This document shows positions 1 to 40,909 of a DNA stretch of 40,909 bases, in pieces. Within the stretch, counting starts at the first letter, position 1; each line of letters begins with the position of its first letter. Source of the stretch: an uncultured Clostridia bacterium (GTDB taxonomy: Bacteria > Bacillota > Clostridia > Oscillospirales > Ruminococcaceae); contig CANRLU010000007.1 in assembly GCA_947631535.1 (NCBI GenBank), positions 1 through 40,909 of the forward strand. The letters are read 5' to 3'. Both the position numbers and the translations under genes were made by a program. The notes beneath the pieces were generated by a model that saw only the letters and a program-made list of their open reading frames with translations, was not told where the DNA came from and searched no databases.

Positions 1-159
1 GCGAAGAAATATCTCGACCTGTTCTGCCGCAAGAGCGACACCGCGCGCCAATACGTCCAGAAGTGGATGCCGATAGTCGCGGCTTCGCAGTCGGTCAAGG
101 GGAACGAGCGCGAGCGCGAATTTTTGCTGAGATGGGTAAACGTCGTTGACTACGAATAG
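1..159 (+). CDS. C-terminal end of a phosphotransferase-like protein (partial)
   Basis: Frame 1 is open from the window edge to a TAG at 157-159, giving 52 residues that begin AKKYLDLFCRKSD and end LLRWVNVVDYE. The tail, with a WMPIVAAS stretch followed by a charged helix and an FLLRWVNVVD end, resembles from memory the C-terminus of clostridial aminoglycoside/choline-kinase-like phosphotransferases. No catalytic motif lies inside the window, so this assignment is weak. The next gene starts 16 bases downstream on the same strand, so the two may share a transcript. Confidence 0.45.
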   Translation, partial: AKKYLDLFCRKSDTARQYVQKWMPIVAASQSVKGNEREREFLLRWVNVVDYE

Positions 160-174
160 AGCGGAGACTGAAAA

Positions 175-1185
175 ATGGTAGTTATTTTAAAGCAAAACCC
201 CGATAAGGCCCAGCTGAAGAGCCTTATGACATGGCTCGAGTCGAAGGGCGTGAGCGTTCATACCACAGTGGGTGCACAGCAGACCATTCTCGGCCTTGTG
301 GGCGACACTTCGGTGATAGATATTGACCTCATCTCGGCGCTCGACATAGTCGAAGCCGTCCGCAGGGTGCAGGAGCCCTATAAGAGCGCCAACCGCAAAT
401 TCCACCCCGCAGATACCGTCGTTAAGGTCGGAAACGCCGAGATAGGCGGCGGGAGCCTCGCACTTATTGCCGGCCCGGGCTCGGTGGAGTCGCCGGAACA
501 GATATGCGCGCTCGCCGAAGAGCTTAAAAATGTCGGTGCGCAGATACTCTGGGGCGGGGCTTTCAAGTCGCGGACTTCGCCCTACTCCTTCCAAGGCCTT
601 CGGGGCGAGGGGATAAAATATCTCTGCGAGGCAAAAAGGACCTCGGGGCTGCCGATAGCCGCCGAGGTGACGGATATGTCGCAGCTCGGGCTGTTTGAAG
701 ACGTCGATATGCTTATAGTCGGCGGCAGGAATATGCAGAACTACGAGCTTTTAAAGGCTATAGGCGCGCTTAAAAAGCCGGTGCTTTTAAAGCGGGGAGT
801 TTCCTCTACCTATGAGGAGCTTCTGATGAGCGCCGAATACATAATGTCGGAGGGAAACGAAAACGTCGTTCTCTGCGAGAGGGGAATACGCACTTTTGAG
901 GACCAGACCGCCCACACGCTCGACATAACGGCGGTGCCGGTTTTAAAGCAGCTTTCCCATCTGCCGGTGATAGTCGATCCGAGCAACTCCTCGGGCAGGG
1001 CAAACCTTGTTGCGCCGCTCTCCGAGGCTTCCGTGGCGGCGGGGGCCGACGGCCTTATAATAGCCGTCCACAACGACCCCGCGCACGCTATGTGCGACGG
1101 CCCGCTTTCGCTTAAGCCCGACGCTTTCGGCGCGCTTTGCCGAAGGCTCGAAAAGATACGCGCCGCAGTGAGCAGCGCGGAATGA
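175..1185 (+). CDS. aroF: DAHP synthase family protein (AroF-type) with a degenerate metal site
   Basis: 336 residues, the usual length of Thermotoga-type (type I beta) 3-deoxy-7-phosphoheptulonate synthases, which condense PEP and erythrose 4-phosphate at the start of the shikimate pathway. Residues 1-70 form the ferredoxin-like regulatory domain and 80-330 the TIM barrel. Family signatures remain: GGAFK-RTSPYSFQG (128-141), GRNMQN (184-189), LLKRG (204-208), CERGIRTFE (234-242). However, the metal ligands known in Thermotoga (Cys102, His272, Glu298, Asp309) correspond here to Gly102, Asn271, Ala297 and Asp308, so three of four are lost. The usual Arg before GGAFK is Trp126 and KPRTS has become KSRTS. 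The reading frame is intact, so this looks like a maintained pseudoenzyme or a changed enzyme rather than a pseudogene. It sits directly before pheA. Confidence 0.85.
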   Translation: MVVILKQNPDKAQLKSLMTWLESKGVSVHTTVGAQQTILGLVGDTSVIDIDLISALDIVEAVRRVQEPYKSANRKFHPADTVVKVGNAEIGGGSLALIAGPGSVESPEQICALAEELKNVGAQILWGGAFKSRTSPYSFQGLRGEGIKYLCEAKRTSGLPIAAEVTDMSQLGLFEDVDMLIVGGRNMQNYELLKAIGALKKPVLLKRGVSSTYEELLMSAEYIMSEGNENVVLCERGIRTFEDQTAHTLDITAVPVLKQLSHLPVIVDPSNSSGRANLVAPLSEASVAAGADGLIIAVHNDPAHAMCDGPLSLKPDAFGALCRRLEKIRAAVSSAE

Positions 1186-1196
1186 CGGAGGATAAA

Positions 1197-2327
1197 ATGG
1201 AGCTTGACGAAATAAGAAACAGCATCGACGGCCTCGACCGCGAGCTTCTGCCGCTTATTTTAAAGAGAATGGAGCTTTCGGAGAAGGCTTCAGAAACATC
1301 GCTTTCGCCCGCCGAGATAAAAGAGCGCGAGCGCGAAATGCTCAGGTGGGCCGAAGAGCGCAGCGGCGATATGGAACCCTACATACACAGATTTTACAGC
1401 GCTCTTTTCGAACTCGGACGGGCATACCGCGAGTGCAAAAAACCCGTCGGGGCTAAAGTCAGGGCCGAGCTTAACGAGGCTCTCTCGAAAAACTGCGGAG
1501 AATTTCCGCAGACGGGCACCGTAGCCGTTCAGGGCGTTGAGGGAGCCTATGCCCAGATGGCGGCGGACAGAATGTTCCCGCGCGGAAACCTGATGTTCTT
1601 TAAGAGCTTTGAAGCGGTGTTCGACGCCGTCGAGAGTGGGCTTTGCCGCTTCGGGGTGGTGCCGATAGAAAACAGCTCGAACGGCTCCGTGAGGGCAAAC
1701 TATGAGCTTTTGAACCGCAAGAATTTAAGGATAGTCAGGAGTGAGCGGCTTTTTGTGAGCCACGAGCTTTTGGCGAAGCCGGGCGTAAAGCTCGAGGATA
1801 TCCGCGAGATACGCTCCCACGAGCAGGCGCTCGGGCAGTGCTCGGAGTTTATTAAGAGCCTCGGCAGCAGGGTGAAGGTTCAGCCCTGCCCCAACACGGC
1901 TATGGCGGCGGAACTCGCCGCAAGGAGCGAATTCGGAGACATCGCCGCGATAGCTTCACATTCGGCCTGCGAGCTTTACGGGCTCGTGCCGATAGCCACC
2001 CGAATCCAGAACAGCGACAACAACTACACCCGCTTTATCTGTCTCTCGAAAGACGCCGAGATATATCCCGGGGCCGACAGGATAAGCCTTATCCTTGCGC
2101 TGAAGCACCGCCCCGGCGCGCTCTACGAGATACTCGCGAAGCTCACCGCGCTCGAAATAAACCTTATAAAGCTCGAAAGCTGCCCGATAGTGGGGCAGGA
2201 CTTCCAGTTTATGTTCTTCTTCGAGATGCAGGGCTCCGTCCGCGACCCGAGAGTTGCGGCGATGCTCGAAAGCCTCGAGCAGACCTGCGAGAGCTTCAAG
2301 TTCCTCGGCAATTATTCGGAGGTATAA
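1197..2327 (+). CDS. pheA: Chorismate mutase/prephenate dehydratase (P-protein)
   Basis: 376 residues. An AroQ-type chorismate mutase domain (1-85) is followed by prephenate dehydratase (about 107-285) and an ACT domain (295-376); such P-proteins convert chorismate to phenylpyruvate for phenylalanine synthesis. ATG 1197 is chosen because GGAGG lies just upstream (1188-1192); in-frame ATG 1182 lacks such a site. The dehydratase keeps VPIENSSNGSV (155-165) and the catalytic NNYTRF (275-280). The mutase domain is unusual: the lysine-containing loop of the family is shortened and the conserved Ser/Gln of the last helix read Gly and Arg (FELGRAYRE). In the ACT domain the Phe-binding ESRP motif is ESCP (327-330). 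Follows the DAHP-synthase homologue closely and precedes bioY by two bases. Confidence 0.9.
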   Translation: MELDEIRNSIDGLDRELLPLILKRMELSEKASETSLSPAEIKEREREMLRWAEERSGDMEPYIHRFYSALFELGRAYRECKKPVGAKVRAELNEALSKNCGEFPQTGTVAVQGVEGAYAQMAADRMFPRGNLMFFKSFEAVFDAVESGLCRFGVVPIENSSNGSVRANYELLNRKNLRIVRSERLFVSHELLAKPGVKLEDIREIRSHEQALGQCSEFIKSLGSRVKVQPCPNTAMAAELAARSEFGDIAAIASHSACELYGLVPIATRIQNSDNNYTRFICLSKDAEIYPGADRISLILALKHRPGALYEILAKLTALEINLIKLESCPIVGQDFQFMFFFEMQGSVRDPRVAAMLESLEQTCESFKFLGNYSEV

Positions 2328-2329
2328 TT

Positions 2330-2878
2330 ATGACTGTAAAAGAAAACTCGGCCTCGGCGCTACGCAGAATGACCGCCGCGGGGATATTTGCGGCGTTTAT
2401 GTGTATAATTTCGCCCTTTGCGATACCCGTCGGACCGATATCAATAACCCTTGCCACCTTTGCGGTGTATCTTTCGGGAGCAGTGCTCGGCAGAAAGCTC
2501 GGGGGAATAGCTGTCGCGATATATCTTTTGCTCGGTTTCGTCGGTTTGCCGGTGTTCTCGGGCTTCGCGGGAGGGATACAGCGGCTCGTGGGCGCCACCG
2601 GCGGCTATATGGTCGGCTACATATTCTGCGCCTATATAACGGGGCTCTTTGCCGACAAATTCAAAAAATTTTGGGCTTACCCCGTGGGAATGGCGCTCGG
2701 GACCGCGGTGCTCTACGCTTTCGGGACTGCGTGGTTCTGCCTGCTTACGGGCTCGGAGATAATACCGGCGCTTCTCACCTGCGTTACGCCTTTTCTTATA
2801 GGCGACTCGATAAAGATAGCTGCCGCCTCGGCCCTCGGCGCCAAGCTTCGTCCTGCGTCCGACAGAATGATAAAATAA
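2330..2878 (+). CDS. bioY: Biotin transporter BioY (ECF S component)
   Basis: 182 residues with about six hydrophobic segments. The family pattern is clear: ALRRMTAAGIFAAFMCIISP near the N-terminus, a GPISITLATFAVYLSGAVLG segment, LLLGFVGLPVFSGFAGG, and GATGGYMVGYIFCAYITG. BioY is the membrane-embedded biotin-binding subunit and normally works with an EcfAT energy module, which is not encoded in this window. ATG 2330 lies two bases after the pheA stop, and its ribosome binding site GGAGG (2318-2322) is inside the pheA end, so the two genes are translationally linked. No biotin biosynthesis gene is nearby; the link to aromatic amino acid genes may be only transcriptional. Confidence 0.9.
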   Translation: MTVKENSASALRRMTAAGIFAAFMCIISPFAIPVGPISITLATFAVYLSGAVLGRKLGGIAVAIYLLLGFVGLPVFSGFAGGIQRLVGATGGYMVGYIFCAYITGLFADKFKKFWAYPVGMALGTAVLYAFGTAWFCLLTGSEIIPALLTCVTPFLIGDSIKIAAASALGAKLRPASDRMIK

Positions 2879-2932
2879 AAGGCGGGGAATTTCCGCCAAA
2901 ATACAGTTATAACGGCTTGAGCAGGAGGACTT

Positions 2933-3211
2933 ATGAAAGCATCTTTTAAAAAACTCCTGCTGATCTTCAGCATTGCGGCAGTAATATGTCCTGCCGTCGC
3001 GGCGGCGATAACGGCAGCGCTTGAGCCGGAGCTCGGGGAGGCGCTTTTGGCCGGACTGCTGTTCGGCTGTGCTGTCGGCAGCGTTTTGGGCATAGTTTCG
3101 CTTTTCCTGAATAAAGGCAGGAGCAGAGCGGTAACGGTGATGTCCTGCATACCTCTCTGCCCTTTGGCGGTCTATCTTGTTTTGTTCATTCCGTATCTTT
3201 TGTTTAAATAG
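2933..3211 (+). CDS. Small membrane protein of unknown function
   Basis: 92 residues with a good ribosome binding site (AGGAGG, eight bases before ATG). Three hydrophobic segments can be seen, about residues 8-28, 38-58 and 70-91, with short charged links (KAS-KK, NKGRSR). I do not recognise a family. It lies 54 bases downstream of bioY on the same strand and converges with the XRE regulator, whose stop is only three bases away. Between bioY and this gene is a small GGCGG/CCGCC hairpin (2881-2897) without a T tract on this strand. Confidence 0.6.
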   Translation: MKASFKKLLLIFSIAAVICPAVAAAITAALEPELGEALLAGLLFGCAVGSVLGIVSLFLNKGRSRAVTVMSCIPLCPLAVYLVLFIPYLLFK

Positions 3212-3214
3212 GAG

Positions 3215-3793
3215 CTACAGCAGGCGCAGCGCGGCAAAAATCGCCGCCGACACCGTTGCTCCGACCGCTGCGGTGCCAAGCGCCAGCAGAACTTTTTGAT
3301 ACGTGCGCTTGCCCTCTTCGCGCAGGGCACTCGCACCGTCGAGGCGTTTGCCCTCCATAAAGGCGGCTATCTCGCGGTAGGTCTGAATGTTGTGCTCCTT
3401 TTTGAATTTCTCTGCGTGCAGCGCGTAAAGCAGCACTCCCGCCGCGACGGGGATATACAGCGCAAGTCCCCACCAGCCGAACAGCTTTGCAAGCGGCAGC
3501 GGCAGAATCAGCAGCTGGATATACATAAGCGCGAGCACGGCGCTCATTCGTTTGAGCGCTCTAATGTCCTTTTGAGTGATCTCTTTCATCTTTTCAACGT
3601 CTCCTTTTATCAGAGTATCGAGCGAGACGCCGAAAAAATTTGCGAGCAGAATAAGGCTCTTTACATCGGGGAAGCTTCGGCCGTTCTCCCAATTCGAGAC
3701 GGTCTGGCGGGTGACATACACCGCTTCGGCAAGCTCCTCCTGCGAGAGCCCCATATTTGCCCGCAGATTTTTTATTATGTTCTGAAGTTCCAT
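3215..3793 (-). CDS. XRE-family transcriptional regulator with C-terminal membrane helices
   Basis: 192 residues from ATG 3793, chosen because GAGGTGAGG lies just upstream; an in-frame GTG at 3805 overlaps that site. Residues 1-60 are a Cro/C1-type helix-turn-helix (LRANMGLSQEELAEAVYVTR, then WENGRSFPD), a DNA-binding domain very common in Firmicutes. Hydrophobic segments follow at about 88-107, 110-125 and 171-190, so the protein is probably tethered to the membrane, with a charged loop between. The target is not evident; such genes often regulate themselves. A -10 TATAAT (3816-3821) and inverted TGTC/GACA sequences lie upstream. Confidence 0.8.
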   Translation of the reverse strand: MELQNIIKNLRANMGLSQEELAEAVYVTRQTVSNWENGRSFPDVKSLILLANFFGVSLDTLIKGDVEKMKEITQKDIRALKRMSAVLALMYIQLLILPLPLAKLFGWWGLALYIPVAAGVLLYALHAEKFKKEHNIQTYREIAAFMEGKRLDGASALREEGKRTYQKVLLALGTAAVGATVSAAIFAALRLL

Positions 3794-3815
3794 ATTGCGC
3801 CTCACCTCGGGCCTT

Positions 3816-3845
3816 ATTATAGCAGGTGACGCCGGATTTGTCTGC
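3816..3845 (-). promoter_or_regulatory. Probable promoter of the XRE regulator
   Basis: On the minus strand a TATAAT -10 (3816-3821) is preceded at 18 bases by CAGACA, a weak -35. Just upstream, about 3841-3862, TGTCAAAT and ATTTGGCAGACA form an imperfect inverted repeat that could be an operator for this or another repressor. The -10 is convincing, the rest is inference. Confidence 0.45.
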
Positions 3846-3868
3846 CAAATGTATTTGACATAGGGGAG

Positions 3869-4348
3869 TTACGGGCGCAAAAGCAGGTCAAGGCAGCTTT
3901 CGAGCCCCGCTCTGTCCTCCTCGGTGAAGTGAGCGGGCAGCACGCTGTCCATATCGAGGACGCCCCATATCTCGCCGTTTCTCCTCATCGGCACGACTAT
4001 CTCGGAATGAGTGTTGCAGTCGCAGGCGATGTGCCCCTCGAAGCACTCCACCTCGTCAACGACTATCGCTTCGCCGCGCTTCCAGGCGCTTCCGCAGACT
4101 CCGAGGCCGTAACCTATCCTCGTGACGGCAGGTCTGCCCTGAAACGGCCCGAGCCTGAGCTCGTTTTTATCGACAAGGTAAAAGCCGACCCAGTTTGCCT
4201 TCGGGAAAGCCTGCGCGATCACCGACGAGGCATTTGCAAGAACGGCGGTCAGGTCGCGTTCACCCCGAGTGTAAAGCTCGAGCTGCTCGCCGAGCATTTT
4301 GTAAAATTCTGCCCCGCGCTCGGGGTATCGGACTTCGATGTAGCTCAT
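3869..4348 (-). CDS. msrC: Free methionine-(R)-sulfoxide reductase (GAF domain)
   Basis: 159 residues, a single GAF domain of typical family length. These enzymes reduce free L-methionine-(R)-sulfoxide with thioredoxin as donor. The conserved pattern is present: ANWVGFYLVD (about 51-60), LGPFQGRPA, GLGVCGSAW with one redox Cys, FEGHIACDCNTHSEIVVP with further cysteines, and GVLDMDS. The start ATG 4348 follows a short AAGGAG-like site. The gene lies between the XRE regulator and a structured GC-rich element on the same strand. An oxidative-damage repair role fits an anaerobe exposed to air. The enzyme assignment rests on the cysteine pattern. Confidence 0.88.
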   Translation of the reverse strand: MSYIEVRYPERGAEFYKMLGEQLELYTRGERDLTAVLANASSVIAQAFPKANWVGFYLVDKNELRLGPFQGRPAVTRIGYGLGVCGSAWKRGEAIVVDEVECFEGHIACDCNTHSEIVVPMRRNGEIWGVLDMDSVLPAHFTEEDRAGLESCLDLLLRP

Positions 4349-4386
4349 AGTTATGCTCCTTTTTCAGATATAGCTCCAACCTGCGC

Positions 4387-4500
4387 GCTTTGAGGGCGAA
4401 GCCCGCCGCGCACTGCGTGCGCGGAAGCCAGGCGCCCCCGCAGGGGCGCCCGGCACGGCCGCCTGCGGCGGCCCGGGCTTCGCCCGCACCCAAAGGCGCA
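4387..4500. repeat. GC-rich cloverleaf-like palindromic element
   Basis: An outer 12-bp perfect stem, GGGCGAAGCCCG (4394-4405) with CGGGCTTCGCCC (4474-4485), encloses three perfect hairpins: 4406-4424 (8-bp stem, loop TGC), 4431-4450 (8-bp stem, loop CGCA) and 4457-4473 (7-bp stem, loop TGC). Flanking GCGCTTTG and CAAAGGCGC extend the outer stem imperfectly. It fills the gap between the GH30 gene and the methionine sulfoxide reductase gene. There is no T tract, so it is not a classic terminator. It could be a REP-like repeat, an mRNA-stabilising structure or a structured RNA. Confidence 0.75.
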
Positions 4501-4505
4501 CCGCT

Positions 4506-5825
4506 TTATTCCTGCGCCTCAGATATCACAAAGGTGGTCACGCTCTCGCGCGGTAAAACGTAGGTGAATCCGTCGCCGTCAAAGGCGATGTTGCCGGTGC
4601 GCTCAAGGTTGCGCAAAGCGTCGGTCGTGTAGGCCTCGATGTATCCTATGCTGCCTGCGTCACTAATGTTGAACTCCTGCGCGTAGTCGGCAAACGAGTG
4701 GTTAATCGCAACGATCACCGTCTTCCCGTCGCCCTTGTAGGCCGAGACGCTTACCCCGTAGGCAGGGGACTCGTCGGCATCTACCCTTATGTACCCCGGG
4801 CGGACGAATTTTGAATAATGCGCCATCATATAGCCGCGCTTCGAGATGCTTCCGTCCTCTTTCATCGGCCCGTAGAAGCGGCGGATATACCACCACACAT
4901 ATGCCTGAATGTTGCCGGTAACGAGACCGTCGTGCATATTCACGGCGACCTCTATCGCTTCGGGCCAGGTGTCGGCGTCGCTCGAGCTGTTCGGAACGTA
5001 GACCTCAGTCATCCAGAGCTCCTTGCCCTCGCACTTTTCCTCAAAGAGCGGATATTCCATATCCTTTTTCTGCGTGCCGTAGAAGTGCGTGCCGAATACG
5101 TCCACCTTCGAGAGCGCGTCCTCGTCGTTGATGATCGCGTTGTAAAAGTCTTTGCGGTACTGGAAAGCCTCGGGCGACATTATCCGGCAGTCGATCTCGT
5201 CGGAGTAGTTGAGAATAAAGTCCATTATCTCCTCGGTAGACCACCAGGTCCATTCGTCGGCAAAGTCGGGCTCGTTCTGAATGGATATCGCATAAAGCTC
5301 TATGCCGTTGTCGCGCATAAATGTCACGAAATCGTTGAGATGCTGCGCGTATTCGGCGTATTTGTCATGCCTTAAGCGCTGGGCGTTGGCGTTGCCGTTG
5401 TGGTTGAACTTCTCGGTCATATCCGCGGGCGGGTTCCAAGGGGAAGCGAATATCAGAGCTCCCTGCTCCTGCGCATATTTTGCCGTCTCGACCTCCTTAG
5501 CCCAGTTGTCTCTGTTCGGATCGACGTGTATCCGAAGTATCGTGAAGCCGAGCTGACCGTCGCCGTTTAAAAACGCCGTCTCGCGCTGCTCCTGCGTGAG
5601 GTCGTCTATCCAGACGGGGTAGTTTATTCCGCCGAAGCCCTTTATCGTCTGATGCTCAGTATTAAGATCGACCGTCACGGTCTTCGACTTCTGTGCGCCC
5701 TCGAGGTCGGGGACGAAAAGCTCGTCGTCCCTTATCTCCGCCTGCTCGCCGGCGCAGCCGAAAAGCGTAAACATAAGCGCAAAAGCGACCGCAAGCGCCG
5801 CGGCTCTTAAAAATATCTTTTTCAT
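4506..5825 (-). CDS. GH30 family glycoside hydrolase lipoprotein (glucuronoxylanase-like)
   Basis: 439 residues from ATG 5825 (GGAGGA upstream). Residues 1-24 are a lipoprotein signal ending in LFGC, so the enzyme is anchored outside the membrane. The catalytic barrel starts at GFGGINYPVWIDDL (63-76); AISIQNEPD gives the proposed acid/base Glu185 and LWMTEVYVP the nucleophile Glu274. The segment WWYIRRFYGP (311-320) and KFVRPGYIRVDA resembles GH30 subfamily 8 xylanases that need glucuronic acid side chains, where an arginine contacts the acid. The remaining C-terminal part forms the side beta domain; no carbohydrate-binding module is seen. It is the only glycoside hydrolase here, with no sugar transporter beside it. 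Family is firm, subfamily likely. Confidence 0.88.
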   Translation of the reverse strand: MKKIFLRAAALAVAFALMFTLFGCAGEQAEIRDDELFVPDLEGAQKSKTVTVDLNTEHQTIKGFGGINYPVWIDDLTQEQRETAFLNGDGQLGFTILRIHVDPNRDNWAKEVETAKYAQEQGALIFASPWNPPADMTEKFNHNGNANAQRLRHDKYAEYAQHLNDFVTFMRDNGIELYAISIQNEPDFADEWTWWSTEEIMDFILNYSDEIDCRIMSPEAFQYRKDFYNAIINDEDALSKVDVFGTHFYGTQKKDMEYPLFEEKCEGKELWMTEVYVPNSSSDADTWPEAIEVAVNMHDGLVTGNIQAYVWWYIRRFYGPMKEDGSISKRGYMMAHYSKFVRPGYIRVDADESPAYGVSVSAYKGDGKTVIVAINHSFADYAQEFNISDAGSIGYIEAYTTDALRNLERTGNIAFDGDGFTYVLPRESVTTFVISEAQE

Positions 5826-5863
5826 GATATATCCTCCGTTGTGTTCCGTATAAATATGTATCC

Positions 5864-5923
5864 ATTTTAACATAGCCGCTCACTCTTTGCAAGCACAGGT
5901 TAGCAATATGACAAATTGCAAGC
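5864..5923 (-). promoter_or_regulatory. Promoter of the GH30 gene with TTGCAAGC repeats
   Basis: Minus-strand -10 TAAAAT (5864-5869) and -35 TTGCAA (5887-5892) are 17 bases apart. The octamer TTGCAAGC occurs at 5887-5894, over the -35, and again at 5916-5923. The repeats are 29 bases apart, so a regulator that binds both would cover the -35. Operator function is inference. Confidence 0.55.
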
Positions 5924-5984
5924 TTTTGAAATAAAATTTCGGTCTTTCAGACATATTTATCGGCGACTTTTTTGAAAATAACGC

Positions 5985-6013
5985 TTGAAATTAAAAAACC
6001 GGTGTGGTATAAT
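5985..6013 (+). promoter_or_regulatory. Sigma-A promoter of the ABC exporter
   Basis: TTGAAA (5985-5990), 17-base spacer, TATAAT (6008-6013), with an extended -10 TGG directly before it. The 18-mer CGGTGTGGTATAATTCAA (6000-6017) recurs exactly at the aminopeptidase promoter (28089-28106). Confidence 0.85.
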
Positions 6014-6064
6014 TCAATAGTAAATTAGTAAAGCAAACATAATAAATTAACAGGAGGTAATTCA

Positions 6065-8011
6065 ATGGCAGCATTTGCTCCTATGGGCTTTTGGGGCCCG
6101 CCCGGCAGTGCGACGGAAAAGTTAAAAGAGCCGCCGCCGAAAAACATTAAAGAGGTTCCCGATTATCTTCGCCGGCTCCTCGGCGGATTCTTCTCAAGGC
6201 TCACCTACATCATCAGGCTGGTATGGGAGGCCAAAAAATCGCTCCTTTTAATGATGGTGTTTATGGCGGTGTTCAACGGCGTTTCGCCGGTCATCTCGGC
6301 ATATATCTCGGCTAACCTTTTAAACCACATAGCTTTGGTGCTCTCGCTCGATTCTCCCGAGTTTGCGCTGATAACATCTACCCTGTTGCCGGCGATGCTT
6401 CTGCAGTTCGGCTATATGTTCTTCGTGAACCTTATAAACGTCGTCAGCAATATGATAACCCGCACCTCAAGCGAAATAGTTACGAACCACGTAAAGTGCA
6501 AGATAATGAACAAGGCCAAGGAGATAGATATAGCCTCGTTTGATATGCCGGAATTCTACGAAAAATTCGAGAACGCCAACCGCGAGGCCGGCAGCCGTCC
6601 TATCGAGGTCATTCGCTCCACATTCGGCATCGTCAGCACCCTCATCTCGGCGATAAGCTTTATTCTCATACTTTCGGCCGTGGCGTGGTTCGCGCCGCTC
6701 ATAGTCATCATTCTCTCGGTCCCGAGTGCGATAATCACGTTCTCCTACCGCCGCAAGAACTTCCGCTATATGCGCCGCCACTCGAAAGAGCGCAGGCAGA
6801 TGTCCTATTACTCCGATATGCTCGTCAACAAGGATATGGTAAAAGAGATACGCCTCTTCGGCCTTTCCGACACGTTTATCTTCAACTACAAAAAGGTGTT
6901 CGAACGCTATTTTGCGGGAATCCGCCGTCTGATAACCGTCGAGGGGATATGGAACATCGCCATCTCGCTTGTAACGACCTCGGTCAACTGCGCGCTGTTC
7001 TTCTTCATCGCCTACACGGTGACCGTCGGCAGCGGGCAGATAGGCGACTACTCGCTCTATACCGGAGCTCTTACCTCTATCGCAAACTGCGTTGCGGGGC
7101 TTGTTGCAACGAGCTCGAGCATATATGAGGGCACGCTGTTCATAGACAATATGATAGTCTTTATGAACGAGAAAAAGCACATCGTCGCCCTCGCCGACGA
7201 GCCGCTCCACGTTACCCGCCACATCGGCCACACGATAGAATTCAGGAACGTTTCCTTCCGCTATCCCGGCACCGAGAGGGACGTCCTCAAGAACATAAGC
7301 TTCGTTATTAACCCCGGCGACACCGTTGTGCTCGTCGGCCTTAACGGCGCGGGCAAGACCACGCTTTTAAAGCTTTTGACCCGCCTCTATGACCCGACCG
7401 CGGGGACTATCCTCCTCGACGGGCAGGATATCCGCAACTACGACACCGACGAGCTCTACGCGATGTACGGAGTTATCTTCCAGGACTTCGGAAAATACGC
7501 CTTTACGGTCAACGAGAACATCTCGTTCGGTGAGATATCCAAGCCGATGAATCAGGAGAACATAAAGGCCGCCGCGACCGCCAGCGCCGCCGACGAATTC
7601 ATCACCCACCTGCCCGACGGCTACAACACCCCGCTTATGAGGGTGTTTGAGCTGAACGGAATAGAGCCGTCGATAGGGCAGTGGCAGAAGCTCGCGATTG
7701 CAAGGGCGTTCTACTCCGATTCGGATATACTTATCCTCGACGAGCCCACCGCCTCGCTCGACGCCATAGCCGAGCAGGAGATATTCAACCAGTTCGACCG
7801 CCTGCGCAAGGACAAGACTACCTTCTTTGTGTCGCACAGGCTTTCGAGCGCCACGCTCGCGAATAAGATACTCGTGCTTGAGAACGGCGTCCTCGCCGAA
7901 ACGGGCACGCACTCCGAGCTGATGAAGAAGGAAGGCATTTATTACGAGCTGTTCTCGACCCAGGCGGCGAGATACATAAATGCCGATCAGGAGCCGGAAA
8001 CGGCGAAGTGA
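6065..8011 (+). CDS. ABC transporter, fused permease and ATPase (exporter type)
   Basis: 648 residues with AGGAGG before ATG. A proline-rich N-terminal leader (to about 40) precedes an exporter-type membrane domain with about six helices (55-330) and an ATPase domain (about 385-625). Walker A is GLNGAGKT (~425-432), the Q loop is VIFQDF, Walker B is DILILDEP, and the H loop is FVSHRLS. The signature motif is unusual: SIGQWQ (~536-541) in place of LSGGQ. A single-gene half transporter would act as a homodimer. No peptide precursor, peptidase or regulator lies next to it, so the substrate is unknown; this group includes peptide and drug exporters. It has its own promoter and a terminator-like hairpin follows. 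Confidence 0.85.
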   Translation: MAAFAPMGFWGPPGSATEKLKEPPPKNIKEVPDYLRRLLGGFFSRLTYIIRLVWEAKKSLLLMMVFMAVFNGVSPVISAYISANLLNHIALVLSLDSPEFALITSTLLPAMLLQFGYMFFVNLINVVSNMITRTSSEIVTNHVKCKIMNKAKEIDIASFDMPEFYEKFENANREAGSRPIEVIRSTFGIVSTLISAISFILILSAVAWFAPLIVIILSVPSAIITFSYRRKNFRYMRRHSKERRQMSYYSDMLVNKDMVKEIRLFGLSDTFIFNYKKVFERYFAGIRRLITVEGIWNIAISLVTTSVNCALFFFIAYTVTVGSGQIGDYSLYTGALTSIANCVAGLVATSSSIYEGTLFIDNMIVFMNEKKHIVALADEPLHVTRHIGHTIEFRNVSFRYPGTERDVLKNISFVINPGDTVVLVGLNGAGKTTLLKLLTRLYDPTAGTILLDGQDIRNYDTDELYAMYGVIFQDFGKYAFTVNENISFGEISKPMNQENIKAAATASAADEFITHLPDGYNTPLMRVFELNGIEPSIGQWQKLAIARAFYSDSDILILDEPTASLDAIAEQEIFNQFDRLRKDKTTFFVSHRLSSATLANKILVLENGVLAETGTHSELMKKEGIYYELFSTQAARYINADQEPETAK

Positions 8012-8023
8012 TATCAAAACAAA

Positions 8024-8055
8024 CCCCCGCCCAAGAGGCCTTCTCTCGGGCGGGG
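8024..8055 (-). terminator. Terminator of typA
   Basis: CCCCGCCC (8025-8032) pairs with GGGCGGGG (8048-8055), with an AGAG/CTCT extension inside. On the minus strand the stem runs into GTTTGTTTTG. It may also slow transcription coming from the ABC exporter gene. Confidence 0.7.
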
Positions 8056-8070
8056 TCGCTTATGCGGAAA

Positions 8071-9891
8071 TTATTTCAGCTTTGCGCTGTCCTTGGCGCG
8101 CTGGACGTTTGAAAGCGTCTTCTTGCGGAGGCGGATATTCTTCGGTGTGACTTCAACGAGCTCGTCGTCGGCGATAAATTCAAGGCTGTCTTCAAGGCTG
8201 AATATCCTCGGCGGAATGAGCCTTAAGGCGTCGTCCGAGCCGCTCGCACGGGTGTTGGTGAGGTGCTTGCGCTTGCATACGTTTACAACAAGGTCGCCCG
8301 GCTTGGGCGAAACGCCGACTATCATTCCCTCATAGACCGGTACTCCCGCGCCGATGAACAGCGCGCCGCGCTCCTGGGCGTTGTAAAGCCCGTAGGTGAC
8401 CGCTTCGCCCGCTTCAAACGCCACGAGCGAGCCGGAGGTCCTGCGCGGGATATCTCCTTTATATGGCTCGTAGCCGTGGAACACCGAGCTCATAATGCCC
8501 TCGCCCTTGGTGTCGGTCAGAAATTCGTTGCGGTAGCCGAAAAGTCCTCTCGCGGGAACGTGGAACACCACTCTCATTCTCGAACCCATCGGCGTCATAG
8601 AGACCATTTCGCCCTTACGGGTGCCCATCTTCTCCATTACCGCGCCGACAGACGCCTCGGGAACGTCTACAACGAGTTCCTCTATCGGCTCGCAGAGCTT
8701 GCCGTCAACCTCTTTATAGAGCACTCTCGGCGTTGAAACGCCCATTTCGTAGCCCTCGCGGCGCATATTCTCTATGAGAATAGAGAGGTGCATCTCTCCT
8801 CTTCCCGCGACTTTAAAGGAGTCGGTCGAATCGGTCTCGGAGACGCGGAGCGAAACGTCCTTCAAAAGCTCCCTGAAAAGCCTTTCGCGGAGGTGGCGGG
8901 AGGTGACGTATTTGCCCTCCTTGCCGGCAAAAGGAGAGTCGTTGACCGAAAACGTCATCTCGACGGTCGGCTCGCTTATCTTAACGAACGGCAGAGGCTC
9001 GAAATTCTGCCAGTCGCATATCGTGTCGCCTATGGTGATGTTCTCTATGCCGCTGATGCACACGATGTCGCCGACGGTGGCGGTCTCGGCGGGGGTGCGC
9101 TCAAGCCCGTTTATCTGGTAGAGCGTTACCACCTTTCCTCGGTATTCCTTTTTGGTGTGGTGATAGTCGCCTATCATCACTTCCTGATTTACCTTTATCG
9201 AGCCGCGCTCGATCTTTCCTATCGCAATTCTGCCGACATAGTCGTTGTAGTCGATAGAGCTCACGAGCATCTGGAGCGGCTTGTCGGGGTCGCCCTCCGG
9301 CGCGGGAATATAATCGAGTATCTTGTCAAATAGCGGGGTGAGGTCGGTCCCCTGAACGTGCTCGTCCTCCGAGCAGGTGCCGTCTCTGCCAGAGCAGAAG
9401 AGGATAGGGCTGTCGAGCTGCTCGTCCGAGGCGTTGAGGTCCATAAGGAGCTCGTAGCACTCGTCTATTACCTCGTCGATGCGCGCATCGGGGCGGTCTA
9501 TCTTATTTATCACGATTATCACGCGGTGGCCGAGTTCGAGGGCGTGCTGCAAAACAAAGCGGGTCTGCGGCATAGGGCCCTCTGCGGCGTCCACCAAGAG
9601 GATAACGCCGTCCACCATTTTGAGTATGCGCTCTACCTCTCCGCCGAAGTCGGCATGGCCGGGGGTATCGACGATGTTTATTTTCACGTCTTTATAAACC
9701 ACCGAGGTGTTTTTTGCGAGAATGGTTATCCCGCGCTCGCGCTCGATGTCGTTCGAGTCCATAACGCGCTCGTTGACCACCTGATTCTGACGGAACGTGC
9801 CGCTCTGCCTCAGCATGCCGTCAACGAGGGTGGTCTTTCCGTGATCGACGTGGGCAATTATCGCGACGTTCCTTAAATCGTTTCTTACCAA
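8071..9891 (-). CDS. typA: Ribosome-associated GTPase TypA/BipA
   Basis: 606 residues from a TTG at 9891, giving an N-terminus [20 protein letters not shown]. The open frame extends to 9957, but a good promoter (9929-9957) lies inside that extension, so translation cannot start there; the site GGGAGAG stands before the TTG. Motifs are AHVDHGKTT (G1), RGITI (G2), [10 protein letters not shown] (G3) and NKIDRPDAR (G4), followed by EF-G-like domains and the TypA-specific C-terminus with CKRKHLTN and ASGSDDA. TypA is a translational GTPase that binds the 70S ribosome and helps ribosome assembly and stress adaptation. Length matches the family. Confidence 0.95.
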
Positions 9892-9928
9892 TTCTATCTC
9901 TCCCTGGTTAATTTCATTCCAAATTAGT

Positions 9929-9957
9929 ATTATACTATCCCGAAAAAAGCAAATCAA
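9929..9957 (-). promoter_or_regulatory. Sigma-A promoter of typA
   Basis: On the minus strand -35 TTGATT (9952-9957), spacer of 17 and -10 TATAAT (9929-9934). Transcription should begin near 9922, about 30 bases before the TTG start. Confidence 0.8.
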
Positions 9958-10022
9958 TAGGAATTTTTAACAGAAGTGAAAACCCCTCGGGGCGTGATGA
10001 TTGGCGAAATTGCGCGGTTTGC

Positions 10023-11255
10023 TCAGGAATAGCCGTGGTTGCTCTGGAAAATATTGATGTTTCCTCGCGTGAGGTCGAGCTCGTTTTTGAGCCGCGCCGG
10101 AAAGATGATATCTTTGCCGAAGCGTTCGCGCAGGCTGTCCGACACCTCGCCGAGCTTTTCCTCGCGCTCGAGCCTGCGGCTGTCGCAGAAAAAGCTGTTC
10201 TGCCGCGCAAGCGAATCGGGGTAAAGATATATCGCCCTTATGCCCACCGCCCTGACAGGCAGGCGCCAGTCGAACCGCGCCTTGAAAAGCTCGAATCCCG
10301 CCTGCGCGAAGCTCTGGGACGAGCGCATAGGCACGCTCAGCACCGTCTGATATTCGCGGTATGTGAGGTCGTTGGTCTTCACGCTCACCGTTACTCCGCC
10401 CGCACAGAGCTTTTCCCGCCGCAGCTGCCGCGTCACCTCCTCCGAGAGCCCCAAAAGAGTCCGCCACACTTCGGCGTCGGTGTAGAGGTCGCGGGGGAGG
10501 GTGGTAGAGCTTCCGACGGATTTTATCTCGCGCTTATAGCTCTGCTCGTGCACCACGGCGTCGTCATAGCCGTTTACGGCGCGCCAGAGCCATATTCCGC
10601 TCTTGCCAAGATGCCTCACAAGTATGTCGGGGTCGGTCTTTGCGAGGTCGCCGAGGGTGCGTATCCGCAGCTTTTGGAGCCGCCCGAAGGTCGCCGGCCC
10701 CACACCGATTATCTCACCCACCCCGAGTGGATATATCTTTTCGCGAAAATTTTCGGGAGAGAGCAGGGTAACGGCGTCGGGCTTTTTCATATCCGAACCG
10801 AGCTTGGCGAGCACCTTTGTAAAGCTCACCCCGACTGAGATCGTGAGCCCCGTCTCGGCTTTTACGGTCTCGCGTATTTTATTAGCTATCTCCTCCGAGC
10901 TCCCGAAGAGGTAGTGAGAGCCGGTGACGTCGAGCCAGCACTCGTCCATTCCGAACGGCTCCACCATATCGGTCCAGCGCTGATATATCGCCCTAACCTG
11001 CTTTGATATCGCCGAATATTTTTCCATATGCGGCGGAATTATGACAATGTCGGGGCATTTTTGCCTCGCTTCGAAGATTTTGTCGCCGGTTTTTATCCCG
11101 AACGCCCGAGCCTCGTAGTTTTTTGCCAAAACTATCCCCGCGCGGGCCTCCTGCGAGCCGCACACCGCCACCGGCTTGCCGAGAAGTGAGGGGTCGTCGC
11201 GGCACTCGACCGAGGCGTAGAAGTTGTTGAGGTCGCAGTGAAGAATGTCTTTCAT
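10023..11255 (-). CDS. dinB: DNA polymerase IV (Y family)
   Basis: 410 residues from ATG 11255, with AAGGAGG upstream; the longer frame to 11408 runs through the promoter and is not used. Signatures are HCDLNNFYASVEC at the N-terminus, YSAISKQVRAIY, the catalytic FGMDECWLDVTG, SVGVSFTKVLAKLGSDMKKPDA, and helix-hairpin-helix GVGEIIGVGPATFGRLQKL, then a little-finger domain. It is an error-prone translesion polymerase. Two LexA-type boxes in its promoter place it under SOS control. The last residues do not show an obvious beta-clamp peptide. A long hairpin upstream shields it from the UPF0210 operon. Confidence 0.95.
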   Translation of the reverse strand: MKDILHCDLNNFYASVECRDDPSLLGKPVAVCGSQEARAGIVLAKNYEARAFGIKTGDKIFEARQKCPDIVIIPPHMEKYSAISKQVRAIYQRWTDMVEPFGMDECWLDVTGSHYLFGSSEEIANKIRETVKAETGLTISVGVSFTKVLAKLGSDMKKPDAVTLLSPENFREKIYPLGVGEIIGVGPATFGRLQKLRIRTLGDLAKTDPDILVRHLGKSGIWLWRAVNGYDDAVVHEQSYKREIKSVGSSTTLPRDLYTDAEVWRTLLGLSEEVTRQLRREKLCAGGVTVSVKTNDLTYREYQTVLSVPMRSSQSFAQAGFELFKARFDWRLPVRAVGIRAIYLYPDSLARQNSFFCDSRRLEREEKLGEVSDSLRERFGKDIIFPARLKNELDLTRGNINIFQSNHGYS

Positions 11256-11273
11256 CGGGCTTGCCTCCTTACA

Positions 11274-11320
11274 GAACATTTGTTCTATATCATAATAGCA
11301 CATATGTTCGATTTTGTAAA
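11274..11320 (-). promoter_or_regulatory. SOS promoter of dinB with two LexA boxes
   Basis: Minus-strand -35 TTTACA (11315-11320), spacer 17, -10 TATTAT (11292-11297). A perfect Gram-positive LexA box GAAC-N4-GTTC lies just downstream of the -10 (11274-11285). A second box with one mismatch (GCAC-ATAT-GTTC, 11298-11309) fills the spacer. A repressor on either would block RNA polymerase. Confidence 0.88.
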
Positions 11321-11324
11321 GAGG

Positions 11325-11372
11325 AAAAAAGCGACGGAAAGAGTGATAAAAAGTCACATTTGTTTCCGTCGC
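11325..11372 (-). terminator. Hairpin terminator upstream of dinB
   Basis: GCGACGGAAA (11331-11340) pairs with TTTCCGTCGC (11363-11372), with an inner GTGA/TCAC stem. On the minus strand it ends in TTTTTT. It should stop read-through from the UPF0210 operon before the dinB promoter. Confidence 0.7.
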
Positions 11373-11399
11373 TTTCGTCGTTTGCTTCGATCTCGACCG

Positions 11400-11482
11400 A
11401 CCCCTCACCTCGAGGAGAGGGTATTTTAGCTCCTCGAATACACTTTAGAGGCAGGCTTGACCGAAAACTTTTAAGTTTTATG
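11400..11482 (+). repeat. Degraded partial copy of the multi-hairpin repeat
   Basis: The tail GGCTTGACCGAAAACTTTTA (11454-11473, continuing AGTTTT) matches the end of the full copy at 13398-13600. A palindromic CCCTC/GAGGG hairpin (about 11401-11421) lies upstream of it. The conserved front half of the repeat is missing. Confidence 0.6.
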
Positions 11483-11511
11483 TACCTCATTCTTACTTTT
11501 CCGTAATTTTC

Positions 11512-11543
11512 CCAAAAAATCCCCGACGGCTGCCCGTCGGGGG
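11512..11543 (-). terminator. Terminator of the UPF0210/ACT operon
   Basis: CCCCGACGG (11521-11529) pairs with CCGTCGGGG (11534-11542). On the minus strand it is followed by ATTTTTTGGG. It lies just after the stop of the UPF0210 gene. Confidence 0.88.
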
Positions 11544-11550
11544 AGTAAAA

Positions 11551-12906
11551 TCAGTTTTTGAGGCTGTGGAGCGGCGCGGGGATCTGCCCTCCGCGGTTTA
11601 TGAACTTCGAGGGCGACATTTTATTTACCCTCATTATCGGCGCGTGCCCGAAAAGCCCGCCCCAATCGAGCTCCTCGCCGTCAGTGCGGCCTATCGCGGG
11701 AATCACCCTAACGGCGGTGGTCTTCGAATTTATCATTCCTATTGCCGCTTCGTCGGCGATAATGCCGGCTATCGCGTCGGCGGTGGTGTCGCCGGGAATG
11801 GCTATCATATCCAGCCCGACCGAGCATACCGCAGTCATCGCCTCAAGCTTTTCTATCGTAAGCGAGCCGCTCTTGGCGTCGGCTATCATTCCCGCGTCCT
11901 CCGAGACGGGTATGAACGCTCCCGAGAGCCCTCCGACAGACGAACAGGCCATAACTCCGCCCTTTTTCACGGCGTCGTTTAAAAGCGCGAGGCAGGCCGT
12001 AGTGCCGGGAGCTCCGCACTGCTCGAGGCCTATCTCCTCAAGGATATGTGCCACGCTGTCGCCGACGGCGGGGGTGGGCGCAAGGGAGAGGTCAACTATG
12101 CCGAACGGCACGCCGAGACGCTCCGAAGCCGTTACGCCTACGAGCTGTCCCACGCGGGTTATCTTATAGGCAGTGGTTTTGATTATGTTGCACACCTCGT
12201 TGATATCGGCGTCGGGGTGCTTTGCAAGGGCCGAGCGGACAACGCCCGGTCCCGAAACGCCAACGTTTATTATGCAGTCGGGCTCACCCACGCCGTGATA
12301 AGCTCCGGCCATAAAGGGGTTGTCGTCCACGGAGTTGCAGAACACAACGAGCTTTGCCGCGCCGAAGCAGTCGGAATCAACGGTGGCCTCGGCCGTTTCG
12401 CGGACTATCCTGCCCATAAGCTTGCAGGCGTCGAGGTTTATGCCGGTCTTGGTCGAGCCGATATTTACCGAAGAACATACCCGCGAGGTCTTGGCCAGGG
12501 CCTCGGGAATGGATTCTATGAGTTCGCGGTCGCCGGCGGCGAAGCCCTTCTGAACGAGCGCCGAATATCCCCCGATGAGGTTCACGCCCACGGCCTCGGC
12601 GGCCCTGTCCATAGTAAGCGCGAATTTAACGGGACTTTGACGGCAGGCGGCCGAAACTATCGCTATCGGCGTCACCGATATCCGCTTGTTTATAATAGGT
12701 ATGCCGTATTCCTTTTCTATCTCCTCGCCTACTTTTACAAGGTCTTTTGCGCGCGAGGTTATTTTGTTGTATACCTTTTTGCAGGCTTTGTCTATATCGC
12801 TGTCAACGCAGTCGAGAAGCGAGATGCCCATAGTTATCGTTCTTATATCGAGACACTCGTCCTGTATCATTCTTATCGTTTCAAGAATATCGCTTATATT
12901 CAGCAT
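11551..12906 (-). CDS. UPF0210 / PFL family protein (DUF711)
   Basis: 451 residues, full length for the family. Recognisable stretches are [20 protein letters not shown] at the N-terminus, [74 protein letters not shown] and [17 protein letters not shown]. The fold resembles glycyl-radical enzymes, but the biochemical role of the family is not established. It is paired with a short ACT-domain gene, an arrangement common in Firmicutes that suggests the ACT protein senses an amino acid or related ligand and modulates this partner. The start has only a weak GGTGATGAT site. It is cytoplasmic, with no signal or membrane segment. Confidence 0.9.
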
Positions 12907-12944
12907 ATCATCACCAACCGTCAGCTAAAAATATTTCCCGATAA

Positions 12945-13214
12945 CTATATGTGATGCATGGTATTGAAGATGTCTTCGTGCATGACAAAAATCGAGAGGC
13001 CGAGCGACTTGCCGAGCTCGGTCATTCTGTCGGCAAGACTGCTCAAGGGGATATTCAGCCCCGTTATATCCACGAGCATTACCATGGCGAAAACGTCCTG
13101 AAGCACCGACTGCGTTACCTCGGTGACGTTGGCGTTGCACTCGGCGCACATCGCCGAAACTTTTGCGAGTATCCCTACGGCGTCCTTGCCAATAACAGAA
13201 ATTACCGCTTTCAT
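12945..13214 (-). CDS. Stand-alone ACT domain protein (UPF0237)
   Basis: 89 residues, one ACT domain: KAVISVIGKDAVGILAKVSA (2-21) is the ligand-binding first strand and helix, then NVTEVTQSVLQDVFAMVMLV (29-48). ACT domains bind amino acids and control enzymes or transcription. GGAGG precedes ATG 13214. Thirty-eight bases separate it from the UPF0210 gene, which is almost always its partner, so one operon is likely. A near-consensus sigma-A promoter lies upstream at 13289-13317. The ligand is unknown. Confidence 0.92.
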   Translation of the reverse strand: MKAVISVIGKDAVGILAKVSAMCAECNANVTEVTQSVLQDVFAMVMLVDITGLNIPLSSLADRMTELGKSLGLSIFVMHEDIFNTMHHI

Positions 13215-13288
13215 ATTTTATCCTCCAAACCGATTTATGTTTTTATGGCGCTCATAGTATCGGGCGCCCGTGCAAATTCTGATTCAAT

Positions 13289-13317
13289 ATTATCTCACAA
13301 AAGCCGCAATTTGTCAA
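13289..13317 (-). promoter_or_regulatory. Sigma-A promoter of the ACT/UPF0210 operon
   Basis: On the minus strand TTGACA (13312-13317), a 17-base spacer and GATAAT (13289-13294). One base from consensus. Confidence 0.85.
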
Positions 13318-13369
13318 TATGCGTGGCAGGGAGGTATGGAAGCAAGAAAGTTGCGGCGCCCGTCGATAT

Positions 13370-13401
13370 TTTCCTGCCGCGAGGCGGGAAACTTTTTATT
13401 T
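13370..13401 (+). terminator. Plus-strand terminator-like hairpin with no gene before it
   Basis: TTTCCTGCC (13370-13378) pairs with GGCGGGAAA (13383-13391) around a GCGA tetraloop and is followed by CTTTTTATTT. No plus-strand gene ends here; the adjoining genes are both on the minus strand. It may end a short unannotated RNA or belong to the repeat that follows. Confidence 0.55.
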
Positions 13402-13600
13402 GCCTCGCTCACCGCTCGGCAAATGGGGAACCCCCGGCGAGGGTTCCCCAGGTCAAAACAGTCCACCGGACTGTTTTGACCTCCCTTCCTGCGCTTTTTG
13501 CGTAAAGGATTTCGCAGCCTGCGGGCTGCGACCAGAGGCTACTCGCCTCTGGACTCTCGCAAGCCTTTTGAAAAAGGCTTGACCGAAAACTTTTAAGTTT
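13398..13600 (+). repeat. Multi-hairpin repeat, copy A (~200 bp)
   Basis: Successive stems: ATTTGCC/GGCAAAT (13398-13424), TGGGGAACCC/GGGTTCCCCA (13424-13450), a 14-bp GGTCAAAACAGTCC/GGACTGTTTTGACC (13451-13481), GCAGCC-TGCG-GGCTGC, CAGAGGC/GCCTCTG and AAGCCTTTT/AAAAGGCTT, then the end motif ACCGAAAACTTTTAAGTTT. The same order of stems occurs in reverse orientation at 37075-37274. Together with the promoter and the hairpin at 13370 it fills the gap between the ACT gene and spoIIP. No transposase or coding potential; short open frames in it are accidental. Confidence 0.85.
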
Positions 13601-13617
13601 ATGTGACCCATCTCCCC

Positions 13618-14799
13618 TTACCTCAGCTCCAGCCCCTTTATGACCTCCGCAAGGCTCTGACCTACGAGGCTGCCGCTGTAAACGGCTTCGTCGAGCGAGT
13701 TGGCGTTGGAGCCCATCTCGATGAGAAACGACCCGTGCGTGAGCTCCTGATTGTAATTCCGCTCGTCAAAGAGTATCGGACGGGTGAGACCGGGCCAGTC
13801 GCTTTCCATACGCGATTGCAGCCGCGAGGCCACCCGCAGGTTATAGCGGTATTGCGGAACGTTGGTGCAGCCGCAGATTATCATTACCTGCGCCGCACTG
13901 CGGCCGTTTATCTCGACGGCGGGCGCATAGCGCACCGAGTCCTCCTCGATGGCATCGCGGTGGACGTCGATAACTATCTTTATGCTCGGATATTCCTTTA
14001 AATACTCCTCGACCGTCTTCGCGCTGCGGTCGTAGGCGCCGGTGTAATGGGGATAATCGTGAACCGTCTCGTCGTGGATAACGCCTATTCCCGCCTTTTC
14101 AAGCTCCGAGGCTATGGCTTCGCCCACCGCCGCAACGCTCTTGTCGAGCTCGGTCGTGCGGGAGGAAAACGAATCGTCGTAAAAGTCGCGCTCATAGGGC
14201 TCGTAACTCTCGGTAGTGTGGGTGTGCATTATGAGCACCAGCGGCCCCGCGTCGATGTCTACCTCAAAATCCGGCTCGCGGGAGCACTGCTCAAGAAGAT
14301 ACTCCGGGTCGATATCGGTGCAGTTGCGAAGAAGTCCGCCCTCCGGCAGCTCGAGATATGTAGTTGACGGGCGGTAGGAATAAGCCCTGCGGACTATCTC
14401 TCCGCTCCTGTTATCCTGCTTTTCGGGATAAGGGAGCCCTTCGCCCTGCGCTTCTTCCGTTTCTTCCGGCTCGGGCTCCTCAGTTTCCTGCGGAGCGGCC
14501 TCTATGTCGCACCCGCCGAAGCCCGAAAGCCTTATAAGCTCACCGGCGAGCTTCGGGCTCACCGCTACCGGCTCCGGCTCCTTGGGCTCCTGCTCCGAGG
14601 CCGGCTCTTCGGCGCTTTTGGCGGGCATGCCTAAGGTATTGAGTTTTGCCGACATTACCGCCAGCCCCTTGCAGCCTATCGTCCCCGAACCGAAGACAAA
14701 GTTGCCCATAAGCGTGAGCGCCGCAAAAAATGCGAGCGCCGCCGCACCTCCGGCGGCAAGATCGGCCGCCCTGCGTCCTGAATTTTTCAACACGATCAC
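13618..14799 (-). CDS. spoIIP: Stage II sporulation protein P (cell wall amidase/endopeptidase)
   Basis: 393 residues. A membrane segment (about 15-37) precedes a Pro/Glu-rich linker and the catalytic domain (about 190-393). Family motifs are LVLIMHTHTTESY (first zinc His and Glu), VGEAIASELEKAGIGVIHDE, IKIVIDVHRDA and GSFLIEMGSNANSLDEA. SpoIIP cuts peptidoglycan, with SpoIID and SpoIIM, during engulfment of the forespore. The start is uncertain: GTG 14799, GTG 14793 and TTG 14790 all lie close to a weak AAGAAAGAG. No gpr or other spore gene adjoins it here. I found no convincing sigma-E promoter. Confidence 0.93.
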   Translation of the reverse strand: MIVLKNSGRRAADLAAGGAAALAFFAALTLMGNFVFGSGTIGCKGLAVMSAKLNTLGMPAKSAEEPASEQEPKEPEPVAVSPKLAGELIRLSGFGGCDIEAAPQETEEPEPEETEEAQGEGLPYPEKQDNRSGEIVRRAYSYRPSTTYLELPEGGLLRNCTDIDPEYLLEQCSREPDFEVDIDAGPLVLIMHTHTTESYEPYERDFYDDSFSSRTTELDKSVAAVGEAIASELEKAGIGVIHDETVHDYPHYTGAYDRSAKTVEEYLKEYPSIKIVIDVHRDAIEEDSVRYAPAVEINGRSAAQVMIICGCTNVPQYRYNLRVASRLQSRMESDWPGLTRPILFDERNYNQELTHGSFLIEMGSNANSLDEAVYSGSLVGQSLAEVIKGLELR

Positions 14800-14852
14800 T
14801 CTTTCTTAATAAAATTTTAATCGGATTGTTACCGAATGTAATCGAAGTGTTA

Positions 14853-14881
14853 TTGAAATCCTCAAAAAAATATGGTAATAT
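14853..14881 (+). promoter_or_regulatory. Sigma-A promoter of the VanY-like gene
   Basis: TTGAAA (14853-14858), spacer 17, TAATAT (14876-14881). It lies 69 bases before the ATG. Confidence 0.7.
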
Positions 14882-14949
14882 TATATCGGCGGAAAAAATA
14901 CTTCTATTTTTGCCGCCTGCTCAATAAACTTGATAAGGACGTGAAGAAA

Positions 14950-16026
14950 ATGCGGCTGAAATATAAACGCGCTGCCGCCGCGGCTCTTGCGGCGCTCACT
15001 TTAAGCGGGTGCGCCGGCAGGCAGGCGGAGGAAAAGCTTCAATCGGGGGACGCCCCCGCAGGCACCGTTCCGGCGGTCACCTCTGCCTGGAGCGAGGAGA
15101 CCGCTCCCGAGAGCGTCACCGAGGCTTTGACCACCTCCGCTCCCGTAACAAAGGGCCCCGAGGCAGTGACTACCGCCACCGAGACCGGAGATGGATACAC
15201 CGTGTATGACCGCAGCGAAGTAAGATATTCTATCGACACCGTAAACGTAAGGGAGCTTCCGAGCACCGAGAGCAAGGTGGTCGGCCAGCTCAACCCCGGC
15301 GACGAGGCCGCCGTTACCGGCTACACCTCGACGGGGTGGCTCAGGATAAGCTACAACGGCGCGACGGCATATGTATTCGGCCAGTATTTCTCCGAAATAA
15401 AGCCGGAACTGCCGGAGCAGGAGGTGGTTATCCCCGAGGGATATTATTTCTCGAGCCCTGCAGACTACTTCTTTATAGTGAACAAGCAGAACTTCCTGCC
15501 CGAGGACTACGCCATAGAAACGGACTTCGTTCAGGGGAGCTACGAGCTTGAGATAGTGGCAGCAAAGCACTGCAAGGATATGATAGCCGCCGCCGAAAAG
15601 GACGGCATAGAGCTAAAGGTGCTCTCGGCCTACAGAACGGTGGACTATCAGAAAAAGCTCTTCGAGCGCAACGTCAACTCCCGTATGGAGGACGACGGCA
15701 TGACCTACGACGAAGCCTATTACGACGTTTCGATAAACATAGCCCCTCCGGGCGGCAGCGAGCACAACGCGGGCCTCGCGGTGGATATAATCGACAAAAA
15801 CCACTGGGACACCTATACCGCCTTTGAAGACACAAAGGAATTTGAATGGCTCTACGCCCACTGCGCCGAATACGGGTTTATCCTGCGCTATTTAAAAGGA
15901 AAAGAAGACATAACCGGCTATATCTACGAGCCGTGGCACTACCGATATGTGGGCACGGAATACGCCTCGGCGGTTATGGCCTCGGGGCTATGCCTTGAGG
16001 AATATATAGGTCAGAACGAGACCTGA
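14950..16026 (+). CDS. SH3-domain D-alanyl-D-alanine carboxypeptidase lipoprotein (VanY/M15 type)
   Basis: 358 residues from ATG 14950 (AAGGAC ten bases before). Signal peptide with lipobox LSGC near residue 21, then a Thr/Ala/Glu-rich linker, a bacterial SH3 domain (about 94-148, VNVRELPSTESKVVGQLNPG) and an M15 carboxypeptidase domain (about 200-340). Zinc motifs SEHNAGLAVD (~270-279) and EPWHYRYVG (~328-336) are intact, as is SAYRT. The enzyme removes the terminal D-Ala of wall peptides outside the cell; the SH3 domain should bind the wall. It does not by itself mean vancomycin resistance, as no VanHAX-type ligase is present. A CBS-domain gene follows after 21 bases and may be cotranscribed. 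Confidence 0.92.
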   Translation: MRLKYKRAAAAALAALTLSGCAGRQAEEKLQSGDAPAGTVPAVTSAWSEETAPESVTEALTTSAPVTKGPEAVTTATETGDGYTVYDRSEVRYSIDTVNVRELPSTESKVVGQLNPGDEAAVTGYTSTGWLRISYNGATAYVFGQYFSEIKPELPEQEVVIPEGYYFSSPADYFFIVNKQNFLPEDYAIETDFVQGSYELEIVAAKHCKDMIAAAEKDGIELKVLSAYRTVDYQKKLFERNVNSRMEDDGMTYDEAYYDVSINIAPPGGSEHNAGLAVDIIDKNHWDTYTAFEDTKEFEWLYAHCAEYGFILRYLKGKEDITGYIYEPWHYRYVGTEYASAVMASGLCLEEYIGQNET

Positions 16027-16047
16027 TGAACTGACGGAAGGTGAAAC

Positions 16048-16470
16048 ATGAACATAGCATATTTTCTTACTTTAAAAAAAGACACCGCTTATTTATACGA
16101 CGACTACACCCTGCGGCAGGCTCTTGAAAAGATGCGCGCCCACGGCTACACGCGCATACCCGTGATCACGCGGGACGGCAGATATATAGGCGTGGTCGCG
16201 GAGGGGGATTTTCTCTGGTATATGCTCGATCACGGCGTCGTTTCGATGCACGAGGCCGAAGACCTTAAGCTCCGCGAGATACTTGAACGCAAGCGCCCGC
16301 GGCCGTTTAAGTCGGCGGGAATCACCGCCACCCGCGAGGAGCTGATAAGGCTCGCTATGGACCAGAACTTCGTTCCCGTTACCGACGACGACGGAGGATA
16401 TATAGGCATAGTCACCCGAAGGAACATAATCAAATACTTTGTGGGCGAGCAGTCGGTAAAGCCCCGCTGA
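16048..16470 (+). CDS. CBS domain pair protein
   Basis: 140 residues made of two CBS motifs: TLRQALEKMRAHGYTRIPVI with GRYIGVVAEGDFLWYM (about 22-60), then FVPVTDDDGGYIGIVTRRNI (about 110-130). CBS pairs bind adenine nucleotides such as ATP, AMP or cyclic di-AMP and report energy or signal state. It has no attached enzyme or transport domain, so it must act on a partner. GGAAGG precedes the ATG, and it lies 21 bases after the carboxypeptidase gene. Stand-alone CBS proteins of this size occur in many clostridia; the partner is unknown. Confidence 0.88.
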   Translation: MNIAYFLTLKKDTAYLYDDYTLRQALEKMRAHGYTRIPVITRDGRYIGVVAEGDFLWYMLDHGVVSMHEAEDLKLREILERKRPRPFKSAGITATREELIRLAMDQNFVPVTDDDGGYIGIVTRRNIIKYFVGEQSVKPR

Positions 16471-16628
16471 ACATTTTATCAGCCCCGAGCGGCGATTACT
16501 GTCAAAAGCAGTCGTGCAAAAGGCTCACATATGGAGTTTTAACCCCTGCAAAATTGTAAAAACTAACAAAATCAGCGGGCAAAACTGTACATTTATCACA
16601 ATGTTTAAAATCAATTCTCAATTATTTA

Positions 16629-16657
16629 TTGACAAGTTATTTTCTCGGGTTTATAAT
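16629..16657 (+). promoter_or_regulatory. Perfect consensus sigma-A promoter of the small lipoprotein
   Basis: TTGACA (16629-16634), 17-base spacer, TATAAT (16652-16657). Both hexamers are exact, which implies strong transcription. Confidence 0.93.
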
Positions 16658-16709
16658 AAACTTGCGATTAGCAAAATCGACTATTATTTTTATCGGGGGA
16701 TAAATTACT

Positions 16710-17120
16710 ATGAAAAAGATCATCTCACTGGCACTGGTATTGGTTATGGCTATGGGTCTTCTCACCGCTTGCGGCGTAGAGCTCCAGGCTCCTGACGGCG
16801 TATATTCCACCGAGTCCGGCACTTACAAGGCCGTGTTCTCCAACTATGATGCAAAGGAAAACGTCGGTGACCTTTCTATCACCTTCAACATTATCGATAC
16901 CTCCACTACCGTCAGCGGCAAGTTCTCGGTTGCGGTTATGAGCGAGGAAGACAACACCTTCTATATCGACTTCACTCCCGACGGAGCTGCTGAGCCTATC
17001 GTCAACTTCGGCGGTTACATGGCTAACGACAACGCTTTCGTTCAGCTCGAAGGCCTTGAAGAGCTCGGCGGACAGACCGGCATCTCTTACACCTTTGGCG
17101 ATCCCACTGCTGAAGACTGA
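16710..17120 (+). CDS. Small, probably abundant lipoprotein of unknown function
   Basis: 136 residues; signal peptide with lipobox LLTAC (Cys21), then a soluble domain rich in beta-forming and acidic residues (DGVYSTESGTYKAVFSNYD, then SGKFSVAVMSEEDNTFYIDF). I do not recognise a family. A perfect consensus promoter, a clean terminator (17141-17174) and its own transcript mark it as strongly expressed. Codon use also differs from its neighbours: nearly all isoleucines are ATC and none ATA, whereas the CBS and carboxypeptidase genes use ATA often; GCT and TCT are also preferred. The ribosome binding site (ATCGGGGGATAAATTACT before ATG) is fair. A surface or structural role is possible. Confidence 0.8.
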   Translation: MKKIISLALVLVMAMGLLTACGVELQAPDGVYSTESGTYKAVFSNYDAKENVGDLSITFNIIDTSTTVSGKFSVAVMSEEDNTFYIDFTPDGAAEPIVNFGGYMANDNAFVQLEGLEELGGQTGISYTFGDPTAED

Positions 17121-17140
17121 TTCATTGATTGAAATTAAAA

Positions 17141-17174
17141 CAAGACCTGCCCCAAAGGCGGGTCTTGTTTTTTG
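17141..17174 (+). terminator. Terminator of the small lipoprotein gene
   Basis: CAAGACCTGCC (17141-17151) and GGCGGGTCTTG (17157-17167) form an 11-bp stem with a CCAAA loop and a run of T. Strong intrinsic terminator. Confidence 0.95.
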
Positions 17175-17231
17175 TGCGGGTTTTGGTTGTGAGCGAACGG
17201 CCGACCCCTCCGTTCAAAGGGCTGTTCACCG

Positions 17232-19880
17232 TTATTTCCTCTCTCTGAACAGCCTTCCGTACGTTCCGTTCACCGGTTCGTCGAACTCCAGGAGCAGCCA
17301 GTCGCCGCAGGTGTAGCATCTCGCCCGCTCCTGACGCTCGCCGTCGGGCAGGGCGTTTGCGATGTTGAACTGCCACCCCGAGCCGCTCGTCCGGTGGCTC
17401 TCAAGGTCAAACCACGCATAGTCGATACGATTCCCGTAATAGCGGAACTCGTTGATCTCTGCGCGCGAGGGAGTTGTTTCGCAAAGCTCCCAGCTGCGGC
17501 CGTATTTTTCCGAAACTATATCGTGAACGCCGTCCGTCTCGGAAAACTCCCTTTCGAGCAGTTCGGTGTATTCCTCGGTTTCCGTGTCGCTTGGCAGCTC
17601 CATAGACTCGCTGCCGCAGTAGTAGAGACGCGCGGCTATCGGTTCAAGCTCGCCGTTGTAGATGGGCGCGTATGGCACCGCCATTATATAATTTCCCGAG
17701 CGGTAGAGCGGCACGCCCGGCATAAGGTTCCCGACAAAGCAGTCGTAGCTATTGTCCTCGCGGTAGTCGTAGTATTCAAATTCTCCGAGGTCAAAGAGCT
17801 TATCCCCCGGCGAAGTGTATTCTCTGTCTTCGGTGTACGTTTTCAGACGCCTGAGCAGCCTGTCATAGTCCGATTCGCCTATCATAGCGGGTCCCTCGTC
17901 GTATTTTAGGGCGTTCGGACCGTTGTAGTCGAACATCTCTTCAACCGGCATCGAGGGCTTGTAAACGCTCTCGCCGATATATTCCCCCTCGGCTTTGAAT
18001 CGCTCTATCTCCTCCGCCGACGGGTGATATGGCACGCAGTGGTAGTATTTGCCCTGATAATATGCCGCGGCGCTGCTTCGCGCATAGCGGTAAAGGAGTT
18101 CGTAGTAGTCGGAGAGCTTTTCAAAATCATCGGAGTCGAGCCCGTCATAGGGCGAAGCGTCTTTTCTGAAGACCTGCGCGTAAAGGGTGTCGCCGTTTTC
18201 CTGCTCTATCGGGAAGTCGTAGCACAAAAGCCTGTAGTCGTCGCCGAGGCAGTAGACGGTCGTCCTCTCGGTCATATGTCCCTTGCCGTCGGCGTGGTTG
18301 ACGTAGTTGCCGCTCGTCTTCCAGACAGGCGTGAAGCTGTAGCCCGAAAGCGCCTGAAAAGCGTGCATGCTCTCGGGTGTGATATAGCAGTCCAAAAGAT
18401 AGTAAAACTCGTAGTCGATCCTTCTGCCCTCGTCGAAAACGCCGTAATAATAGATGTAGCTTTCGCGGCTCGGCTCGAAGTCTATCGAATCGAGCGTTGC
18501 TATAAGCTCATCGCGCTCGCCCGTGAGGTCGGGGATGAGTTTATAGGGCTCGGCGCCGCTTATCAGCTCATAGCCGTTTCCTATGACTTCGGGACCGGGG
18601 TTGTTGAGGAAAGCGAATTCCTCGAATTTCTCGCAGTTAAGATAGTGTCCCTTGAGCTTTTCGGCGAACGCTTCAAGTTCTTCCTCCGAATAGGCGCAAT
18701 CCGAATCCGAGAACTGGAGCCGCGAGAGCCAGGTAAGCCGCCTCGGCTCGCCGTCGGGAGCAGTCTCGTAAAGACCGTCCCAGGCGAGGCGCACCACCGT
18801 TCCGCGCGGGACCGGAGTAAAGCTCTTGTAGTAGTCGGAGCGTCCGGCATAGCTGCAAAACGCTTCAAACGCGTCAAAGCTCTTTTCGGAGTCACGTCCG
18901 ATGGTTATTAGCTGATCCCACATATACAGCGCCGCATAGATGTTTTTGTCGCCGCTTTCGGGGTCGTTGTCTATAAGATAGAGCACCTCGCTCGAATCCT
19001 GCTCGATATCTATGACCGCGAACTCTTTCATAACAAGCGGCAGACCGTAGTTATATATCAGCGTGTAATCCTGATACATCAGCGTTACGCCGTCGCCTGC
19101 GGGGACGATAAATTCGTTCAGCTTGTTCTCGAAGAATTCCCGCGCCATATCGTTATACTTAAAGCTCGCGTAATAGCTGAGCTTGTTTTCTATCTCCTCG
19201 GGGGTCAGCCCTGCGGTCTGGTAGTCTTCTACCTCGTGGACGTATACCCAGTAGGGGCTGTATACGTTTTCACCCGAAACTATGGAATATTCCGAGGCAA
19301 ACGTGAGGGTTATCTTTTCAACGTCGCCCTCGAGCAGGGTGTCGAGCTCCTCCTCGGTCATCGCCGTCACCGCCCCGCGGACTTCCTCATCGGTAACGTC
19401 AAAGCGGTTTATAAAGCTGTACAGATTGGGGTAGTCCTCTATGCTCGAGGGAGCAGTCTGCCAAATCTCTCCGAGCGACTCCTCCCAGCTCTCGTAGTCC
19501 TCTTCGGGAACGAGGCTCACGAGCCCCTCGGGGATATCGTCGAGCTTTTCGACGCAGGGCGTAAAGAACCCGCGCAGCTCCTCCGATTCGGCGTCTTCTA
19601 CGATGTTATCGCCGAACGGGAAGGGGATTGCCATTCCGCGTGAGGGCTCCTCGACGTCGGCGGCAGTGGTGAATGTTCCCGACGGCAGCGGCTCGCGCTT
19701 TTCTATCCTTATGCTTCGCGTCAGCGCGAACGCTCCTGCCGAAACGATCACGGCGGCGCAGGCGGCTATGGCGGCATATTTTCGGACGCTACGCCTTTTT
19801 GCCGGCCTGTAGTCTAAGGCTTCGGAAATATAAGCGTCGTCGGCATATGCGAGCGCGTCCGCAATTCTCGGTATATTCAT
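17232..19880 (-). CDS. Large membrane-anchored sensor, putative anti-sigma factor
   Basis: 882 residues. A short cytoplasmic N-terminus (1-34, with ADALAYADDAYISEALDYRP, a pattern I have seen in sigma-linked membrane proteins of this clade) precedes one membrane segment (35-53) and about 825 residues outside the cell, rich in Tyr, Asp and Glu. Within it, the module 515-572 (SFTPVW to VFRK) resembles the last 64 residues (819-882): both have an aromatic strand, an ER or ERA pair, a Cys-Tyr or Tyr-Cys, GD, LL-x-D-x-P and a closing FR. Its ATG overlaps the sigma factor stop by four bases, so the two are translated together. By context it should hold the ECF sigma factor inactive until an outside signal arrives. 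No enzymatic motif is seen. Confidence 0.75.
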   Translation of the reverse strand: MNIPRIADALAYADDAYISEALDYRPAKRRSVRKYAAIAACAAVIVSAGAFALTRSIRIEKREPLPSGTFTTAADVEEPSRGMAIPFPFGDNIVEDAESEELRGFFTPCVEKLDDIPEGLVSLVPEEDYESWEESLGEIWQTAPSSIEDYPNLYSFINRFDVTDEEVRGAVTAMTEEELDTLLEGDVEKITLTFASEYSIVSGENVYSPYWVYVHEVEDYQTAGLTPEEIENKLSYYASFKYNDMAREFFENKLNEFIVPAGDGVTLMYQDYTLIYNYGLPLVMKEFAVIDIEQDSSEVLYLIDNDPESGDKNIYAALYMWDQLITIGRDSEKSFDAFEAFCSYAGRSDYYKSFTPVPRGTVVRLAWDGLYETAPDGEPRRLTWLSRLQFSDSDCAYSEEELEAFAEKLKGHYLNCEKFEEFAFLNNPGPEVIGNGYELISGAEPYKLIPDLTGERDELIATLDSIDFEPSRESYIYYYGVFDEGRRIDYEFYYLLDCYITPESMHAFQALSGYSFTPVWKTSGNYVNHADGKGHMTERTTVYCLGDDYRLLCYDFPIEQENGDTLYAQVFRKDASPYDGLDSDDFEKLSDYYELLYRYARSSAAAYYQGKYYHCVPYHPSAEEIERFKAEGEYIGESVYKPSMPVEEMFDYNGPNALKYDEGPAMIGESDYDRLLRRLKTYTEDREYTSPGDKLFDLGEFEYYDYREDNSYDCFVGNLMPGVPLYRSGNYIMAVPYAPIYNGELEPIAARLYYCGSESMELPSDTETEEYTELLEREFSETDGVHDIVSEKYGRSWELCETTPSRAEINEFRYYGNRIDYAWFDLESHRTSGSGWQFNIANALPDGERQERARCYTCGDWLLLEFDEPVNGTYGRLFRERK

Positions 19881-20431
19881 ACTTTCACTCCCCTTTCCTC
19901 AAGAAAAGCCCGCAGTTTTTCGCGCGTTCTGAAAAGACTCGACTTCACCTTTGATTCGCTGAAGCCGAAGCGCTTTGCGATTTCCTCGACCGAGTCGAAA
20001 AACCAGTATTTTCTCATAAATACCACCCGCGCCTCCGCGCCGAGCGACCCGAGAAACTCGTTTACCGCCTCGCCTATCTCGCTGTCGTCCGCTTCGGGGC
20101 GGATCTTCGGGTCGGGCAGCACCGCTTCGAGCTCGGTAAGCGACACCTCTATATCGGCTCCCCGCTTTTTCGCGAGGTTTTTCCTCAGCCGCGACAGCGA
20201 GACGTTGCGGGTTATCCTCAAAATAAACGCTCTGAAATTATTCGGGTGAGACGGCGGAATGGCGTTCCACACGCCCATATAGGCGTCCTGGACGCACTCC
20301 TCAGAATCCGGCCGCGAATTAAGTATGCTTTCTGCGACGGAATAGCACAGACTGCCGTATTTTTTGTCGGTCTCGGCTATTGCCGATTCGCTTCGCTCGA
20401 AATACAGCGATATTATGGCTTCGTCCTCCAA
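19877..20431 (-). CDS. ECF-type RNA polymerase sigma factor
   Basis: 184 residues. Sigma region 2 spans about 20-85 (SILNSRPDSEECVQDAYMGV and FRAFILRITRNVSLSRLRK), region 4 about 120-175 (LGAEARVVFMRKYWFFDSVE, then FGFSESKVKSSLFRTREKL). This is the two-domain form of extracytoplasmic-function sigma factors. The start is a TTG (20431) with AGAGGAAG upstream; no ATG is available in a suitable place. It overlaps the large membrane protein by four bases (ATGA), the typical arrangement of a sigma and its anti-sigma. The operon has a sigma-A-like promoter (20506-20534). I did not see a clear ECF-type self-promoter. Confidence 0.92.
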   Translation of the reverse strand: MEDEAIISLYFERSESAIAETDKKYGSLCYSVAESILNSRPDSEECVQDAYMGVWNAIPPSHPNNFRAFILRITRNVSLSRLRKNLAKKRGADIEVSLTELEAVLPDPKIRPEADDSEIGEAVNEFLGSLGAEARVVFMRKYWFFDSVEEIAKRFGFSESKVKSSLFRTREKLRAFLEERGVKV

Positions 20432-20505
20432 GTTGACACTTCCTCTCCTTGTATCTACATACTAAGTCGCAAATCGGAGCGTCGGGGTTGCGCCGCGGCA
20501 GCATA

Positions 20506-20557
20506 AGTTTATCATATTTGCGGGGAGATTGCAATGTAAGGGGAAACTGTAAACAGT
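20506..20557 (-). promoter_or_regulatory. Promoter and possible operator of the sigma operon
   Basis: Minus-strand -35 TTGCAA (20529-20534), spacer 17, -10 TAAACT (20506-20511). A 12-bp palindrome ACTGTAAACAGT (20546-20557) sits 12 bases upstream of the -35 and may bind a regulator. The rest of the gap to spo0A holds only the spo0A control region. Confidence 0.6.
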
Positions 20558-20630
20558 CCGATTCGGGTACATCAAAGCCTCCTGCACGCATACTACATCT
20601 TGTATCATAAAACATCATTCACCGCTACAT

Positions 20631-20637
20631 TTCGACA
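20631..20637 (-). promoter_or_regulatory. Possible Spo0A box upstream of spo0A
   Basis: TGTCGAA on the minus strand is the core of the Spo0A binding site. It lies 70 bases upstream of the spo0A -35, a place that would allow self-regulation. A seven-base match can arise by chance. Confidence 0.4.
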
Positions 20638-20706
20638 TATACTTGCAAAACAGAGCCGAAAATTTCCGCATAGTTTTGTATATTCCTCTGAAATTTTCCG
20701 TTTCGC

Positions 20707-20735
20707 TTGATTATTTTCCTAATTTCTGGTAAAAT
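20707..20735 (+). promoter_or_regulatory. Promoter of spo0A
   Basis: TTGATT (20707-20712), spacer 17, TAAAAT (20730-20735). Confidence 0.7.
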
Positions 20736-20790
20736 ACAGGGCAGATGAGGAAAATAATGTAAATTTCCTTAAAAAGAACGGAGGATAATT

Positions 20791-21570
20791 ATGACAAAGA
20801 AAATCAAGGTTTTGATCGGAGACGATTCGAGGGAGTTTGGAGTGGCTGCCGCAGACGTTTTGAGGGGAATGGGGTTTTTCTGCCTGACGCGTCCCAAAGA
20901 CGGAGGGATACTCTTTGACGCCGTGAAGGACGAGTCGCCAGACGTTGCGATATTCGACCTTTCTATGCCGAATCTCGACGCCATAGAGCTTATGAAGAAG
21001 CTTAACCGTTCGGGGGTGAAAAAGCCGGTGTTCATTGTAACGTCGCCCTGTGACAACGTTTTTGCGCAGAGACAGGTGATGCAGGCCGGCGCGGCATACT
21101 ATCTTATAAGGCCGTTTGACCCGAAGATACTCGGCGACCGCATCAACGAGCTTATGGGGTATGATTTTTTGGAGGAGTCTTCACCGGCGCTTCCGGCCGC
21201 AAGGGAGCTCAGTCTTGAGGTAGTGGTCACCGAAATGATACATCAGCTCGGCGTTCCGGCCCACATAAAGGGGTATCACTATCTGAGAAGCGCGATACTC
21301 CACTGCATTGAAGACAGCGAGATGCTTGAATGTGTGACCAAACTTTTATATCCCACCGTGGCGGAGGAGTTTCAGACCACGCCTTCGCGGGTGGAGAGGG
21401 CGATACGTCACGCGATCGAAATAGCCTGGGACCGCGGCGACATTGAAACGCTCAATTCCTACTTCGGGTTTACCGTGAACACCGGCAAGGGCAAGCCCAC
21501 GAACTCGGAATTTATAGCTCTTATAGCCGACCGCATAAAGCTGAGGTACAAAGAGGCGGTAAGGGCGTAA
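20791..21570 (+). CDS. spo0A: Sporulation master regulator Spo0A
   Basis: 259 residues with GGAGGA before ATG. Receiver domain 1-120: acidic pocket Asp11/Asp12, phosphorylation site Asp56 in AIFDLSMP, Thr84 in FIVTSP. The lysine nearly always present before PF is Arg107 (YYLIRPFD). The C-terminal DNA-binding domain is unmistakable: VTEMIHQLGVPAHIKGYHYL, LYPTVAEEFQTTPSRVERAI, then GKGKPTNSEFIALIAD. Spo0A, once phosphorylated, starts sporulation. The usual neighbour spoIVB is absent; tRNA-Pro follows. A hairpin at 21614-21642 can end its transcript. Gene identity is certain; the Lys-to-Arg change in the receiver is odd. Confidence 0.97.
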   Translation: MTKKIKVLIGDDSREFGVAAADVLRGMGFFCLTRPKDGGILFDAVKDESPDVAIFDLSMPNLDAIELMKKLNRSGVKKPVFIVTSPCDNVFAQRQVMQAGAAYYLIRPFDPKILGDRINELMGYDFLEESSPALPAARELSLEVVVTEMIHQLGVPAHIKGYHYLRSAILHCIEDSEMLECVTKLLYPTVAEEFQTTPSRVERAIRHAIEIAWDRGDIETLNSYFGFTVNTGKGKPTNSEFIALIADRIKLRYKEAVRA

Positions 21571-21584
21571 ATTTTCAAAAGGTC

Positions 21585-21613
21585 TTGACAATCAGGCCAA
21601 CCGATAATATAAT
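21585..21613 (+). promoter_or_regulatory. Perfect consensus promoter of tRNA-Pro
   Basis: TTGACA (21585-21590), spacer 17, TATAAT (21608-21613). Transcription should start near 21620. Confidence 0.93.
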
Positions 21614-21642
21614 AAAAGTCCGGGGATATTTCCCGGGCTTTT
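21614..21642 (+). terminator. spo0A terminator nested in the tRNA-Pro start region
   Basis: AAAAGTCCGGG (21614-21624) pairs with CCCGGGCTTTT (21632-21642) around a GATATTT loop. A spo0A transcript carries the full stem, while a tRNA transcript starting near 21620 lacks half of the left arm and escapes. Confidence 0.65.
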
Positions 21643-21646
21643 ATTT

Positions 21647-21722
21647 CGGGGTGTAGCGCAGCTGGCAGCGCGCCTGCTTTGGGAGCAGGATGTCGGGGGT
21701 TCAAATCCCTTCACTCCGACCA
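21647..21722 (+). tRNA. tRNA-Pro (anticodon TGG)
   Basis: 76 bases including an encoded CCA. Acceptor CGGGGTG pairs with CACTCCG; the D arm is GCGC-AGCTGGCA-GCGC; the anticodon arm is CCTGC-TTTGGGA-GCAGG with anticodon TGG; the T loop is TTCAAAT, followed by discriminator A. Its last 21 bases are repeated at 22185-22205. Confidence 0.97.
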
Positions 21723-21754
21723 GCGCCGTCGCGGACTTCGTATCGTTCGCGGCG
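21702..21754 (+). repeat. 53-bp direct repeat, copy 1 (tRNA-Pro 3' end)
   Basis: Starts at CAAATCCCTTCACTCCGACC inside the tRNA and runs 32 bases past it. An exact copy lies at 22185-22237. The arrangement resembles attachment sites of an element integrated in a tRNA gene. Confidence 0.9.
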
Positions 21755-21973
21755 GCATTTTTATGCCGCCGCTCATTCACTCCGTCGCTCCGGCTTTTCC
21801 CCACAAAGTCTCGCGACTTTGCGGGGGCCCCTTTTTGCGCCCTTTTGGCTCGCCGCGATTTGATTTAAAGATATTTTCAAATCACGGCTTCGCCTTACGA
21901 GCGGCCGCTCCTCTTCCCCAAAAATGCTCACGCATTTTCGGGGACCCCTTTTAGCACCCTCGGGTGCTTTTTT
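21751..21973 (+). other. Non-coding hairpin-rich region after tRNA-Pro (modules 1 and 2)
   Basis: Hairpins in order: GGCGGCAT/ATGCCGCC with a TTTT loop (21751-21770); module 1, CCCC-A-CAAAGTC/GACTTTG-C-GGGG (21799-21826); CGATTTGA/TCAAATCA (about 21860-21895); module 2, CCCC-A-AAAATGC/GCATTTT-C-GGGG (21916-21943); and GCACCC/GGGTGC with a T tract (21954-21973), a good terminator, probably for tRNA-Pro. The module stems differ in bases but keep pairing and an A-C mismatch in the same place. I see no gene in it. Confidence 0.7.
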
Positions 21974-22184
21974 ATTTGGTTAAAGTCGTTGGGTGCAGAA
22001 TCCCACGCCAAAGCGCCTGAAAGGCCACAAGAGCGAAGGAAGCGTGAAATCATTGATGTTTAAAAAGCGCAGGAAGTTTGTGCGCTTTGGATATGTACGC
22101 GATTGCTTTCCCGCAAGCCAACCGAGGCAATCCGAATCGCCGAGGGCAGGCGAGCGGCTGAAAGCAACGCTTGCATTGGGGTGA
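21974..22184. other. Non-coding spacer between the two direct repeats
   Basis: No credible gene: the open frames here lack ribosome binding sites and family resemblance. The piece ends in GCTTGCATTGGGGTGA immediately before the second repeat, replacing the anticodon arm of a tRNA. No integrase, recombinase or toxin gene is present. Confidence 0.5.
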
Positions 22185-22237
22185 CAAATCCCTTCACTCC
22201 GACCAGCGCCGTCGCGGACTTCGTATCGTTCGCGGCG
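22185..22237 (+). repeat. 53-bp direct repeat, copy 2 (tRNA-Pro 3' fragment)
   Basis: Exact copy of 21702-21754, 483 bases downstream. It holds the T loop, acceptor 3' strand and CCA, but no complete tRNA can fold from the preceding bases. Confidence 0.9.
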
Positions 22238-22335
22238 TCTGCATACGCGATTATTTCTCCGCGAGCACGAGCGGGCGGTAATTTTTGCCCGCGAAGTGCG
22301 AGAGGATAGAAATAACGCTTATGCTTCCGGCTTTT

Positions 22336-22393
22336 CCCCACAAAGTCTCGCGATTTTGCGGGGGCCCCTTTTTGCGCCCTCGGGTGCTTTTTT
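22336..22393 (+). terminator. Third hairpin module with terminator
   Basis: CCCC-A-CAAAGTC/GATTTTG-C-GGGG (22336-22363) repeats module 1 with a G-T pair, followed by GCGCCC/GGGTGC (22374-22387) and TTTTTT. The surrounding 22320-22393 is nearly the same as 21785-21840 plus 21954-21973. Confidence 0.7.
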
Positions 22394-22415
22394 GCGTTTT
22401 AGTTCCTTTTTCCCC

Positions 22416-22444
22416 TTGAATCTCTCAATAAAACGTGATATAAT
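22416..22444 (+). promoter_or_regulatory. Promoter of the pilin-like gene
   Basis: TTGAAT (22416-22421), spacer 17, TATAAT (22439-22444). The leader of about 105 bases contains a small GACCG/CGGTC hairpin (22510-22525) before the ribosome binding site. Confidence 0.78.
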
Positions 22445-22554
22445 ACATTTTAACAGCCGAAAACTCGGTGTAACTTGTATAACGGCATTATCTGAATAGG
22501 CTTATATCCGACCGTTTGGCCGGTCTATATAAAGTCATACAGGAGGAGATAATT

Positions 22555-22989
22555 GTGAAGATATTCAGAAGAAAAAAGGGCTTTACGCTTGCGGAACTGC
22601 TCATCGTCCTTGCGATAATCGCCGTCCTTACGGCTATTGCGGTCCCGCTGTTTTCCACGCAGATAGACAAAGCCCGCGAAGCGGTAGACGAGGCAAATGC
22701 CCGTTCCGCCTCCTCGATGGCGGAGGCTCATTATCTTATGAACCACATTGACGAGACTGGTCCGATCATATACTATTTCAAAATTGAGGGCAATAACCTT
22801 GTGATAGCCGGACACTCGGCACCCTCAACTTCGTCCGCCGGATATGAAGACGCCGAAAAAGACTGCAAGCTCGGCGGAGCGGCATCGGCGAGCGAAGATT
22901 TTGCGCAATCTAAAAAATATTCGGGCAAACCGCTCACCGTAACGGTTGAGGACGGAAAAATCACAAACAGTTGGCTTGATGGAGAGTAA
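22555..22989 (+). CDS. Type IV pilin-like protein with prepilin leader
   Basis: 144 residues from GTG 22555, set by GGAGGAG eight bases upstream. The N-terminus KIFRRKKGFTLAELLIVLAI is a classic class III leader: a short basic leader, cleavage after Gly, methylated Phe, Glu at +5, then a hydrophobic helix. The remaining 100 residues form a small soluble head with no cysteine pair evident apart from a single Cys. No prepilin peptidase, assembly ATPase or other pilin is near, so the assembly machinery must be elsewhere. It could be a minor pseudopilin or a competence-type pilin. It has its own promoter and terminator, thus a single-gene unit. The head does not match a family I know. Confidence 0.85.
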   Translation: MKIFRRKKGFTLAELLIVLAIIAVLTAIAVPLFSTQIDKAREAVDEANARSASSMAEAHYLMNHIDETGPIIYYFKIEGNNLVIAGHSAPSTSSAGYEDAEKDCKLGGAASASEDFAQSKKYSGKPLTVTVEDGKITNSWLDGE

Positions 22990-23000
22990 AAGAATTTCGG

Positions 23001-23039
23001 GGGCGGGGCAGTTTTAAAATTGCCGCGCCCTCTTTTTGT
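23001..23039 (+). terminator. Terminator of the pilin-like gene
   Basis: GGGCGGGGCAGTTTT (23001-23015) pairs with the following AAAATTGCCGCGCCC (23016-23030) with one mismatch, then TCTTTTTGTT. Confidence 0.88.
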
Positions 23040-23051
23040 TGAGGTGTTGTT

Positions 23052-23201
23052 ATGCCGATAGCTTCGCTTAGTCCCGTGCTTGCGGTCTATTTTTCGGTGC
23101 TCGCATTTGCGGCGGGCGGATATCTTACAAAGCGTGTGCGGAAATCAACGCTTACCTTTTCACTATTGCAAAGCTCGGCAAAATATGTTATCTTTTTATA
23201 A
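23052..23201 (+). CDS. Possible 49-residue single-pass membrane peptide
   Basis: ATG 23052 follows GAGG by about seven bases, and the frame is open for 49 codons. It encodes one hydrophobic stretch (LSPVLAVYFSVLAFAAGGYL) followed by KRVRK and a neutral tail. It lies after the pilin terminator without a visible promoter of its own, and its end overlaps the promoter of the oxidoreductase gene (23166-23194). It may be a remnant or chance frame; I report it because of the ribosome binding site and the membrane-like sequence. Confidence 0.3.
   Translation: MPIASLSPVLAVYFSVLAFAAGGYLTKRVRKSTLTFSLLQSSAKYVIFL
23166..23194 (+). promoter_or_regulatory. Promoter of the oxidoreductase gene
   Basis: TTGCAA (23166-23171), spacer 17, TATCTT (23189-23194). 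Confidence 0.55.
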
Positions 23202-23252
23202 AACACACGGAACATGGCGCGTTTTTAGCGTCGGGACTGAAAGGAGTAAATT

Positions 23253-24215
23253 ATGTTCAGTTATGCAATAATGGGTGCGGGCGGGATATCCGCCAAGTTC
23301 TGCGACGCGGTCCGAAGGATCCCCGATTGCAGGGTGGTTGCCGTTTCGAGCAAGTCTTTGGAGCGCGCCGAGACATTCGCAAAGCGCGAGGGTATTCCCG
23401 CTGCATACGGGAGTTATACCGAGATGCTCGAGCGCGAAAAGCCGGACTGCGTATACATCGGGGCCGACACCGGCTCGCATTTCAGGCTCACGATGCTCTG
23501 CCTTGAGCACGGCGTGCCGGTGCTCTGCGAAAAGGCGATGTTCTGCACGTCGGAAGACGCAAGGGCAGCCATTGAAAAGTCGCGTCAGAGCGGCATGTTT
23601 ATGATGGAGGCGATGTGGAGCTACTTCCTTCCCGCGATAAAAACCGCCAAAAGCTGGGCGGACGGCGGCAGGATAGGAAGGATATACCGCTCGGAGTGCG
23701 CGCTCGGCTTTAAGGCCTCGGACCACCCCGGGAACAGATATTTCAACACCTCTCTCGGCGGAGGAGCCGCCTATGACCTTGGGGTTTACGCCTACGACCT
23801 CACCACTCTTATGCTCGGCCACGACTACGAGGAGATCTCGGTGAGCGTCCTAAAGCACGAGAGCGGCGTGGACGGCTTCGACCAGTTCACTGCGAGATAC
23901 AAAGACTGCATTTCGAGCATGACCGCAAGCATTATCGGCCCGCTCGAGGAAAGGCTCATACTTTACGGCGAAAAGGGCAGGATAATCGTTCCGTCGTCGC
24001 ATTTCGCCTCGAGGGCGATACTCCTTGACGAAAAGGGGAACGTCGCTGACGAATTTATCGACCGCAAGACCGAAAACGGCTTCGTATATGAAGTAAAAGA
24101 GGCTATGGACTGCGTTCTTGCCGGAAAGACCGAGAGCGATACAGTCCCGCACAGGCTCACGCTCGAGACCGCGGGGATATACGACATTGTGAACGAAAAG
24201 CTGCGGAAGATGTAA
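23253..24215 (+). CDS. Gfo/Idh/MocA family oxidoreductase
   Basis: 320 residues, AAAGGAG before ATG. An N-terminal Rossmann domain (IMGAGGISAKFCDAV, residues 5-19) binds NAD(P); the conserved EKP is EKA here (VPVLCEKAMF). A C-terminal alpha/beta substrate domain follows, with YRSECALGFKASDHPGNRYF and GGGAAYDLGVYAYD. These enzymes oxidise or reduce sugars, inositols and related alcohols; the sequence is closest in feel to the dihydrodiol dehydrogenase-like branch, so the substrate cannot be told. It stands alone with its own promoter, without sugar transport or kinase genes beside it. Confidence 0.9.
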   Translation: MFSYAIMGAGGISAKFCDAVRRIPDCRVVAVSSKSLERAETFAKREGIPAAYGSYTEMLEREKPDCVYIGADTGSHFRLTMLCLEHGVPVLCEKAMFCTSEDARAAIEKSRQSGMFMMEAMWSYFLPAIKTAKSWADGGRIGRIYRSECALGFKASDHPGNRYFNTSLGGGAAYDLGVYAYDLTTLMLGHDYEEISVSVLKHESGVDGFDQFTARYKDCISSMTASIIGPLEERLILYGEKGRIIVPSSHFASRAILLDEKGNVADEFIDRKTENGFVYEVKEAMDCVLAGKTESDTVPHRLTLETAGIYDIVNEKLRKM

Positions 24216-24276
24216 AAAAGCACCGGAACGACGATTAAGATATGCGGTAAAGCGGAATTTGTACAGGTGAGTGAAA

Positions 24277-24792
24277 ATGGTTACAAAACATGTTATAGTC
24301 CTGCCCTATGATAAGGTCTGGGAACAGAATTTTATAAAAATAAAAGATGAGATTCAAAATGCTCTTGGCAAATTGTCACTGGGTATTGAGCATGTCGGCA
24401 GCACTTCTGTGCGAGGGCTGTCTGCAAAACCGATTATCGATATTGACGTTATCATAAAAGATTACTCTTTGTTCAATGACGTAGTTGCCGCTTTGAATAG
24501 TATTGGTTACCGCCATGAAGGAAATCTTGGCATTATCGGGCGGGAAGCGTTCGATTATGACGGTAAAGATCATTTGCAGAAACACCATCTATATGTTTGT
24601 CCACAAGATTCTGCAGAACTAAAAAGGCACATTGCTTTTAGGGACTATTTGCGTTCCCATCCCGAAGCTGTATGTGAATACAGCCGCGTCAAAGAAGAAG
24701 GGGCAGCGCTCTATCCGTATGATATGGAGAAATATATCGAACACAAGTCTCCCTTTATCGAGAGAATATACAGGGAAATAGGGATATGGTAA
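24277..24792 (+). CDS. GrpB/UPF0157 family protein (nucleotidyltransferase fold)
   Basis: 171 residues from ATG 24277 with AGGTGAG upstream; in-frame GTG 24271 is the alternative. Family motifs are VLPYDKVWEQNFIKIKDEI (about 8-26), IEHVGSTSVRGLSAKPIIDI (38-57), HHLYVCP and LKRHIAFRDYLRSHPEA (113-129). The central GST-(x)n-DID pattern is that of nucleotidyltransferases; the substrate is not known. Base and codon use differ from the neighbours: far more A/T at third positions (for example TTGTTC, AATGAC, AGTATTGG), suggesting recent transfer. It forms a single gene with a shared terminator against the ABC operon. Confidence 0.9.
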   Translation: MVTKHVIVLPYDKVWEQNFIKIKDEIQNALGKLSLGIEHVGSTSVRGLSAKPIIDIDVIIKDYSLFNDVVAALNSIGYRHEGNLGIIGREAFDYDGKDHLQKHHLYVCPQDSAELKRHIAFRDYLRSHPEAVCEYSRVKEEGAALYPYDMEKYIEHKSPFIERIYREIGIW

Positions 24793-24820
24793 ATTCCAGT
24801 TTATCGAAAATATAAACCGA

Positions 24821-24847
24821 AAAAGCATCGGTTCGCCCGATGCTTTT
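24821..24847. terminator. Bidirectional terminator between GrpB and the ABC operon
   Basis: AAAAGCATCGG (24821-24831) pairs with CCGATGCTTTT (24837-24847); A and T runs on both sides serve both strands. Confidence 0.88.
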
Positions 24848-24859
24848 GCTTTGTCCGAT

Positions 24860-25432
24860 TTACAGATGCATCACCCTGCACCCGAGCGCCTCCGCCTCTT
24901 CGGGGGAGTGGGTCACGAGTATGAGAGTTTTGCCCTCGGCGGCCTTTGACACCGCCTCCGTCACCCTCGGCAGGGTCTCGGAGTCTATTCCCTTAAACGG
25001 CTCGTCGAGTACGAATATGTCCGGCTCCGAGAGTATCATTCTTGCCGTCGCTACCCTGCGGCGCTCTCCGCCCGAAAGCTCGTTCACCGGCTTTTTCGAG
25101 AGCTCTTTTGTTATGCCGAGCGAGTCGAGCACGGCCTGTATCCTGCCTTCGTCTGAGCCTTTTTTTAGAACTATCCGACAGTTGACGAAGGCCGTCAGCG
25201 GTTCCACGAGCCTGTCCTCCTGAAAGACCGCCCCGAAGCGCCTGCGCTCCGAAAACGATATGCTGCCCGAATCGGGCTTTATGAGCCCCATTATTATGTT
25301 TATGAGCGTGGTTTTTCCCGCGCCGGAGCGCCCCATTATCGCGAGCCGCCCGCCGTCGGGGATCTCGAGGCCCAGACCGCTTATCACCTGCTGATCTCCG
25401 TAGGATTTCGATATGTTTTCGAGCCTTATCAT
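24860..25432 (-). CDS. ABC transporter ATPase (nitrate/sulfonate/taurine type)
   Basis: 190 residues, shorter than the usual 240-260 of SsuB/TauB-like proteins; the C-terminal extension is missing. Walker A GRSGAGKT (about 34-41), Q loop AVFQEDRL, signature LSGGERRR, Walker B FVLDEPFKG and H loop VTHSPEEA are all present, so it should be active. It would power import through the permease whose stop it overlaps by four bases. It is the last gene of the four-gene operon with a Crp-like regulator. Substrate unknown. Confidence 0.88.
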   Translation of the reverse strand: MIRLENISKSYGDQQVISGLGLEIPDGGRLAIMGRSGAGKTTLINIIMGLIKPDSGSISFSERRRFGAVFQEDRLVEPLTAFVNCRIVLKKGSDEGRIQAVLDSLGITKELSKKPVNELSGGERRRVATARMILSEPDIFVLDEPFKGIDSETLPRVTEAVSKAAEGKTLILVTHSPEEAEALGCRVMHL

Positions 25433-26214
25433 CTTCCCGCCCCCTCGATCTTTCTCTGTATAAGCTTAAGAACAAGCATAAACAGCTTCTCGAACACCGT
25501 GCTCGCGAGGATTATTACCGCCGTCCAGGCCAAGAGGTCGCCGGTCTCGAAATAGAGCTTCGCGCGGTAGAGCATTTCTCCGACTGAGCCCGTGGATATC
25601 CCTATGACCTCTGCCGCTATGCCGCTCTTCCAGCAGAGACCGAGCGCTACCGAGCAGCCCGAGCAGAGAAAAGGAAGTATCTGCGGGAAGTAGATGTAAA
25701 TAAGCTTTTTCGCGGGGCTTATCCCGAAGACCTTCGCCATTTCGGTGAGCTTTATGTCGGTATGGTCTATCCCTTCGAGGACGTTGAGATATATCACTGG
25801 AAAGACCATAAGAAACGATATGAAAACGCTTAGGTTTCGGCTCCCGAACCATATTATCGCGAGGATTATGAACGACGCCACCGGCGTAGCCTTTATGACC
25901 GAGGTTATCGGCTGCAGAAGTATCCTTACGACCTGAAATTTTGAGGATATTACCGCGCAGACGATCCCCGAAAGCAGCGCCGCGAAGAATCCCGAGAGTA
26001 TTCTTAACGACGAAAACGCCACAGCCGAACGGAATTCGGGAGTGACGCAGAGCTCTAAGAGCCGCCGGAACGCCTTGTAGGGCGAGCAGATTATAAGCTC
26101 GCTTCCGACGGCGCGCGCCAGCGCCTCCCAGACGATTATCCAGAAGGCGACGGCAAGCGCTTTGTATATATACTTCTTTTTGTAATCAGCTTTCGGTGTG
26201 GTAGAAGCTTTCAT
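25429..26214 (-). CDS. ABC transporter permease (SsuC/TauC type)
   Basis: 261 residues with about six membrane helices. The binding-protein-dependent transport signature with EAA-like loop lies around ELTEMAKVFGISPAKKLIYI and LGLCWKSGIAAEVIGIS, and WIIVWEALARAVGSELIICSP resembles the N-terminus of sulfonate/nitrate/taurine permeases. Its first 29 bases overlap the end of the binding protein gene, and its end overlaps the ATPase start by four bases, so the three are tightly coupled. GGCGGAG precedes the ATG. The family imports sulfonates, nitrate, cyanate or thiamine precursors; no neighbour settles which. Confidence 0.88.
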   Translation of the reverse strand: MKASTTPKADYKKKYIYKALAVAFWIIVWEALARAVGSELIICSPYKAFRRLLELCVTPEFRSAVAFSSLRILSGFFAALLSGIVCAVISSKFQVVRILLQPITSVIKATPVASFIILAIIWFGSRNLSVFISFLMVFPVIYLNVLEGIDHTDIKLTEMAKVFGISPAKKLIYIYFPQILPFLCSGCSVALGLCWKSGIAAEVIGISTGSVGEMLYRAKLYFETGDLLAWTAVIILASTVFEKLFMLVLKLIQRKIEGAGR

Positions 26215-27277
26215 CGGGAAGTTCTCCGCCGACAGAGGTCGGGTCGCTGTTGTAGAGGACTGTCAGGTAATTTTCGACGTTGGTCTTCATATCCTCGCCG
26301 GTCATAAAGACGATGTTGCAGTAGGGAATAGCCTTTTTCGCGACGGGCGCCTTTACGATGTCGTATTTTTCGACGAGCGCTGCGGCGTCGTCAACGTTGG
26401 CGTTTACATATTCCACCGAGGCGGCGTAGTCGCTCATAAACTGCGCGACGGTCTCGGGGTTCTGCTCCAAGAAATCGCTTCTCACGACGGTTACGCCGGT
26501 GACGAGCTGGCTGCCGTCGATCTTATTCCACTCTTCGGTGAGGTCGAAGACGATGCGCAGGTTCTCGTTCTGGGTCATCGCCACGGTGACGTAGGGCTGC
26601 GGGAGGACCGCTATCGCGTCGGTCGATTCAGCCATCTTCGCCGCTACTTCGGTGGCTTCCGAGAGGTATTCGATGTTCACGTCGTTCACGGGGTCGATGC
26701 CGTTCTGCGTCAGGATGTAGTTGAGGACGTATTCGGGGGTGGTACCCTTGCCGGTGGAGTAGATGGTCTTGCCCTTGAGGTCGGCTATAGATGCGAGGGG
26801 GTCTTCGGTATTTACGGCGGACTCGGGGTCGAACGCCGAGAGAACGTAGAGCACTCCCAAGGTGTTGATGCCTACGACCTTTATGCCTTTTTCGGTCTTC
26901 TTGTAGAGGACGGAGGCGAGGTTGCAGGGGATATTTGCGGCGTCGATGTCGCCGTTTACCAAAAGCCCGACAATTTCATCGGCGGTGCCGAAGATCTGAA
27001 CGTCGTATTTGTTTTCGGTGAGGCCGTTGTCCGAGTCGTCCATAAGCTTTACCATCCCTATGGTGGTCGGACCCTTGAGCGAGGCTATTTTCATCTCGCC
27101 GGCTTCGGCAGGGGCCTCGGTCTTGCCGGAGGAGTCGGCGTTGTCTTCGGGCTGGGCTTCGCCGGTCTGAACAGGTTCGGTCACGTCTGAGCCGTTATCG
27201 GCGTCGCCGCAGGCGGCGAACACCGTGAGTGTGAGCATAAGCGCGATAATTACCGCTAAGATTTTTCTGAGATTCAT
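26186..27277 (-). CDS. ABC transporter substrate-binding lipoprotein (NMT1/SsuA-like)
   Basis: 363 residues. Lipoprotein signal ends in VFAAC (Cys22), followed by an acidic linker. The binding fold has the NMT1/THI5-like start IASLKGPTTIGMVKLMDD, DEIVGLLVNGDIDAANIPCN, and DLKGKTIYSTGKGTTPEYVL. These proteins capture small anionic or thiamine-precursor ligands outside the cell. ATG 27277 overlaps the regulator stop by four bases, with AAAGGAAAA upstream. The ligand cannot be told from the sequence. The C-terminal part overlaps the permease start. It probably delivers to the permease and ATPase downstream. Confidence 0.9.
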   Translation of the reverse strand: MNLRKILAVIIALMLTLTVFAACGDADNGSDVTEPVQTGEAQPEDNADSSGKTEAPAEAGEMKIASLKGPTTIGMVKLMDDSDNGLTENKYDVQIFGTADEIVGLLVNGDIDAANIPCNLASVLYKKTEKGIKVVGINTLGVLYVLSAFDPESAVNTEDPLASIADLKGKTIYSTGKGTTPEYVLNYILTQNGIDPVNDVNIEYLSEATEVAAKMAESTDAIAVLPQPYVTVAMTQNENLRIVFDLTEEWNKIDGSQLVTGVTVVRSDFLEQNPETVAQFMSDYAASVEYVNANVDDAAALVEKYDIVKAPVAKKAIPYCNIVFMTGEDMKTNVENYLTVLYNSDPTSVGGELPDESFYHTES

Positions 27278-27921
27278 TTTTGAGTTTTCCTTTCGATCGA
27301 AAAATTGTCGTTAAGGCATACCGTACCGCCGGCAGAGGTTATCCGGCCGGAGGCTTCGAGCGCGCCAAACGCCCGAAACAGGCTTGAACGGGAAATTCCG
27401 AGCTGCCTTGCGAGCTCGTCTTTCGTGACGCCGAGCTTGACTATGCCGTCTTTCTGGCAGGAGCCGAAATAGTGCATAAGCCTTTCGGTGCAGTCGGGGA
27501 TCGAGAGCAGACTCAGGCGTTCGGCAAGATAGAGCATCTTTTTGTTGCAGAGCCTCACATATCTGTACATAAGCCCGCTGTCTTCGGCGAGGAGCCGTGC
27601 GAATTCCTCTTTGGGAATGTAGAGCACTGAAGTTTTTACCTTGGCGGTGAGCTTTGTGGGCATGCGCTTATTCACGAATATGTTGCATATCCCGAATTCT
27701 CCGCCCCGCTTCATCACCGATACCGAGCCGGAATCGGAGGAATTTACCTCGAGCGCGCCGGACAACACTATCCCCACGCAGTCTACTCCGTTGAGGTATT
27801 CTCCCGCTTCTTCGCCGCGCCGAAAAGTCACTACCGACCCTCCGCGCACCGAAGACGGGTCCACCCCGCAAAAAAGCTCGGAATCGTTGAAAGCGGCCGC
27901 CGCAGATGAAGTTAAGTTCAA
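27274..27921 (-). CDS. Crp/Fnr-family transcriptional regulator
   Basis: 215 residues from TTG 27921, fixed by GGGAGG eight bases upstream; the longer frame to 28020 runs through the promoter. An N-terminal cyclic-nucleotide-binding-type barrel (about 20-120, GIVLSGALEVNSSDSGSVSV and GGEFGICNIF) joins a helix-turn-helix of the Crp type (VTKDELARQLGISRSSLFRA). The cysteines are not spaced as in the Fe-S cluster of Fnr. It is the first gene of an operon with a binding protein, a permease and an ATPase, and so is likely to control that transporter, and possibly itself, in response to a small ligand. Confidence 0.88.
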   Translation of the reverse strand: MNLTSSAAAAFNDSELFCGVDPSSVRGGSVVTFRRGEEAGEYLNGVDCVGIVLSGALEVNSSDSGSVSVMKRGGEFGICNIFVNKRMPTKLTAKVKTSVLYIPKEEFARLLAEDSGLMYRYVRLCNKKMLYLAERLSLLSIPDCTERLMHYFGSCQKDGIVKLGVTKDELARQLGISRSSLFRAFGALEASGRITSAGGTVCLNDNFSIERKTQK

Positions 27922-27978
27922 AATACAGACCTCCCGTTCATCGGGACCGTGATAATTATAGTGCCCCAATGTGTGTAA

Positions 27979-28008
27979 ATTATAACGCATTTTAAAACAA
28001 ACTGTAAA
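27979..28008 (-). promoter_or_regulatory. Promoter of the regulator/ABC operon
   Basis: Minus-strand -35 TTTACA (28003-28008), spacer 18, -10 TATAAT (27979-27984). A second TATAAT follows closer to the gene. This places the real start codon downstream. Confidence 0.6.
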
Positions 28009-28073
28009 TATTCGTCTCAAATGATACTATTTTTTAAATTTTTTGTCAAGAGCAAAAAAAGTGTAAAAAGGTC

Positions 28074-28102
28074 TTGAAAAATAGAGAACGGTGTGGTATA
28101 AT
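28074..28102 (+). promoter_or_regulatory. Sigma-A promoter of the aminopeptidase gene
   Basis: TTGAAA (28074-28079), spacer 17, TATAAT (28097-28102) with extended -10 TGG. Shares 18 exact bases with the ABC exporter promoter (6000-6017). Confidence 0.85.
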
Positions 28103-28178
28103 TCAACTGTTGGCAAAAACTGGGACTTTATCCGTTTAAAGTCCAACGGCGATATCATTATAGACGGAGGTATGAAAA

Positions 28179-29408
28179 ATGAAAAAATCAACCATTAAAA
28201 AGTACGCAAGACTTATAGTGCGCGTTGGAGCCAACGTCCAGAAGGGTCAGAGCGTTGTTATAAGCTGCGCGGTCGAGCAGGCCGACTTCTGCGCCCTCGT
28301 TGTTGACGAGTGCTACAGAGCCGGAGCAAAATACGTAACGGTCAACTGGTCGAGCGATAAGGTCACAAGGCTGCATTACCGCAACGAAAGCATAAGGACT
28401 CTTTCCACCGTCCTCAAGTGGCAGGAAGAAAAGATAAAGTGGATGTCGGAAGAACTTCCCTGCCGCATACACATAGTTTCGGAAGACCCCGACGGCTTAA
28501 AGGGCATAAACCCCGCAAAGATGCAGAAGGTATCGGTCAATACATATAAGGTCACAAAGAAGTATTCCCAAGCTATGGAGTCGAGGCACCAGTGGACGAT
28601 AGCCGCCGTTCCGGGCGAGGCCTGGGCAAAGAAGGTGTTCCCCGGGCTGCGTAAGAGCCAGGCTGTTGAGAAGCTCTGGCAGGCTATTCTGGAGAGCGTT
28701 TACGTCACCGACGACAACGACCCGATAGCCGTTTGGGAAAAGGTCAACGCCGACTTCAAGGAGCGCTGCGAAAAGCTCAACGAAGACAGGTTCGAGTATC
28801 TGCACTACACTTCGTCTAACGGCACCGACTTCAAGTGCTGGCTTATGCCGGAGTCGAAGTGGTGCGGCGGCGGGGAGACCGATTTAAACGGCCACTTCTT
28901 CAACCCGAATATGCCTACTATAGAGGTATTCACCACCCCGAAGAAGGGCAAGGCCGAGGGAAAAGTGGTATCCACAAAGCCGCTTTCCTACCGCGGTCAG
29001 CTCATCGAGAACTTCTCGATAACTTTTAAGGACGGCAAAGCGGTCTCCTGCGAGGCCGAAAAGGGCAAGGAGGCTCTTGAAAAGATCATTTCCGCCGACG
29101 AGGGCTCCTGCATGATAGGCGAGCTCGCGCTGGTTCCGCAGGATTCCCCGATAAGCAACCAGAATATCCTCTATTACGAGACTCTGTTCGACGAAAACGC
29201 AAGCTGCCATATCGCCCTTGGCAGGGGCTACCGCGAGTGCGTTGACGGCTACGCCGATATGACCCCCGAGCAGCTCTCGGAGCTCGGCGTAAACGAGTCG
29301 ATGGTGCATGTGGACTTTATGGTGGGTTCGCCCGACATGTCGATAGTCGGCCACACGTTCGACGGCAAAGACATTCAGATATTCAAGGACGGCAACTTCG
29401 TCATCTGA
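28179..29408 (+). CDS. M29-family aminopeptidase (AmpS/PepS type)
   Basis: 409 residues, typical length; GACGGAGG before ATG. M29 enzymes are cytoplasmic metallo-aminopeptidases with two metal ions. Putative metal ligands: Glu in PTIEVFTTP, Glu in MIGELALVPQDSPIS, His in CHIALGRGY, and His/Asp in VHVDFMVGSPDM near the C-terminus. The N-terminal domain (KYARLIVRVGANVQKGQSVV) matches the family. It removes N-terminal residues from short peptides; the peptide-type ABC operon that follows on the same strand would supply substrates. A terminator separates the two units, and its promoter is shared in sequence with the exporter at 6 kb. Confidence 0.92.
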   Translation: MKKSTIKKYARLIVRVGANVQKGQSVVISCAVEQADFCALVVDECYRAGAKYVTVNWSSDKVTRLHYRNESIRTLSTVLKWQEEKIKWMSEELPCRIHIVSEDPDGLKGINPAKMQKVSVNTYKVTKKYSQAMESRHQWTIAAVPGEAWAKKVFPGLRKSQAVEKLWQAILESVYVTDDNDPIAVWEKVNADFKERCEKLNEDRFEYLHYTSSNGTDFKCWLMPESKWCGGGETDLNGHFFNPNMPTIEVFTTPKKGKAEGKVVSTKPLSYRGQLIENFSITFKDGKAVSCEAEKGKEALEKIISADEGSCMIGELALVPQDSPISNQNILYYETLFDENASCHIALGRGYRECVDGYADMTPEQLSELGVNESMVHVDFMVGSPDMSIVGHTFDGKDIQIFKDGNFVI

Positions 29409-29424
29409 TAAAACCGCATAAATC

Positions 29425-29456
29425 GCGGCTCTCCGGCTTACGGAGGGCCGCTTTTG
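29425..29456 (+). terminator. Terminator of the aminopeptidase gene
   Basis: GCGGCTCTCCG (29425-29435) pairs with CGGAGGGCCGC (29441-29451), allowing one G-T pair, then TTTTG. Confidence 0.85.
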
Positions 29457-29510
29457 CAATATTGCCCAAAAACTGCGCTTTTGCCGCGGCTATTTCTGTG
29501 AGCGCGGGGC

Positions 29511-29539
29511 TTGCGTTTTTCGCAAAACTGTAGTAATAT
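29511..29539 (+). promoter_or_regulatory. Possible promoter of the peptide ABC operon
   Basis: TTGCGT (29511-29516), spacer 17, TAATAT (29534-29539), 65 bases before the first gene. Both hexamers are imperfect. Confidence 0.42.
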
Positions 29540-29603
29540 GTTGAGTGAAATCTGATTTTTAAGTTACGGATTTAAACCGTAAAAGCCGAAAGGTGGCAAA
29601 GGA

Positions 29604-30575
29604 ATGAAAAAGCGCGGCGGGCTGGCCTCTTATATACTCGGCAGGATAGCTGCCTTTGTTATGACCCTCTTTGCGGTCTCGCTGCTGATATTCTTCCTCG
29701 AAAGGCTTTCGGGAGTAGACCCCGTGGCGGTAGTTCTCGGCGGCAAGCGCGCCAACGAAGAGACCATAGCACTTTTGAGGGAGCGCTTCGGGCTCGACCT
29801 GCCCTTGTGGCAGCAATACCTCAGATGGGTCGCGGGCATGCTCAGGGGCGATTTCGGGCTCGACTTCAACTATCAGCAGCCCGTCTGGTCGCTGATTCTT
29901 CCCCGCCTCGGGATAACCCTGCCTCTCATTTTGATGGCGTCGCTGATAACGGTAGCGGTATCGGTGCCCGTCGGGGTGGTGTGCGCGGTAAAGCAGGGCA
30001 AAGCCGCCGACACTGCGCTCTCCGCGCTCTGCCTTGCGGGGGTCAGCTGCCCGGGGTTCTTTGTCTCGATGCTCGCGATAGCCGTTATTTCGCGGATAGC
30101 CCCCTCGGTGAGGTTCACGGGCTCGTTCTCGGGCTTCTCGGGAATGATGGAAAGGCTGCTTCTGCCGGCGGTGTGCATCGCCCTCGGAATGATAGCCCTC
30201 GGCGCAAGGGTGATCCGCTCGAAGATGATAACCGAGCTCGATTCCGACTACGTTCTCTTTGCCCGCGCCGGAGGCATAAGCGAGCGCAAGGTTGTGTTCT
30301 CAAAGGCTTTAAAGAGCTGCATAATCCCGTATTCCTCGGTTATGTCGATACAGATAGGCTCGCTTCTGGTGGGAGCCGTTACGGTCGAGGAGGTATTTTC
30401 GCTCCAAGGACTTGGCTCGCTGCTCATTGACTCGATTCAGGGCTCGAACTACCCCGTAACTCAGGCTATAACTATGATAACGGTGTTCTTCTTCCTGCTG
30501 CTCACGACGGCGGTTGATATTATAATCGCGGCGGTCGATCCGAGAGTGAGAAAGGGGGAGGCTTCATATGAATAA
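29604..30575 (+). CDS. Peptide/nickel-type ABC transporter permease (DppB-like)
   Basis: 323 residues, about six helices. The N-terminus YILGRIAAFVMTLFAVSLLI followed by FGLDLPLWQQYLRWVAGMLRGDFGLDF is the DppB/OppB/NikB pattern. The transport loop has LGARVIRSKMITELDSDYVL then ARAGGISERKV. One of two permeases that form the channel; it overlaps the next gene by eight bases. In this family the substrates are di- and oligopeptides or nickel. The aminopeptidase before it favours peptides, but this is context only. AAAGGTGG and AAAGGA lie before the ATG. Confidence 0.92.
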   Translation: MKKRGGLASYILGRIAAFVMTLFAVSLLIFFLERLSGVDPVAVVLGGKRANEETIALLRERFGLDLPLWQQYLRWVAGMLRGDFGLDFNYQQPVWSLILPRLGITLPLILMASLITVAVSVPVGVVCAVKQGKAADTALSALCLAGVSCPGFFVSMLAIAVISRIAPSVRFTGSFSGFSGMMERLLLPAVCIALGMIALGARVIRSKMITELDSDYVLFARAGGISERKVVFSKALKSCIIPYSSVMSIQIGSLLVGAVTVEEVFSLQGLGSLLIDSIQGSNYPVTQAITMITVFFFLLLTTAVDIIIAAVDPRVRKGEASYE

Positions 30576-31425
30576 AAAGAGCGCTTCCGCCTTCTTCACG
30601 CCTGCCGTTGCGATATCCTGCATAATTCTTGCGGCGGTGACGATTATTTCGCTCTTCGCGCCGCTGATAGCTCCCTACGACCCCACCGCCACCGACCTCT
30701 CGGCGACGATGCTCTACCCCTCGCGGGAGCACCTCTTCGGCACCGACCAGACCGGCCGCGACATATTCTCGCGTATGCTCTTCGGCGGCAGAACGACGAT
30801 CCTCGGGGCGTTTGCTATAGTTTTGTTCTCGATGGCCGTGGGGATACCCGCAGGGCTCATATCGGGATACTTCGGCGGCTTTGCCGACAAGCTTTTGATG
30901 AGGATAACCGATGTTGTTATAAGCTTCCCGACGCTGCTTCTGGCCTTTATTTTCGTCGGGATATTCGGCAGGGGGCTCCATAATTCCGTCCTCGCGATAG
31001 GGATAGTTTATATCCCGATGACGGCGCGGCTGACCCGCTCTTTGACCCTCTCGGAAAAGAACAAGGGGTATGTCGAGGCGCTGAAGACCTCGGGCTGTCC
31101 CACCCGTAAGATACTCTTTTTGCAGATACTTCCCAACTGTATACCCACTCTTTCGTCGCAGCTTACGCTCGACATAGGCTATGCGATAATCGACCTCGCC
31201 TCGATGAGTTTTATAGGGCTCGGGGTGAAGCTTCCGGAATGTGACTGGGGAGCTATGCTCGAAGAGTCGCGGAACCTGATTTTCACCCGTCCGCTCTCGG
31301 CGCTCGCCCCCGGGATAGCCATAGCGGTGACGGTGATATCTATAAACATTCTCTCCGACGGCGTTCAGCGCTACATCGACCCCACCCGCCGGAAGTTAAA
31401 AAGGAGCGTGCTGCGCTTTGGATAA
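30568..31425 (+). CDS. Peptide/nickel-type ABC transporter permease (DppC-like)
   Basis: 285 residues, about six helices. LIAPYDPTATDLSATMLYPS then HLFGTDQTGRDIFSRMLFGG is the hallmark of DppC/OppC permeases. A coupling loop is seen at SEKNKGYVEALKTSGCPTRK. GGGGGAGG precedes ATG 30568, and the gene overlaps both neighbours by eight bases, so the operon is tightly translated. It forms the membrane channel with the first permease. Family assignment is secure; substrate inferred only from neighbours. Confidence 0.93.
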   Translation: MNKKSASAFFTPAVAISCIILAAVTIISLFAPLIAPYDPTATDLSATMLYPSREHLFGTDQTGRDIFSRMLFGGRTTILGAFAIVLFSMAVGIPAGLISGYFGGFADKLLMRITDVVISFPTLLLAFIFVGIFGRGLHNSVLAIGIVYIPMTARLTRSLTLSEKNKGYVEALKTSGCPTRKILFLQILPNCIPTLSSQLTLDIGYAIIDLASMSFIGLGVKLPECDWGAMLEESRNLIFTRPLSALAPGIAIAVTVISINILSDGVQRYIDPTRRKLKRSVLRFG

Positions 31426-32401
31426 GCTCCTTGAAATAAAAGACCTCTCGGTGAGGCTCCTGACGGCCTACGGCGTCGCAAGGGGAGTAAGAGGCGTTTC
31501 CCTCGAAGTCGGTGAGGGGGAGATTGTCGGAATAGTCGGCGAATCGGGCTGCGGAAAGACCCTTACGGCAAAATCCGTGCTCGGGCTCCATAATGCCGAG
31601 CGCACCGAAGTCGGCGGGCAGATGATATACCGCCTGAAAAGCGGAGAGACGGTCGATCTTGCCGCCCTGAGTCAGAGAGATTTTCAAAAGATACGCGGCG
31701 GGGAGATCTCGATGGTTTTGCAGGACTCCTCCACGTCGCTGAGCCCGATAATAACCGTCGGCAGGCAGATGGAGGACGTTATCCTTGCTCACAGGGATAT
31801 AAAGCGCCCGGAGGCACGGGCGGTCGCCGCGGAGCTTCTTGAAAGCGTGGGCATAAGCGAGCCGCAGATGAGGCTCAAATGCCTTCCCGGCGAGCTATCG
31901 GGCGGGCAGCTCCAGAGAATCTGCATAGCTATGGCGATAAGCTCGGAGCCGAGGCTGCTTTTGTGCGACGAGCCCACCACGGCGCTCGATTCCGTCACGC
32001 AGGCGCAGATACTCGCGCTTCTTAAAAAGCTCTCTAAAGAGCGGAATATGGCGGTTTTGATAGTTACCCACAATTTTTCGGTGGTAAAGCGCATCTGCGA
32101 CAGGGTATACGTTATGTACGCAGGGCTCATCGCCGAGAGCGGGACGGCAGACGAGGTCACAAAGAGCCCGAAGCACCGCTACACCGCCGATCTTTTGAAA
32201 AGCATACCCGACGCAGAGACAAAAGGCAGGCTCGAATCGGTCGCGGGGGCTCTGCCCGACGTCTACGGCGATATAGCCGGCTGTCCCTACGCTCCGAGGT
32301 GTAAAAGCGCCTGTGAGGGCTGCCTGAAAAGCGTACCGGTGACCGAATTTACGCCGACTCACTTTGCGGCGTGCGTAAAAGGGGGCGGGCAGAACGGTTG
32401 A
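31418..32401 (+). CDS. Peptide/nickel-type ABC ATPase (DppD-like)
   Basis: 327 residues from a TTG start at 31418 (AAAGGAG upstream, inside the previous gene). Walker A GESGCGKT (about 36-43), Q loop MVLQDSST, signature LSGGQLQR, Walker B LLLCDEPT and H loop VTHNF are intact. The C-terminus carries the oligopeptide-transporter extension with the cysteine cluster CPYAPRCKSACEGC, seen in DppD/OppD proteins, some of which bind an iron-sulfur cluster there. It pairs with the second ATPase that follows. Full length and probably active. Confidence 0.93.
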   Translation: MDKLLEIKDLSVRLLTAYGVARGVRGVSLEVGEGEIVGIVGESGCGKTLTAKSVLGLHNAERTEVGGQMIYRLKSGETVDLAALSQRDFQKIRGGEISMVLQDSSTSLSPIITVGRQMEDVILAHRDIKRPEARAVAAELLESVGISEPQMRLKCLPGELSGGQLQRICIAMAISSEPRLLLCDEPTTALDSVTQAQILALLKKLSKERNMAVLIVTHNFSVVKRICDRVYVMYAGLIAESGTADEVTKSPKHRYTADLLKSIPDAETKGRLESVAGALPDVYGDIAGCPYAPRCKSACEGCLKSVPVTEFTPTHFAACVKGGGQNG

Positions 32402-33143
32402 AACAGTACTTAGCGTAAAAGGCCTCTGCAAGACCTTCCGAAAGGACGGCGTTGTTACCGAGGCGGTAAAAAACGTGAGCTTCGAGCTTTACTCGGGCGA
32501 GATACTCGGAATAGCCGGAGAATCGGGGAGCGGAAAGTCCACGCTCTCGCGGCTCTGTATGGGTCTCCTTAAGCCCGACGGCGGGGAGATATACGTCTGC
32601 GGCAAAAGGCTCGGAAAAGACACCGTAAAGAGCCTGCGTCCGAAGATACAGATGGTCTTCCAGAACCCTGCCGACACCTTTAATCCATCGTATTCCGTCG
32701 GCTCGGGGCTTAGAAACGCGGGGCACGACCTCGGGCTTGAAAAGCAGGAGTGCCGCGAAAAGATATCCGAGCTCTTAAAGACCACCGGACTTCCCGAAAG
32801 CGTATTAAAGCGCCGACCGAAGGAGCTCTCCGGCGGGCAGCTTCAGCGCCTTGCGATAGTGAGGGCGCTTCTGTGCGGCCCGAGGGTGCTCATAGCCGAC
32901 GAGGCGGTGTCTTCGCTCGACGTTTCGGTGTCGGCGAATATAATCAATCTGCTGCTCGACCTGCGCGAAAGCCTCGGCATAGCTATGCTCTTTATCTCTC
33001 ACGACCTTGCGGTGATAGGCCATATAAGCGACCGCGTGGGTGTGATGTATAAAGGCGAGCTCGTCGAGAACGGCGACACAGGCAGCGTGCTCGGCTCGCC
33101 CGCGCACGAATATACAAAACGTCTTCTGGACGCGCGCCTGTGA
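32394..33143 (+). CDS. Peptide/nickel-type ABC ATPase (DppF-like) without a canonical start codon
   Basis: The frame is open from 32379 and reads VETVLSVKGLCKTFRKDG then VTEAVKNVSFEL, the normal first strands of this ATPase, yet no ATG, GTG or TTG occurs before GTG 32475. I start at ACG 32394, where an ATG would be expected by position; 32475 (GAGGCGG eight bases upstream) is the first standard start and would drop 27 residues. Walker A GESGSGKS, signature LSGGQLQR, Walker B VLIADEAVSSLD and H loop ISHD follow. At about 249 residues it lacks the C-terminal extension of its partner, as in NikE-type ATPases. An ACG or other rare start, or a point mutation, could explain this. Confidence 0.82.
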   Translation, partial: TVETVLSVKGLCKTFRKDGVVTEAVKNVSFELYSGEILGIAGESGSGKSTLSRLCMGLLKPDGGEIYVCGKRLGKDTVKSLRPKIQMVFQNPADTFNPSYSVGSGLRNAGHDLGLEKQECREKISELLKTTGLPESVLKRRPKELSGGQLQRLAIVRALLCGPRVLIADEAVSSLDVSVSANIINLLLDLRESLGIAMLFISHDLAVIGHISDRVGVMYKGELVENGDTGSVLGSPAHEYTKRLLDARL

Positions 33144-33184
33144 GTGCGTCCGAAATAACCCCAAGTTCTCAAGGAGGAGATACT

Positions 33185-34786
33185 ATGAAGAAAATTCTTT
33201 CAACCGTTCTGGCGCTGCTCATCGCCGCGCTTGCGCTTACTTCCTGCGGGCAGCAGGGCAGCTCTGCCGACAGGCCCCTCAGGATATCTATGATCTCGGA
33301 TATAACCGCCCTCGACCCCGCTTTTGCCTACGACGGCCCCACGATAAGCGTCATTTTGCAGGTCACCGAGGGAATACTCAGGCTCAATGCCGACGGCAGC
33401 ATTTCGCCCCAGCTCGCCAAGGACTGGGAGGCCAAGGACGAGCTGACTTACGTCTATAATATGCGCGACGACGTCTGCTTCTCGGACGGCAGCCCGATGA
33501 CTATGGAGGACGTCCTCTATTCGCTCAACAGATACCGCGACGAAAGCGTCGCCTCATATCTCGCGTGGATGTATGACAACGTAGAGTCTATCGAGCAGAC
33601 CGGCGACTGGCAGTTTACCGTAAAGCTCTTTGAGCCCGACGCAACCTGGCAGTATGTATTTTCCACCGCGGCGGGTCATGTCGTAAAGAAGTCCTACTGC
33701 GAGGAAAAGGGAGCCGATTTCGGCAAGCCCTCGGGGCTTATAATCGGCACCGGCCCATATAAGGTAGACGAGTGGGTGATAGGAACCGAAGTAAAGCTCT
33801 CGCGCAACGAGAACTACTGGGACAAGACCTATGCCGATAACGAAGACGTCGTTGACAACGTGGAATTCGTGGTGATAAGCGACGACACCACGAGGATACA
33901 GGAGCTCACCAACGGCAATATTGATATGGACACCATGCTCCCCGCCGAGCTTATTCCCACCGTGAGGGAGGGCGAGAACACCGACGTTTTGCTCAAGGAC
34001 TCCACCAACTTTATTATGCTCGCCTTTAACTGCGAAGTCGCGCCCTTTAACGACGCAAACGTGAGGCGCGCTGTTGCGAGCGTTGTCGATAAGCAGTCTA
34101 TTGCTTCCGGAATAGTCGGAGAAGTCGGCGAGGCGGCTACTGCTCTGCCGATGGGAAAAATGCTCTACACCTACGATCCCGAGGGCTGGGAGAGCTATGC
34201 CGCTGCCCAAAAGGGCATCGAATACAGCGTTGAGAACGCGAAAAACTACCTTGCGCAGTCGGCCTACCCCGACGGCTTCGACTGCGACCTTATGGTGGAT
34301 GAGCAGAATATGAACGTCTCGATCGCGCTCGCGCTCCAGAGCGCATTAAAGGAGATAGGCATAAACGTAAATATTGAGAAGGTCTCGCAGGACGAACTCA
34401 TCAACTGCGAGTTCGGCGGCGACATCAACCCCGACGGCACCCGCAACTTCGAGATGGGTCTGTTTGAATGGGAATCCGACTACTCCGATATGTCGGGCAA
34501 CGTAATGGGAATATTCTACTCCGGATTTATGGGCGAGGGCGGCTCGAACGTGCCTTCCTACTCCAATCCCGAGGTTGACGCGCTTTTGGAAAGCCAGCAG
34601 GCGAGCATCGACCCCGCCGAGCGCGAAAAGCTCTTGCAGCAGGCACTCGACATCATCACCGACGAGGTCCCGATAGTCCCGATAGCCTACACCTACTACA
34701 AAATCGGCTATAACAAAGCCATTACCGACGGCGTGGACATTCTGACCTGGGCGTTTTACGTCAAGGACATAAGGATTGCAAGGTGA
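33185..34786 (+). CDS. Peptide/nickel-type ABC substrate-binding lipoprotein (DppA-like)
   Basis: 533 residues from ATG 33185 (AGGAGGAG upstream). Lipobox LTSC (Cys20). Family 5 solute-binding fold: ALDPAFAYDGPTISVILQV, ILRLNADGSISPQLAKDWEA, YVYNMRDDVCFSDGSPMTME, GTGPYKVDEW and EKLLQQALDIITDEVPIVPI. It is the last gene of the five-gene importer (two permeases, two ATPases, binding protein). The ligand is probably a short peptide. The order B-C-D-F-A, with the binding protein last, is less usual than A first. A good ribosome binding site of its own allows high expression. Confidence 0.93.
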   Translation: MKKILSTVLALLIAALALTSCGQQGSSADRPLRISMISDITALDPAFAYDGPTISVILQVTEGILRLNADGSISPQLAKDWEAKDELTYVYNMRDDVCFSDGSPMTMEDVLYSLNRYRDESVASYLAWMYDNVESIEQTGDWQFTVKLFEPDATWQYVFSTAAGHVVKKSYCEEKGADFGKPSGLIIGTGPYKVDEWVIGTEVKLSRNENYWDKTYADNEDVVDNVEFVVISDDTTRIQELTNGNIDMDTMLPAELIPTVREGENTDVLLKDSTNFIMLAFNCEVAPFNDANVRRAVASVVDKQSIASGIVGEVGEAATALPMGKMLYTYDPEGWESYAAAQKGIEYSVENAKNYLAQSAYPDGFDCDLMVDEQNMNVSIALALQSALKEIGINVNIEKVSQDELINCEFGGDINPDGTRNFEMGLFEWESDYSDMSGNVMGIFYSGFMGEGGSNVPSYSNPEVDALLESQQASIDPAEREKLLQQALDIITDEVPIVPIAYTYYKIGYNKAITDGVDILTWAFYVKDIRIAR

Positions 34787-34868
34787 GCAAGTTTCAGCCC
34801 GCTTTCACATAACCGTCATAATGGCGGGGTAAAATATTCAAATAAATAAACCCGATTGGAGAATTGAA

Positions 34869-35924
34869 ATGAGTATCAAAAAGCTTATCGCGCTTGTAAC
34901 GGCGCTTGCGGTAGTTGTTGCGGCGTTCGGCGCCTGCGGCAAAACGACGTCCGACGAGAGTCTTCTTAACATCGACGGCGAATTTATTGACACCGACGGC
35001 CTTATTATGCTGACCGCAAACGGGATAGAAGTTCCCTTTGACGAGTACAGATATATGTATAATTACGTAGAGGCTTCGTATTTTGCCGGCATCGACGACG
35101 CCACATGGGAATCTAACCCCGAGTATTTCGAGAGCCTTTTGGACTACACCGAATATCTGACGCTCGACAACTGCTGGGGCGATATGCTCGCGAAGGAATA
35201 CGGGATAGAGCTCACCGAGCAGGACTATGCCGATATAGACGCCTATATGGAGGAGCAGCGCAACTCTTTTGAATCTCCCGAGGCGTTCGAGCAGGCGCTC
35301 GCGGATTCCTCCATAACCGAAGACCTCTTGAAGAGGATAGTCACCCGTCAGTTTATGAGCAACCGCGTTTACGAAGAGCTCTTCCAGAAGGAGGGCGCGC
35401 CGCTTATTCCCTCCGACGACGAGATAAAGGCCGACCTCTCCGAAAACTGGAGAAGAGTGTATCACATTCTGATTCTCTTTGACCACTTCAGCAACTCCGC
35501 TGACTACGAAGACGCCACAGAGGACGAGCTTAAGGCAGCTGCCCTTGAATATGCCGAGGAGCTTTTGGAGAGAGCCAAAAACGGTGAGGACTTCTATCAG
35601 CTTTCGCAGGACTACGGCGAAGACCCCGGAATGACCGCCAATACCGAGGGCTATTTCTTCACCTATGACGAGATGGTCGAGCCGTTTGAAGAGGCTTCCT
35701 TCGAGCTCGGGGTCGGCGAGATAAGCGATATCGTCGAGACCTCCTACGGCTACCATATAATCCTCAGACTCGAACAGGACGACTATGTTGAGGAAAACTG
35801 GGACGCCGTCCGCGGGGAATATGTAAACAAAAAGTTCAACGAGTATATCGACAATTTGCTCGACACCGCCGACATAGAATATTGCGAATATTACGATAAG
35901 CTTGCTCACGGGAGCATACGCTGA
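34869..35924 (+). CDS. PrsA-like parvulin peptidyl-prolyl isomerase lipoprotein
   Basis: 351 residues. Signal peptide with lipobox FGAC (Cys22). A long alpha-helical chaperone part (about 50-190, with an ITEDLLKRIVTRQFMSNRVY helix) precedes a parvulin domain (about 195-310): RVYHILILF, AKNGEDFYQLSQDYGEDPG, EGYFFTYDEMVEPFEEASF and ETSYGYHIILRLE. Such enzymes fold exported proteins between membrane and wall. The gene follows the ABC operon after 82 bases, probably as a separate unit, and precedes a serine hydrolase by 22 bases. GGAG is upstream of ATG. A large antisense open frame over it is a shadow. Confidence 0.9.
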   Translation: MSIKKLIALVTALAVVVAAFGACGKTTSDESLLNIDGEFIDTDGLIMLTANGIEVPFDEYRYMYNYVEASYFAGIDDATWESNPEYFESLLDYTEYLTLDNCWGDMLAKEYGIELTEQDYADIDAYMEEQRNSFESPEAFEQALADSSITEDLLKRIVTRQFMSNRVYEELFQKEGAPLIPSDDEIKADLSENWRRVYHILILFDHFSNSADYEDATEDELKAAALEYAEELLERAKNGEDFYQLSQDYGEDPGMTANTEGYFFTYDEMVEPFEEASFELGVGEISDIVETSYGYHIILRLEQDDYVEENWDAVRGEYVNKKFNEYIDNLLDTADIEYCEYYDKLAHGSIR

Positions 35925-35946
35925 AGCGGCGTCGGAGGGGAATGAC

Positions 35947-37074
35947 ATGAAGAGAAAGATCGGCTTTGCGGCGCTCACGGCGGGGATGCTCCTGTTTTCG
36001 GGCTGCCGCGGGGCCGATGCCTTTAAGCCGGCGGAAACCGAAAATATTCCCGGCGTGTCGATATATACATATTCCGCGAAGACGGAGGCGCAGGCTCCGG
36101 AAACGACCGCGGGGCCGTTATTTTCCGAGCCGCCGGCGACGACGGAGATCATAGCGTCGGAGCCCGTTGTCACCGAGCCCCGCGACCCGCTTTTGCCCGA
36201 GACGTTTCGGGAATTCGAGCTTCCGCAGGAATTTTACGAAAGACTTTCGGAGCTTTTGGAGCGATACGGCCTCAACGAGGGCTGCGACGGCACAGAAAAC
36301 TGCCTTTGCGCGCCGGAATATGAGCTTTACGACGCCGAGGGCAACGTGACCGAGCCGCGAAAGCACTGCGTTTCGGTGTATTTCAGGGATATCGACAGCG
36401 GATTTGAATTTGAGCTCAATCCCGGAGCACACTATCCTATCGCGAGCACCGTAAAAATACCGTTCTGCACGCTGATATACCGAAAGATCGAGTCGGGCGG
36501 GCTCGACCCCGAGCAGGTTCTCACCTACGAGGAGCGGCACTATTTTGAAGGCACCGGCGACATAGTAAAAGGTGAATTCGGGCAGCAGTTCACCGTGAGG
36601 GAGCTTTTGGGGCTCGCGATAACGAAGAGCGACAACGTGGCCTATGAAATGCTCAAAGACCTTGTGAGCTGGGAGGAATTTTCGGAGTTTCTTTCCTCAG
36701 AGGGCTGCACTCATCCCGAAGACGTGAGAAAATCGAAGCAGAAGATATGCTGCGAGTCGGCGGGGGCCTACGGCAGGATACTTGCAAGGTATTTGAGGAG
36801 CGGCGGAGAATGGGTCGATGTCTTTAAGGAAGACCTTTTAAACACACGTCTGAAGATGATCCGTTCGGAGTATAACGTATACCGAAAATACGGCTGGGCG
36901 GGGTTCTCGTTCCACGATATAGCGTATGTAGACGCGCCGCGGCCGTATATCCTTGCGGTGCTCACCAATCTTGAGGGCGAGCAGCAGTCGGATTACGATT
37001 TTTATAAGGAACTTTCGGCGCTGTTTGAAGAATATACGCAGGACGCGGAAGAGGAACTTAATCTGAACATGTAA
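35947..37074 (+). CDS. Beta-lactamase-like serine hydrolase lipoprotein
   Basis: 375 residues from ATG 35947 (GGAGGGG upstream). Lipobox FSGC (Cys20), then a Pro/Glu/Thr linker. The serine hydrolase fold shows the active-site SxxK as IASTVK (Ser167, Lys170), the second motif as KSDNVAYEML (Ser228-Asp229-Asn230) and a KYG in place of KTG near residue 314. This matches the class A beta-lactamase/penicillin-binding superfamily (PF13354 type). The Glu166 of true class A lactamases is not evident, so a wall-peptide role or unknown hydrolase is more likely than antibiotic resistance. It follows the PrsA-like gene by 22 bases, which may aid its export. The copy B repeat begins right at its stop codon. 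Confidence 0.85.
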   Translation: MKRKIGFAALTAGMLLFSGCRGADAFKPAETENIPGVSIYTYSAKTEAQAPETTAGPLFSEPPATTEIIASEPVVTEPRDPLLPETFREFELPQEFYERLSELLERYGLNEGCDGTENCLCAPEYELYDAEGNVTEPRKHCVSVYFRDIDSGFEFELNPGAHYPIASTVKIPFCTLIYRKIESGGLDPEQVLTYEERHYFEGTGDIVKGEFGQQFTVRELLGLAITKSDNVAYEMLKDLVSWEEFSEFLSSEGCTHPEDVRKSKQKICCESAGAYGRILARYLRSGGEWVDVFKEDLLNTRLKMIRSEYNVYRKYGWAGFSFHDIAYVDAPRPYILAVLTNLEGEQQSDYDFYKELSALFEEYTQDAEEELNLNM

Positions 37075-37274
37075 AACTTAAAAGTTTTCGGTCCACACTT
37101 TTTCAAAAGGGTGGCGGGGTCGAGGGGCAGAGCCCCCCGTCGCGCTCCGCAGAGCGCGAAATCTCTTGCTTAGCGAAGCGCAGGAAGGGAGTCCAAAACA
37201 GTCCGGTGGACTGTTTTGGACTGGGGAACCCTCGCCGGGGGTTCCCCAGTTGCCGAGCGGCAAGCGAGGCAACT
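37075..37274 (-). repeat. Multi-hairpin repeat, copy B (~200 bp, inverted)
   Basis: Reverse complement of copy A (13398-13600) in structure and much of the sequence. In minus-strand order: AGTTGCC/GGCAACT, TGGGGAACCC/GGGTTCCCCA, a 15-bp AGTCCAAAACAGTCC stem, GCGCTC-TGCG-GAGCGC, GGGGGCT/CCCCTC-like, then CTTTTGAAAAAG and ACCGAAAACTTTTAAGTTTT. Stems keep pairing where bases differ from copy A. It starts at the stop codon of the serine hydrolase. Confidence 0.85.
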
Positions 37275-37318
37275 GAAATAATGTTTTAGGTTTACACACT
37301 TTTGCGGAAGAATAAGTG

Positions 37319-37347
37319 TTGACAACCTGCAAAAACTGTTGTAGAAT
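37319..37347 (+). promoter_or_regulatory. Promoter of rnpB
   Basis: TTGACA (37319-37324), spacer 17, TAGAAT (37342-37347). Predicted start at about 37354 agrees with the RNA start. Confidence 0.88.
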
Positions 37348-37354
37348 ACAATTT

Positions 37355-37709
37355 GCGAGTAAGCCATACGGCAGCGGGCATCGGTAATACCGGTGAATGA
37401 GGAAAGTCCGAGCATCACAGAGCAGGGTAGCTGCTAACGGCAGCCGAGGGCGACCTTAGGGAAAGTGCAACAGAAAATTACCGCCTCCGGCACTGTCGGG
37501 GGTAAGGATGAAAAGGCGAGGCAAGAGCTCACCGAGGTGCGGGGGACCGCTCCGTCGTGTAAACCCTACCCGATGCAACACCGATTGGTTCGGCATGCTT
37601 TAACGCCTGCTCGGCGGGCGTGCCGTTGAAGGTGGCTTGAGCTGCGCGGCGACGCACAGCGTAGATAGATTGCCGTACACGACAAAACTCGGCTTATAGG
37701 CTTAGTCGC
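37355..37709 (+). ncRNA. rnpB: RNase P RNA
   Basis: About 355 bases. The ends pair (GCGAGTAAGCC with GGCTTAGTCGC). Universal landmarks are GAGGAAAGTCCG (37401-37412), ACAGAAA (37470-37476), and near the 3' end AGATAGATTGCCG and CGACAAAACTCGGCTTATAG. It is the catalytic RNA that trims the 5' ends of tRNAs. It has its own promoter, and lies between a repeat and a lipoprotein gene. Ends are approximate by a few bases. Confidence 0.96.
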
Positions 37710-37752
37710 AATTTAAAATATTATCCCGTGAATACAAGAGGGTTTGATACAA

Positions 37753-38337
37753 ATGATGAAAAAGATATTTATATGCCTTGCGGCTGTGGCTATGCTGGCC
37801 GCGCTTTCTGCCTGCGGAAAAGAACCCGCCGAAGCCGCCAAGCGCGCCGGCGCCGTGAGTCTTGACGAAAGCGAATACAGCGAATATTACAGTCAGCTCG
37901 CATATGAAGTGAGAGCGAGCGAAGACGTGATATCGGAGCAGATGTATTATCTTTACGAGCACGAGGGCGACAAGCAGGCCGTTGGCAAGAAAAACATATA
38001 TTACGACACCGAGACCGGCGAAATGGAGAGATACACCGTGTCGCTCGGCAAGGATTACCTTGAAAAGGTGATAGACTACCGCAGGGGATACACCACCACC
38101 ATTTACAGCGAGATGTTCTATGACGCCGACGGCAACCTGATACGCGCCATTTGGGAGAACACCGCCAAGGGCGACGACGGAGCCTTTTACCGCGACAGCG
38201 GCGAGCAGACCTATTACGAGGGAAGCTCCGACGTGAAGACGGTCCGGCAGGACAGATATAAAGACGACGTGATATATGAGTCCCTCACGCAGGAATACGA
38301 CAAAGAGGGAAACATCATATCCGAGACAAAGGAATAA
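37753..38337 (+). CDS. Lipoprotein of unknown function
   Basis: 194 residues from ATG 37753 (GAGGG about ten bases before); ATG 37756 is the next codon. Lipobox ALSAC gives an anchored protein. The rest is hydrophilic, rich in Tyr, Asp and Glu, with a loosely repeated pattern of a strand followed by YD-x-x-GN: YYDTETGE, FYDADGNLI and EYDKEGNII. This YDxxGN style is found in outer or wall-facing repeat proteins. No family recognised. It follows rnpB closely and has a strong terminator. Confidence 0.75.
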   Translation: MMKKIFICLAAVAMLAALSACGKEPAEAAKRAGAVSLDESEYSEYYSQLAYEVRASEDVISEQMYYLYEHEGDKQAVGKKNIYYDTETGEMERYTVSLGKDYLEKVIDYRRGYTTTIYSEMFYDADGNLIRAIWENTAKGDDGAFYRDSGEQTYYEGSSDVKTVRQDRYKDDVIYESLTQEYDKEGNIISETKE

Positions 38338-38342
38338 AAAAC

Positions 38343-38376
38343 GCGGGAGCTCCTTAAAAAGGTGCTCCCGCTTTTG
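38343..38376 (+). terminator. Terminator of the lipoprotein gene
   Basis: GCGGGAGC (38343-38350) pairs with GCTCCCGC (38364-38371), with an inner CCTT/AAGG stem and CTTTTG after it. It sits between converging genes and may act on both. Confidence 0.88.
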
Positions 38377-38385
38377 CGCGGATAT

Positions 38386-39570
38386 TCAAGCCTTGCCCTT
38401 GGCGCCTTTTAAGCCGCCGAGCTTTACGCCCGAGAGCACGTTGGTGTCGAAAGCATAGGTTATCTTTGAATTTTCGCGGGCGCGTTCGAGCGCAAGGGAT
38501 ATCACCTCGTCAAGAAGCTCGGGATATTTCACGCCTGCGGGCTCCCAGAGGTAGAACGAAAGCGACCCGGGTATCGAATTTATCTCGTTGAGGTATATCT
38601 CGCCGGAATCGTTGTCGATTAAAAAATCTATCCTCGCGACGCCCGAGCAGCCGAGCGCCTTGAACGCCTTTACCGCAAGAAGCCTTATTTTTTCGGTGTC
38701 TTCGTCCGAGATGTCGGCGGGGATCACTCTTTTTGTGGAGGCCATTCCCTTTGCCGACTTCGAGCCGCCGAGGTATTTGTCTTCGTAGCTAAGTATCTCG
38801 TCTGAGCCGACGGGTCTCTCGCATACCGACGGGCGGGCTTTATGGGCGCTGCCGACAACCGAGCAGTTGACTTCGGTGAGATTCGTCACCGCGCGCTCAA
38901 CGAGCACCCTGCCGGCGTAGAGGAACGCCTCTTCGAGGGCTTCTGAGAGCTTTTCGCGGCAGTCTGCCTTGGAGATACCTACGCTCGAGCCGAGGTTTAC
39001 CGGCTTTACTATCGCGGGGTAGCCGATTTTTTCCTCGACAGCGCGTATCGCGGCTTCTTCGTCGGCGAGGTAGTCGTCGGAGTCGATAACCGCGCAGTCG
39101 AGCACGGGTATGCCGTGGTCTCTGAAGATGACCTTCATCGCGTATTTGTCCATCGAGAGCGCCGCCGAGAGCACGTCGCAGCCGACATAGGGCACTCCGA
39201 GCATATTCAGATACCCCGCGGCGGTGCCGTCCTCAACGTTGGTGCCGTGGACTACCGGAAACGCCACGTCGATGTAATCGACGAGCGGCTTTTGGAAAAG
39301 CTTCGGCGAGGTGCGTATGATCGCGACTCTGTCCTCAGTCCTCGCAAAAGCTACGGTATAGCTTTCGGCAATGAGCGATTTTATGTCCTTATAAGCCTCG
39401 ATGTCGCCTATCCTGTCGCCGCAGTACATTTCACCCGACTTGGATATGTACACGGGTATAACGTCGTATTTTTCGCGGTTAATGCTCTGCGCCGCCTGAA
39501 GCGCGGAGATAATTGAGATCTCGTGCTCGACGGATCTGCCGCCGAACATAAGCGCAACTTTTATTTTCAT
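38386..39570 (-). CDS. ddl: D-alanine--D-alanine ligase family protein
   Basis: 394 residues, an ATP-grasp enzyme that joins two D-Ala for wall precursors. Seen: MFGGRSVEHEISIISAL (N-terminal loop with the Glu that binds the first D-Ala), VVHGTNVEDGT, KPVNLGSSVGISK (ATP loop), SYEDKY (the Lys-Tyr that marks D-Ala rather than D-Lac ligases), RIDFLI and LNEINSIPG (metal ligands). The usual end PG-x-T-x-x-S is PGSLSFYLWEP instead, typical in my memory of a divergent Firmicute branch. It lies 34 bases after murF on the same strand, so substrate synthesis and use are linked. ATG 39570 is chosen for length and motif position. Confidence 0.9.
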   Translation of the reverse strand: MKIKVALMFGGRSVEHEISIISALQAAQSINREKYDVIPVYISKSGEMYCGDRIGDIEAYKDIKSLIAESYTVAFARTEDRVAIIRTSPKLFQKPLVDYIDVAFPVVHGTNVEDGTAAGYLNMLGVPYVGCDVLSAALSMDKYAMKVIFRDHGIPVLDCAVIDSDDYLADEEAAIRAVEEKIGYPAIVKPVNLGSSVGISKADCREKLSEALEEAFLYAGRVLVERAVTNLTEVNCSVVGSAHKARPSVCERPVGSDEILSYEDKYLGGSKSAKGMASTKRVIPADISDEDTEKIRLLAVKAFKALGCSGVARIDFLIDNDSGEIYLNEINSIPGSLSFYLWEPAGVKYPELLDEVISLALERARENSKITYAFDTNVLSGVKLGGLKGAKGKA

Positions 39571-39604
39571 CTTATTATAGACCCCTTTCCCGTTCCTGCA
39601 CGGC

Positions 39605-40909
39605 TCAATAGTTGTCGGGCAGGTCGTTTTCGAGTAATATTATCTTCTTTTTTCCGCCGGTTGTCAAGGAGTAAACGCGGCTCATCGCATCGGAAAGGTC
39701 CTTGGCCGAATAGGTCTTCTCCTCGGGATAACTTTTTTCCGCAAGACCGCCGAGAATAGCCTCCGCGTTGGTTTTGCCGACGACGGCCACAAAGTCGCAG
39801 ACCTCTGCTGCTTCCCGCCCGAATTCGCGGTTGAGCTCGCGGCTTTCCTCGCCGAGCTCGATCATTCCCGGGGTGACGAGAATTTTATATCCGTCGAGCA
39901 TCGAGAGGGTCTCGAGAGCCGCCCTCGCGCCGGAGGGGTTGGAGTTGTAGGCGTCGTCGATAACGGTTACGTCGCCGTTTTGCTTGAGTTCGAGGCGGTG
40001 GGGGACGCTTTCGAGGCGGCGGACGGCGGGCTTAAGGTCTGCAAGAGGTATGCCGAGGGTGTTTGCGGCGGCTATCGCTCCGCAGATGTTTACGGCGTTG
40101 TGCCTGCCGATAAGCTTCGTTTTATACGAGCACCGCTCGCCCGACGGCGACACGACGTCAAACTCCGAGCCCGACGGAGTGACTTTCAGGCCGTCGATGT
40201 AATATCCTTCGCGCGAATCCATTCCGTAGCCGACAAAGCGCCGCCCCAGCGAGGCCTCGCGGACGCTTTCGCTGTCCATATTCAGCCAGAGGAAGCCGTC
40301 TTCGGGCAGGGCGTCGGCGAGCTCGAATTTCGTCTTCTTTACGTTTTCTATGCTTCCGAAGCTCTCAAGATGCATAGGCCCCACCGAGGTGATTATCCCG
40401 TGCTTCGGGTGTACGATGTCGCATATCTCCTTGATGTCGCCTACGTTTTTTGCGCCCATTTCGCAGAGGAAGATGTCGTGGGTCGCCCGCAGTTCGCCCC
40501 TTACGGTCTTCACGACTCCGAGCGGCGTGTTGAAATTGCCGGGGGTTTTAAGCACATTATATTTTACGCTGAGTAATTCATCTAAGAAGTATTTAACCGA
40601 AGTTTTTCCGAAGCTGCCGGTTATTCCGATGACGGTGAGGTCGGGACATTCACGGAGTATCCGCTTCGCGTCGTTGATATAATGGCGGTTTATGCCTTTC
40701 TCAACGGGCCGGTTGATGAGGTTCGCAAGCAGCACGGCATAGGGCGCCGCTAACACCCAGAGCGTATACAGAGCCGCGAAAACAACGGTGAATCCCCAGC
40801 CGTAAAGTGCAAAGAGCAGGGCGGCGGGAAGGAGATATATGATACATAATGTAAAAATAAGTCGTTTTATACGAGCGGTATATTTAAGCGGTATTTTCGC
40901 GGGCTTAGG
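39605..40909 (-). CDS. murF: MurF-type UDP-MurNAc-tripeptide--D-Ala-D-Ala ligase, N-terminal end cut by the window
   Basis: The frame is open to the window edge, so 434 residues are visible and the start is outside. The first ~50 visible residues hold basic KYTARIKRL and two membrane segments, as in membrane-tethered MurF-like ligases of this clade. The Mur ligase core follows: ATP loop GITGSFGKTSVKYFL, NFNTPLGVVKTV, EMGAKNVGDI, then DDAYNSNPSGARAAL in the C-terminal domain. It attaches D-Ala-D-Ala to the UDP-muramyl tripeptide. A GTG at 40756 could be read as a start but would delete the membrane part. The ddl gene follows it. Confidence 0.93.
   Translation of the reverse strand, partial: PKPAKIPLKYTARIKRLIFTLCIIYLLPAALLFALYGWGFTVVFAALYTLWVLAAPYAVLLANLINRPVEKGINRHYINDAKRILRECPDLTVIGITGSFGKTSVKYFLDELLSVKYNVLKTPGNFNTPLGVVKTVRGELRATHDIFLCEMGAKNVGDIKEICDIVHPKHGIITSVGPMHLESFGSIENVKKTKFELADALPEDGFLWLNMDSESVREASLGRRFVGYGMDSREGYYIDGLKVTPSGSEFDVVSPSGERCSYKTKLIGRHNAVNICGAIAAANTLGIPLADLKPAVRRLESVPHRLELKQNGDVTVIDDAYNSNPSGARAALETLSMLDGYKILVTPGMIELGEESRELNREFGREAAEVCDFVAVVGKTNAEAILGGLAEKSYPEEKTYSAKDLSDAMSRVYSLTTGGKKKIILLENDLPDNY

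Follow-up and report, generated by a model that had tools for sequence, protein, structure and literature searches.

The window, that is the whole stretch of DNA analysed here, covers 40,909 nt of contig CANRLU010000007.1 (assembly GCA_947631535.1) from an uncultured Clostridia bacterium of the Ruminococcaceae. It carries two adjacent genes, aroF* and pheA*, with 11 bases between the stop codon of the first and the ATG of the second. The genes and their parts are as follows:

175..1185, plus strand: aroF*, an ORF of 336 aa whose product is homologous to type I-beta DAHP synthases but lacks three of the four metal ligands
175..372, plus strand: ferredoxin-like (FL) sensor domain of aroF*, residues 1-66 (PF18152, 70 bits)
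373..1152, plus strand: barrel domain of aroF*, residues 67-326, catalytic in relatives (PF00793, 214 bits)
1187..1191, plus strand: GGAGG, a sequence like a ribosome-binding site, ahead of pheA*
1197..2327, plus strand: pheA*, encoding a chorismate mutase (CM)-prephenate dehydratase-ACT protein (PF01817 and PF00800 above cut-off)
1197..1439, plus strand: CM*, the CM domain of PheA*, with altered catalytic residues and a shortened H1-H2 loop
1521..2057, plus strand: prephenate dehydratase domain of PheA* (PF00800), with the motif NNYTRF intact

What kind of protein does aroF* encode? Both its sequence and its fold are those of a type I-beta DAHP synthase, FL plus barrel. In a profile search it scores 423 bits against NF006421 (cut-off 335), and it aligns to the Thermotoga maritima DAHP synthase 1rzm with an E-value of 5e-92 (HMMER), 4grs serving as second reference. 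The AlphaFold2 model, FL plus barrel with a mean pLDDT of 88, finds its best PDB matches in the same two structures, 4grs and 1rzm, and KDO8P synthase models score far under cut-off. The T. maritima enzyme (1rzm, 1vr6) shares with aroF* the domain order, the fold, 44% identity over the whole length and most of the residues that contact substrate. It differs in that aroF* has lost three of the four metal ligands and Arg126, and in that the genome of aroF* holds a second DAHP synthase.

The loss of the metal site had been called from the letters of the window, and it holds up. In the alignments to 1rzm and 4grs, the Thermotoga ligands Cys102, His272, Glu298 and Asp309 fall on Gly102, Asn271, Ala297 and Asp308 of aroF*, with AGPGS paired to AGPCS, DPSNS to DPSHS and IIAVH to the E-V-H motif. 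The codons are those originally read, and the same alignments bear out the two further changes that had been pointed out, Trp in place of the Arg before GGAFK and KSRTS in place of KPRTS:

478..480, plus strand: codon ggc, Gly102, replacing the ligand Cys102
550..552, plus strand: codon tgg, Trp126, replacing the PEP-contact Arg
568..570, plus strand: codon tcg, Ser132, replacing Pro (KPRT to KSRT)
985..987, plus strand: codon aac, Asn271, replacing the ligand His
1063..1065, plus strand: codon gcc, Ala297, replacing the ligand Glu
1096..1098, plus strand: codon gac, Asp308, the sole ligand retained

Copies in which the Cys, His and Glu ligands are missing are referred to here as dead, and those with the Cys/His/Glu/Asp set (CHED) as live. 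An alignment of 154 rows was assembled, with 49 dead rows (14 genome copies and 35 database proteins; 42 distinct sequences) and 105 live CHED rows (20 genome copies and 85 database proteins). A misalignment of the ligands is ruled out by the two agreeing PDB alignments together with this larger one. Position 102 is Gly in 49/49 dead rows and Cys in 105/105 live rows, Ser132 is found in every dead row, and position 126 is Trp in 47 of the 49 and Met in the other two. The His and Glu positions vary from copy to copy: the former reads Asn in 26 rows, Tyr in 15, Ser in three, Asp in two, Ile in two and Gly in one, and the latter Ala in 26, Thr in 18, Phe in two, Val in two and Ser in one. Asp308 is present throughout (49/49). 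The metal-independent KDO8P synthase, by fold matches a barrel of the same superfamily, also has a changed metal ligand, but there only the Cys differs and the enzyme is active; aroF* has lost His and Glu as well.

What is left of the substrate site? The homologous residues are listed as metal, PEP and E4P sites in the available text of PMC6362186. Of these contacts, Arg126 is lost and position 184 is variable in the dead rows, and most others are retained: Lys131, Arg133, Arg185, Lys206, Arg236, Arg239 and Asp308 are each found in 49/49, and position 134 is Thr in 40 rows and Ser in nine. Is aroF* then still a DAHP synthase which binds its metal in another way? The retained substrate contacts would fit, and both NCBIfam and Pfam still score the protein as DAHP synthase. 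However, three ligands and a PEP-contact Arg are gone, and all reported DAHP synthases are metalloenzymes according to that same source (PMC6362186, available part), which leaves this explanation extremely unlikely.

The original prediction took relatives with normal ligands as a sign of sequence error or recent decay. Such relatives exist, but the loss belongs to one clade. The genus comprises 31 genomes with one type I-beta match each, 14 dead and 17 live with CHED. The G/N/A/D set, which it had been suggested to look for in close genomes, recurs in the two nearest ones (91-92% identity). In a tree of the 34 genome copies the dead ones form a single clade (support 100/100). A typA tree of 30 genomes, with 13 dead rows since G020 is missing, also brings them together, but with weak support (75/83). 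Among 149 genomes of the relatives set, dead copies are confined to the 14 of this genus. The four ligand positions were read at 176 loci, giving 151 CHED, 23 dead and two partial sets; no independent loss in other genera was found among 60 fetched type I-beta matches, all of which are CHED. Nine dead loci (L033-L040, L048) come from uncultured Clostridia of a 'Lapin' series, a name that we read as rabbit gut. Sequencing error and recent decay are ruled out by the clade-wide loss, the open frames and the low dN/dS.

How strongly is the protein kept? There is no internal stop in any of the 49 dead rows, and dN/dS is 0.052-0.156 over ten pairs (not all independent, and several near saturation at silent sites), so the earlier view that selection keeps the protein stands. 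The live copies give 0.029-0.051 (eight computable of nine pairs). The dead copies change faster than their live relatives and faster than pheA*, therefore the constraint on aroF* is partly relaxed, yet it is far from neutral. The relaxation is not spread evenly over the protein. Over six independent dead pairs, 30/396 sites differ in the FL domain and 300/1560 in the barrel, with FL the slower in 6/6; in eight live pairs the figures are 57/528 and 152/2080, with FL slower in 2/8. The interaction of domain (FL or barrel) with state (dead or live) has a Fisher P of 3.9e-8. It is thus the barrel, once catalytic, that has lost constraint, whereas the sensor domain has not; mainly for this reason we favour a regulatory reading of aroF*.

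The same rates bear on the aldolase with new chemistry that the original prediction had raised, taken here as an enzyme that would act on PEP, E4P or some other phosphate without a metal. Lys131, Arg133, Arg185, Lys206, Arg236 and Asp308 are invariant, and Gly102, Ser132 and Trp126 are fixed or nearly so. Live rows have 102 invariant barrel positions. Dead rows leave 63 of these unchanged, including all seven binders (those six and Arg239), which are retained above other barrel positions with P 0.03, a modest signal. Against a new aldolase chemistry stands the drift of the His and Glu positions within the clade; moreover, the relaxed part is the barrel and not the FL domain, and the PEP contact of Arg126 is lost. 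Because most of the PEP/E4P contacts apart from Arg126 persist, such an activity keeps a small probability, and we consider it unlikely.

The surroundings of the gene differ between the two groups of genomes. In 17/17 live stretches aroF, tyrA, aroB, aroA, aroC, pheA and aroEK form one run in this order, and pheA lies 4.2-4.8 kb behind aroF in all 17. In the dead genomes the native operon is reduced to aroF* and pheA*, with pheA* directly 3' of aroF* in 13/14 and a gap of about -8 to 71 bases (12 fetched stretches, by an approximate measure). The exception is G014, where the two genes lie on different contigs (aroF* at L157, contig C35) and aroF* is still open; the adjacency is therefore not obligatory. 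Is aroF* a residual gene in slow decay, held only by its position before pheA*? Its place directly in front of pheA* in nearly all dead genomes and the relaxed barrel would agree with that. The unbroken frames, a dN/dS of at most 0.156, an FL domain under tighter constraint than the barrel and the open copy of G014, whose pheA* is elsewhere, all speak against it, and we consider slow decay very unlikely. Of the other features near these genes, a BioY-type transporter gene sits directly behind pheA* (2330-2878); most of the dead genomes, but not every one, have it close to pheA*. No RNA leader was detected near either this operon or the second one described below, the only hits at gathering threshold in eight sources being RNase P and tRNAs; the window itself has a Class A bacterial RNase P RNA at 37356-37712 and a tRNA at 21647-21719.

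If aroF* no longer makes DAHP, where does it come from in these cells? The original prediction had proposed looking for a second, complete DAHP synthase of the aroF type. A second enzyme is indeed encoded in the genome of the window, but it is of another type, I-alpha (AroG). An AroG match is present in 13/14 dead and 0/17 live genomes of the genus, and type II DAHP synthases are ruled out as rescuers, with none in the 31. The original reaction is thus covered by another predicted enzyme in 13 of the 14 dead genomes, as is expected where the old copy has become a regulatory pseudoenzyme. The dead genome without an AroG match, G007, is 86% complete and also lacks a match to AroC, so its assembly may miss the operon. 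AroG closes a second aro operon with the order CM-aroB fusion, aroC, aroEK, aroQ, aroA, tyrA, aroG (in L183, which is contig C55 of G000), found in 13/14 dead genomes: on one contig in 12, with single genes missed by ORF picking in some, and in pieces in G020. Two of its products matter here:

L183, 6502-7794: fusion of chorismate mutase and AroB (3-dehydroquinate synthase), heading the second operon
L183, 12699-13727: type I-alpha AroG

The second-operon aroC matches of G022:C9, G015:C1 and G004:C2 are each listed with one internal stop, which may come from an error in the sequence, from the end of the match or from decay.

The CM of the fusion retains the canonical residues in 12 aligned sequences. 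In other families of the order, pheA lies directly before a separate aroB in 7/11 loci read (in the other 4/11 no pheA was identified at that place, or the genes are apart), and the fusion CM is closer to the CMs of those pheA genes (mean 42%, 84 pairs) than to the native live CMs (29%, 240 pairs). It looks, by these comparisons, as if the fusion CM derives from a neighbouring-family pheA that lost its dehydratase part. We infer that the second operon came by transfer, because it is absent from the 17 live genomes, and that the two sides divided the work: the incoming operon lost its dehydratase as its CM was fused to AroB, and on the native side the dehydratase stayed while catalysis by CM and DAHP synthase was lost. 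Acquisition of the second operon probably made both old activities redundant. The presence of AroG alone does not cause the loss, as AroG and a CHED aroF occur together in genomes from five other genera (G040, G060, G062, G070 and G072).

Could aroF* be a regulatory subunit of this AroG, lending it the FL sensor? The two go together in the dead genomes of the genus and AroG is missing from the live ones. The alignment of AroG with E. coli AroF (6agm) begins at AroF residue 13, and AroG is five residues shorter ahead of the QGNP motif, in the stretch where E. coli AroG and AroF have their feedback site; feedback control of AroG may thus differ from that of E. coli AroF, and the site may even be lacking. 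However, AroG matches occur in 37/149 genomes of the relatives set, and AroG does not need aroF*, because 24 of these genomes have it without a dead copy. The neighbour of aroF* is pheA* and not aroG, the rate correlation of FL with AroG is weaker than that with CM* (partial r 0.27, P 0.10), and we know of no hetero-oligomer of type I-alpha and type I-beta DAHP synthases. A role as subunit of AroG is accordingly an unlikely but not negligible explanation.

The protein next door is itself altered. Among the 47 PheA* rows (at least 77% identity), 46 have a CM domain, and in all 46 Gln88 is replaced by Arg (codon 1428-1430 in the window) and Asp48 by Ile or Val. Lys39 is absent in 42/46, the Lys of the other four perhaps being misaligned. 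Arg11, Arg28, Arg51 and Glu52 are retained in 46/46. The 108 other rows have Lys39 in 107 and Gln88 in 107. Scores against CM_2 reflect this, at 26-40 bits for CM* versus 49-77 for the other copies. Elsewhere in the protein, the NNYTRF dehydratase motif is present in 47/47 rows, the ACT motifs are retained (PF01842 scores 21.4 bits in pheA*, below its cut-off of 27), and the AlphaFold2 model (pLDDT 88) has three N-terminal helices as in CM and its best PDB matches among prephenate dehydratases. The CM of Mycobacterium tuberculosis, which carries Arg where the conserved Lys would be, depends on its DAHP synthase to be highly active (PMC7762937, available text). Taken with this precedent, the residue changes imply that CM* may be dead, or else rewired and dependent on a partner. 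Inter-enzyme allostery between DAHP synthase and CM involves a compromised chorismate mutase partner, and CM*, judged by its residues, would be one.

Do aroF* and CM* evolve together? Once typA is accounted for, the distances of FL and CM* are still correlated (partial r 0.52, permutation P 0.005), an exploratory result in that the pair was chosen after viewing 21 values. Taken as a whole protein, aroF* shows no correlation of rates with CM* (partial 0.04), against 0.61 for an unrelated neighbour gene. Rates over whole proteins were accordingly set aside as uninformative on a link of aroF* to PheA* or AroG, the unrelated neighbour being equal or better.

What, then, does aroF* do? A whole clade lacks the catalytic residues and is nevertheless under purifying selection, as would be expected of a regulatory pseudoenzyme. 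Our best explanation, to which we give a little less than an even chance, is that aroF* is a DAHP synthase homologue without a metal site, acting as an aromatic-amino-acid-sensing regulatory subunit with the adjacent PheA* as its predicted target. By analogy with T. maritima, where Phe or Tyr on the FL domain limits access to the active site (PMC5526877, available text), the FL domain of aroF* would still bind Phe or Tyr. The protein would meet PheA* at CM*, by a contact of the kind made between DAHP synthases and CMs in M. tuberculosis and in the Bacillus/Listeria fusions, and through this contact the effector would tune PheA*. A more far-reaching version is possible, though we lean against it: after takeover by the second operon, the DAHP synthase and the CM of PheA, both non-catalytic, would now form an allosteric pair in which FL senses Phe/Tyr and the altered CM switches PheA. 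Several points weigh against a sensor for PheA*. An extra one is not obviously needed, because PheA* has its own ACT motifs; AroG, too, co-occurs with aroF*; the genes are split in G014; and the nil whole-protein correlation and the partly relaxed constraint do not favour it either. The original prediction had offered a pseudoenzyme that regulates either a true DAHP synthase or the neighbouring chorismate mutase. Its pseudoenzyme half is strengthened by the clade-wide ligand loss, the purifying selection and the other DAHP synthase of the genome. Its regulatory half gains indirectly from the slower sensor, and takes another shape now that the adjacent CM domain is itself altered and a second operon would supply both catalytic steps.

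Known systems offer parts of this arrangement. In the MtDS-MtCM pair of M. tuberculosis, as in most CM* rows, the CM lacks the conserved Lys (PMC7762937, available text), and aroF*, encoded beside CM*, may be its partner as MtDS is that of MtCM; here, unlike there, the DAHP synthase half is type I-beta without a metal site, CM* is fused to a dehydratase, and the complex is a predicted one. In the DAHP synthase-CM fusions of Bacillus, Listeria and Geobacillus, a DAHP synthase of type I-beta is coupled with a CM that is weak or regulatory (PMC5526877, available text), but in them the CM regulates an active DAHP synthase, and in the present case the DAHP synthase homologue is the proposed regulator. 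Regulatory subunits derived from enzymes are already known: HisZ, a relative of an enzyme of other function, serves ATP phosphoribosyltransferase in an amino-acid pathway (PMC2923632, available text). It belongs to a family unrelated to aroF*, for which the regulator role is predicted. A search of open-licence papers found no DAHP synthase pseudoenzyme or catalytically inactive paralog, and no regulatory subunit derived from a DAHP synthase was found among the matches listed (open-licence papers, by the beginnings of their abstracts).

Why would this matter? Aromatic amino-acid synthesis begins with DAHP synthase, which is also one of its main points of control and whose many allosteric schemes are under active study. 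If the more far-reaching version is right, this would be inter-enzyme allostery in which the entry enzyme of the pathway is left as a pure sensor, and aroF* would be, within the reach of the literature searches, the first pseudoenzyme among the DAHP synthases. A single genus also offers a natural before and after, with 17 species that have CHED and the full operon versus 14 stripped of the metal site in which the sensor is held tighter than the barrel. This comparison separates sensing from catalysis, and the target of the sensor is testable with two adjacent genes. For annotation there is a practical side: NF006421, above its cut-off, gives the name DAHP synthase to a probable non-enzyme across the clade, which would mislead metabolic models. 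Elsewhere in the window, on the minus strand, 4506-5873 encodes a protein close to the glucuronoarabinoxylan endo-xylanase XynC (604 bits, under the model cut-off of 650).
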